This document shows, one piece after another, positions 1-49,036 of a stretch of DNA of 49,036 bases. The stretch lies in NCBI GenBank assembly GCA_016873845.1, contig VGVX01000010.1, positions 1-49,036 on the forward strand, written 5' to 3'. Both the position numbers and the translations under genes were made by a program. Position 1 is the stretch's first letter. Each line of letters starts with the position of its first letter. The notes beneath the pieces were generated by a model. The model was not told the DNA's origin, ran no database searches, and saw nothing but the letters and a program-made list of their open reading frames with translations. Source of the stretch: Ignavibacteria bacterium. Lineage in GTDB: Bacteria; Bacteroidota; Ignavibacteria; Ch128b.

Positions 1-38
1 ATAAAAATTCTAAATTTTTGAATGTTTTTGGCTTCAAA

Positions 39-449
39 TCATTCAGTGAATCCAAAACTTCCTCGAATTAAATGTGACGCAATAAAAGCTGGAACGAGTG
101 AGATTATTCCAATCAATATACCAGCAATGATGCTTTTCGTTGAAGAGCCCAGATGCTTAGATGAAATTAGTATTAATAAAAATATTACTATTGTAAATAT
201 TGTGTACGCCAGACTGTTGTAAAAAATTCCAGTACATACTAACAACACGAATGCTCGTGCTATATAAGTTTCCCAATCTTTAAATTTGATGAAAATTATT
301 ACAAGGAATATGGCTGCTACAATTAATTGACTCACAAAAAGTACGTATGGTGCAATCAGGGCTCTTCCAATTACAAGAAAATAAAACACAATACTCCCAA
401 GTGAAATTATATCACGTTCGATATTTTTTAACCATATACTTTTTTCCAT
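39..449 (-). CDS. Hypothetical small multi-pass membrane protein
   Basis: I do not recognise a family for this 136-residue protein. After a short charged N-terminus it is almost entirely hydrophobic, with four or five likely membrane helices (roughly residues 15-33, 36-55, 65-95 which could be two helices, and 107-130). A good Shine-Dalgarno sequence, AAGGAG, lies five bases before the ATG, and the frame closes with TGA at 39-41, so the gene looks complete. It diverges from nrdJ across a 288-bp spacer. No catalytic motif is visible. The function is unknown; an inner-membrane location is inferred from composition only. Confidence 0.7.
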   Translation of the reverse strand: MEKSIWLKNIERDIISLGSIVFYFLVIGRALIAPYVLFVSQLIVAAIFLVIIFIKFKDWETYIARAFVLLVCTGIFYNSLAYTIFTIVIFLLILISSKHLGSSTKSIIAGILIGIISLVPAFIASHLIRGSFGFTE

Positions 450-616
450 TTTAACTCCTTCATTAAATATTTTTTTATCAGTGCTCGATTTATACTCGAC
501 TCAATATTTAAATTTACGGAGAATATTTTTTCAAAAATAAATTTTTATTTTTAATAAATGATTTGTAAAATGTTATTGAAGTATGAAAAAAATTTTTTCT
601 TTGTCAAAAAAAAATC

Positions 617-645
617 TTGCATCATTTGAATATGAATGATATTAT
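617..645 (+). promoter_or_regulatory. Candidate sigma-70 promoter for nrdJ
   Basis: TTGCAT at 617-622 and TATTAT at 640-645 are separated by exactly 17 bases, close to the -35/-10 consensus. Transcription would begin near 652 and leave a leader of about 85 bases before the nrdJ ATG. The surrounding DNA is very AT-rich, so chance matches are likely. I saw no cobalamin riboswitch in the 450-737 spacer. Confidence 0.35.
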
Positions 646-737
646 TGCCAAGCATGTTTTGAATCTTGTCTATGCAAAAGAAATTATGGTAAGAAAAACA
701 ACATCCCAAATTCAATTATTATTCACGAGAGAGTTTA

Positions 738-3515
738 ATGCAAAAAAGTACCACTTTCATGTCAACCCGAAAGATTGACCTTCCGAATACTGAGAGTGAG
801 GAATATTTTAAAAAAGACGGTTTAACATTTAATTATAAATTATCAAACAAAGAAATACATCCATTCGATGAAATTGAATGGGATCTTAGAGATGCAACAA
901 TCTCCAATGAAAAAGGAGAAATTATATTTCAACAAAAAGATGTTGAAATACCAAAATCATGGTCGCTAACAGCAACCAACGTAGTCGTATCGAAATATTT
1001 TCACGGAAAGCTTGACACACCTGACCGAGAGCATAGTGTCCGTCAATTAATTAATCGAGTTACAAAAACAATCACTGAATGGGGGATTAAAGGAAAGTAT
1101 TTTTCGAATGTTGAAGACGCAAATGCATTCTATAACGAGCTCTCTTATTTGTTAGTAAACCAATATTTAAGTTTTAACAGTCCAGTTTGGTTTAATGTCG
1201 GAATCGAAAAACATCCTCAGTGCTCGGCTTGTTTTATTAATTCCGTTGAAGACAAAATGGAATCTATCCTCGAATTAGCAAAGACTGAAGGTATGCTTTT
1301 CAAGTGGGGAAGTGGAACGGGAACTAATCTAAGTGTCCTCAGATCATCAAAGGAATCCCTCTCAGGTGGTGGTATTGCTTCTGGACCAGTATCGTTCATG
1401 AAAGGTTATGATGCATTTGCTGGTGTAATAAAAAGCGGCGGTAAAACACGCCGAGCAGCAAAAATGGTAATCCTTAACATAGATCATCCTGACATCATTG
1501 ATTTTATTAATTGTAAAGCTGATGAAGAGAAAAAAGCTCATGCATTAATCGAAGCCGGGTATGATTCAAGTTTCAATGTGCCAGGTGGCGCGTATGACAG
1601 TATCCATTATCAAAACGCTAATCATTCAATTCGTGTGACTGATGAGTTTATGGATGCCGTTGTAAATAAAAAATCCTGGCAAACAAAAGCAATTAAAGAT
1701 GGGCGCGTCATCGATACATTTGATGCTGAAGATGTTATGAACAAAGTCGCCCAAGCCGCTTGGCTATGCGGCGATCCGGGAATTCAATTCGATACGACAA
1801 TCAATAATTGGCATACATGCTCGAATAGTGCAAGAATAAACGCAAGCAATCCTTGCAGTGAATACATGTTTCTCGATGATACAGCGTGCAATTTGGCTTC
1901 ACTGAATTTAATGAAATTCCGGAATGAGGATGGTAATTTTGATGTTGATTCCTTTAGACACGTATGCAGCATAGTGATTACTGCTCAAGAAATTCTCGTT
2001 GAGAATTCAAGTTACCCGACCAAAGCAATTGAGAAAAACAGTTATGATTATCGTCCACTCGGACTCGGTTATGCAAACCTCGGGGCATTACTAATGGCAA
2101 ATGGTGTCGCTTACGACAGCGATCATGGACGTGCATATGCTGCTGCCATCACCTCCATAATGTGCGGTGTAGCTTACAAACAATCCGCCATAATTTCTGA
2201 GAAAATAGGACCATTTAGAGGTTTTTTAAAAAATCGTGAGCCGATGCTCCGCATAATGAATCAACATCTCCAAGCAGCCAAAAAAATTGATGGTTCACTT
2301 ATACCATTGGAGATGTTCACTTCTTCCATCGAAATTTGGGAAGAGGTTGCGAAATTCGGAACGGAATTTGGATTTAGGAATTCTCAAGTAACGGTATTAG
2401 CCCCGACAGGTACAATCGGCTTTATGATGGATTGTGACACCACTGGTGTAGAGCCTGATATCGCACTTGTCAAGATGAAAAAATTAGTCGGTGGCGGTGC
2501 ATTCAAAATTATAAACAAAACTGTTCCACTAGCTTTAAATAAATTAGGCTATAATTCAAAGCAAGTTGCTGAAATTGTTTCATATATTAATGAAAGTGAT
2601 ACGATCGAAGGCGCTCCTCATTTATTGGAAGAACACTTGCCAATCTTTGATTGTGCTTTTAAGCCGGTCAATGGATCGCGAACTATTCATTACATGGGTC
2701 ACATAAAAATGATGTCGGCTGTTCAGCCATTCTTATCTGGTGCAATTTCTAAAACTGTCAATATGCCGAACGAAGTAAGAGTTGAGGAAATTAAAAATTC
2801 TTATTTAGAAGCATGGCGATTGGGACTCAAGGCAATTGCGATTTATCGAGATGGTTGTAAAGTTACTCAACCACTCAGCACATCAACAAAAACCGAAAAA
2901 AAGAAAATCGCCGAAGAAAAAGGAAATTTATATATAGACTTTCAACCTCGTAGGAAAAGACTTCCTGATGAACGGCACTCAATCACCCATAAATTTAGCA
3001 TTAGCGGTCACGAAGGTTATATAACAGTTGGTATTTACGAGGACGGCCAACCAGGGGAAATTTTCATTGTAATGTCTAAGGAAGGGACTGTTGTTTCGGG
3101 ATTAATGGATTCATTTGCTACGGCAATATCATTAGCGCTGCAGTACGGTGTTCCATTAAAAGTATTAGTAGATAAGTTCACACATACAAGGTTTGAACCT
3201 TCTGGATTCACAAATAATAAGCAGATTCCCATTGCCAAATCTGTGATGGATTATATCTTCAGATGGCTTCAATTAAAATTTTTACCTGAAGATGAAGCGA
3301 GTCAATTAGCTCAAATTCCGGAATACCAAGCAAAGAAATCAAAGACAATGAGCAAGTCTCAAACTAAAATGCAAAATTCACTGGAGTTTAACGAAAAGAA
3401 AGTTTTTGTGACCCAAGCTGATGCACCTCCTTGTCATGAATGCGGTTCAATTATGGTAAGGAGTGGAAATTGCTATAAGTGTCTGGAGTGCGGTTCAACG
3501 AGCGGATGTTCTTAA
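738..3515 (+). CDS. nrdJ: Adenosylcobalamin-dependent (class II) ribonucleoside-diphosphate reductase
   Basis: It makes deoxyribonucleotides from ribonucleotides with a thiyl radical generated from coenzyme B12, so it needs no oxygen and no NrdB subunit. The 925-residue chain has the RNR barrel motifs: NSPVWFNVG, then SACF with C165, then NPCSE with the expected thiyl-radical C373 and E375, and C384 eleven residues later. That spacing matches the Thermotoga-type NrdJ. LAPTGTIGFMMDCDTTG follows. The C-terminus carries a cysteine-rich tail, CHECG followed by CYKCLECG, which is the usual shuttle or zinc-type tail of class II enzymes. I see no clear N-terminal ATP cone. The start at 738 is preferred over the Met at residue 8 because GAGAG lies just upstream. 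It is the only large plus-strand gene in the window and is convergent with the NlpC/P60 gene. Confidence 0.95.
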   Translation: MQKSTTFMSTRKIDLPNTESEEYFKKDGLTFNYKLSNKEIHPFDEIEWDLRDATISNEKGEIIFQQKDVEIPKSWSLTATNVVVSKYFHGKLDTPDREHSVRQLINRVTKTITEWGIKGKYFSNVEDANAFYNELSYLLVNQYLSFNSPVWFNVGIEKHPQCSACFINSVEDKMESILELAKTEGMLFKWGSGTGTNLSVLRSSKESLSGGGIASGPVSFMKGYDAFAGVIKSGGKTRRAAKMVILNIDHPDIIDFINCKADEEKKAHALIEAGYDSSFNVPGGAYDSIHYQNANHSIRVTDEFMDAVVNKKSWQTKAIKDGRVIDTFDAEDVMNKVAQAAWLCGDPGIQFDTTINNWHTCSNSARINASNPCSEYMFLDDTACNLASLNLMKFRNEDGNFDVDSFRHVCSIVITAQEILVENSSYPTKAIEKNSYDYRPLGLGYANLGALLMANGVAYDSDHGRAYAAAITSIMCGVAYKQSAIISEKIGPFRGFLKNREPMLRIMNQHLQAAKKIDGSLIPLEMFTSSIEIWEEVAKFGTEFGFRNSQVTVLAPTGTIGFMMDCDTTGVEPDIALVKMKKLVGGGAFKIINKTVPLALNKLGYNSKQVAEIVSYINESDTIEGAPHLLEEHLPIFDCAFKPVNGSRTIHYMGHIKMMSAVQPFLSGAISKTVNMPNEVRVEEIKNSYLEAWRLGLKAIAIYRDGCKVTQPLSTSTKTEKKKIAEEKGNLYIDFQPRRKRLPDERHSITHKFSISGHEGYITVGIYEDGQPGEIFIVMSKEGTVVSGLMDSFATAISLALQYGVPLKVLVDKFTHTRFEPSGFTNNKQIPIAKSVMDYIFRWLQLKFLPEDEASQLAQIPEYQAKKSKTMSKSQTKMQNSLEFNEKKVFVTQADAPPCHECGSIMVRSGNCYKCLECGSTSGCS

Positions 3516-3580
3516 TAGAAATTAAGTACTATCAGAAGGTCGTAATTTGATTTCGACCATTTGTAATTATTAAAATCTGA

Positions 3581-4306
3581 CTATCTAGTTAACGCAAACA
3601 CTTCTTCTATCCTGCGGGCCGAAATAAATTTGCGATCATAATAACCCGATTCCATCGAACTGATTGTTACGCCATGTTTAGTTGATGCATGGGCGAAATA
3701 TTGATCCCAAAGATAAATTCCGACATGACCTGGAACTTGGCGGCGGCGTGTATTAAAAAATATCAGATCCCCGAATTCAAGTTCCTCTCTCCGCACTTCA
3801 CTGCCGATTTTAATTTGCCCAAGAGTTGAACGTGGAATTTCTAGATTAAAGGCTTCAGCCATTATAGTTTGGGTAAAAGCACTGCAATCAATTCCTTTTC
3901 GTGAATTGCCTCCGAATTTATATGGAGTTCCGAGAAAATTTATGATCTGCATTATTGTTCGCTCATATGAGGTTGGAATACTATTAATAGTATCCATCCG
4001 GCCATGCTGCCGCAGTAGTTCACTAATATCAATTTTCCCCTGATCAGGAATTTCTCTTTCGGATTCTCTAATTTCATCTTCGCTAAATTCAATATCACTT
4101 GCAAAACGAAGTGATGAATCTTGATGAGAATTGAGTCCGCGGACAACTCTGAGTGAGTCTGATTTTGACAATCCATTCTGTCCATTTGTTGATTTTGATG
4201 CGAAACGAACTGGACCAGAACAAGAGGAAAATGCTAGTAAAATTACAGTCATGGTAACTGTGGCCGACAATGAAAATCTATTTATAGAAATAGTTAACAG
4301 GTTCAA
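3581..4306 (-). CDS. NlpC/P60 family cell-wall hydrolase, predicted lipoprotein
   Basis: It probably cleaves peptide cross-links in peptidoglycan as a papain-like cysteine endopeptidase. The C-terminal NlpC/P60 domain (about residues 117-236) has the catalytic cysteine in GIDCSAF (C141), the histidine in GHVGIYL (H194) and a third polar residue near H206. A hydrophobic N-terminal stretch ends in LAFSSC (C29), a plausible lipobox, so the protein is probably exported and lipid-anchored. Residues 30-110 form a polar linker. The start is uncertain: the frame opens with TTG at 4304-4306, and the first ATG (residue 19) would leave a very short signal peptide. It is the last gene of a minus-strand run behind rpoD, with a 65-bp gap. 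Confidence 0.85.
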   Translation of the reverse strand: MNLLTISINRFSLSATVTMTVILLAFSSCSGPVRFASKSTNGQNGLSKSDSLRVVRGLNSHQDSSLRFASDIEFSEDEIRESEREIPDQGKIDISELLRQHGRMDTINSIPTSYERTIMQIINFLGTPYKFGGNSRKGIDCSAFTQTIMAEAFNLEIPRSTLGQIKIGSEVRREELEFGDLIFFNTRRRQVPGHVGIYLWDQYFAHASTKHGVTISSMESGYYDRKFISARRIEEVFALTR

Positions 4307-4371
4307 ATGTTAAATGAGTTTAATAATAGAATCAATCGTTTGAGTACGTAGAACTTAAATTGTTTTAAGGA

Positions 4372-5229
4372 TTATCCAAGATAAGAGCGAAGCGCCTTGC
4401 TGCGAGATGCGTGCCGCAATCGACGAATTGCCTTTTCTTTGATTTGTCTTACTCTTTCGCGAGTAAGATTGAATTTCTCTCCAATCTCTTCCAATGTGAG
4501 TGAGTGCTCATAGTTAAGTCCGAAATAGAGTCTAATCACTTCTGCTTCACGTTCTGTTAAAGTAGATAAAGCTCTTTCAATTTCAACTTTTAATGATTCT
4601 TTCATTAATCCATGATCAGGAGAGGGCTGTTGATCGTTTTGGATAACGTCAAGCAAACGATTATCTTCTCCCTGAGCAAAAGGAGCATCCATAGAAACAT
4701 GTCTGCCGGATATTTTTAACGTATCAGCAACTTCGCCAACTGGAATATTCAATTCCTCGGATAATTCTTGAGCACTCGGTTCTCTTTCAAATTCTTGCTC
4801 GAGATTACTGAAAGCTTTTCCAATTTTATTTAGAGCTCCGACTCGGTTAAGCGGTAACCTTACAATTCTTGATTGTTCCGCAAGGGCTTGTAGAATTGAC
4901 TGACGAATCCACCAAACTGCATATGATATAAACTTAAACCCACGAGTCTCGTCAAATCGCTTTGCAGCTTTTATTAAACCTAAGTTTCCTTCATTGATCA
5001 AATCGCCGAGAGATAATCCTTGGTTTTGATATTGTTTGGCCACTGAAACAACAAAGCGAAGGTTTGCTTTGGTTAATTTCTCCAGAGCAAGCTGATCACC
5101 TTTTTTGATTTTTTGGGCAAGTTCAATTTCTTCGTCCGGAGTAATTAAATCAACTTTTCCAATTTCCTGTAAATACTTATCGAGTGACTGACTTTCTCTA
5201 TTCGTGTATTGTTTGGTTATTCTTACCAT
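4372..5229 (-). CDS. rpoD: Primary RNA polymerase sigma factor, sigma-70 family
   Basis: It directs RNA polymerase to housekeeping promoters. The 285 residues begin directly at region 1.2 ([20 protein letters not shown]), without the acidic region 1.1 of proteobacterial RpoD, which is the layout of Bacteroidota/Chlorobi primary sigma factors. Region 2 includes [17 protein letters not shown], which binds and melts the -10 element. Region 4 ends with a helix-turn-helix, [20 protein letters not shown], for the -35 element. The C-terminus [11 protein letters not shown] is typical of the family. Its ATG (5227-5229) directly follows the TAA of the upstream BMC vertex gene, and a GGAG sits inside that gene's 3' end. 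Translation is therefore likely coupled. Confidence 0.95.
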
Positions 5230-5517
5230 TTACTTTTTCTTCTCCAAATTTTTTTCCAAATCTATTCGATCAATAATTCCAACTATTGATGCATCTACTG
5301 GTGCCATATCCACTGGCAGTGGGATTACGGCTTCGGATGCAGTAATGTACATCACAATTTCACCAGGTCCAGCGCCGACTGTATCGATTGCAACAATTGG
5401 TTCGCCACGTTGTTTCATTTCACCATTTATCGGCTGAATAAACTGCATTTTGAATGATTCAAGTGCAGGATATTTTTTTGTTGCCCATACTGTTCCGATC
5501 ACTTGTGCGAAAAACAT
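5230..5517 (-). CDS. EutN/CcmL-type microcompartment vertex protein (BMC-P), divergent copy
   Basis: BMC-P proteins form pentamers that cap the vertices of protein-shelled metabolic compartments. This 95-residue protein has the family opening (AQVIGTVWATKK) and the core signature DTVGAGPGE. After that it reads ITASEA where canonical members have GSSAR, so it is the more divergent of the pair here. It ends in a lysine/glutamate-rich tail. It starts three bases after the stop of the neighbouring BMC-P gene and its own stop touches the rpoD start. No BMC-H or BMC-T shell gene or cargo enzyme with a clear encapsulation peptide is in the window. The fold assignment is firm; the compartment it serves is not known. 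Confidence 0.88.
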   Translation of the reverse strand: MFFAQVIGTVWATKKYPALESFKMQFIQPINGEMKQRGEPIVAIDTVGAGPGEIVMYITASEAVIPLPVDMAPVDASIVGIIDRIDLEKNLEKKK

Positions 5518-5520
5518 AAT

Positions 5521-5820
5521 TTAATTTTTTACGGTTTCAAAATCTTTTTGTTTAATCGGTATGTCTAATTTATCTACAATTGCCATTATGACAGCATCAA
5601 TTGGCTTATTTTTGGTGAACGCAGTCTGTCGAGCAGAAGAACCGGTTGCCACTAAAACAACCTCACCTACTCCAGCTCCGACACTATCAACTGCAACAAC
5701 AAAATTAGACGTTTCAGAATAATCAAGGTTCAATTGCCGAACAATCAAGAATTTTGCACCGACTAAATTATCGTCTTTTCTTGTTGCCCAAACGGTACCA
5801 ATGATTCTGCCAAGTATCAA
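5521..5820 (-). CDS. EutN/CcmL-type microcompartment vertex protein (BMC-P), canonical copy
   Basis: This 99-residue protein matches the BMC-P pentamer family closely: an N-terminal GRIIGTVWATRK strand, then DSVGAGVGEVVLVATGSSAR with the full signature. The start is TTG at 5818-5820, supported by AGGTGA a few bases upstream and by the family's usual first residues. It is the first gene of a tight trio (BMC-P, BMC-P, rpoD), 110 bases after deoB. Phosphopentomutase feeds deoxyribose 5-phosphate to DeoC, which releases acetaldehyde, a classic compartment substrate. A link to nucleoside breakdown is therefore possible, but that is inference from position only. Confidence 0.9.
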   Translation of the reverse strand: MILGRIIGTVWATRKDDNLVGAKFLIVRQLNLDYSETSNFVVAVDSVGAGVGEVVLVATGSSARQTAFTKNKPIDAVIMAIVDKLDIPIKQKDFETVKN

Positions 5821-5930
5821 GTTCTCACCTATTCTAGTTAATTTTGGCTTTAAATATAAAAATTTTTTTCATTAATAATAGTTTCAAATTGAAGTATTTT
5901 TATTTACTTCTTTGTCCTTTTTCACAAATT

Positions 5931-7115
5931 TTAAACATTTTTGGGCTGTAGTAAAGGATAGAAACTCGTTCCGCTCAGTCTATTGCTTATCCCGTAAAAA
6001 TCACAAATCGTTTTACTAACATCTGCAAAAGTCTCTCTTAAACCGATATTCATTCCTTTAACTAAATTTTTTCCGTACACTAATAGAGGAACAAATTCCC
6101 TTGTATGATCAGTACCAGGAAAGGTTGGATCGTTACCATGATCAGAGGTAATTATAAGCATATCAGCTTCATTCAGAGCAGTTAGCAATTTTGGTAAATG
6201 ATTATCAAATTCAATCAATGCTTTTGCGAATCCCTCACTATCATTTCTGTGACCGAAATAAACATCAAAATCTACTAAGTTTGTCATCAGATATGAATTT
6301 TCTCCTTCATTAATGAATTTAATTGTTTCAGCAATACCTTCGAGATTAGTTTTGGTTTTAATTTGCTTATTAATATTTCTGTAAGCGAATAAATCATTGA
6401 TTTTACCGATTCCGATAGTATTAATATCATTTTGAACTAATACGTCAAAAATTATTTCGCCATGTGGTTCAAGAACATAATCTTTTCTCTTATAAGTTCG
6501 GCTAAAGTTTCCATTGCTGCCTATAAAAGGTCGGGCGATGATTCTACCAACAGCATGTTCACCTATCATAACTCTGTTTCGAGTGACTTCACAAATTTCA
6601 TACAGTTTTTCTATGGGGATTACTTCCTCATGAGCTGCAATTTGAAAAACCGAATCGGCACTCGTATAGACGATCGGATAACCAGTACGAATGTGCTCCT
6701 CACCAAGTTCTACAATAATTACTGTACCAGACGCAGCTTTATTTCCAAGTGAACCGCTCAAACCATTGAGTTTAATAAACTTGTTTATAATTTCTTTTGG
6801 AAATCCACTGGGATAAACTGGAAACTGTTTGTCGGTAATCAAGCCGCCAATTTCCCAGTGTCCTGTTGTACTGTCTTTTCCTTTTGATAGTTCTTTCATT
6901 TTTCCGAAATTACCGATGCAATCTGATCTCTTAGCAATTCCAGGAATATCAATAATGTTTCCAATACCCAGCTGTTCAAGATTAGGTAATTTCAGACCAC
7001 CAATTTTTTTGGCGATATTGCCAAGCGTATTACATCCGACATCATTGTAGTCAGCAGCATCTGGTGTGAAACCTACACCAACTCCATCGAGAATTATGAC
7101 AACTGTTTTTGGCAT
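5931..7115 (-). CDS. deoB: Phosphopentomutase
   Basis: It interconverts (deoxy)ribose 1-phosphate and 5-phosphate, linking nucleoside phosphorolysis to the pentose phosphate pathway. The 394-residue chain is an alkaline-phosphatase-superfamily metalloenzyme of normal DeoB length. Visible motifs are the metal-binding D10 in VIILDGVGVG, the catalytic threonine in DSTTGHWE (T84), and the C-terminal metal site SDHGNDPTFPGTDHTRE (D325, H326, H337). The cap domain lies between. The ATG at 7113-7115 has no clear Shine-Dalgarno sequence. It lies 77 bases downstream of the GAF/GGDEF gene and 110 bases upstream of the BMC-P pair. No nucleoside phosphorylase or deoC is in the window. Confidence 0.96.
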   Translation of the reverse strand: MPKTVVIILDGVGVGFTPDAADYNDVGCNTLGNIAKKIGGLKLPNLEQLGIGNIIDIPGIAKRSDCIGNFGKMKELSKGKDSTTGHWEIGGLITDKQFPVYPSGFPKEIINKFIKLNGLSGSLGNKAASGTVIIVELGEEHIRTGYPIVYTSADSVFQIAAHEEVIPIEKLYEICEVTRNRVMIGEHAVGRIIARPFIGSNGNFSRTYKRKDYVLEPHGEIIFDVLVQNDINTIGIGKINDLFAYRNINKQIKTKTNLEGIAETIKFINEGENSYLMTNLVDFDVYFGHRNDSEGFAKALIEFDNHLPKLLTALNEADMLIITSDHGNDPTFPGTDHTREFVPLLVYGKNLVKGMNIGLRETFADVSKTICDFYGISNRLSGTSFYPLLQPKNV

Positions 7116-7192
7116 GGAAAATAATTTAAAGTTTATTGTTTCAACAAATAATGTTACTAATACATTGAGCCATTAAGAGGATTTTGAGAAAA

Positions 7193-9022
7193 TCATTTGA
7201 AATTTCTCACACAATTCCCGCCACTTGAAACTGCCCTGCGAAGAACAAGTTCACAGTTTTCGAATAATAGCTCAGGTTGGACATGATTTTTACCACTGGC
7301 AAAACCGATACTCAGTGAAATGCTAATATTATTACTATCCAAATTTATAAAATCCTTAACAACCTTTTGGCGAAGTTTCTCGCACCATAGAAAAGCTTCG
7401 GCATCATCTCGATTGAAAAACAACACAGCAAATTTATTAGTATCTAGCCGAGCGTTAATCATAAGATCATCTGATTCTTTGTTTAAATGCACTGCAACAT
7501 GCTTAATGATTTTTTGAATTACCTTTTCACCAAATTCATTTAACAGCTTTTCAAAATTATCAACTGAAATAAAAGCAAGCCCAACATTAACTTTAGTGAT
7601 ATTTGATTTGGTTAGCTCTTCTTTAACTCTTTTTTCAAAAGTTGATCTGTTAAGAAGAAGAGTGTCTAAATCAACACTCAGATAACTATTTAAAAGCCGA
7701 ATATTAGAAATCGAATCAAAATGCGATGCTATATAAGAAGCAATTTTTTCGATAAATCGTACATCTGTATTAGAATAAAAATTCTTTCGCAGCTTTTCAA
7801 TCACTATCGCACCAAAGGTTTTATTTTGATATAGAATCGGTGTTATCAACAGTGATCCGCCAAGTGTTGAAGAATCTTGAGCGTTGAACAAATATATCTT
7901 GTCTTCAGTTATATCATCAATCTTCACACTTCTTCCGGTTTGAATAGCTTTTCCAGTTATTGATTTATCAAGGTCAATAACCAGTCCTTCACCTGGATAT
8001 TTCAGGGAAGTTTTTTGTACAACTCGTTTAATCTTGTAACACCTTTCCTGATAATCGAATGCGATTATTGATAGAGCATCCCATTCAACTAATTTATCGA
8101 AAGCAAGCAGCAACTTTTGGTAATAGTATTTTTCATCTTGGTTCTTCTCTGGGTCGCCGATCAATCCAATCAACGCATCTAATTTCTGATTAACGAGATT
8201 GACGCTGAATTTTTCATCAAATATGCCGAGCATTATTGTGACCATTCTCACAAATCTGCCAAGCAGATAAACTGTTTCGACACCAAAAGCATCTTCGCTT
8301 TTACTATCTGCTACTAAAACTCCGATCAATTGATCATTAAAAAATACCGGAACGGCGACTATAGATTTGATCCCTATTGTACTATCATAATAGCGAATTA
8401 AGTCAGCTTCAACGTTAGAATTTAAATTATTCAACAATTCAGGTGAGCCGTTTCGCACTACTTTGCTCACAATATCCTCTTCCAAAGAAAATCTTGCTTT
8501 ATGGATATTATTATTCTCCGAAACATAACTCTGAATTATCATCTGATTTTTTTTCTTGTTAAACCAGAAGAAAATAGCCGAATGAGCTATTAATGTCGAT
8601 TGAATAACATTCAATATTTTCTCAAGAACAAAATTGAACTGGGCATCCTGGTCTAATCCTTCAGGCAACGACTCGCAAGCTATTTCGTAAAACTTATCTT
8701 TTAAATTGCTTGGTTTGAGACTGTGAATCTGCGTTGCGGCTTTCATCCGCTTTAATTCGTTCGAAGTGATTATAGATTTTTCCTCATCCTCTGGAAATGA
8801 TTCTAACTTGGGCTTGATATCTTGGGCAGCATCTGCATTCCCCTCCGACTTGGGTTCCAATTTAGCTTTTCCATCACGTAAGAAAATAATAAATGCCACA
8901 TACACTACAAGTACTGCAATCGCACTTATTCTAATTAGCAGATCATCCATAATAAGTGGAACTAGTCCAAGAACTACAAGAAAAATGAAAGTAAATAACC
9001 TCTTTTTATTTAATTGTGCCAC
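7193..9022 (-). CDS. Membrane-anchored GAF-GAF protein with degenerate GGDEF domain
   Basis: This 609-residue protein is probably a signalling protein. Two membrane helices (about residues 9-25 and 30-48) are followed by a charged linker, two GAF-like sensor regions (about 115-265 and 290-440) and a C-terminal GGDEF-fold domain (about 455-609). The GGDEF loop reads LDTNK (residues 526-530), so the catalytic glycines and acidic residues are missing and cyclic-di-GMP synthesis is unlikely. The domain may bind nucleotide or act only as a dimerising module. The start is GTG at 9020-9022, immediately after the TAA of ysxC, which suggests coupled translation. Sensor ligands cannot be read from the sequence. 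Confidence 0.82.
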   Translation of the reverse strand: MAQLNKKRLFTFIFLVVLGLVPLIMDDLLIRISAIAVLVVYVAFIIFLRDGKAKLEPKSEGNADAAQDIKPKLESFPEDEEKSIITSNELKRMKAATQIHSLKPSNLKDKFYEIACESLPEGLDQDAQFNFVLEKILNVIQSTLIAHSAIFFWFNKKKNQMIIQSYVSENNNIHKARFSLEEDIVSKVVRNGSPELLNNLNSNVEADLIRYYDSTIGIKSIVAVPVFFNDQLIGVLVADSKSEDAFGVETVYLLGRFVRMVTIMLGIFDEKFSVNLVNQKLDALIGLIGDPEKNQDEKYYYQKLLLAFDKLVEWDALSIIAFDYQERCYKIKRVVQKTSLKYPGEGLVIDLDKSITGKAIQTGRSVKIDDITEDKIYLFNAQDSSTLGGSLLITPILYQNKTFGAIVIEKLRKNFYSNTDVRFIEKIASYIASHFDSISNIRLLNSYLSVDLDTLLLNRSTFEKRVKEELTKSNITKVNVGLAFISVDNFEKLLNEFGEKVIQKIIKHVAVHLNKESDDLMINARLDTNKFAVLFFNRDDAEAFLWCEKLRQKVVKDFINLDSNNISISLSIGFASGKNHVQPELLFENCELVLRRAVSSGGNCVRNFK

Positions 9023-9634
9023 TTAATATTTCTTAGTTTTAAAATAATTTTCAAATTGCATACCTATCAGACTTAACACTTCTTTTTTCCCTTCGCCGGT
9101 TTTTGAAGAGAAATTGATCGTTTCAATAACTGTTTGGAGTTGAAGATTTTTCAATTCTTTCCTCAATCCAGCTTTTTCTGATTGCTTCAATTTATCAACT
9201 TTTGTAAGCAAAATACAACTTGGATAATTCAATTTCATTATGAAATCGTTAGCTGTAATATCCAACTCTGTTGGGGGAATACGAGAATCAATCAAATGGC
9301 AAACTAAAATGATTTTTTCGTTTTTTATAAAGTACTTTTCAATCAATGTCTCGAATCTTCTTAATTCGGATTTGGCTCTCTTTGCATACCCGAATCCAGG
9401 AAGGTCAACAAAGTAAAGGGAATTATCAATTAAAAAATAATTTACAGATCGGGTTTTCCCAGGTGTTTGACTGACTTTTGCAATTTCTTTTCTACCGACC
9501 AAGCAGTTCAGCAGTGATGATTTACCTACATTCGATCTACCAATAAAAGCTACCTCAGGATATGCATCTCGAAATAGCTTTTTTGGATCAAAAACGCTTT
9601 CAATGAAGACCGTATTTCTAAAGTTCACAGTCAT
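9023..9634 (-). CDS. ysxC: Ribosome-biogenesis GTPase EngB/YsxC
   Basis: This small GTPase is needed for maturation of the large ribosomal subunit. The 203 residues show all the G motifs: G1 GRSNVGKS (32-39), a TRS-containing switch I, G3 DLPG (77-80), G4 TKVD (144-147) and a G5-like SSKTG (176-180). Its ATG lies only six bases after the U-tract of the terminator that closes the ribosomal operon. There is no separate Shine-Dalgarno sequence, so expression may depend on read-through. The next gene downstream starts directly at its stop codon. Confidence 0.95.
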   Translation of the reverse strand: MTVNFRNTVFIESVFDPKKLFRDAYPEVAFIGRSNVGKSSLLNCLVGRKEIAKVSQTPGKTRSVNYFLIDNSLYFVDLPGFGYAKRAKSELRRFETLIEKYFIKNEKIILVCHLIDSRIPPTELDITANDFIMKLNYPSCILLTKVDKLKQSEKAGLRKELKNLQLQTVIETINFSSKTGEGKKEVLSLIGMQFENYFKTKKY

Positions 9635-9640
9635 AACAAT

Positions 9641-9673
9641 AAAAAAGGAGTAGCCAGTCTCACTAACTACTCC
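9641..9673 (-). terminator. Intrinsic terminator closing the ribosomal superoperon
   Basis: On the minus strand GGAGTAG (9673-9667) pairs with CTACTCC (9653-9647) around a 13-base loop and is followed at once by a run of T (9646-9641). The stop codon of rplQ is 22 bases before it, and the ysxC start is six bases after it. It could be a partial terminator that sets ysxC output. Confidence 0.8.
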
Positions 9674-9695
9674 TGAAAACTAAGTAATTAAAAAT

Positions 9696-10259
9696 TTATT
9701 TCTTTTCTTCCGAAGAAGCTTCGCCTTCATCAGATTTTTCCTCTTTTGTGGATGTGACCTCTGATTCTTTAACTTCTTCGATTACTTTTGCTTCTTCTAC
9801 TACTTTTGATTCTTCAACAGGGCTTCCCTCAGCTGCTTTTCTCTCTGCTTTACGTGCAGCTTTCGCATCCGCTCGTTCTTTTGCAGCTTGAATAGTACCT
9901 TCGTTGTAATCAACCAATTCCAAAACAGCTAAATCAGCGCCATCACCCTTTCTAGAACCTAACTTTATAACACGAGTGTATCCACCTGGACGTTCGCCTA
10001 CTTTTAGTATTATATCCCCAAACAATTCTTTTAGAACATCTCTATCTTTAACAAATCTTGAAATATGTCTTCTTGCTGATAAGTCGTTCTTGCGGGCTTT
10101 AGTGATCAACTTTTCAGCGAATACTCTAGTTTCTTTTGCCTTGGCTAAGGTAGTTTTAATTTTTTTATGTCTGAACAATGCGGTAGCAAGTGAATTTAAG
10201 GTACTCTTCCGATGACTTGCTGTTCTTCCTAATTTTCTGCCTTTAACTGCGTGTCTCAT
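9696..10259 (-). CDS. rplQ: 50S ribosomal protein L17 with long acidic tail
   Basis: Residues 1-119 are a standard L17 (start MRHAVKGRKLGRTASHRKST), which sits near the peptide exit tunnel. Residues 120-187 are an added low-complexity tail, first Ala/Lys/Arg-rich and then strongly Glu/Lys/Ser-rich, giving 187 residues against about 120-130 in most bacteria. Tails of this kind occur in Bacteroidota L17. It is the last gene of the alpha cluster, 16 bases after rpoA and just before the terminator. Confidence 0.97.
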   Translation of the reverse strand: MRHAVKGRKLGRTASHRKSTLNSLATALFRHKKIKTTLAKAKETRVFAEKLITKARKNDLSARRHISRFVKDRDVLKELFGDIILKVGERPGGYTRVIKLGSRKGDGADLAVLELVDYNEGTIQAAKERADAKAARKAERKAAEGSPVEESKVVEEAKVIEEVKESEVTSTKEEKSDEGEASSEEKK

Positions 10260-10275
10260 TTTTCTCTCTTAAAAT

Positions 10276-11265
10276 TTATTCAGTATCCTCTTTTAGATAT
10301 TTTTCAACATCCATTCCAAATTGAAGGCCATACTCTTCGGTGATCGCCATAAGTTCATCAAGTGATTTTCTACCAAAATTTCTGAACTTAAGCAGCTCGG
10401 CTTCTTCTCTTTTTACTAAATCTCCGAGTGTTTTGATATCTGCAGCCTTCAAGCAGTTATGACTTCGAACTGAAAGCTCAAGCTCATCTACGTTCATCAT
10501 CAAAATCTTGCGAAGTCTTTGTTTTTCTGTATCTTGTTCAGAAACTTTTGTTTCTTCTTCGGGCTCGATATCAAAATTGATAAACATTTGGAAGTGATCA
10601 CGTAATATTTTTGCCGCTAAGGTTAAACTGTCCTCTGGTGTAATTGATCCATCAGTTTCAATATCAAGAGTCAGTTTTTCAAAATCACTTCGCACACCAA
10701 CTCGAGTTGCTTCAACATTGAAAATACAATTTTTAATCGGCGAAAAAATTGAATCAATAGGAATCACGCCAATAGTGTAATCCGGGCTTTTATTTTCCTC
10801 TGCTGGAACGTATCCTTTACCTCTGCCAAGCCGTAATTCAATTTCAAAATTTGCTTGCTTGTTTAATGTAGCAATGTGCAGATCTGGATTAAGAATTTCT
10901 ACATCGGCAGATTGTTTTTGAATTTCCGAAGCTTTTACTTCTCCTGCACCTTTTAGTTTTAGGACGACACGGTTCGTCTTTTTATTCAAAAGCTTCATCC
11001 GAACCTGTTTAAGGTTAAGGATCATTTCGGCAACATCTTCTTTTACCCCTTCGATATTACTGAATTCATGCAACACACCGTCAATCTTTATTGCGGTAAT
11101 TGCAGTTCCAGGTATTGAGGAGATCAATACTCGTCTCAATGCATTTCCGACCGTAACACCGAATCCTCTCTCAAGCGGTTGAATATAAAATCTTCCGAAC
11201 GTATTTGAATACGTAGATTCGTCAAGTACAATTGTTTCTGGCATTTGTATAAATGATAAACTCAT
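10276..11265 (-). CDS. rpoA: RNA polymerase alpha subunit
   Basis: Alpha dimerises to scaffold beta and beta-prime and contacts promoter UP elements. The 329 residues have the N-terminal assembly domain (about 1-235, with TVGNALRRVLISSIPG) and the helix-hairpin-helix C-terminal domain (about 255-320, LSVRSHNCLKAADIKTLGDL and FGRKSLDEL). The length is normal. The ATG at 11263-11265 follows AAGGG. It sits between rpsD and rplQ in the usual alpha-cluster order. Confidence 0.98.
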   Translation of the reverse strand: MSLSFIQMPETIVLDESTYSNTFGRFYIQPLERGFGVTVGNALRRVLISSIPGTAITAIKIDGVLHEFSNIEGVKEDVAEMILNLKQVRMKLLNKKTNRVVLKLKGAGEVKASEIQKQSADVEILNPDLHIATLNKQANFEIELRLGRGKGYVPAEENKSPDYTIGVIPIDSIFSPIKNCIFNVEATRVGVRSDFEKLTLDIETDGSITPEDSLTLAAKILRDHFQMFINFDIEPEEETKVSEQDTEKQRLRKILMMNVDELELSVRSHNCLKAADIKTLGDLVKREEAELLKFRNFGRKSLDELMAITEEYGLQFGMDVEKYLKEDTE

Positions 11266-11290
11266 TTTCTAAACCCTTTTAGGTTAATGA

Positions 11291-11917
11291 TTATTTAGAA
11301 TATAATTCAACTATTAACTGTTCATTAGCATTCAATGGTATGTCCGCTCTCTCAGGAACATGTAAAAATGTTCCGGATAAAGAAGCTTTATCGATTGACA
11401 CCCAACCGTAAGTTCCTTCTTTTACTCGTTTGAGAGAGTTATGAATGCTGTCCAAACTTTTACTTTTTTCTCTCACTTTTATAGTTTGACCAGGCGTAAC
11501 CAAATATGATGGAATATCTGTGATGTGTCCATCTACTTGGATATGTCTATGTCGGATCAATTGTCTAGCTGATTTACGGGATGGAGCGAAACCAAGTCTA
11601 TAAACAACTGAATCAAGCCTTCTTTCAAGAAGTTTAATTAAATTCTCACCAGTAACACCTTTTTGCCTGTTGGCTTTTTCAAAATAATTTCTGAATTGTT
11701 TTTCTAAGATGCCGTAAATCCTTTTTACTTTTTGTTTCTCTCGAAGTTGAACTCCATACTCAGAGATTTTCGCTCTTCTTGAAACACCATGCTGCCCCGG
11801 TGGATAATTTTTATTATCGATAGGACATTTTTCGGTATAACACTTAGTTCCTTTTAAAAACAGCTTTTGTCTTTCTCTTCGACATAATTTACATACTGCA
11901 TCTGTGTAAATTGCCAT
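11291..11917 (-). CDS. rpsD: 30S ribosomal protein S4
   Basis: This 16S-binding assembly protein often controls its own operon by translational repression. The 208 residues keep the zinc-binding form: CKLC near residue 9, then KCYTEKC. The S4 RNA-binding domain is recognisable in [33 protein letters not shown]. It lies 18 bases after rpsK and 25 before rpoA. Confidence 0.98.
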
Positions 11918-11935
11918 CTACATTTTCTCCAATTA

Positions 11936-12322
11936 TTAAACTCTTCTTCTTTTTGGTGGTCTGCAACCGTTATGTGGAATCGGTGTAATATCTTTAATCG
12001 ATTCAATGTGCAAACCCGCTGTTGCAAGTGAACGAATCGCTGCTTCTCTTCCCGAACCGGGCCCTTTAACGAGCACATCAATTTTTCTTAATCCAGCATC
12101 AAATGCTTCTTTGCCAGCAGCTTCGGCAGTTACTTGTGCTGCAAAAGGAGTATTCTTTCTTGAACCTTTGAATCCATTTCTGCCTGCAGAAGACCAAGAA
12201 ATTGTATTTCCATAAATATCCGTTATCGTAACCATAACATTATTAAAAGATGCATGAACATGTGCGATCCCTTTTGCATCAATATGAATTTTCTTTTTAA
12301 TTTTCTTTTGGATTTTCGCCAA
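11936..12322 (-). CDS. rpsK: 30S ribosomal protein S11
   Basis: This small-subunit platform protein contacts the mRNA exit region. Its 128 residues include the conserved [20 protein letters not shown] and the C-terminal [13 protein letters not shown]. The start codon is TTG (12320-12322), with AGGAG eight bases upstream; no ATG fits in frame near it. Confidence 0.98.
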
Positions 12323-12337
12323 GTTATATTCTCCTAA

Positions 12338-12721
12338 TTATTTCTTAGCTGCGGCTTTTTTCTTACCGGCAACAGTTTTTCTCTTTCCTTTTCTTGTTCT
12401 CGAATTCGTTCGTGTTCTTTGACCTCTTACTGGAAGACCTCTTCTGTGCCGAAGACCTCGGTAAGTTCCAATATCCATCAAACGTTTCACATTCATTTGA
12501 ACTTCACCGCGTAAAGCACCTTCAACTTTATAATCTGCAGTAATAACAGCACGAATCGCTGCGACTTCATCGGCAGTCAGGTCATTAACTCTTTTATCAG
12601 GGTCAACTTTTGCTTCTTCAAGAATTTTCCATGCGTTCGATCTGCCTATGCCATATAGGTATCCTAAGGCATAAGCAATTTTTTTATTTTTTGGTAGATC
12701 AATACCTGCTATACGTGCCAA
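12338..12721 (-). CDS. rpsM: 30S ribosomal protein S13
   Basis: This 127-residue head protein makes intersubunit bridges and contacts the P-site tRNA. It begins [20 protein letters not shown] and has the basic tail [17 protein letters not shown] followed by an Ala/Lys end. The start codon is TTG (12719-12721) behind GGAG at seven bases spacing. It follows rpmJ as in most bacteria. Confidence 0.98.
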
Positions 12722-12738
12722 ATTATAACTCCGTTATT

Positions 12739-12852
12739 TTAACCTTGTCTTTGTTTATGTTTCGGATTTTTACAAATCACTCGAACCTGTCCTTTTCTCT
12801 TAATGATTTTACAGTGTTCGCATATTTTCTTCACGGAAGCTCTTACTTTCAT
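12739..12852 (-). CDS. rpmJ: 50S ribosomal protein L36
   Basis: A short gene of 37 codons between infA and rpsM. The translation begins [15 protein letters not shown] and ends in a CKNPKHKQ motif; the Cys-Cys-Cys-His set marks the zinc-binding (C+) form of L36. ATG is at 12850-12852 and TAA at 12739-12741. The position infA-rpmJ-rpsM is standard. Confidence 0.96.
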
Positions 12853-12866
12853 AAATACTCCAAACT

Positions 12867-13085
12867 CTATTTGTATCTATAATTTATTCTTCCCTTCGAT
12901 AAATCGTAAGGGGATAATTCAACTGAGACTTTATCACCGACTAAAATCTTAATAAAATGCATTCTCATCTTACCTGAAATGTGGGCAAGTATTTCGTGGC
13001 CATTTTCTAATTTTACTCTAAACGTTGCATTCGGCAAAGTTTCAGTAATCACTCCATCTATTTTAATTAATTCTTGTTTTGGCAT
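12867..13085 (-). CDS. infA: Translation initiation factor IF-1
   Basis: This 72-residue OB-fold protein blocks the A site of the 30S subunit during initiation. Its sequence ([20 protein letters not shown] and [18 protein letters not shown]) is typical. The ATG overlaps the map stop codon by one base (TAATG), so translation is likely coupled. There is no other infA copy in the window. Confidence 0.97.
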
Positions 13086-13843
13086 TAAATTGTCAAAATT
13101 TCTGGTTCACCATTTGTAACCATAATTGTATTTTCATAATGTGCAGACGGTTCACCATCCGCTGTTACAACTGTCCAACCATCGGAAAGTACATTCACTC
13201 TCCATGTCCCAGCATTTACCATAGGTTCAACAGCCAAAGTCATTCCTGTTTTCAATTTGGCACCAGTGCCAGGTTTACCATAATTCGGAATTGAGGGATC
13301 TTCATGCAGGAATTTCCCTACACCATGACCGCACAAATCTCGAACTACACTAAAACCATTTCCTTCGACGTGCTTTTGAATTTCGAATGAAATATCGTGT
13401 ACACGACTTCCTTTAATGGCTTGCTCAGCACCTTTCCAAAAAGATTCTTCAGTAACCTTCATTAATTTTTGTTTCCTTTCAGAAATACTTCCGACAGCAA
13501 ATGTTCGAGCAGCGTCTCCAAAATATCCATTTTTTTTAACTCCAACATCCACCGATAGAATTTGTCCTTCAAGTAGTGGTTTACTATCAGGTATTCCGTG
13601 AACGACTGCATAGTCGATTGATGAACAAATCGAAGCAGGAAAATTTACACTCCCAGCTTGAGAATATCCTTTAAATGCTGGAATACCTCCGTTTGAAAGG
13701 ATAAAATCTTCAGCGGCTTTATCCAATTCCGACGTTGAGATGCCTGGCTTAACCATCGATCCAATAAGTCTAAGAACATCTGCAACAATCTGACAGCTTT
13801 TTCTAATAGCGTCAATTTCTGCTGCAGTTTTAATAAAAATCAT
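13085..13843 (-). CDS. map: Methionine aminopeptidase, type I
   Basis: It removes the initiator methionine from new proteins. The 252 residues show the pita-bread fold ligands: VHGIPD, the two aspartates in [20 protein letters not shown], the histidine in [18 protein letters not shown], and the glutamates in AVEPMVN and HYENTI. The family uses two divalent metal ions. It lies directly after secY; adk, often found between them, is absent here. Confidence 0.97.
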
Positions 13844-13852
13844 GGCAGAAAC

Positions 13853-15187
13853 TTAGCGTCTGCCCTTTAGCTTCCCGCTTTTCATAAATCCATCGTAATG
13901 ACGCATTACGAGATGAGATTCTATTTGCTGTAAAGTATCAAGAGCAACGCCAACAAGAATCAAAAGACTTGTTCCGCCAAAAAACTGGGCAAAGGTTCCC
14001 GAGACACCAAAGCGACTAACGAAAGCGGGTAAAATCGCAACTATCGCTAAGAATATTGAGCCTGGCAAAGTGATTCTTGTTAAAATATTATCGATAAACT
14101 CAGAAGTTTGTGTTCCGGGTCTTATTCCAGGAATAAATCCACCCTGTCTTTTCATTGTTTCTGAAACATCTTTTGGATTAAATGCAATCGCAGTATAGAA
14201 ATAGGTGAAAAATACTATCATCAATGCATAGATGAATGAGTAAACAAATGAATCGTATCTAAAATGAACTGACAGATCTTGCATTAATTCACTCTCTGGG
14301 AAAAATGTCAAGAAAGTATTCGGGATAAACATAATCGATTGAGCAAAGATTATAGGCATAACACCTGCAGTATTTACTCTCATCGGAATGTATTGTGTTA
14401 CTCCGCCGTAAACTTTCCGTCCAACAACTCTTTTTGCATACTGAACTGGGATTCTTCTCGTCCCTTGTGTTACAAGTACAACACCAGCAATAATAAAGAA
14501 CATTAGTGCTACAATGACAATCTCAACAATTAAGTTAGTCTGCCCAGCGCTTAACAATCTATATTCATCAAAAATGGCGTAAGGTAATCTATCAACTATA
14601 CCTATAAAAATAATTAATGATATACCGTTGCCAATCCCACGTTCAGTAATTTGTTCGCCAAGCCACATCATGAAAATTGTGCAAGATGTAAGAATAACGA
14701 CAGCACTGAGTGTAAAGCCAAATCCTTGTACTTCGACTGGAACAATGGGAACACCATTAGAATCCATACTGCTCAATCTAACTGTCACACCCCATGCTTG
14801 AACCGCACTAACTAAAACAGTTCCATATCTTGTAATTTGATTGATTTTTTTTCTTCCTTCTTCGCCTTCTTTTTGGAGTTTTTGGAAGTAAGGTACAACG
14901 GCACCAAGAAGCTGAACAATAATTGACGAACTAATGTAAGGCATTATACCTAATGCAAAAATTGCAGCGTTACTAAACGCACCGCCAACAAATAAGTCAT
15001 ACAGTCCGAATAAATTATCCTGCGAAGCATTCCTCATAGCTTCTGCTAGAACTTGTGCATCCACTCCGGGTAGAGTAATGTGCGCACCTATTCTTACAAT
15101 TACTAAGATTGCGAGAGTGTAAATTATTCTCTCTCTCAGTTCGGGAATCTTAAAAATATTTCTAAAGCTCTCTGTAAATGTCGGCAT
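13853..15187 (-). CDS. secY: Protein translocase subunit SecY
   Basis: SecY is the membrane channel of the general secretion pathway and partners with SecE. The 444 residues contain about ten membrane helices and conserved loops such as GIMPYISSSIIVQLL (plug and TM2 region), GERGIGNG-like TERGIGNGISLIIF, and FNPKDVSETMKRQGGFIPGIRPG near the ribosome-binding loops. ATG at 15185-15187 starts one base after the rplO stop, so the two are likely coupled. Confidence 0.98.
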   Translation of the reverse strand: MPTFTESFRNIFKIPELRERIIYTLAILVIVRIGAHITLPGVDAQVLAEAMRNASQDNLFGLYDLFVGGAFSNAAIFALGIMPYISSSIIVQLLGAVVPYFQKLQKEGEEGRKKINQITRYGTVLVSAVQAWGVTVRLSSMDSNGVPIVPVEVQGFGFTLSAVVILTSCTIFMMWLGEQITERGIGNGISLIIFIGIVDRLPYAIFDEYRLLSAGQTNLIVEIVIVALMFFIIAGVVLVTQGTRRIPVQYAKRVVGRKVYGGVTQYIPMRVNTAGVMPIIFAQSIMFIPNTFLTFFPESELMQDLSVHFRYDSFVYSFIYALMIVFFTYFYTAIAFNPKDVSETMKRQGGFIPGIRPGTQTSEFIDNILTRITLPGSIFLAIVAILPAFVSRFGVSGTFAQFFGGTSLLILVGVALDTLQQIESHLVMRHYDGFMKSGKLKGRR

Positions 15188-15188
15188 T

Positions 15189-15650
15189 TTATTCCACTAT
15201 GGTTATTTTTCCACCAGCAGCTTCAATTTTTTCTTGAGCTGTTTTACTGAATGCGTTAGCTTCTACGGTTAGCTTGGATTTCATTTCTCCATCACCTAAT
15301 ATCTTGATGGGAAGATTTTTGTTACCAACAACTCTGTTGCTGTGTAAAATTTCAATCGTAATTTTGTTATCATCAAGCTTAACTCTGGAAGCTAATTTTT
15401 CTATTGCAGTTAAATTGACAGTTTGATATTCTTTTCGGAATGGACTTGTGAAACCTCTTTTGGGTATTCTTCTCTGCAGAGGCATTTGACCTCCTTCAAA
15501 CCAGCTCCTGTATTTTGCACCTGCACGCGATTTTTGTCCATTACTTCCTCGGCATGAAGTTTTTCCATGACCGGAACCAACACCTCTGCCAACTCTTTTT
15601 CTTTTTTTAATAGAGCCGGAGGCGTATTTCAAATTACTTAGAACGTCCAT
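15189..15650 (-). CDS. rplO: 50S ribosomal protein L15
   Basis: This 153-residue protein of the 50S central region is needed late in assembly. The glycine/arginine-rich N-terminal extension (KKRKRVGRGVGSGHGKTSCR) and the core that begins at GGQMPLQRRIPKRGF are typical. It sits between rpmD and secY with gaps of three bases and one base. Confidence 0.98.
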   Translation of the reverse strand: MDVLSNLKYASGSIKKRKRVGRGVGSGHGKTSCRGSNGQKSRAGAKYRSWFEGGQMPLQRRIPKRGFTSPFRKEYQTVNLTAIEKLASRVKLDDNKITIEILHSNRVVGNKNLPIKILGDGEMKSKLTVEANAFSKTAQEKIEAAGGKITIVE

Positions 15651-15653
15651 TTT

Positions 15654-15836
15654 TTAATCTTTAATTTCTTCAACTTTTACTAAGTGAGTTACTTTACGAA
15701 TCATTCCTCTTATTTGAGGAGTATCGTTGTGAATTTTAACCCAGTTTGGCCTTCCAAGACCAAGAGCTTCGATGGTTTTCTTTTGATCCTTTGGGCGATC
15801 GATTATAGATCTAGTTTGCGTAATCTTTAATTTCAT
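15654..15836 (-). CDS. rpmD: 50S ribosomal protein L30
   Basis: A 60-residue protein starting MKLKITQTRSII, with the family motif TIEALGLGRPNWVKIHNDTP. The frame stays open further upstream into rpsE, but L30 homologues begin at this ATG (15834-15836), which lies one base after the rpsE stop. Confidence 0.97.
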   Translation of the reverse strand: MKLKITQTRSIIDRPKDQKKTIEALGLGRPNWVKIHNDTPQIRGMIRKVTHLVKVEEIKD

Positions 15837-15837
15837 T

Positions 15838-16335
15838 TTAATTAAATAATTCTTCTTTTGTGATTCCACGTTTAATAGAAACTGAATTTGCATCATGCAA
15901 GTTCATCAAAGCGTTTAACGTTGCTTTAACTGTATTATGCGGATTTGATGAACCAAGTGACTTCGTTAAGACATCTTGTACACCTGCCGATTCGAGTACG
16001 GCACGAACACCGCCACCAGCAATTAATCCTGTACCTGGAGTAGCAGGCTTTAATAACACTTTGGCTGCACCAGCTTTTCCAATAATAGTATGAGGGATGG
16101 TGCCTTTATATTTATAAACTCGTACAACATTCTTTTTGGCATCATCGATTCCTTTTGAAATTGCATCGGTTACTTCATTTGCTTTGCCTAAGCCAACACC
16201 GACAAAACCGGAACCATCGCCCACAACTACAATAGCGTTAAAGCTGAATCTTCTACCACCTTTAACAACTTTTGCAACCCGGTTAATGTGTACAACTCGT
16301 TCTTTTAAGTTTTCTAAATTAATTGTTTTACTCAT
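15838..16335 (-). CDS. rpsE: 30S ribosomal protein S5
   Basis: S5 helps translational accuracy and lines the mRNA entry channel. The 165 residues show the double-stranded-RNA-like N-domain ([19 protein letters not shown]) and the C-domain ([22 protein letters not shown]). The ATG is 27 bases after the 3' end of an embedded tRNA-Gln. GGAG lies in that short gap, so S5 can still be translated after the tRNA is cut out. Confidence 0.98.
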
Positions 16336-16362
16336 ATTAAAATATCATTACTCCGTTATTTG

Positions 16363-16433
16363 CTGCCGGGAGAGGATTCGAACCTCTACGTACGGCTCCA
16401 AAGGCCGCTGTCCTACCATTAGACGACCCGGCA
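16363..16433 (-). tRNA. tRNA-Gln (anticodon TTG) inside the spc operon
   Basis: The minus strand folds as a full cloverleaf. The acceptor is TGCCGGG/CCCGGCA including the U1-A72 pair typical of glutamine tRNAs, the D-arm is GTCT/GGAC, and the anticodon stem GCGGC/GCCGT encloses CTTTGGA with anticodon TTG. The T-arm is AGAGG-TTCGAAT-CCTCT, and the discriminator is G. CCA is not encoded. It sits 22 bases after rplR and 27 before rpsE in the same direction, so its maturation would cut the polycistronic mRNA. Confidence 0.95.
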
Positions 16434-16455
16434 ATGCGTCCATTCACGGCGGACA

Positions 16456-16821
16456 TTAAATTTTCAGACCTCCTTCACGTAAGCCATCAGCTAAAGCTCT
16501 AATTCTCCCGTGATATCTGAATCCGCCTCTATCAAAAATTCCTGTTGAAATTCCTTTACTTATTGCAACTTCTGCTGCTGCTTTACCAACTGCTTTACTT
16601 TTTTCAACTTTATTTTTTATATCCGCAACTTTACTTTTAACATCTTTGCTGATACTTGAAACAGCTAACAAAGTCTTATTCTCCAAATCATCAATAAACT
16701 GAATATAGATTTCATCTAAACTCTTATAAACACTTAATCTCGGTTTTTCAGCTGTACCTTTGATAGTTTTCTTTAATTTCTTTTTAACTCGAATTCGCGA
16801 TTTTGGTTTTTTCTTAATCAT
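16456..16821 (-). CDS. rplR: 50S ribosomal protein L18
   Basis: A 121-residue protein that binds 5S rRNA with L5. It has a basic N-terminus and the conserved end FDRGGFRYHGRIRALADGLREGGLKI, of which the RGGFRYHGR part is diagnostic. It follows rplF by two bases; a tRNA-Gln follows it instead of rpsE directly. Confidence 0.97.
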   Translation of the reverse strand: MIKKKPKSRIRVKKKLKKTIKGTAEKPRLSVYKSLDEIYIQFIDDLENKTLLAVSSISKDVKSKVADIKNKVEKSKAVGKAAAEVAISKGISTGIFDRGGFRYHGRIRALADGLREGGLKI

Positions 16822-16823
16822 AC

Positions 16824-17363
16824 TTATTTACCTGCAGTTTTACCAGCTTTACGAACAATGTGTTCGCCTTCATACTTAATTCCCTTGCCTTTGTATGGTT
16901 CAGGCGGTCTAAATGATCTTATCTTGGCAGCAATTTGACCAACTAATTGCTTGCTGAATCCACTTACAAGAATCTGCGTTGGCTGTGGAACTTCAATTTT
17001 AACATCCTTTGGCGGAATGAAGAAAATTGGATGTGAGTAACCTAAAGCGAGTTGTAAACCTCGTCCTTTCAATTCAGCTCGGTAACCAACACCTACTATT
17101 TCAAGCTTTTTTGCAAAACCCTCAGTTGTACCAGTAATCATACCTTGGATCAGAGCGCGATACAATCCATGTAATGCTCTAAACTGTTTATCGTTCGAGG
17201 ATCTTTCTACAACTACTTGACCTTCTTCAACTTTTATCTTGATAGCTTGATTGTATTCTTGATGTAATTCACCTTTAGGTCCTTTTACCTTCACAACTCC
17301 GTTAACTATTTGAACGGTAACTCCTTTTGGGATATCTATCGGTTTTTTACCTATTCTTGACAC
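16824..17363 (-). CDS. rplF: 50S ribosomal protein L6
   Basis: A 179-residue protein near the factor-binding site of the 50S subunit, with two repeated alpha/beta domains. The start MSRIGKKPIDIPKGV and the end RSFRPPEPYKGKGIKYEGE are typical. The start codon is GTG at 17361-17363 with a strong AAAGGAG six bases upstream. Confidence 0.98.
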   Translation of the reverse strand: MSRIGKKPIDIPKGVTVQIVNGVVKVKGPKGELHQEYNQAIKIKVEEGQVVVERSSNDKQFRALHGLYRALIQGMITGTTEGFAKKLEIVGVGYRAELKGRGLQLALGYSHPIFFIPPKDVKIEVPQPTQILVSGFSKQLVGQIAAKIRSFRPPEPYKGKGIKYEGEHIVRKAGKTAGK

Positions 17364-17381
17364 ATTAAACTCCTTTACGAT

Positions 17382-17777
17382 TTACCAAACGTGGCAAATA
17401 ACTTCACCGCCGATTTTTTCATTTCGTGCTTGCTTATCACTCCTCAATCCTTTTGATGTTGAAATGATTGCAACGCCCAATCCATTATTTACTCTTGGAA
17501 TTGATTTTGAATCCGCATAAAATCTTAAACCAGGCGTACTGATTCTTTTTAAACCACTAATTGCACTTCTGCCCGCAACGTAACGTAATTTTATTTTCAA
17601 AATACCTTGTTTACTATCTTTTACAAAATCATAACCATCGATATACTTTTGTTCTTCGAGTATTCTAGCAATTTCTTTCTTTAAATTAGAAGCAGGAATT
17701 TCAACATTCATTTTCTGAGCTTTAATAGCATTTCTAACTCTTGTTAAAAAATCTGCGACTGGGTCTGTTACTGGCAT
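17382..17777 (-). CDS. rpsH: 30S ribosomal protein S8
   Basis: A 131-residue 16S-binding protein; in E. coli it represses the spc operon by binding its mRNA. Conserved parts are DFLTRVRNAIKA at the start and ISTSKGLRSDKQARNEKIGG at the end. It follows rpsN by 18 bases. Confidence 0.98.
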   Translation of the reverse strand: MPVTDPVADFLTRVRNAIKAQKMNVEIPASNLKKEIARILEEQKYIDGYDFVKDSKQGILKIKLRYVAGRSAISGLKRISTPGLRFYADSKSIPRVNNGLGVAIISTSKGLRSDKQARNEKIGGEVICHVW

Positions 17778-17795
17778 CTAATTCTAACTCCTTGT

Positions 17796-17981
17796 TTACC
17801 AACTTGATTTCTTGACACCGGGAATTTTTCCGATGCTTGCCATATTTCGGAAGCAAATTCGGCATACACCAAACTTTCGGATATAAGCCCTTGGGCGTCC
17901 GCAAATGTTACATCGATTATATTTTCTAACCTTAAACTTCGGTTCTTTTTTAGCTTTAACTCTTAATGATAATCGAGCCAA
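17796..17981 (-). CDS. rpsN: 30S ribosomal protein S14, zinc-binding type
   Basis: The 61-residue form of S14 carries CNIC and CRIC, the four cysteines that bind zinc, with the loop [12 protein letters not shown] between. The start codon is TTG at 17979-17981 behind AAGGAG with six bases spacing. The long zinc-free form is not seen. Confidence 0.97.
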
Positions 17982-17991
17982 ATTTATCTCC

Positions 17992-18648
17992 TTATTGCGT
18001 AATTTCTTTTTTTCTAAATGGAAATCCGAAACTCTTTAATAGTTCATACGCTTCTGCGTCAGATTTCGCAGAAGTTACGATTGATATATCCAATCCATAA
18101 AGTCTCGCAACTTTATCTACATTGATCTCCGGGAATATGATGTGTTCTTTAATCCCAAGATTATAATTTCCTCTTCCATCAAATGATTTGTCTGAAACTC
18201 CACGGAAGTCACGGACTCGTGGAAGGGCTATATTAATCAATCTATCAAAGAATTCGTACATTTTTGCTCTTCGTAAAGTAGCCATTGCACCAATTGGCAT
18301 GCCTTCACGGAGTTTGAAATTTGAAATAGCTTTTTTAGCTTTTCGAACCGAAGGCTTTTGACCTGTAATTGTTTCAAGGTCTCTCACAGCAGCGTCGAGT
18401 AATTTTGCATCCTGAGTTGCAGCGCCAACACCGATATTAACTGTGATTTTCTCCAGCTTCGGTACTTCCATTATGTTTTTATAGGAAAAAGTATTTTTCA
18501 GATGAGGAATTATTTCCTGACGATACATTTCTAGAAGTCTTAGAGGGACTTTTTCCTCAGGCACTTCAGGCTTATCTGCTTTTTTACCTTTTGGTTTCTT
18601 TTCTATTTCTTTTTCTTCTATTTTCTTTTTTTGTTTTTTCTCTGCCAT
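17992..18648 (-). CDS. rplE: 50S ribosomal protein L5 with N-terminal charged extension
   Basis: L5 binds 5S rRNA and the P-site tRNA. The chosen ATG (18646-18648, MAEKKQ) gives 218 residues, about 40 more than usual. Residues 1-34 are a Lys/Glu-rich extension, and the canonical protein begins near [20 protein letters not shown]. Conserved parts downstream are [27 protein letters not shown] and [19 protein letters not shown]. The frame is open further upstream into rplX, but that part reads through the rplX coding end and is not expected to be translated. The gap from rplX is ten bases. Confidence 0.93.
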
Positions 18649-18658
18649 CTTGAAAAAC

Positions 18659-18988
18659 CTAAACCATTTCTCCGCTCTTAATGCTGATCCTAACGATCTT
18701 TTTCTTATTTGTATTTTCATCGAGAATGATTTTTGAACCTAAACGGGTTCTCTCATTCAACTTTGGATCGAGCAACATTACATTTGATATATGAATGGGT
18801 GCTTCCTTCTTTACTATTCCCCCCTGTGGATTTTTTTGTGTTGGGCGAGAATGACGCTTAACCAGGTTAACACCTTCGATGATAACTCTCTTTGTCTTTG
18901 GATACACTTTCAAAACTTTTCCGGTTTTACCGCGTGAGTTTCCGGCAATTACAATCACATTATCATTTTTTTTGATACTAACTTTCAT
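18659..18988 (-). CDS. rplX: 50S ribosomal protein L24
   Basis: An early-assembly 23S-binding protein with a KOW motif ([20 protein letters not shown]), then [15 protein letters not shown]. Two adjacent ATG codons occur (18989-18991 and 18986-18988). The second is chosen because GAGG is then five bases away rather than two, giving 109 residues; using the first adds one methionine. Confidence 0.96.
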
Positions 18989-18997
18989 CATTACCTC

Positions 18998-19366
18998 TTA
19001 TAAAACTTCCGGAGCTAGTGAAACGATTTTCATGAATTGTTTTTCTCGAAGTTCTCTCGCTACCGGTCCGAAGATTCTTGTTCCACGGGGTTCATTCTGA
19101 TTATTTATCAAAACTGCCGCATTCTCATCGAAGCGAATGTAAGACCCATCATTTCTTCTGACTTCTTTTTTAGTTCTAACTATCACAGCTCTTGAAACTT
19201 CACCTTTTTTTACGGTTCCACCGGGAATAGCAGCTTTAACAGATACAACAATAGTATCGCCAATGCTGGCATATCTTCTATCACTACCACCAAGCACTCT
19301 GATACATCGCACCCGCTTTGCTCCAGAATTATCTGCTACTACTAAATTTGTCTCTTCTTGTATCAT
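18998..19366 (-). CDS. rplN: 50S ribosomal protein L14
   Basis: A 122-residue protein of the 50S interface that forms an intersubunit bridge. It begins [27 protein letters not shown] and ends [19 protein letters not shown], both highly conserved. It is the first gene of the spc cluster, 24 bases after rpsQ. Confidence 0.98.
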
Positions 19367-19390
19367 GACTAAATTCCTCTACGATAAAAT

Positions 19391-19651
19391 TTATTTGGCT
19401 CTTTCCAAAATTGAAACTAATCTCCATTTTTTTCTCGCACTTAGCGGACGGCTTTCCATGATTTTTACAGTATCACCAATATTGCATTCATTTTTTTCGT
19501 CATGAGCCATTAATTTGGTAGTTTTCTTGAAATACTTTTTATAGATAGGATGAGCAACTTTTCGTTCAATTGCAACGACAATGCTCTTATCCATTTTATT
19601 GCTTACGACTTTGCCGACCCTGGTTTTACGGATATTACGCTTTTCTTCCAT
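19391..19651 (-). CDS. rpsQ: 30S ribosomal protein S17
   Basis: An 86-residue primary 16S-binding protein of OB fold. [20 protein letters not shown] and the motif [21 protein letters not shown] identify it. Its ATG directly follows the TAG of rpmC with no gap. Confidence 0.97.
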
Positions 19652-19891
19652 CTATTCTTTTTCTCCCTTTGATGAATCGGCTGATATCGGACCTCTTTTT
19701 AAATTCAGTTGTCTTTCTTTTAATACTGTTTTCATTTTAGCAATATCTTTTTTCGTACTTCTTAATTTAGAAGTATTTGTCAATTGTTTTGTCTCTTGTG
19801 CAAATCTCAAATCAACTAAGTTATTCTCTTCTTCGAGAATTCGCTTCGTCAATTCTTCATCGTTCATTTGTCTAATTTCAAAAATTTTCAT
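19652..19891 (-). CDS. rpmC: 50S ribosomal protein L29
   Basis: A 79-residue two-helix protein at the tunnel exit. It starts MKIFEIRQMNDEEL and has FAQETKQLTNTSKLRSTKKD, the conserved second-helix start. The C-terminus is about ten residues longer than the shortest homologues. It follows rplP by nine bases. Confidence 0.96.
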   Translation of the reverse strand: MKIFEIRQMNDEELTKRILEEENNLVDLRFAQETKQLTNTSKLRSTKKDIAKMKTVLKERQLNLKRGPISADSSKGEKE

Positions 19892-19900
19892 TTTGCTTAC

Positions 19901-20323
19901 CTATGATCCTTGATAATCAACTCTGGATACAACTTTAGTTTTAATTGGTAGTTTATGGGCAGCAATGCTTAATGCTTCATGAGCAATTTCTTTTGATACA
20001 CCGCCGACTTCGAACATAACGCGTCCTGGTTTAATTACTGCAACCCAAAATTCAGGAGCACCTTTTCCTTTTCCCATACGAGTTTCAAGCGGCTTTTTTG
20101 TAACTGGTTTGTCTGGGAAAATTCTTATCCAAACTTTTCCGTCTCGTTTCATTCGACGCGTGAGTGCAACTCTTGCTGCCTCAATTTGACGTGCAGTTAT
20201 CCAATGCGGCTCCATTGCTTTTAAACCAAAATCACCGAATGAGACAGAATTACCACGAGTGGCTTTACCACGCATCCTTCCTCGATGTGCTTTTCTAAAT
20301 TTTACTCTTTTGGGCATTAACAT
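19901..20323 (-). CDS. rplP: 50S ribosomal protein L16
   Basis: A 140-residue protein that helps position the A-site tRNA. It has the usual start [19 protein letters not shown] and conserved [21 protein letters not shown] and [20 protein letters not shown]. It lies 18 bases after rpsC. Confidence 0.98.
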
Positions 20324-20341
20324 ATCAGTAAAACTCCAGTA

Positions 20342-20980
20342 TTAATCAGTTGCTTTTCCTAAAATTTCACCACGGCAAATCCAAACTTTTACGCCAATGG
20401 TACCATAAATTGTTTGAGATGCAGCTATAGCATAATCTATATCGGCACGCAAAGTATGTAGAGGAATTCTTCCTTCTTTATATTGTTCAGTTCGTGCCAT
20501 TTCCGATCCCGCTAATCTGCCGCTGCATTTAATTCTAATTCCTTCAGCACCCATTCTCATGGCAGCTGTAATTGCAGATTTCATTGCACGTCGATGTGAG
20601 ATTCTTCCTTGCAATTGAGTTGCAATGTTTTTTGCTACTAATTCTGCATCTAATTCGGGACGTTTAATTTCACTAATCTGCACTTTCACATTTTTATCAA
20701 AAACTCTCTTTAGTTCTTCCTCGAGCTGAGCAATTTCTTTACCACTTCTTCCGATAACAACACCAGGTCTTGATGTATGAATTGTAACCGTGATATCTTT
20801 CGATGTTCTATCAATAACAATTCTTGCAACACCAGCTTTTTCCAAACGATTCTTGATATAATTTCTAATCTTATTATCTTCAATGATCTTTATATTGAAT
20901 GATTTTGTTTCAAACCAATTCGAATCCCAAGACCTTGTAATTCCTAATCTTAATCCTATCGGGTTAGCTTTCTGTCCCAA
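20342..20980 (-). CDS. rpsC: 30S ribosomal protein S3
   Basis: S3 lines the mRNA entry tunnel. The 212 residues start MGQKANPIGLRLGITRSWDS, carry a KH domain (RPGVVIGRSGKEIAQLEEEL), and end close to the core without a long tail. The start codon is TTG (20978-20980) with AAGGAG five bases upstream. It follows rplV by nine bases. Confidence 0.98.
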   Translation of the reverse strand: MGQKANPIGLRLGITRSWDSNWFETKSFNIKIIEDNKIRNYIKNRLEKAGVARIVIDRTSKDITVTIHTSRPGVVIGRSGKEIAQLEEELKRVFDKNVKVQISEIKRPELDAELVAKNIATQLQGRISHRRAMKSAITAAMRMGAEGIRIKCSGRLAGSEMARTEQYKEGRIPLHTLRADIDYAIAASQTIYGTIGVKVWICRGEILGKATD

Positions 20981-20989
20981 AAGTTCTCC

Positions 20990-21343
20990 TTACTTTTTAT
21001 TTTCTTTTTTTGCAACAACAATTGTTACGTGATTAGATCTTTTTTTCATTCGATATGCACGGCCCATCGGGGCTGGTAGAATTCGTTTCATTGAAGGTCC
21101 GCCATCCACAAAAGCTTCTTTAACAAAAAGGTCGTGTGCTTCAACTCTGCCGGAATCTTCTTTATTCATAAAATTAGCAACAGCTGAACGAAGTACTTTT
21201 TCTGCATCTTTAGCAGCATGTTTTTTTGTAAAGTGAAGAATGTTCAAGGCATCATCTACTGCTTTACCGCGAATCAAATCGATAACCAATCTCATCTTAG
21301 CTGGCGATGTGGGTATATGTTTAAATCTTGCTCGTGCTTCCAT
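20990..21343 (-). CDS. rplV: 50S ribosomal protein L22
   Basis: A 117-residue protein whose beta-hairpin lines the peptide exit tunnel. It has SPAKMRLVIDLIRGK at the start and GPSMKRILPAPMGRAYRMKKRSNH in the hairpin region, close to consensus. It lies 13 bases after rpsS. Confidence 0.98.
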   Translation of the reverse strand: MEARARFKHIPTSPAKMRLVIDLIRGKAVDDALNILHFTKKHAAKDAEKVLRSAVANFMNKEDSGRVEAHDLFVKEAFVDGGPSMKRILPAPMGRAYRMKKRSNHVTIVVAKKENKK

Positions 21344-21356
21344 TTCTTACAAATCC

Positions 21357-21644
21357 TTATTTAGCTTTTGAGGCTTTTTCAGCTTTTGTTCCAGGGTGTC
21401 CTCTAAAAATTCTTGTAGGTGAAAACTCACCAAGTTTGTGTCCAACCATATTTTCACTGATGTAGATAGGAATCATGTTTTTTCCATTATGGACAGCAAT
21501 TGTGTGACCAACAAATTCAGGAGAAATAGTTGAAGCTCTTGACCATGTTTTAATAATCTTTTTTTGATTCGATTTGTTTAGAGCTTGAACTTTCTTTAAA
21601 AGTTTTGGATCAATAAATGGTCCTTTTTTAACCGATCTTGGCAT
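21357..21644 (-). CDS. rpsS: 30S ribosomal protein S19
   Basis: A 95-residue head protein that bridges the subunits with S13. It starts [19 protein letters not shown] and ends with [16 protein letters not shown], diagnostic of S19. It follows rplB by 11 bases. Confidence 0.98.
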
Positions 21645-21655
21645 CTATTCCTCGA

Positions 21656-22489
21656 TTACTTTCTTCTCTTAACTATATATTTGCTTGATGTTTTCTTTTT
21701 CTTTCTTGTTTTCAGACCTTTGGCTTTTTGTCCCCAAGGGGAAGTGGGATGCTGCCATCCGCCGCCGCTCTTACTTTTACCTTCACCGCCACCATTTGGG
21801 TGATCGATGGGATTCATCGCAACTCCTCGAACAAAGGATCTCCATCCCAACCATCTCTTTTTTCCGGCTTTACCTAAAGTAATATTTTCATGATCAGAAT
21901 TTCCGAGCACACCATAAGTTGCATAACAGTTTGTTGGGACTAATCTTACTTCTCCCGAAGGTAGTTTGATTTGAGCAAATTTACCTTCACGTGCAACTAA
22001 CTGCGCGGATGTTCCTGCACTTCGGGCAATCTGTCCGCCTTTTCCAGGTCGGACTTCAATATTATGAACAAAGCTTCCAAGGGGCACACTTGAGAGCGGC
22101 ATTGCGTTACCCGCCTTGATTTCCACATCGGCACCAGCCACAATTGTTTCGCCGATCTTCAATTCATTTGGCGCTAGAATGTAACGTTTTTCACCGTCTG
22201 CATAATGTATCAATGCAATTCTTACAGAACGGTTTGGATCATATTCAACTGAATGAACTTTACCAGGGATCTCTCTTTTATCACGCTTAAAATCGATAAT
22301 ACGATACATCCGTTTATGACCGCCGCCGCGGTGACGTGAAGTTAGCTTACCTTCATTATTTCTTCCGCCAGATTTTTTAATCGGTTTGAGTAAAGATTTT
22401 TCCGGTTTTGCTTTTGTGACCTCGGAAAAATCTGGCACGATTGCGAATCGTGTTCCCGGTGTTACTGGCTTTAATTTTTTTAATCCCAT
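21656..22489 (-). CDS. rplB: 50S ribosomal protein L2
   Basis: A 277-residue protein needed for subunit association and peptidyl-transfer activity. It has [19 protein letters not shown] near the start, [20 protein letters not shown] in the middle, and [18 protein letters not shown], which carries the conserved histidine. The length is normal. It lies 18 bases after rplW. Confidence 0.98.
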
Positions 22490-22507
22490 TATCTATCTTT
22501 TCAAATA

Positions 22508-22813
22508 TTATACGTTTTCAAAGAAATCTATTTTCTGACCTTCTTTTAAAGTCACATATGCTTTCTTAAATTTCGACGTGCGTCCAGTAAATCTTCCGCT
22601 TTTAGTAAATTGAGTTTTTGTTTTACCTTGATGACGGACAGTTCGCACTTTAGTAACTTCTACATTAAACTTTTTTTCAATAGCATTTGCGATCTCAATT
22701 TTATTGGCATTGAGTGCAACTTGGAATCCATACTGATTTTTTTGTTCCTGGGTTTCAGTAACTTTTTCAGTGATCAAAGGTTTGATCAAAATTTGATGTA
22801 TCATCTTCTTCAT
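22508..22813 (-). CDS. rplW: 50S ribosomal protein L23
   Basis: A 101-residue tunnel-exit protein, the docking site for trigger factor and SRP. Its conserved ILIKPLITEKVT and VNVTKV-type FNVEVTKVRTV segments are clear. The ATG overlaps the rplD stop by one base. A second ATG three codons later is an alternative start with no better ribosome-binding site. Confidence 0.97.
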   Translation of the reverse strand: MKKMIHQILIKPLITEKVTETQEQKNQYGFQVALNANKIEIANAIEKKFNVEVTKVRTVRHQGKTKTQFTKSGRFTGRTSKFKKAYVTLKEGQKIDFFENV

Positions 22814-23439
22814 TAGCTTAACGTCGTATTAATTAATTCAACTGCACTTTGCTGAAGCAATAATGTTTTCGAATTTAATATGTCATAAGTAGAAACATTT
22901 TTTGCTTCGATCACTTTAAATTTTGGAATGTTATTTCCAGACTTATGAATTGCTGTATCATTTTTTCCTGTAAGCAGCAGAGTCTTTTTAGAATTGAGCT
23001 GAAGAGATTTTAATATTTGAGCCATTTCTTTTGTTTTTGGCTGCTCAAAAGTGAAATCTTCCACAACAAATATTTCATTTCCCTTTGCTTTATAGGAAAG
23101 GGCTGACTTGAAAGCTAATTTCTTAACTTTCTTAGGTAACTTGAAACCATAATCACGTGGTCTCGGACCGAAAATAGTACCACCGCCAATCCATACAGGA
23201 GAACGTGAAGATCCAGCGCGAGCAGTACCGCGTCCTTTTTGACGCCAAGGTTTTTTTCCGCCGCCTCTTACTTCATTTCGTTCTTTTGTTTTATGAGTTC
23301 CCTGCCTTTGATTGGCATTAAAAAGTTTCACTGCAAGATATATCGAGTGATCATTCGGAACTATCTCAAAAACTTCCGGATTAAGCTCAACTTGCTTGCC
23401 GGTCTTCGTTCCATCTATTTTGTATACGTCAATTTTCAT
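22813..23439 (-). CDS. rplD: 50S ribosomal protein L4
   Basis: A 208-residue protein with a loop in the exit tunnel; in E. coli it also represses the S10 operon. The tunnel loop is recognisable in GGGKKPWRQKGRGTARAGSS followed by RSPVWIGGGTIFGP. It starts two bases after rplC. Confidence 0.98.
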   Translation of the reverse strand: MKIDVYKIDGTKTGKQVELNPEVFEIVPNDHSIYLAVKLFNANQRQGTHKTKERNEVRGGGKKPWRQKGRGTARAGSSRSPVWIGGGTIFGPRPRDYGFKLPKKVKKLAFKSALSYKAKGNEIFVVEDFTFEQPKTKEMAQILKSLQLNSKKTLLLTGKNDTAIHKSGNNIPKFKVIEAKNVSTYDILNSKTLLLQQSAVELINTTLS

Positions 23440-23441
23440 AA

Positions 23442-24062
23442 TTATTTTTTAATCAATTTCACATAACCATTAATGTGACCAGGGATTGCACCTTTCAAGT
23501 AAATTAGGTTTGCATCCTTTTCCACTTTGATAATTTTCACGTTGCGAATGGTTAGATTATCTCCACCCATTCTTCCAGCCATTTTTTGACCCTTAAAGAC
23601 ACGGCTTGGATAAGAGCTCGCTCCAATCGAACCAGGAGCTCTTAATCTATCACTTTGACCGTGAGTTTGAGCACCACCGCCAAAACCATGACGTCTAACC
23701 ACACCTTGAAATCCCTTACCTTTTGTTACACCTTGCACATCAATTTTATCACCTTCTTTAAACACATCAACACCTAATTCAGAACCTTCGCTTAAATCTT
23801 TTACATCATAGTTACGAAACTCGGCAAGGAATTTCTTTGGTGCAATTTTAACCTTATCAAAATGTCCTTTGAGCGGTTTATTAACGCTCTTTAATCTTTT
23901 ATCATCAAAGCCAATCTGTACCGCATCGTATCCATCTTTATCTTTTGTTTTAACTTGAGTTACAAAACAAGGACCTGCTTCAATAATGGAAACAGGAATA
24001 ATATTTCCACTCTCATCAAAAATTCTTGTCATCCCTGTTTTTTTACCTAAAAGGCCAATCAT
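23442..24062 (-). CDS. rplC: 50S ribosomal protein L3
   Basis: A 206-residue early-assembly protein near the peptidyl-transferase centre. It begins MIGLLGKKTGMTRIFDESGN, and the central loop GFGGGAQTHGQSDRLRAPGS is typical. An in-frame TTG lies four codons upstream, but the ATG at 24060-24062 matches family starts and has GGAG at eight bases spacing. Confidence 0.97.
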   Translation of the reverse strand: MIGLLGKKTGMTRIFDESGNIIPVSIIEAGPCFVTQVKTKDKDGYDAVQIGFDDKRLKSVNKPLKGHFDKVKIAPKKFLAEFRNYDVKDLSEGSELGVDVFKEGDKIDVQGVTKGKGFQGVVRRHGFGGGAQTHGQSDRLRAPGSIGASSYPSRVFKGQKMAGRMGGDNLTIRNVKIIKVEKDANLIYLKGAIPGHINGYVKLIKK

Positions 24063-24074
24063 TATTATCTCCAA

Positions 24075-24383
24075 CTATACTTTAATCTCGATATCGACAC
24101 CAGCGGGGATATCTAATTTCATTAGTGAATCAACTGTTTTATTATTCGAATTCAGAATGTCAATGAGTCGTTTGTGTGAACGGATTTCAAATTGTTCACG
24201 GGATTTTTTATCGACATGAGGAGATCTAAGCACAGTATAGACGGTTCTTTTTGTTGGCAAAGGTATAGGCCCTGACACAATTGCGCCAGTGCTGCGAACT
24301 GTCTTAATAATTTTTTCAGCAGACTTATCAATCAAATTATGATCATAAGATTTCAGTTTTATTCGGATCTTTTGGCTTGTCAC
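24075..24383 (-). CDS. rpsJ: 30S ribosomal protein S10 (NusE)
   Basis: A 102-residue head protein that also acts as NusE, linking NusG to the ribosome. It contains [20 protein letters not shown] and [22 protein letters not shown]. The start codon is GTG at 24381-24383, with GGAG ten bases upstream. It opens the S10 cluster directly downstream of tuf, so the str and S10 operons are joined. Confidence 0.98.
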
Positions 24384-24425
24384 GTCTTAGAATCTCCTAT
24401 TGGATAAAATTTCAACTCACTAATT

Positions 24426-25634
24426 TTATTCATGAATTTTTGTAACTACTCCAGCACCAACTGTTCTTCCGCCTTCACGAATAGCGAATCGTAATCCGTC
24501 TTCCATTGCGATTTCGGAGATCAGTTCAATTCTCATTTTTACGTTATCACCAGGCATAACCATTTCAATTCCTTCAGGTAAATATGCAATACCTGTTACA
24601 TCAGTTGTTCTGAAATAGAATTGCGGCCTGTAACCAGTGAAGAATGGAGTATGGCGTCCACCTTCTTCTTTTGATAAAATATAAACCTCGCAATCGAATT
24701 TAGTATGCGGAGTGATACTTCCTGGTTTTGCGATAACCATTCCTCTTTCTAAATCATCCTTACCGACACCACGCAACAATAATCCAGCATTGTCACCAGC
24801 GATGGCGTAATCTAATTCTTTTCTGAACATCTCTATACCAGTGATAACGGTTTTCTTGTGAGCTCCTAAACCTACTACTTCAACTTCATCACTGACTTTG
24901 ATTTGTCCTCTTTCAACCCTACCAGTACCTACTGTTCCTCTACCTGTGATACTAAATACGTCTTCAACGGGCATCAAGAATGGTTTATCTGCATCACGCT
25001 GTGGAACTGGAACATAATTATCAACTGCATCTAAAAGATCATAGATACATTTGAAATCTGGATCGTCAATCGGAATGGCTGGATTAATAGCTTTTTCCAT
25101 TGCTTTCAATGCACTTCCTCTGATGATAGGAATCTCATCACCTGGAAATTCATATTTTGTAAGCAGATCTCTGAGTTCCATTTCAACTAAGTCGAGTAAT
25201 TCAGGATCATCAACTGCATCGACTTTATTCATAAACACGACAATTCGAGGTACACCAACTTGACGTGCAAGAAGAATATGCTCTCTTGTTTGGGGCATTG
25301 GACCATCAGTCGCGGCCACGACGAGGATTGCTCCATCCATTTGTGCTGCACCCGTGATCATGTTCTTTACGTAGTCAGCGTGACCCGGACAGTCAACATG
25401 AGCATAATGTCTGTTTGCAGTAGAGTATTCGACGTGAGCAGTTGCAATCGTGATTCCACGAGCTTTTTCTTCCGGTGCATTGTCGATACTATCAAATGTT
25501 CTAACCGCAGACAATCCTTTCTTCGAAAGAACCATAGTCATAGCGGCGGTTAAAGTAGTTTTACCATGGTCAACGTGGCCAATCGTTCCCACGTTAACGT
25601 GAGGTTTACTTCGATCAAATTTTTCCTTTGCCAT
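24426..25634 (-). CDS. tuf: Elongation factor Tu
   Basis: It brings aminoacyl-tRNA to the ribosome with GTP. The 402 residues include the P-loop GHVDHGKT (19-26), DCPGHADYV and NKVD. The protein is slightly longer than the usual 394-395, mainly from a short insertion in the G domain around [14 protein letters not shown]. It has a strong AAAAGGAG. It sits between fusA and rpsJ; the copy that many relatives carry between tRNA-Thr and tRNA-Trp is replaced here by rpmG alone. Confidence 0.98.
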
Positions 25635-25666
25635 TTTATTCTCCTTTTATTTATAAGCTTTAAAAC

Positions 25667-27760
25667 TTAAACTAAAACTCCTTTGCCAACTGCCTTTTCA
25701 ACTATTTGGTCGGAAATACTTTTCGGTGTTTCCTGATAGTGAGAAAACTGCATTGTGTAGATCGCTCTTCCTTGAGTCATTGAGCGAAGAATTGTTGCAT
25801 ATCCAAACATCTCAGAGAGCGGAACTATTGCATTAATTATTTGTGCATCTTTTCGCGCACTAAATCCTTCGATCTTTCCTCTTCGTGAATTCAAATCACC
25901 CATCACATCACCCAAATATTCTTCGGGTGATATAACTTCTACACTCATATATGGTTCGAGTAATACGGGCGAGGCTTTCTTCGCACCTTCCTTGAAACCC
26001 ATCGAACCAGCCACCCTAAATGAAATTTCATCTGAATCGACTTCATGATACGAGCCATCGAAAAGAGTTACTTTGACATCAACAACTGGAAAGCCAGCAA
26101 TTACACCATTTCTCATCGCATCCTGAACACCAGCAGAAACTGCAGGGATGTATTCCTTAGGTACGGTTCCACCAACAATTTTATTGATGAACTCAAATCC
26201 TTTTCCTTTTTCATTTGGTTCGATCTCAAGCCATACATGTCCAAATTTACCGCGTCCACCACTCTGTCGAACAAATTTTCCTTCAGCTTCAACTTTCTTA
26301 GTAATTGTTTCTCTATATGCAACCTGCGGTCTTCCCACATTTGCTTCTACCCTAAATTCTCTTTTCATCCTATCAACGATGATTTCAAGGTGAAGTTCTC
26401 CCATACCGCTAATTAAAGTTTGGCCAGTTTCCTCATTAGATGAAATTCTAAAAGTCGGATCTTCATCTGCTAGTTTATTTAAAGCTTCTGATAATTTGTC
26501 TTGATCCACTTTAGTTTTTGGTTCGATTGCAATTTGAATCACAGGCTCAGGAAATTCCATCTTTTCGAGAATGATAGGATCTGTACTATCGCAAAGCGTA
26601 TCACCTGTTTTGGTATGTTTTAATCCAACAGCAGCTGCAATATCACCAGCAACTACTGAGTCAATATCTGTACGATGATTGGCATGCATCTGAAGCAATC
26701 TTCCAAATCGTTCTTTCTTATCCTTAGAGGAATTAAGCACATATGATCCTGCATCCGCTTTACCAGAATACACTCGGAAAAACGTCAGCTTACCGACATA
26801 TGGGTCAGTCATGATTTTAAATGCGAGGGCCGTGAACTTTTCTTTTTCATTTGCTTTCCGAATAACCATGTCAGACAAATTCACATGGTGACCTACAATT
26901 TCAGGCAGGTCTGCAGGTGATGGGAAATAATCCACTACGGCATCAAGAAGCTTTTGAACACCTTTGTTTTTAAATGCAGAGCCGCAAAGCACGGGAATAA
27001 TTTTTACTTCGATGGTTGCTCGCCGTAAAACTGATTTAATTTCTGCTTCGCTTATTGGTTTACCATCTAAATATTTTTCGAGAAGTGTATCATCAATCTC
27101 GGAAACTGATTCGAGCATTTTTGTGCGATACTCTTTTGCTTGCTCTAAAAGATCTTTGGGAATTTCAAAATCGGTAAACTCTGCACCGAGCGGATCTTCG
27201 TTATACATTCTGGCTTGCATAGTGATGAGATCAATCACACCGCTAAATAACTCACCATCACCAATCGGTAATTGAATGGGAACTACATTTGCACCGAGTC
27301 TATCCTTCATCATCTGAATTACATTATAGAAGTCGGCACCAACCCGATCCATCTTATTTACAAATGCAATTCTTGGAATATTGAATTTGTCAGCCTGTCG
27401 CCAAACAGTTTCAGATTGTGGTTCTACGCCGCCTACAGCGCAAAACAATGCAATTGCACCATCAAGAACTCTTAAAGAACGCTCAACTTCTACTGTGAAA
27501 TCCACATGTCCAGGAGTATCAATAATATTAATTCTGTGATTAGACCATTCACATGTAGTTGCAGCGCTTGTAATTGTGATTCCTCTTTCTCTTTCCTGCT
27601 CCATAAAATCCATAGTTGCGGCACCATCATGCACTTCACCCATTCTGTGAAGTCGACCAGTATAGAAAAGAATGCGCTCAGTTGTGGTAGTTTTACCGGC
27701 GTCTATGTGCGCCATAATACCAATGTTTCTTATCTTCGATATATCAATACGTTTACTCAT
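25667..27760 (-). CDS. fusA: Elongation factor G
   Basis: This GTPase drives translocation and helps ribosome recycling. The 697 residues show [19 protein letters not shown] (P-loop at 17-24), [14 protein letters not shown] and the domain IV segment [20 protein letters not shown]. The full length is typical of the canonical EF-G. It lies between rpsG and tuf with short gaps. Confidence 0.98.
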
Positions 27761-27775
27761 TTATACTTAATCAAA

Positions 27776-28243
27776 TCACCATTTGAAATGTGCAAAAGCT
27801 TTATTCGCTTCTGCCATTCTATGTGTATCATCTTTCTTTTTAATTGTAGAACCTTCACCATTAGAAGCGGCAATAATTTCTGCCGCGAGCTTACTTGCAA
27901 ACGATCTATCTTTTCTTTCGCGGGCATAATTTATTAACCAACGCATAGCAAGTGCTATACGTCTTGCTGGACGAACTTCAGTAGGCACTTGATAAGTCGC
28001 ACCACCAACTCTTCTGCTTCTTACTTCGATCATTGGCTGGGCATTAGTCAGAGCTTTATTAAACACTTCGATCGCAGGCTTTTGAGTTTTTTCATTAATA
28101 ATTTCAAATGCATCATAGACTAATCGGCGCGAAGTATTTTTTTTTCCACTTGCCATAATTCCATTAATTAATCGCGAAACCAACATATCATTATATTTTG
28201 GATCGGGTAAAATTCTTTTCTTGTCAGCTCTTCTTTTTCTCAT
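27776..28243 (-). CDS. rpsG: 30S ribosomal protein S7
   Basis: A 155-residue primary 16S-binding protein of the head; in E. coli it represses the str operon. The start MRKRRADKKRILPDPKYND and the segment VGGATYQVPTEVRPARRIAL are conserved. It follows rpsL by nine bases. Confidence 0.98.
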   Translation of the reverse strand: MRKRRADKKRILPDPKYNDMLVSRLINGIMASGKKNTSRRLVYDAFEIINEKTQKPAIEVFNKALTNAQPMIEVRSRRVGGATYQVPTEVRPARRIALAMRWLINYARERKDRSFASKLAAEIIAASNGEGSTIKKKDDTHRMAEANKAFAHFKW

Positions 28244-28252
28244 AACCTTTGT

Positions 28253-28636
28253 TTATTTACTTGCAGTTTTTGCTCTTTTAGTTCCGTATTTAGATCTACC
28301 TTGCTTACGATCAGTTACTCCTGCGGTATCGAGTGTTCCTCTAATAATGTGGTATCTAACGCCTGGCAAATCCTTAACTCTACCGCCTCTGATTAATACA
28401 ATAGAGTGTTCCTGTAAATTATGACCTTCTCCAGGAATATAAGCAGTAACTTCAATTTGATTAGTTAATCGCACTCTTGCAACTTTTCTCAAAGCAGAAT
28501 TTGGTTTCTTCGGAGTAGTTGTATAAACTCTCGTACATACTCCTCGTTTCTGCGGACAACTCTGCAGAGCAGGTGCTTTATTTTTGCTAGTAACTTTTAC
28601 TCTATTTTTTCTAACTAATTGATTGATCGTCGGCAA
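28253..28636 (-). CDS. rpsL: 30S ribosomal protein S12
   Basis: A decoding-centre protein, 127 residues, start [15 protein letters not shown]. The streptomycin-related lysines are the usual wild-type ones in [12 protein letters not shown] and [11 protein letters not shown]. The start codon is TTG (28634-28636) with GGAG seven bases upstream; the near-invariant MPTINQ start leaves little doubt. It begins 78 bases after rpoC, behind a strong hairpin. Confidence 0.98.
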
Positions 28637-28654
28637 ATTTTATCTCCGTTTTTT

Positions 28655-28709
28655 GAAAAATTAGCTTTGCAATATATCGTTTTAAAGAAAAATAGTCAAT
28701 ATGCAAAGC
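28655..28709 (-). terminator. Hairpin with U-run between rpoC and rpsL
   Basis: On the minus strand GCTTTGCA (28709-28702) and TGCAAAGC (28671-28664) form a perfect 8-bp stem around a loop of about 30 bases, followed by TAATTTTTC. It starts just after the rpoC stop. The large loop makes it weaker than a textbook terminator, so it may be an attenuator or a processing site between the rpo and str parts. Confidence 0.5.
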
Positions 28710-28714
28710 CATTG

Positions 28715-31700
28715 TTATTTCACTTTTTCTTCATCAACAACTTCATCAAGCTCCTCTTGAGAGCTTGTTAAAACTAAAATGTTCTTGTACTTTTTAAGAC
28801 CTGTTCCAGCAGGAATTCTGTGTCCTACAACGACATTTTCTTTTAATCCAAGCAAGAAGTCCATTTTTGCTTCTGTTGCTGCATCAGTTAGTACTTTAGT
28901 AGTTTCTTGGAATGATGCTGCTGAAATAAAACTTTCAGTTGAAAGTGCAGCTTGAGTTATTCCAAGCAGAATATTGTCCGATGTTGCAGCTTGGGCGTCT
29001 CTCACTTCCACAAGTTTCTTTGATCGTTTCTTCAATTCAATATTTGTATCTTTAATTTTACCTTTTTCTAATACTTGACCTATCTTGAATCTAGAATCAC
29101 CTTTATCAGTGATAATAATGGATTGACCAATTTTTTCGTTCTCTTCATTGAATACATACCAATCAACCGTGTCATTTTCAAGGAAGCGAGTATCACCAGG
29201 ATCAAGAACTCGAACTTTTTGAAGCATCTGTTTTACGATAATTTCAATGTGTTTATCATTGATTTTTACACCTTGTAAACGGTATACTTCTTGAATTTCA
29301 TTTACAAGATATTCCTGTACTGCACTGATTCCCTTGATTTTCAGAATGTCATGAGGATTCAATGCACCATCGGTGAGTTTGTCCCCTGCACTTACTTCGT
29401 CATTATTCTGAACAAGAAGATGCTTACCGATCGGAATTGTATATTTTTTTACTTCTACACCATCTTTGGTGGTAACCATGACTTCTCTTGAACCTTTTTT
29501 ATGTGCACCGAAGGAAACAATTCCATCAATTTCAGAAATGACCGCAGGATCTTGTGGGCTTCTTGCTTCAAATAATTCTGTTACGCGAGGCAATCCACCT
29601 GTAATATCTCGTGTCTTTCCAATATCTCTCGGAATCTTGGCAATTACTGTTCCAGCAGTAATTTCTTCCCCTTCACGAACGATGATATGTGCCTTATTGG
29701 GAAGAATAAAAGAAGATAGTTTTTGATTTTTATTATTAACAATATTGACGGTTGGTATTAGAGTTTTGTCACGTGATTCGATAACGACCTGCTGAATGTG
29801 ACCAGTCTGTTCATCACTCTCATGTCTGAAGGTAATATTTTCAACTAGATCTGAGAATGAAATTGTACCATTTGAATCTGCAATAATAACAGCATTATAG
29901 GGATCGTGATTATAAAGAATATTGTTTTTTTCTACCTTCTGATTATCTTCAACAACTATTTCTGCACCGTAAGGTACTTCATATTTTCTGAGGACACGAC
30001 CATCAGGATCTACGATGTTTATATAAGCGCTTCTTCCAAGGGCGATCTTAATGTTTTCGCCAAATTCATTACTGCGTTCAACGTATCGGATATTTTCGAA
30101 TTTTATTTTTCCATCAAATCTTGTTGTGACTTGTGATGTTGCAACAATTCTGCTTGCAGCACCACCAATGTGGAATGTACGAAGCGTTAACTGTGTACCG
30201 GGTTCTCCAATCGACTGTGCTGCAATAATTCCAACTGCTTCACCAATATTAACTATCTTTCCAGTAGTCAAATTTCTACCGTAACATTTTGCACAAACAC
30301 CACGCTCTGAATCACAAGTCAAGACTGTTCTAATTGCAACTTCCTCGATCGTGGTTTCACCAATTCTGTCAGCAATTTCTTCGGTAATTAATTCTCCGGA
30401 TTCACAGAGAAGCTCTTCGCTGATTGGATCATAGATGTCTAACAACGAAGTTCTTCCGAGAATTCTCTCTGAAAGCGGTTCTCGTACTTCTTCACCATCT
30501 TTCAAAGCGGTAATATCAATTCCTCTGATAGTGCCGCAATCGGTTGAAGTGATAACTACGTCTTGAGCAACGTCTACCAATCTTCTAGTTAGATATCCGG
30601 CATCTGCTGTTTTTAAGGCAGTATCTGCTAAACCTTTTCTCGCACCGTGGGTGGAAATAAAGTATTCAAGAACTGATAAACCTTCTTTGAAGTTAGCAAT
30701 AATTGGACTTTCAATAATTTCTCCAGCTTGGCCAGTTAAACTTTTTTGAGGTTTAGCCATCAATCCACGCATACCTGCAAGCTGACGAACCTGTTCCTTA
30801 GAGCCACGCGCACCTGAATCGATCATCATCCAGATTGGATTAAATCCTTGATGAGATTTTTTCAGATGATCCATTAATGCATCAGCTACATTGTTTGTTG
30901 TGTGAGTCCATATATCAATTATTTTATTATATCGCTCACCTTCCGAAATAAATCCTTCCTGCCACTGGTTCAGTACTTTTTTGACTTCCTTCAGTGACTT
31001 ACTTACAAATTCTGATTTCTCTGTTGGAATTAACATGTCATCTACGTTCACAGACAATCCACCTAAAGTAGAATATCTGAATCCCAAGTCTTTCAGATCA
31101 TCAAGAAACTTAGCCGTTCCAACATTTCCTATTTGCCGGAACATCTTTCCAATGAAAGCACCGAAAGTTTTTTTCACAAGGAGTTCATTAACATATCCAA
31201 CTTCGCTCGGTACAATCTGATTGAAAACAACTCGACCAACCGAAGTTTCAATCATTTCACCTTCTACTCTCACCTTGATTTTTGCATGGAGTCCAACTTT
31301 TTTATTTTCGAGAGCAATGAGTACTTCTTCCGGTGAACTAAATATTTTTCCTTCACCTAAGTCACCTTCTTTAATTTTGGTCAAATAATAACATCCAAGA
31401 ACAATGTCCTGAGTTGGAATAACAATTGGATTTCCATTCTGTGGTGACAAAATATTTTGACTTGATAAAAGAAGGAGTGAACACTCTAGCTGCGATTCAG
31501 GAGACAGTGGAACGTGAACAGCCATTTGATCACCATCGAAGTCGGCATTGAATGCCGTACAAACCATCGGATGAATTTCGATTGCCTTACCTGTAACCAA
31601 AATTGGTTGGAACGCTTGAATTCCTAATCTATGTAAAGTTGGAGCACGATTTAACATTACTGGATGCGCGTCAACTATTTTCTCCAAAATCTCCCAAACG

Positions 31701-32953
31701 ATTGCATCTTTACGATCGATGACTTTACGTGCACTCTTTACTGTTTTGTTATATCCTCGTTCAATCAACTTTCTAATAACGAATGGCTTGTACAATTCCA
31801 GAGCCATTTCACGGTTCAAACCACATTGGTGAAGTTTTAACTCAGGATTAACAACAATCACAGATCGTCCTGAATAATCAACCCTTTTACCCAGAAGATT
31901 TTGTCTGAATCGACCTTGCTTTCCTTTCAAAATATCGGAAAGAGATTTCAATGCTCGATTCGAATCACTTCTTATTGTGTTCGTTCTTCTTGAGTTATCA
32001 AAGAGAGCATCAACTGCCTCTTGAAGCATACGTTTTTCATTTCTTAAAATTACTTCCGGTGCTTTGATATCAAGAAGTCTCTTCAAACGATTATTGCGGA
32101 TGATAACTCTTCTGTAAAGATCATTTAGATCGCTGGTAGCAAACCTACCACCTTCAAGAGGAACTAATGGACGAAGTTCAGGTGGAATAATTGGTACAAC
32201 ATCAACCACCATCCATTCAGGTCTATTGTCCATGCCGCCATCTTTTGTTCTGAAAGCATCAACTATTTTTAATCGTTTAAGTAAATCTGCTTTTTTCTGC
32301 TGTGAAGTTTCTTCTTTTAGCTGAGCGCGCAGTTCGACTGATAGCACATCCGGATCAATTTTTGATAAAAGTGCTTTAACGGCTTCACCACCGATCTTGG
32401 CAACAAATTTTCTTGGATCATCATCATCCAATTTTTCATTATCAGATGGAAGCGAAGCAAGAACTTCAAAATATTGTTCTTCCGTTAAAAGATCTTTTTC
32501 TTTTAATCCTGTCGGTCCAGGATTAACTACTGCATAAGTTTCGTAATAAATTATTTTTTCGAGTTCTTTGGTAGTATATCCGAGCATGTTTCCAATTTTA
32601 CTCGGTAATGATCGGAAAAACCAAATATGAACAACTGGAACCGCCAGCGAAATGTGACCCATTCGTTCACGTCTGACAGACTTTTGTGTAACTTCTACAC
32701 CGCAGCGATCGCAGATAATACCTTTGTATCGGATTCTCTTATATTTTCCGCAATGGCATTCCCAGTCGCGTGTTGGTCCAAATATTTTTTCACAAAAAAG
32801 ACCATCTTTTTCTGGACGAAAAGATCTATAGTTTATTGTTTCAGGTTTTGTGACTTCACCATAAGATCTTTTCAAAACTGCATCCGGACTTGCCAAACTG
32901 ATTGTAATTTTTGAAATGTTTTTACTTGTGTAATCTTGTGCTCTAATTGCCAT
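28715..32953 (-). CDS. rpoC: RNA polymerase beta-prime subunit
   Basis: This is the catalytic subunit. The 1412 residues include the N-terminal zinc site ([20 protein letters not shown]), the active-site motif [12 protein letters not shown] near residues 468-480 with three Mg-binding aspartates, and the second zinc site ([13 protein letters not shown]). No split or large deletion is seen. It starts 35 bases after rpoB and is followed by a hairpin. Confidence 0.98.
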
Positions 32954-32988
32954 GGTTAAAACTCTTTTCTTTTTCTTTTAAAAAGTAT

Positions 32989-35900
32989 TTATTCATGTTC
33001 AACATTAAATTCTAAACATAAACCTTGAAGCTCTCTTGTCAGAACATTAAATGATTCTGGGATGCTAGCTTCAGTAAGGTTTTCACCTTTTACGATCGCT
33101 TCATAAATTTTTGCACGACCTATAACATCGTCACTCTTTACTGTGAGAATTTCTTGCAGTGTATTTGCTGCGCCGTAAGCTTCGAGTGCCCAAACTTCCA
33201 TTTCACCAAATCGCTGTCCACCAAACTGAGCTTTTCCGCCGAGTGGCTGCTGAGTGATAAGCGAGTAAGGTCCAATTGAACGTGCATGGAGTTTGTCATC
33301 AACTAAATGCGAGAGTTTCATCATATAAATGACACCAACGGTAACAGGCCTGTCGAAAGCTTCTCCAGAACGCCCATCATATAATGTTGTGTTCGCATTG
33401 ACTTCCGCTTTATTCATAAATCCTTGAATATCTTCCCATTTGGCACCGTCGAAGATGTGAGTTGCAAACTTCACTCCAAGTTTTTGTGCAACTAAACCAA
33501 GTGCGCATTCATACAATTGCCCAAGGTTCATTCTTGAAGGAACGCCAAGAGGATTTAAAATTATATCTACAGACTGTCCTTCAGGCGTATAAGGCATATC
33601 TTCGGAAGGAACAACTTTTGCAATTACACCTTTATTTCCATGACGACCTGCCATTTTATCTCCAACGGAGATTTTTCTTTTCTTCGCAACAAATACTTTG
33701 GCCAATTGTACTATTCCGGGGGGTAGTTCATCACCGGTTTGTATCTTAGCTTTTTGTCTTTTATAAATTTCTTCTACTTCTTCAAGCTTTATTTTATAAT
33801 TTTGATATAATTTCTTGACAAGAGAATTCTTCTTTCTGCCATTCATCCAATCGCTTTCGAAGTCCAAATTGTGAATGTCATCACCGAGCGATTCAAAGTT
33901 ACTTTGTTTTAATCCCGTGCCGCTTCTTATTGCTGTACTTCCATCTTTGAACTTGATCCCTAAAGATTCTTCACCATCGCAAATCGCACCAAGTCTCTCG
34001 GCAAATTTATCTTTTAATTCAAGAGTATTTCGCTTGAGTTCCTTATCAAGATTTTCGAGTGCTTTCTTCTCTTCCTTTTTACCTTCGGCATCTTTTCGTT
34101 TTCTGCTGAATAATTTAGTTGCAACCACCACACCTTTCATACCAGGATTCGCTCTCAGCGATGCATCTTTTACGTCACCAGCTTTATCACCGAAAATCGC
34201 CTTTAATAATTTTTCTTCTGGTGTTGGATCCGTTTCACCCTTTGGAGTAATTTTCCCGATTAATATATCATTTTCTTTTACTTCAACACCGACACGGATG
34301 ATACCATTTTCGTCTAGATCTTTTGTTGCATCTTCACTAACATTTGGGATTTCGCGAGTAAGCTCTTCTTCGCCACGTTTTGTTTCTCGTACTTGGAGTT
34401 CGAACTCCTCAATATGAATTGAGGTGTAAACATCATCTGCAACGAGACGTTCATTCACGATAATAGCATCCTCGAAATTATATCCTCTCCAAGGCATATA
34501 TGCGACTAGAACATTTCTTCCTAAAGCAAGTTCACCTTGCTCGGTACCGAAACCATCGGCCAATACTGCACCTTTCTCGAATTTTGAACCTTCTAGTACA
34601 ATTGGTTTCTGGTTTAAACATGTGTCTTGATTTGTCCGCTGGAATTTAGTCAGATCATAATTAACAATGTTCTTTTCATGGAATGAAGTTAATTTTTCAT
34701 CTTCCGTCATATCGTATTCAACAGTAATGTGAGTTGAATCACACGAAAGCACAACACCACTCGTTTCAGCAACTATCATCGCACGAGAGTCTAAAGCAAC
34801 TTTATGTTCCATTCCTGTTCCGACAAGCGGAGATTTTGGTGAGAATAATGGAACCGCTTGACGCTGCATGTTGCTGCCCATAAGTGCACGGTTAGCATCA
34901 TCATGCTCAAGAAATGGAATCAGTGCAGCAGCCGGACTTACAATCTGACTTGGAGCAACATCCATATAATCAATGTTTGCTGGTTCAGTATCAGGAAAAT
35001 CTCCCTTAAATCTTGATTTCACTCTTTCATTTACAAATTTGCTTTTTTCATCGAGTACAGCATTTGCCTGCGCAATTGTAACTTCATCTTCTCTCTCGGC
35101 AGTAAGGTATTCTACTTCGTCGGTTGCCTGGTTCTTTGCAACTTTTCTGTAGGGAGTTTCAATGAAACCAAATCTGTTTATTCTAGAGTAAATGCAAAGT
35201 GATGAGATTAATCCAATGTTTGGACCTTCGGGAGTTTCGATTGGACATAATCGTCCATAATGAGTGTAGTGAACGTCACGAACTTCGAATCCTGCCCGCT
35301 CTCTTGTAAGACCACCTGGTCCTAAAGCACTCAACCTTCTCTTATGAGTCAACTCGGCGAGTGGATTAGTTTGATCTAAGAATTGTGATAATTGATTTGT
35401 ACCAAAGAACGCATTAACCACGCTTGAAATCGTTCTTGCATTGACTAAATCCTGAGGAGTGAAGTTTTCGGATTCGCGTAAGTTCATTCTTTCTTTGATC
35501 GTTCTTGCAAGACGTGCAAATGCTACATTAAATTGAGAAGTTAATTGCTCACCAACAGTTCTGACTCTACGATTTCCTAAATGATCAATATCATCGACAG
35601 AACGTTTTTGGTCTTTAAGCTCAATTAAATATTTGATAATAGTATGAATATCTTCTTTTGTTAGAATTGTAATGTCGCCTGGCACAGTCAATCCAAGCTT
35701 TGTGTTCATTCTGTGACGACCAACTTCTCCAAGATCATATCTCTTTGGATTGAAAAACAATTTATCGATCAATCCGCGGGCTGTTTCTAAATCCGGCGCT
35801 TCTGTTGAACGCAGTTGTTTATAAATTGCTTCAAGAGCTTCATCTTCGCTTCTTGAAATATCTTTACCGAGAGTATTAATAATGATATGCCCATCAATCG

Positions 35901-36741
35901 GCTGATCATCTTTAATAAATTTGATCGCTTTGATTCCTGCTTTCTTTGCTCTCTTGAGAGCTTCTTCAGTAAATTCAGAATCTTTGAAAGCAAAAATTTC
36001 ACCAGTTGAGAAATCGATTAAATCGTTTCCTAATTTTTTACCAATGAATTTTTTTATGTCACTCTTATCTACATCAACTTCGTCGGCCAATTCAAAAAGT
36101 TCGAGTATCTGTTCATCAGAGGAATATCCAAGTGCGCGTAATAACGTAGTAGCTGGAAACTTTTTTCGACGGTCGATATAGACATACATTACATTCTGAA
36201 TATCCGTCGCGAATTCAACCCAAGAACCTCTAAAAGGAATTATTCGAGCTGTGTAAATCATCGTACCATTTGGATGGCGTGATTCAGCGAATACTACTCC
36301 AGGTGAACGGTGCAGCTGACTAACGATAGTTCTCTCGGCACCATTTATAATGAAGGTTCCTTTCTCTGTCATAAAAGGAAGATTTCCAAGATACACACCT
36401 TGTTCAATAGACTCGGCAAATTCTTGCGAATCCAAATCCTTGATCGACAGCCTAAGTTTTGCTTTTAATGGACAGGCAAAAGTCAATCCACGTTCTTGGC
36501 ATTCAGTGATAGTGAATCTTGGTTTCTCAAGATAGTATTCAACAAAATCTAATTTGAAATTCTCGCGGGTATCGTAAATAGGAAAGTTCGCAAGAAAAAC
36601 ACTCTGTAAGCCTTTATTTTCTCTCCCAGTTGGAGGAATGTTAGCTTGTAAAAAATCTTCGTATGAACTTAATTGTACCGCAAGTAAATCAGGAGTATCA
36701 ATAACCGGTTTGATCTTCGAGAATGATATTCGTTCTGACAA
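32989..36741 (-). CDS. rpoB: RNA polymerase beta subunit
   Basis: Beta forms the other half of the active cleft. The 1250 residues have the rifampicin pocket DQTNPLAELTHKRRLSALGP, with the aspartate, histidine and serine equivalent to E. coli 516, 526 and 531 intact, and Ala at the 522 equivalent. KMAGRHGNKGV and GGKAQFGGQRFGEMEVWALE follow further on. The start codon is TTG (36739-36741) with GGAG seven bases upstream. It lies 124 bases after rplL across a strong hairpin. Confidence 0.98.
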   Translation of the reverse strand: MSERISFSKIKPVIDTPDLLAVQLSSYEDFLQANIPPTGRENKGLQSVFLANFPIYDTRENFKLDFVEYYLEKPRFTITECQERGLTFACPLKAKLRLSIKDLDSQEFAESIEQGVYLGNLPFMTEKGTFIINGAERTIVSQLHRSPGVVFAESRHPNGTMIYTARIIPFRGSWVEFATDIQNVMYVYIDRRKKFPATTLLRALGYSSDEQILELFELADEVDVDKSDIKKFIGKKLGNDLIDFSTGEIFAFKDSEFTEEALKRAKKAGIKAIKFIKDDQPIDGHIIINTLGKDISRSEDEALEAIYKQLRSTEAPDLETARGLIDKLFFNPKRYDLGEVGRHRMNTKLGLTVPGDITILTKEDIHTIIKYLIELKDQKRSVDDIDHLGNRRVRTVGEQLTSQFNVAFARLARTIKERMNLRESENFTPQDLVNARTISSVVNAFFGTNQLSQFLDQTNPLAELTHKRRLSALGPGGLTRERAGFEVRDVHYTHYGRLCPIETPEGPNIGLISSLCIYSRINRFGFIETPYRKVAKNQATDEVEYLTAEREDEVTIAQANAVLDEKSKFVNERVKSRFKGDFPDTEPANIDYMDVAPSQIVSPAAALIPFLEHDDANRALMGSNMQRQAVPLFSPKSPLVGTGMEHKVALDSRAMIVAETSGVVLSCDSTHITVEYDMTEDEKLTSFHEKNIVNYDLTKFQRTNQDTCLNQKPIVLEGSKFEKGAVLADGFGTEQGELALGRNVLVAYMPWRGYNFEDAIIVNERLVADDVYTSIHIEEFELQVRETKRGEEELTREIPNVSEDATKDLDENGIIRVGVEVKENDILIGKITPKGETDPTPEEKLLKAIFGDKAGDVKDASLRANPGMKGVVVATKLFSRKRKDAEGKKEEKKALENLDKELKRNTLELKDKFAERLGAICDGEESLGIKFKDGSTAIRSGTGLKQSNFESLGDDIHNLDFESDWMNGRKKNSLVKKLYQNYKIKLEEVEEIYKRQKAKIQTGDELPPGIVQLAKVFVAKKRKISVGDKMAGRHGNKGVIAKVVPSEDMPYTPEGQSVDIILNPLGVPSRMNLGQLYECALGLVAQKLGVKFATHIFDGAKWEDIQGFMNKAEVNANTTLYDGRSGEAFDRPVTVGVIYMMKLSHLVDDKLHARSIGPYSLITQQPLGGKAQFGGQRFGEMEVWALEAYGAANTLQEILTVKSDDVIGRAKIYEAIVKGENLTEASIPESFNVLTRELQGLCLEFNVEHE

Positions 36742-36791
36742 TTTAATTCTCCATTAACTTGATAAAATATTGTATTTCATATAAACGCAAT

Positions 36792-36840
36792 AAAACGGAA
36801 AAATGATGAGTCGATTTTTCAACTCATCACTTCCCGTTTT
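36792..36840 (-). terminator. Long hairpin between rplL and rpoB (attenuator or processing site)
   Basis: On the minus strand AAAACGG pairs with CCGTTTT and TGATGAGT pairs with ACTCATCA around a loop of about ten bases. The four or five intervening bases can pair mostly by A-U and G-U, giving nearly 19 bp. TTTT ends the second arm. In E. coli the same gap holds an attenuator and an RNase III site that lower rpoBC output relative to ribosomal protein genes. Confidence 0.75.
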
Positions 36841-36865
36841 AGTAAAAAAATTATAAGCAAAAAGA

Positions 36866-37246
36866 TTACTTAAGCTCGACTGAACCGCCAGCTTCTTCAA
36901 TCTCTTTCTTTATTTTTTCAGCTTCATCTTTGCTGATAGCTTCTTTAACAGGTTTTGGTGCACCGTCAACTAAGTCTTTAGCTTCCTTTAAACCTAATCC
37001 AGTATGTGATCTAACTACTTTAATAACATTAATTTTTTGTGCACCTGCACTGGTTAACATAACTGTGAATTCAGTTTTTTCCTCTTGCGCTGGAGCTGCC
37101 GCGCCACCTGCTGGGCCTGCTGCCATAACAACCGGAGCTGCTGCTGTCACACCGAACTCATCTTCTAATGCCTTCTTCAATTCTGCTGCTTCAATTAATG
37201 TTAAGCCTTTAATCTGTTCAACTAATCCGGCAATTTTTTCTGACAT
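36866..37246 (-). CDS. rplL: 50S ribosomal protein L7/L12
   Basis: A 126-residue stalk protein that recruits translation GTPases. It has an N-terminal dimerisation domain ([19 protein letters not shown]), an Ala/Gly/Pro-rich hinge (about residues 35-53), and the C-domain with [20 protein letters not shown]. It lies 23 bases after rplJ. Confidence 0.98.
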
Positions 37247-37269
37247 TTTAATCTCCTAAAATAAAATTT

Positions 37270-37794
37270 TTAATTTGATTCTTTTTTATTTGCAATTGCA
37301 TCTAAAACACCAACTAGATCGCGCATAACTGCATTGATTGATCCAACAATTCCACTGATTGGTGATTGCAGACTTCCTAAAATTCCAGCAATAATTTCTG
37401 GTTTTGTTTGAAGTGATGCAATTTCATTAAGCTTAGATCCATCGTAAAAACTGCTCTCGATGTAGCATGCTTTAAGATCAAGCTTGTTAAATTTATCTTT
37501 GTACTTTTTGATTATTTTTGCTGGTGCGACAGGATCATCAGAGCTAATAGCAACACTTGTCATCCCTACAAAATAATCTTTAAGCTTGTCAAATTTATTG
37601 GCTTCATCAATCGCTCGTTTCGCGAGAGTATTCTTGATGACTTTGTATTCAACTTTTGATTTGCGGAATTCTCTTCGAAGTTCGCTAACTTCTTCGACAG
37701 TAATTCCGGTATAATCAATCAAATACAAAGCCGAAGTATTTTGAAACTTCTCGGCAAAATTTGAGATTATTTCCGCCTTTTCTGTTTTGTTCAT
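37270..37794 (-). CDS. rplJ: 50S ribosomal protein L10
   Basis: A 174-residue base of the L7/L12 stalk. LYLIDYTGITVEEVSELRREFRKS and VEYKVIKNTLAKRA mark the RNA-binding domain; the C-terminal helix that binds L12 dimers follows. The 74-base leader upstream is where autogenous L10 control usually acts, but I could not draw a convincing fold. Confidence 0.97.
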   Translation of the reverse strand: MNKTEKAEIISNFAEKFQNTSALYLIDYTGITVEEVSELRREFRKSKVEYKVIKNTLAKRAIDEANKFDKLKDYFVGMTSVAISSDDPVAPAKIIKKYKDKFNKLDLKACYIESSFYDGSKLNEIASLQTKPEIIAGILGSLQSPISGIVGSINAVMRDLVGVLDAIANKKESN

Positions 37795-37868
37795 AGTATT
37801 TCCTGTCTGAACTTTACACTTGTTATCTAAATATAGAAGCTATTTATGAGTGCGTAAATTCTTATTTA

Positions 37869-38564
37869 TTAGAGCGCAGCAACTTCATTGCGATCAATCC
37901 GCACACCTGGACTCATCGTACTTGACATATAAACGCTCTTGACATATTGACCCTTCGCAGAGGAAGGTTTCAATTTAACAATCATGCTTAAGAAAGCTTT
38001 CAAATTTTCTTGCAGCTTGGTTTCATCAAAAGAAGATTTTCCAATTGAAGCATGTACAATTCCGGCTTTATCTACACGGAATTGAATTTTTCCGGCTTTG
38101 ACTTCTTTTACAACTTTACTAATATCGTTGGTTACAGTTCCGCTCTTTGGATTCGGCATTAAACCGCGTGTTCCAAGAATCTTTCCAAGTTTACCAACTT
38201 CAGACATAACATCTGGAGTTGCGATCACGATATCGAAATCAAACCATCCTTCTTGTATTTTCTTGATCATTTCATCAAATCCGACATGATCGGCACCTGC
38301 TTCTTTTGCTTCTTCTTCTTTCGCACCTTTAGTTAGTACTAAAACTCTTACTTTTTTTCCGGTGCCATGCGGTAAAACAACAGTTCCACGAACCATTTGA
38401 TCAGAATGTCGTGGATCAACACCAAGTCTCACTGCTACATCAACTGATTCATCAAACTTACAATTAGAAAGTCCCTTGACTAAATCGATTGCTTCATTAA
38501 TTTTATAATCTTTTTTTGAATCAACTTTCTTAAAATTTTCTTTTGATCTTTTGCTTACTTTCAT
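37869..38564 (-). CDS. rplA: 50S ribosomal protein L1
   Basis: A 231-residue L1-stalk protein that helps deacylated tRNA leave the ribosome. It has [34 protein letters not shown], and the end [12 protein letters not shown]. The ATG at 38562-38564 is chosen over an in-frame TTG two codons upstream because of the AGG spacing (seven bases) and family length. Confidence 0.97.
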
Positions 38565-38585
38565 AATCAACCTTTATAAATATGA

Positions 38586-39011
38586 TTAGCCTTCAACTAA
38601 AATTCCCATGCTTCTTGCAGTCCCTTCGACCATACTCATTGCATGATCAACGTCGTTTGCATTTAAGTCAGGCATTTTCAATGTGGCAATTTCTCTAACT
38701 TGATCTTTTGTAACTTTTGCGACTTTATTTCTATTTGGTTCTGGTGAACCCTTTTCAAGCTTTGCTGCTTTCAATAATAAAATAGAAGCAGGCGGGGTTT
38801 TAGTAATAAATGTAAATGATTTATCCGAATAAACTGTAATCACAACTGGAATGATTAAACCAGCTTTGTCTGAAGTCTTTGCGTTAAACTGCTTGCAAAA
38901 CTCCATTATATTCACACCTTTTTGACCTAATGCCGGTCCAACAGGTGGTGAAGGATTTGCTTGACCTGCAGGAATTTGAAGCTTAATAAAACCAGTTACT
39001 TTCTTTGCCAT
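38586..39011 (-). CDS. rplK: 50S ribosomal protein L11
   Basis: A 141-residue protein of the GTPase-associated centre and the thiostrepton site. The N-domain has [20 protein letters not shown] and the C-domain ends [14 protein letters not shown], both close to consensus. It starts 16 bases after nusG. Confidence 0.98.
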
Positions 39012-39027
39012 AAAAAATTCTCTCTAA

Positions 39028-39561
39028 TTATTTTTCTAACTCAGCTTGAATGAAGTCAAGCTCCACAGGAGTTTTCCTCCCGAAGATGCTAACCATTACT
39101 TTCAGTTTCATTTTTTCGTTATTTACTTCTTGAACGACACCATTGAAATTATTAAATGGTCCATCAATAATTTTAATTGCATCACCAAGACGGAATGGAT
39201 TCTCTAATCTTTCACCCGTAGCTTCTTCTGTAATTTTTCCGAAAATTCGTTTGATTTCATCAGCATGAAGAGTCTGCGGATTATTTCGATTGCCTAAAAA
39301 TCCCATTACCGATGGGACACTAAGAATAATATCTATTATTTTTTTATCCAGGATCGCTTCTATCAAAACATATCCTGGGAAAAAACTTTTGCTCTTACTT
39401 TTCTTCTTTCCGTCTTTTACTTCAAATACTTTTTCTGTAGGGATCAGAACCTGTTTAATGTAATCCTGCAAACTCTGATATTCGATTTCGTTTTCGAGAG
39501 CAGTCTTCACACGTTTCTCATGTCCAGAATAAGTTCTAACTACATACCACTTATGAGTCAT
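39028..39561 (-). CDS. nusG: Transcription elongation/antitermination factor NusG
   Basis: A 177-residue polymerase-binding factor that couples transcription to Rho or to the ribosome through S10. The NGN domain starts KWYVVRTYSGHEKRVKTALE, and the C-terminal KOW domain has IKIIDGPFNNFNGVVQEVN and FGRKTPVELDFIQ. It lies three bases after secE. Confidence 0.98.
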   Translation of the reverse strand: MTHKWYVVRTYSGHEKRVKTALENEIEYQSLQDYIKQVLIPTEKVFEVKDGKKKSKSKSFFPGYVLIEAILDKKIIDIILSVPSVMGFLGNRNNPQTLHADEIKRIFGKITEEATGERLENPFRLGDAIKIIDGPFNNFNGVVQEVNNEKMKLKVMVSIFGRKTPVELDFIQAELEK

Positions 39562-39564
39562 TGC

Positions 39565-39747
39565 CTAGAACAATCCCTTAATTAGATTACTTAATATCAT
39601 ATCAATGGCATAAACAAACGCTGCCAGAATAACACAAGTGACAATAACAATAACTGTCGACTCTCTTAGTTCGTCTTTTGTAGGCCAAGTGACTTTTTTC
39701 ATTTCTTTAACGACATCGGAAAAGAAGTTTATTATTTTTTCTTTCAT
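39565..39747 (-). CDS. secE: Preprotein translocase subunit SecE
   Basis: The short single-helix SecE of 60 residues clamps SecY. An amphipathic N-terminal helix contains KEMKKVTWPTKDELRESTV, the SecE signature, followed by one membrane helix (about residues 31-50). It lies between tRNA-Trp and nusG as in many bacteria. Confidence 0.96.
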   Translation of the reverse strand: MKEKIINFFSDVVKEMKKVTWPTKDELRESTVIVIVTCVILAAFVYAIDMILSNLIKGLF

Positions 39748-39764
39748 ATAAATACCTGTTTGTG

Positions 39765-39838
39765 CACGTCAGGAGGGACTCGAACCCCCAACCTGCGGTT
39801 TTGGAGACCGCTGCTCTAGCCAATTGAGCTACTGACGT
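39765..39838 (-). tRNA. tRNA-Trp (anticodon CCA)
   Basis: The minus strand folds with acceptor ACGTCAG/CTGACGT, anticodon stem GCGGT/ACCGC around CTCCAAA (anticodon CCA), T-loop TTCGAGT and discriminator G. CCA is not encoded at the 3' end. It lies between rpmG and secE, the usual place in this group. Confidence 0.96.
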
Positions 39839-39843
39839 AGAAC

Positions 39844-39993
39844 TTATTTGGTCTCTTTATGAGTTGTATGTTTGTTACACCACTTACAAAACTTTTTAAA
39901 TTCAACTCTGCCGGAGTGCAACTTTTTGTTTTTAGTTGTTGTGTAATTTCTTCTCTTACACTCTGTACATTCTAATGTTATTATATCTCTCAT
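39844..39993 (-). CDS. rpmG: 50S ribosomal protein L33
   Basis: A 49-residue gene between tRNA-Thr and tRNA-Trp. The translation starts [17 protein letters not shown] and has the second cysteine pair in [11 protein letters not shown], the zinc-binding (C+) form of L33. ATG is at 39991-39993 and TAA at 39844-39846. Confidence 0.95.
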
Positions 39994-40016
39994 CGTCTTC
40001 TATTTTTTCTTTGTTG

Positions 40017-40089
<73 letters not shown>

Positions 40090-40157
40090 TTGTTGATTGA
40101 GCGAGTGATTTGATTTCTTTGAAGCGAAGACTTTTTAGAATTCACAATCTCTCTTCG

Positions 40158-40231
40158 AGCGGGAGACGGGACTCGAACCCGCGACCAACAGCTTGGAAGG
40201 CTGTGACTCTAGCCAACTGAGTTACTCCCGC
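40158..40231 (-). tRNA. tRNA-Gly (anticodon TCC)
   Basis: A cloverleaf on the minus strand with acceptor GCGGGAG/CTCCCGC, anticodon stem ACAGC/GCTGT around CTTCCAA (anticodon TCC), T-loop TTCGAGT and discriminator T as is usual for glycine tRNAs. CCA is not encoded. Confidence 0.96.
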
Positions 40232-40321
40232 AGCATGTGCATTACAAAATTTAAAGAACAACTTATCTCACATTATTAGATTGTATTTTAGAGATAAGTT
40301 GAATATTTAGTTAATATGTTG

Positions 40322-40405
40322 TGGGTAGCGAGGGATTCGAACCCCCAAAGGCATTTGCCAACGGATTTACAGTCCGCCCCGGCTCTCCAACTCCGGCGTC
40401 TACCC
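40322..40405 (-). tRNA. tRNA-Tyr (anticodon GTA)
   Basis: An 84-base class II tRNA with a long variable arm. The acceptor is GGGTAG.../...CTACCC (the seventh pair is A-G), the anticodon loop CTGTAAA gives anticodon GTA, the T-arm has TTCGAAT and the discriminator is A. CCA is not encoded. It is the first gene after the candidate promoter. Confidence 0.96.
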
Positions 40406-40424
40406 GTAAAAATCCAATTTTGAG

Positions 40425-40453
40425 CTTACAAGTTTATTAAAAAAAAGTGTCAA
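40425..40453 (-). promoter_or_regulatory. Sigma-70-like promoter of the tRNA/ribosomal superoperon
   Basis: On the minus strand a perfect TTGACA (40453-40448) is followed after 17 bases by TGTAAG (40430-40425). Transcription would start near 40418, about a dozen bases before tRNA-Tyr. The T-rich spacer and exact spacing fit a strong stable-RNA promoter, although the -10 element is imperfect. Confidence 0.6.
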
Positions 40454-40525
40454 ATGCAATAATGTTTAGTCCATAAGAAAGGAAAAAAATTATTATAGGG
40501 AAATTATTTATTATGGTATGATTTT

Positions 40526-42067
40526 TTATTGAGAAAACCAGCTATTTCTATCCAAGCTGCGGTATTGAATTGCTTCGCTTAGATGTTGAGGTAAGATTTT
40601 TTCGTTACCCTCAAGATCAGCAATAGTCCGAGAAACCTTAAGAATTCTATCATACGCCCTGGCAGAAAGACCGAGTTTTGTGATGGCGGTTTTTAGCAGC
40701 TCTTCACCCGCTGAATCTATCGAGCAAAACTTTTTTACAAGCTTATTCGTCATTCCAGAATTAGAATAAATTCCTTCGACCTCACTAAATCTTTTCAGTT
40801 GCACCATCCTTGCAGTTGTTACTCGATCTCGAATTTCTTTTGACGATTCTGCGGAACTTGATGACATTAGCTCCTTAAACTTAACCGCATGTACTTCGAT
40901 ATGAATATCAATTCTATCTAAAAGCGGTCCGGATATTCTTGAAAGATATTTTTGAATTTGCTGCGGAGTACAAGTACACTCTTTTGTTGGATCTGTAAAA
41001 AAACCGCACGGACATGGATTCATTGCAGTGACGAGCATGAAGTTCGAGGGAAACTCCAGAGTCATTTTTGATCTGCTTATTGTTACTCTTCGATCTTCAA
41101 GCGGCTGACGCAAAACTTCGAGAACATTTTTTTTAAACTCAGGAAGCTCATCCAAAAATAAAACTCCATTATGTGAATACGAAACTTCACCTGGACGCGG
41201 GATAGTTCCTCCGCCAATTAGAGCAACGTCCGAGGTTGTATGATGCGGACTTCTGAATGGACGGTTTGTTACAAGCGGACTATCAAATTGAAGTAAGCCG
41301 GCAACTGAGTGGATTTTTGTTGTCTCCAATGCTTCTTCAAAAGTTAGAGTTGGTAAAATTGATGGAAGTCTTCGCGCGAGCATAGTTTTTCCTGAACCAG
41401 GCGGACCAATCATTAAAATATTATGTGAGCCGGCTGCAGCAACTTCTAAGGCACGTTTCACATTCTCCTGCCCTTTGACTTCAGAAAAGTCGAACGAGTA
41501 ATCCAAAGCGTGTTTGAAAACTTCATTTACATCTGTTCGCAGCGGAGCAGCAGATTCAATATTGTTCAACAGATTAATGCATTCGCCGAGCCCACTCACT
41601 GAGTAAACATCAAGTCCATCGACAATAGAAGCTTCGAGTGCGTTTTTCTCCGGGAGAATAATTCCTTTGAATCCTTCTTTTCTTGCTCGGATGCAAATCG
41701 GAAGAACACCGCGTATTGGACGCAAAAATCCATCGAGTGAAAGTTCACCGAGAATTAAGTACTTATCAAGATTTTGAAGTTCAATAGAACCATTGCATTG
41801 GAGAATGCTTAATGCAATTGGAAGATCAAATGAGCTGCCCTCTTTTTTGATATCAGCAGGTGCAAGATTTATCGTTATTTTTTTACTCGGAAATGTGTAT
41901 TCAGAATTTTTTATCGAGGCAAAAACTCTTTCACGGCTTTCTTTTACTGCACTGTCAGGCAGACCAACAATTGTGAACGACGGAACTTGATTCTCGATGT
42001 GAGTTTCAACTTCGATGATGAATGCGTCTATGCCGTATGTCGCTGCACAAAAAACTTTGGCGAACAT
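40526..42067 (-). CDS. comM: YifB/ComM family Mg-chelatase-like AAA+ ATPase
   Basis: ComM is a hexameric helicase that aids branch migration when foreign DNA is integrated during natural transformation. The 513 residues have the N-terminal Lon-like ChlI domain (about 1-170), Walker A GPPGSGKT (221-228), Walker B GVLFLDE (301-307), a cysteine-rich CPCGFF...CTC segment, and the C-terminal Mg-chelatase domain (SARAYDRILKVSRTIADL). The length is normal. It stands between nuoI and the tRNA cluster promoter with its own spacers. Confidence 0.95.
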   Translation of the reverse strand: MFAKVFCAATYGIDAFIIEVETHIENQVPSFTIVGLPDSAVKESRERVFASIKNSEYTFPSKKITINLAPADIKKEGSSFDLPIALSILQCNGSIELQNLDKYLILGELSLDGFLRPIRGVLPICIRARKEGFKGIILPEKNALEASIVDGLDVYSVSGLGECINLLNNIESAAPLRTDVNEVFKHALDYSFDFSEVKGQENVKRALEVAAAGSHNILMIGPPGSGKTMLARRLPSILPTLTFEEALETTKIHSVAGLLQFDSPLVTNRPFRSPHHTTSDVALIGGGTIPRPGEVSYSHNGVLFLDELPEFKKNVLEVLRQPLEDRRVTISRSKMTLEFPSNFMLVTAMNPCPCGFFTDPTKECTCTPQQIQKYLSRISGPLLDRIDIHIEVHAVKFKELMSSSSAESSKEIRDRVTTARMVQLKRFSEVEGIYSNSGMTNKLVKKFCSIDSAGEELLKTAITKLGLSARAYDRILKVSRTIADLEGNEKILPQHLSEAIQYRSLDRNSWFSQ

Positions 42068-42185
42068 GCTCTTTAACTTTTTTGGCTAAGTTAATTAATG
42101 GTAAGTGATTTTACAATATTGAATGCAATTTTAAATTTTTAACCGAGTTTGATCATTGTGACCCCTTGTGAAAGAAAAAAAAATC

Positions 42186-42225
42186 ACCACAGAGTTACAC
42201 AGAGTACCACAAAGCGCACAGAGAA
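42186..42225. repeat. Four copies of a 10-bp tandem repeat, nnCACAGAGn type
   Basis: The plus strand reads ACCACAGAGT, TACACAGAGT, ACCACAAAGC, GCACAGAGAA in direct succession. The period is close to one DNA helix turn. It fills the middle of the 188-bp spacer between comM and nuoI. I recall similar CACAGAG repeats in many environmental bacterial genomes, without a settled function. Confidence 0.75.
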
Positions 42226-42255
42226 AAGTTTGAGCAAAAAAATATAACTATTAGA

Positions 42256-42750
42256 TTATCTATACTTTCTTAAAAACTCAATTCGGTCTTTAAGTTTTTC
42301 GACCGGAGTAAGAAGTTTATCTTTACCGTAAATGGCATCTTTATAATTTAAGAAGGTGAGTTCGTAATCTTTGCTCATTACAATAGCTTCTTCTGGGCAG
42401 ACTTCTTCACAGAATCCACAGAAGATGCATCTAAGCATATTTATTTCGAACCGTTCGGGATATCGTTCCTTTTCATCAATTGTCTCAGCGGCTTGAACAT
42501 CAATTGCAAGTGCAGGACAAACACGCGAACATAAACTACAGGCAACGCATCTTTCTTTTCCACCATCTTCAACTAGAACAGGTCTGCCGCGGTAGGATTC
42601 CGGCTGCACATATTTTACTTCCGGATATTGACGGGTGAATTTCGGACTGACAAGATGCTTCAGTGTCAACAGCATTCCTTTTACAATTTCCGGAATGTAA
42701 AGTTTTTCAAGCAGAGTTAAATCTTTAAGTCTTTTCTTTACAACAGCCAT
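42256..42750 (-). CDS. nuoI: NADH-quinone oxidoreductase subunit I
   Basis: A ferredoxin-like complex I subunit that passes electrons from the peripheral arm toward quinone. The 164 residues carry two 4Fe-4S motifs, C68-C71-C74 with C78 and C108-C111-C114 with C118 (CVACSLCSRVCP and CIFCGFCEEVCP). It follows nuoH by 14 bases and is the last gene of the run. Confidence 0.97.
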   Translation of the reverse strand: MAVVKKRLKDLTLLEKLYIPEIVKGMLLTLKHLVSPKFTRQYPEVKYVQPESYRGRPVLVEDGGKERCVACSLCSRVCPALAIDVQAAETIDEKERYPERFEINMLRCIFCGFCEEVCPEEAIVMSKDYELTFLNYKDAIYGKDKLLTPVEKLKDRIEFLRKYR

Positions 42751-42764
42751 TCGATATCCTCTGA

Positions 42765-43784
42765 TTAAATCTTAAAAACATAAATTAAGAATGCAACCCA
42801 AATTAAGTTTACCAGCGACAGCGGAAGCATAACTTTCCAGCCGAGGTTCATCAATTGATCGTAACGAAATCTTGGGATACTCCATCTCACCCAAATAAAA
42901 ACAAAAAGAACGCACAGAACTTTTGCAATAAAAGAAAACACTTGTAGCAATACGGTTAAGCCTGAACTTAATCCGAATTCCTGAGCGTACGGAAACTGCC
43001 AGCCGCCGAGATATAATGAGACAATCAATGCACTCGCGACTATCATGTTTGCATACTCCGCCAGAAAGAACATTGCGAACTTCAAGCTGCTGTATTCTGT
43101 ATGATAACCTCCGACAAGTTCAGGTTCTGCCTCAGGAAGATCGAACGGAAGACGATTGGTTTCTGCAAATGCTGAAACTACAAAAGTAATAAATCCAATC
43201 GGTTGGAGAACTGCCATCCACATCCATCCGTATTGATACTCAACTATGTTTGAAATGCTGAGTGAACCTGCGAGCATTAAAACTCCAACAACCGAAATTC
43301 CCATCGATAATTCATAGCTGATCATTTGTGCAGCGGAACGCAATCCGCCGAGCAGAGAATATTTATTATTCGACGACCATCCACTGAGAGTCAAACCATA
43401 AACTCCGATCGATGTGAAAGCGAGAATGAATAAAATTCCAGCATCCACATCTGCAACAACAAGCTTAACTTTATATCCAAGAAGTTCGACTTCGGGTCCG
43501 ATCGGAATGACTGCATAAGTCGAGAGTGCAATCGTTAACGAAATGATCGGTGCGAATGCATGAATGACCTTATTTGCTGCAAGCGGAACAATATCTTCTT
43601 TGAAAAAGAGTTTCAGAACATCGGCCGGTGCTTGAAGCAAACCAAACCAGCCGACACGATTGGGTCCGACACGGTCTTGTATCCATGCACTTATCTTTCT
43701 TTCAAAATAGACCAAGTAGGTTACTGTAAATAATATTGCTCCAATTGCAATAATAATTTTACCAAGAGCGATCAAAATTTCCAT
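42765..43784 (-). CDS. nuoH: NADH-quinone oxidoreductase subunit H
   Basis: A membrane subunit of complex I that forms much of the quinone-binding chamber. The 339 residues have about eight or nine membrane helices and the conserved loops ERKISAWIQDRVGPNRVGW, AETNRLPFDLPEAEPELVGG and FVFIWVRWSIPRFRYDQLM. It starts three bases after nuoG. Confidence 0.97.
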   Translation of the reverse strand: MEILIALGKIIIAIGAILFTVTYLVYFERKISAWIQDRVGPNRVGWFGLLQAPADVLKLFFKEDIVPLAANKVIHAFAPIISLTIALSTYAVIPIGPEVELLGYKVKLVVADVDAGILFILAFTSIGVYGLTLSGWSSNNKYSLLGGLRSAAQMISYELSMGISVVGVLMLAGSLSISNIVEYQYGWMWMAVLQPIGFITFVVSAFAETNRLPFDLPEAEPELVGGYHTEYSSLKFAMFFLAEYANMIVASALIVSLYLGGWQFPYAQEFGLSSGLTVLLQVFSFIAKVLCVLFVFIWVRWSIPRFRYDQLMNLGWKVMLPLSLVNLIWVAFLIYVFKI

Positions 43785-43787
43785 TTA

Positions 43788-45476
43788 TCACACCGGAATT
43801 TTTTCTTGAATTTTTTTGTAGCTTTTTAATTTTACGCCATTGCTTCCGAGCTTATCGTAATCTAGATCTTTAAATTCTTTATTGACTTCACACAACTCAA
43901 TGAATACGTCTTCAGAAGTTTCGAAATTGAATTTTACCCCTAAAGCATTCGCGAGCTTTGTGATTATCTTCCATGAAGAAAATGCATTCATCTTTTTTGA
44001 TTTTCCCCATCGGTCGAATTCTGTACCGAACTTATCCAATCGGCTTAGATTCATTCCTTCCAAGCTTCGATCCATTTCGACAGTCATAACGGCAGGACGA
44101 ATCCGCTGTGCTTGACCTTCGAAATTCACGAACACACCATTCTTTTCAGCGAACGCTGCTGCCGGAAAAACAATGTGAGCATATTTGGTCGACTCATTAA
44201 AATTCGAAGCAAGTATAATAAACAGATCTAAGTTTTCAGTTAAAGTAACATTCTCAGAAGAGAGTGCAACGAAATCTTCTTCCATGGAGATTAAGCAGCG
44301 GATCGATTTGTTTTTAATTCCCTCAATGATTTGCGAGAAGTTCATCCCATCTTTTTGAGGAACGACACCGGCGAGTTTTGCACCAAGCGAGTTCGGAGTT
44401 TTGTCTTCACGAATTAAGATTTCATCTTCATCTCCCGGATGAATATGTTCAACCAAATCTAAATTTTTTGTACGAAGAACATTTTTTGCGAATTTAAGCA
44501 AGGCATAGTTATCTTCCACTGTTCCAAAGGAAGAACCAATTACAGCTATTTCAGACGGTTTGAATCGTTTCAACTCTGAAACAGATTTGCTAATGGCTTC
44601 ATCCCATCCGACGGAAGTTAGTTCACCGCTTTTTCGAATTCTGGGTCCGTCGATCCTCGATCCTGCATTAACATGTTTGAAAGAATTGATTCTGCCGTTG
44701 TCGCACATCCAATAATCGTTTACTTCTTCATTAAATCGTGGTGTGAGCCGTAGAATTTCATTGTTGCGGGTCCAAACATCGATGCTGCATCCGCGCGAGC
44801 AGCCGGGACAGATGCTTAGAGTTGATGACATATCCCAAACCCGTGCTTTAAATCTAAAATCGATATTCGTCAATGCACCTACGGGACAAATATCCACCAC
44901 ATTCAACGAATATGGATTATCAAAATCTTTACCCGGAAAAGTTTCGATTGTAACGCGATCTCCTCTTTGCACAAACGTGAGTTGATCTTCCTTCGCAATT
45001 TCTTTTGAGAATCGGATACAACGTGAGCACGAAATGCACCTTTCTGCATCGAACATTACATATGGACCGAGCTTTACTCTTTTTGGCTTGTGATTTTTTT
45101 CTTCGATGAATCTGCTTTCACCGGTTCCGTGATGATATGCATAATCTTGCAGTTTGCATTCACCTGCTTCGTCACAAATTGGGCAATCGAGTGGATGATT
45201 GATCAGCAAAAATTCCATGACATGTTCGCGTCCAAAGACCGCTTTTTCGGAATCGACATGAACTATCATTCCGTCCATACAAGTAGTCGAACATGCAATT
45301 GCAAGTTTTGGAATTTTCTCAATTTCAACTAAGCACATTCTGCAATTCCCTGATACTGATAATCTCGGATGCCAGCAGTAATGCGGAATATTTATTCCGT
45401 TCCTTTCGGCAACTTCGATGACAGTTTCGCCGGGGGTAAATTCGTATTGTTTATTATTTATTGTTAAAGTCGGCAT
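43788..45476 (-). CDS. nuoG: NADH-quinone oxidoreductase subunit G (Nqo3-type), short form
   Basis: A peripheral complex I subunit that carries iron-sulfur clusters. The 562 residues show the N-terminal 2Fe-2S site (C34, C45, C48, C62), the His-Cys 4Fe-4S site (H94, C98, C101, C107), a 4Fe-4S site (C147, C150, C153, C197) and the off-pathway N7 site (C223, C226, C230, C258). A shortened molybdopterin-oxidoreductase-like domain (about 260-520) lacks most of the length seen in E. coli NuoG (about 900). The ATG is at 45474-45476. The other nuo genes are not in the window. Confidence 0.93.
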   Translation of the reverse strand: MPTLTINNKQYEFTPGETVIEVAERNGINIPHYCWHPRLSVSGNCRMCLVEIEKIPKLAIACSTTCMDGMIVHVDSEKAVFGREHVMEFLLINHPLDCPICDEAGECKLQDYAYHHGTGESRFIEEKNHKPKRVKLGPYVMFDAERCISCSRCIRFSKEIAKEDQLTFVQRGDRVTIETFPGKDFDNPYSLNVVDICPVGALTNIDFRFKARVWDMSSTLSICPGCSRGCSIDVWTRNNEILRLTPRFNEEVNDYWMCDNGRINSFKHVNAGSRIDGPRIRKSGELTSVGWDEAISKSVSELKRFKPSEIAVIGSSFGTVEDNYALLKFAKNVLRTKNLDLVEHIHPGDEDEILIREDKTPNSLGAKLAGVVPQKDGMNFSQIIEGIKNKSIRCLISMEEDFVALSSENVTLTENLDLFIILASNFNESTKYAHIVFPAAAFAEKNGVFVNFEGQAQRIRPAVMTVEMDRSLEGMNLSRLDKFGTEFDRWGKSKKMNAFSSWKIITKLANALGVKFNFETSEDVFIELCEVNKEFKDLDYDKLGSNGVKLKSYKKIQEKIPV

Positions 45477-45503
45477 TCTTATTCCTATAATTCAAACAAC
45501 AAA

Positions 45504-46739
45504 TTATGAACCAAATTTCTCTTTATAAATCTCTAAAGCAATCTTCAAGATATTCAAACATCTTTTCATTTCATCCACATTCAACATAAACGCTAAACGG
45601 ACTTCATTCATTCCTTTGTCAGGCGTGGCGTAAAAACCTTGGGCCGGGGCTAATAATATCGTTTCGTTCTCATATTCAAATTCTTCAATCAGCCATTTCG
45701 AAAAATGTTCTGAGTCTTTTACTGGCAGTCCAATTACGATATAAAAAGCTCCTTCGGGTTTGTAGAAAGTAACACCCGGAATATCCTTCAAACATTCGTG
45801 AACGACATCTCTTCTTTTTCTAAATTCATCTACTATCGGTTTGGTAAATTTTTCCGGTGAATTTAACAACGGAATTACTGCAAGCTGTTCGATAGTTGCC
45901 ACACAAAGCCTTGCCATTCCAAATTTAAATGCACTTTGGATAACATCTTTATTATGACTTGCAATCACACCGATTCTTGCACCGCAAACGTTAAAACGTT
46001 TAGAACAACTATCTAATAAAATTGTCTGTTGAGAGACTTCCGGGAAATCCATCACGCTTATAAATTCGCTGTCGTAAGCAAATTCGCGGTAGACTTCATC
46101 GCACAGCAGAAATAAATTATGTTTTTTTACAAGTTCGACAACACCTTCAAGCTCCATTCTTGAGTAAATTGCACCAGTTGGATTTGAAGGATTGTTTAAA
46201 AGTATTCCTTTAGTTTTTGGCGTGATGTATTTTTCAATAATTTCTTTAGACGGGAGATGAAAGCCATTTTCAATGCTCAGCGGAACAGCACTCAATTTTA
46301 CGTCTGATAAAGTTGCGAATCCATTATAATTAGTATAAAACGGCTCGAAGACAATAATTTCATCATTCGCATCGCATATCGAACACATTGCGAAAATAAT
46401 CGCTTCCGAACCACCTGCAGTTACGATCATTTCGCTTTCTTCAAATTCAATTCCATAATGTTTGAAATATGTTTTCCATGCAGTCAAAGTTTCAGCAATC
46501 CCGTTTGATGGTGCGTAAGCAATAGTACGCTGCTGACGTTTTTGAATTTCATTGAAAACTTCCGGATCGGTTGGAAGATCAGGCTGACCAATATTCAAAA
46601 AATAGATTTTCACTCCCTGCTTTTTCCTCGCATCTGCGATTGCCGCAAGTTTTCTCAGTGGAGAAGCCTGCATTGATTTCGCACGTTCGGAGATCTGCGG
46701 CACTTTTGTTTCTCTCTTTATTTCTTTAGCGATTTCCAT
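45504..46739 (-). CDS. PLP-dependent class I/II aminotransferase (aspartate aminotransferase family)
   Basis: It transfers amino groups between amino and keto acids with pyridoxal phosphate. The 411 residues have the fold-type I signatures: NNPSNPTG (182-189), the PLP-ring aspartate in CDEVYREF (D214, Y217), the Schiff-base lysine in SCSKRFN (K247), and an arginine in CGARIG. The substrate cannot be fixed from the sequence; aspartate or aromatic amino acids are likely. The N-terminal 20 residues are an extension that begins at a good in-frame ATG. It lies between the M16 protease gene and nuoG. Confidence 0.92.
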   Translation of the reverse strand: MEIAKEIKRETKVPQISERAKSMQASPLRKLAAIADARKKQGVKIYFLNIGQPDLPTDPEVFNEIQKRQQRTIAYAPSNGIAETLTAWKTYFKHYGIEFEESEMIVTAGGSEAIIFAMCSICDANDEIIVFEPFYTNYNGFATLSDVKLSAVPLSIENGFHLPSKEIIEKYITPKTKGILLNNPSNPTGAIYSRMELEGVVELVKKHNLFLLCDEVYREFAYDSEFISVMDFPEVSQQTILLDSCSKRFNVCGARIGVIASHNKDVIQSAFKFGMARLCVATIEQLAVIPLLNSPEKFTKPIVDEFRKRRDVVHECLKDIPGVTFYKPEGAFYIVIGLPVKDSEHFSKWLIEEFEYENETILLAPAQGFYATPDKGMNEVRLAFMLNVDEMKRCLNILKIALEIYKEKFGS

Positions 46740-46753
46740 TTGTTCCTCACCTC

Positions 46754-48004
46754 TTAGTTCATTGTAACGCTGTTCTTCGGTTCGATTGTAACAGTTGTAA
46801 ATGAACTTCTATCGAATAATTCTTTAGCCAAGTTCTGAATCCCTTCAGAAGTTATAGAATCAACTTCTGCAAAAATCTCATCGATTGACTTCACACGATT
46901 AAAATATAACTCAGATGTTGCCAGATGAATCATTTTCGATGATGTGCTTTCCAATCCGAGCGATATAGTTCCCTTGATGTGTTCTTTGACTTTTTTCAAT
47001 TCTGATTTGCTGATTGGATTATTTTTCAACTTATTTAATTCATTCCATATCAAGTCAATAGAACGGTCACGATTTCTTGGTGAAGTGCAAATGTAAACTC
47101 CGAATGTCGACGAGTCATAATAACTGCTTAAAAACGAATAAACATTGTATGCGAATCCATATTTTTCTCTAATATTAAGAAAAAGTCTGCTGCTTGTTCC
47201 CCCACCGAGTATAGTATTGAGCGCTGCAAGATTGGTTCGATTGCTATTCTTCACACCAAACGTTTTTCTGCCAAGACAGATGTGAACTTGGTTTATGTCC
47301 TTTTCCATTCGTAATGATTTTGAACGATTATTCAATCTTGGTTTCGATCTTGAAAAATCATTGAGTCTATTTTTTGACGAACTAAAATAATTATTCGCCA
47401 GGCTAACAATTTTCTCGTGCTCTATATCACCAACCGCTGAGATGATCATTCTTGAAGGAATGTACTTCTCTTCAATAAAATTTTGTAAGTGTTTTTGAGT
47501 AAAGTTTTCTAGATTCTTTTTGGTGCCAATAACCGGATAACCAAGTGGATGAGGTGAGTATAATTCAGTATCTAGGAGTTCAGGAATATGTTCTTCTGGA
47601 GTGTCTTCGTAAGTCACAAGCTCTTCTATGACGACTTGTTTCTCTTTTTCGATTTCCTTTTGTTTAAATGTTGCGGAAGTGATCAAATCAGAAAGTACAT
47701 CAAAAGCTTTTGGAACTTGAGCACTCAGAGCACGGGCATAAAAACAAGTATGTTCTTTTGTTGTAAATGCATTTAAATAACCGCCATAAGCTTCGAGACT
47801 GAGAGCAATCTGCCGCGCAGTTCGTCTTTGAGTTCCCTTAAAAACACAATGTTCAATAAAATGGCTGATCCCGTTGTTAACCATGTTTTCATCACGTGAA
47901 CCGACATCAATCCAAATTCCAAGTGAAAAAGATTTTACATGAGTGTTCTTTTCTGTGAGGACTTTTATACAGTTATCGAGAATAGTTTTATCGTAGAACT
48001 TCAA
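46754..48004 (-). CDS. M16 family zinc metallopeptidase
   Basis: A processing-protease-like peptidase. The 416 residues carry the inverted zinc motif HFIEH (H48, E51, H52) and the third ligand E128, exactly 76 residues after H52, so the catalytic set is intact. The C-terminal half is the second M16 domain (GGGTSSRLFLNIREKYGFAY). It probably acts as a homodimer on peptides. The start is TTG at 48002-48004, chosen by family alignment because homologues begin at this point; no clear Shine-Dalgarno sequence is seen. It appears to head the run aminotransferase-nuoGHI. Confidence 0.9.
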   Translation of the reverse strand: MKFYDKTILDNCIKVLTEKNTHVKSFSLGIWIDVGSRDENMVNNGISHFIEHCVFKGTQRRTARQIALSLEAYGGYLNAFTTKEHTCFYARALSAQVPKAFDVLSDLITSATFKQKEIEKEKQVVIEELVTYEDTPEEHIPELLDTELYSPHPLGYPVIGTKKNLENFTQKHLQNFIEEKYIPSRMIISAVGDIEHEKIVSLANNYFSSSKNRLNDFSRSKPRLNNRSKSLRMEKDINQVHICLGRKTFGVKNSNRTNLAALNTILGGGTSSRLFLNIREKYGFAYNVYSFLSSYYDSSTFGVYICTSPRNRDRSIDLIWNELNKLKNNPISKSELKKVKEHIKGTISLGLESTSSKMIHLATSELYFNRVKSIDEIFAEVDSITSEGIQNLAKELFDRSSFTTVTIEPKNSVTMN

Positions 48005-48116
48005 ATCGTTTCAATTCTGTAAGAAATTTTCAAAAATTTTGTACAAATATAGAAAGATGGGCTTAGAGATTCAATTGAGAATTGGAATTGGTGATTGAAG
48101 ATGGGAGATCGTAAAT

Positions 48117-48186
48117 CGCAGATTGCAGGTCACAGATTGCAGGTCGCAGATTGCAGATTAAAGATTGCAGATTGAAGATTGAAGAT
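48117..48186. repeat. Five copies of a 14-bp tandem repeat built on GATTGCA/GATTGAA
   Basis: Successive 14-mers from 48117 are CGCAGATTGCAGGT, CACAGATTGCAGGT, CGCAGATTGCAGAT, TAAAGATTGCAGAT and TGAAGATTGAAGAT, so the last two copies approach a 7-bp period. Looser copies extend left to about 48091 and right to about 48197. It ends about 40 bases before a toxin remnant and lies in a 231-bp gap after the M16 gene start. Confidence 0.8.
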
Positions 48187-48199
48187 TGGATATTGAAAA

Positions 48200-48418
48200 T
48201 TTTGGTAAAGATTTTATAAAACTTCTGTCGATGCAATGAATTTTTGCGAAGACGTCTTTCACGTTGAATTAAATGTTCGGGCTATGGCTGCTCCTAAAGG
48301 CAATTATCGAGTCGTTGTAGTAAAAGATTATAGAATTATTTTCTCATACGATGACAAAGCGGTTTACCTCAAGCGGATTGCTCACCGTAAAGATATCTAC
48401 AGAAATTTGGAGCTTTGA
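48200..48418 (+). pseudogene. Decayed RelE/ParE-like toxin, C-terminal part
   Basis: The open frame from the ATG at 48236 gives 60 residues whose end (YRVVVVKDYRIIFSYDD, then IAHRKDIYRNLEL) resembles the last half of RelE/ParE-type toxins. The expected N-terminal half is missing in this frame. A different frame just upstream reads FGKDFIKLLS, which looks like the usual toxin beginning, so a frameshift around 48230 is possible. A tandem repeat lies immediately upstream. No antitoxin gene is seen directly next to it. It could still be expressed as a short protein, but I judge it inactive. Confidence 0.55.
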
Positions 48419-48766
48419 GTGTATTCTTTTTTGATTATAAAAACTTCACGCTTAATCGTGGGATTAAAAAAAATTGATTTCTAAGGACTTCGGTTCTAAT
48501 TATAATTACAAATAAGTTGAAGTATTCACTTCATTGAATTAAAGATGTCATCTTTTTTCATTTCACTTCAGCAAAACTAATTTCTTTGTCTCAATAAACG
48601 ATCCAGCTTGCAATGCTTCGATATAACTCACCATAAATGGTTCAATTAGATTCATCACAAGCTTGTAAAAAAATATCCTACAGATACATCACAAAACATA
48701 ACTTCGATGTTTGTTTATGTCCGCAAGACTTCTTACTTTGCAGTGTGCTACTTGAAAGGAATACCT
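48419..48766. other. 348-bp spacer with gene remnants
   Basis: This stretch holds no intact gene. It contains small AT-rich hairpins (for example AAAGAT-GTC-ATCTTT followed by T residues at 48541-48558, a possible weak plus-strand terminator), a minus-strand T9SS sorting-signal remnant at 48563-48625, and the short leader of the antitoxin-like gene. Confidence 0.6.
48563..48625 (-). pseudogene. Remnant of a T9SS C-terminal sorting domain
   Basis: The minus strand encodes YIEALQAGSFIETKKLVLLK and then TGA. This closely matches the end of type IX secretion sorting domains, which read roughly YFYRLQAGSFxxTKKMVLLK. The frame upstream runs only to a stop near 48689-48691, and I see no secreted protein in it. 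It is therefore the tail of a lost gene, not a functional signal. It indicates that the host lineage has, or had, the Bacteroidota-type secretion system. Confidence 0.6.
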
Positions 48767-48973
48767 ATGACCACTGAAACAATAAATATCTCCGAAGAAC
48801 AATTAACAAAACTTATCGATGCTTATAAAACTATTCAAGAGTTCCTTGAATCAACAATTCCACCCAAAAAATTATATCGTGAAGAATTCTTAATTGGACT
48901 TCATGAAGCCGATGACGACATTCGAAACAAAAAGATGAACGAAATACATTCGTTCGACGATTTTATTGCATAA
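48767..48973 (+). CDS. Small antitoxin-like protein
   Basis: A 68-residue acidic protein. The ATG at 48767-48769 is preferred over one 20 codons upstream because AAAGGA lies six bases before it. The N-terminal part (ETINISEEQLTKLIDAYKTI) is a likely strand and helix, and the rest is charged, ending HSFDDFIA. Size, charge and an overlapping downstream frame that looks like a RelE-type toxin suggest a type II antitoxin. I cannot name its family, and no DNA-binding motif is certain. Confidence 0.6.
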   Translation: MTTETINISEEQLTKLIDAYKTIQEFLESTIPPKKLYREEFLIGLHEADDDIRNKKMNEIHSFDDFIA

Positions 48974-49036
48974 GAGAGTTCTTCAGCGAACAAATAGATT
49001 CGCTCGCGACCTCAAGTCTTTGCCGGAACATGTACA
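48966..49036 (+). CDS. Start of a RelE-like toxin, cut by the window end
   Basis: A frame overlapping the end of the antitoxin-like gene stays open to the window edge. From a TTG at 48966-48968 it reads MHKRVLQRTNRFARDLKSLP, which resembles the first strand and helix of RelE/YafQ-type mRNA interferases. Only 23 codons are visible. The start is uncertain (ATT codons at 48948 and 48960 are also in frame). The antitoxin-toxin overlap is typical of such pairs. Confidence 0.45.
   Translation, partial: MHKRVLQRTNRFARDLKSLPEHV

Follow-up and report, generated by a model that had tools for sequence, protein, structure and literature searches.

The S10-spc-alpha cluster, among the best conserved in bacteria, is a standard model of both gene-order conservation and autoregulation. 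Operons that mix tRNA and protein genes are also familiar, and the arrangement of tRNA genes, rpmG, tRNA-Trp, secE, nusG and rplK is common in bacteria. To our knowledge, a tRNA at the junction of rplR and rpsE is not a common bacterial arrangement. The window, that is, the whole 49,036-nt stretch of Ignavibacteria DNA analysed here, has one at this point. At ~ 38586-40405 on the minus strand the window also carries tRNA-Tyr, Gly and Thr, a 49-aa L33-like ORF (rpmG), tRNA-Trp and then SecE-, NusG- and L11-like ORFs (secE, nusG, rplK), all named by inspection, and this cluster resembles the spc locus in having tRNAs between ribosomal or translation protein genes on one strand. In the Salmonella tufB operon, thrU-tyrU-glyT-thrT-tufB, two of the tRNAs are predicted to be the sole readers of their codons (PMC6134099). 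The likeness is that tRNA genes and a translation-protein gene share one operon; the difference is that the tufB tRNAs all precede a single protein gene, whereas here a single tRNA sits mid-way in a long ribosomal-protein operon. The literature searched, the coverage of which was partial, with most subscription journals outside it, yielded no earlier description of a tRNA placed between rplR and rpsE. The locus is best described as a clade-wide variant of mixed tRNA/protein operons, a kind already known.

The tRNA-Gln(UUG) gene and its setting

The initial annotation described a complete tRNA-Gln(TTG) between rplR and rpsE, co-oriented with both and separated from them by gaps of 22 and 27 nt, and ARAGORN, Rfam and NCBIfam all agree with it. 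In the direction of transcription the features are as follows.

16456..16821, minus strand: rplR (L18), the upstream neighbour (TIGR00060, NCBIfam, 111 bits)
16434..16455, minus strand: 22-nt gap separating the rplR stop from the tRNA, its 3' edge being where RNase P is expected to cut (from the sequence)
16363..16433, minus strand: tRNA-Gln(UUG), 71 nt including discriminator G73, with no encoded CCA, a 4-nt variable loop and a Glu-type D arm (ARAGORN, Rfam, covariation, feature table)
16336..16362, minus strand: 27-nt stretch that forms both the trailer of the tRNA and the leader of rpsE, with GGAG upstream of the rpsE start and without a terminator-like site (from the sequence)
15838..16335, minus strand: rpsE (S5), the downstream neighbour (TIGR01021, NCBIfam, 214.5 bits)

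Around this site, L6, S8, L30, L15, SecY, Map and IF-1 follow in their usual order by NCBIfam. ARAGORN, which had been proposed as a check, called tRNA-Gln(ttg) at 16362-16433 on the minus strand. The RF00005 match spans 16363-16433 on the same strand at full length with 0 broken pairs (E 1.1e-11), and where a low score would have counted against a tRNA, it reached 63.9 bits over a gathering threshold of 29. By its cloverleaf, its UUG anticodon and an Rfam score above gathering, this is a tRNA-Gln(UUG) gene. The CCA end is not encoded, GCAG being followed by CAAAT, and the stability of the tRNA folded with its flanks is unremarkable (z -0.12).

The body is unusual when set against a standard tRNA-Gln, which might point to a tRNA-like regulatory element or a decaying pseudogene in place of a working tRNA. 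We regard this as highly improbable: not only is the Rfam match full and the anticodon kept, but among homologues 21 pairs are formed in 99.4% of cells, with changes on both sides in 11 pairs as against 5.8 in shuffles, and the genome has no other UUG-Gln gene. The last point comes from a census combining a genome-wide RF00005 search (44 matches) with anticodon calls on the retrieved regions, in a draft genome of 162 contigs and 2.98 Mb that is 98% complete. The embedded copy was the only UUG-Gln gene found, and the second tRNA-Gln has a CUG anticodon, which answers the question, raised at the outset, of another Gln(TTG) tRNA. CAA codons are expected to be read by a UUG anticodon only, and CAA makes up 83 of the 114 Gln codons in the 19 genes of this cluster.

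Distribution and history within the class

Among the 80 top-ranking rpsE relatives from named genomes and the relatives of the source genome, about half had a tRNA-Gln(UUG) in the spacer, always co-oriented. A covariance model of the tRNA, run on 61 genomes, scored above 91 bits in 22 of them, each time beside rpsE by coordinates, and nearly every genome of that set had just one UUG-Gln tRNA, either of the embedded or of the standard kind. In the genomes checked, relatives without the embedded tRNA have a short rplR-rpsE gap and carry their tRNA-Gln(UUG) at another place, mostly in the standard type. The spacer comparison suggested by the initial annotation shows an embedded tRNA shared by relatives, in spacers of very different size. 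The statement that this point usually has no RNA gene holds for the outgroups tested here; it fails within the organism's own clade, where a tRNA is common at the site.

In a class-wide sample of 294 genomes, the embedded-type tRNA was found at a strict cut-off of E <= 1e-15 in 139 genomes, belonging to 86 of 152 genera, and all 139 matches are co-oriented and lie in the rplR-rpsE spacer. Their placement was established in two ways. The 113 compared with listed rpsE coordinates all adjoin rpsE on the same strand, with 0 non-adjacent, and the 26 retrieved as sequence all have the order rplR, tRNA-Gln(UUG), rpsE. A tRNA-Gln(UUG) of diverged sequence occupies this spacer in two further genomes (G221 and G279), additional to the 139. 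Since the source genome is a draft of many contigs, an assembly artefact or a recent insertion could be suspected; the arrangement recurs class-wide, in 139 to 141 genomes that include single-contig ones, which refutes this, and we give it practically no weight. The placement is an old, inherited arrangement and not the oddity of one genome, a tRNA retained at one point of the spc operon across a dozen family-level groups.

One genome counted among the 113, G017, has a GUG anticodon in an embedded tRNA-Gln body (L199:3848-3919; G017:C46:24847-24917), and the rest of this genome yielded no UUG-Gln; the change may be either a sequencing error or real.

Mapped on a quickly built tree (134 rows) from ten neighbouring proteins, presence of the tRNA changes 5 times against 44.9 in shuffles, a count that does not separate gain from loss and that owes one of its changes to the G017 locus, where the tRNA body is present with the GUG anticodon. 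The simplest reading is that the ancestor of the clade gained the tRNA once and that several lineages lost it later; transfer of the operon segment is a possible alternative history. Genome G202, in which a long rplR-rpsE spacer holds no tRNA and the tRNA-Gln found elsewhere adjoins a terminator-like hairpin, looks like a late loss. In G162 and G196 (L276, L277) the spacer holds two tRNAs, tRNA-Gln(UUG) and behind it a tRNA-Gln(CUG). Their close similarity is what a local duplication and a change of anticodon would produce. The spacer itself varies widely among relatives, from ~ 14 nt to > 200 nt between the tRNA and rpsE. On the other side, between the rplR stop and the tRNA, most relatives in the table have 4-22 nt, and 25 of the 55 loci tabulated have 4-9 nt.

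Probable co-transcription, excision and retention

A promoter of its own, which the initial annotation had named as evidence against its proposal, would make the location of the tRNA incidental to the operon message. Promoters within coding sequence do occur, and one inside rplR would suffice. However, no Bacteroidota-type promoter pair was found upstream of the tRNA in 52 loci, and the 150 nt upstream held no excess of promoter-like sites in the same loci (7 seen as against 9.1 in shuffles). In the window, the nearest such site upstream on the minus strand is ~ 270 nt off with 9/12 matches, and the window total equals that of shuffles. These scans used consensus patterns, which a promoter of another pattern inside the rplR coding sequence would escape. 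A gap of 4-9 nt, where it occurs, is too short to hold an intergenic promoter. Considering these results, a separate promoter appears quite unlikely. No terminator was seen in the tRNA trailers, either across the loci or in the window, and the locus has the layout of a mixed tRNA/ribosomal-protein operon, on one strand with no intervening promoter or terminator signal. Since such signals are lacking, co-transcription followed by RNase P excision would be the most likely route, and the transcript must very probably be cut at the tRNA to free it. The claim that the mRNA is cut here is accordingly well grounded as to the embedding, the co-orientation, the missing promoter and terminator signals and the RNase P RNA encoded in the genome (223 bits); the cut itself we infer.

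The interpretation that we hold to be likely is that an ancient insertion placed a tRNA-Gln(UUG) in the spc operon, that it serves as the sole reader of CAA, and that it is co-transcribed, excised and retained for co-expression. The pathway could be envisioned as follows. A tRNA-Gln(UUG) with a Glu-type body would have entered the rplR-rpsE spacer in the Ignavibacteria lineage and become the only CAA reader of the genome, displacing the standard tRNA-Gln. It would be transcribed within the ribosomal-protein message and cut at its 5' end by RNase P. At the 3' end, RNase Z and CCA addition are probable because CCA is not encoded; the match to the RNase Z family is weak (52 bits, cut-off 293). 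The message would thus be split into an upstream piece that stops just past rplR and a downstream piece that starts ~ 27 nt before rpsE, with its own Shine-Dalgarno-like GGAG. The likely reason for retention is that an essential, growth-linked tRNA would be co-expressed with ribosomal proteins, and a dedicated regulatory role need not be assumed.

Such a role was proposed in the initial annotation, where excision could set the stability of the message from rpsE to the alpha operon and couple glutamine tRNA supply to ribosome synthesis. That the sole UUG-Gln gene is embedded and co-oriented, in a position long conserved, speaks for it, and so do the many relatives with 4-9 nt between the rplR stop and the tRNA, a gap so short that a ribosome stopped at the end of rplR would cover the beginning of the tRNA. 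Against it stand the wide range of spacer lengths, the two genomes with two tRNAs, and G202, which lost the gene and uses the other tRNA-Gln beside the hairpin. Apart from the tRNA, the locus showed no conserved regulatory element. We therefore consider regulation by excision a doubtful reading. The variable spacer sizes, the two-tRNA version and the one loss argue against tight tuning, and they suit a placement that was inherited and tolerated better than they suit a tuned regulator. Moreover, in most relatives in the table the rplR mRNA would be left with a 3' end only 4-22 nt beyond its stop codon, so that the effects of the cut could fall on the upstream half no less than on the downstream half. 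The genomes with and without the embedded tRNA form a natural set for testing the effect of tRNA maturation on a ribosomal-protein message.

A Glu-type body and a possible route of charging

The distinct tRNA-Gln(UUG) sequences from the retrieved loci fall into 60 with a 4-nt variable loop and 20 with a 5-nt loop. The former, nearly all of them embedded copies, have U11-A24 in 60/60, U13.G22 in 56/60 and G3-C70 in only 2/60, whereas the standard set has C11-G24 with the 5-nt loop in 20/20 and G3-C70 in 17/20. The embedded copy and the standard bacterial tRNA-Gln(UUG) have the anticodon arm and U1-A72 in common, the latter present in the window tRNA and in 57 of the 60 distinct 4-nt-loop sequences; they differ in the D arm and variable loop, which are Glu-like in the embedded copy. 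The D arm is in fact that of the genome's own tRNA-Glu, one base shorter. The published determinants for GluRS are U11-A24, the U13-G22:A46 triple and the absence of residue 47, while G3-C70 is among those for GlnRS and U1-A72 is an amidotransferase element (PMC9976931, a review). Most embedded copies have G46 and not the A46 of the published triple, and the window tRNA has C3-G70 in place of G3-C70. As G3-C70 is the E. coli determinant, and tRNA identity rules may differ between phyla (PMC3927822), this departure bears on the charging route and not on the status of the gene, which is a tRNA-Gln by its anticodon.

Taken together, the Glu-type determinants and the retained U1-A72 make charging by GluRS to Glu-tRNA, followed by conversion by GatCAB, plausible. 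GlnRS and GatB are both encoded in the genome (G000:C1:60708-62276 and G000:C91:4485-5903), giving two possible routes to Gln-tRNA. The presence of GlnRS was considered as an explanation of the body type but does not follow it: group f13 has the embedded tRNA without GlnRS, and in groups f2, f5 and f8 GlnRS occurs alongside the standard tRNA. With GlnRS encoded here, and its occurrence not following the body type, the charging route is conjectural. The unusual body suggests that the embedded tRNA displaced the standard tRNA-Gln. A more far-reaching proposal, which we put forward tentatively and think improbable as a whole, is that the spc operon acquired a Glu-type tRNA-Gln, which took the place of the ancestral one in much of the class and is charged through Glu-tRNA and GatCAB despite GlnRS, with its excision linking CAA decoding capacity to ribosomal-protein output. 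The Glu-type body of the embedded tRNA-Gln is also a test case for how charging routes change.

Exceptions in which a tRNA with the 4-nt loop lies outside the spc operon occur in G008 and G202. In G005, a second tRNA-Gln(UUG) is found among three tRNAs in a stretch without a long ORF (L320, G005:C5:84600-85700), which is possibly of phage origin.
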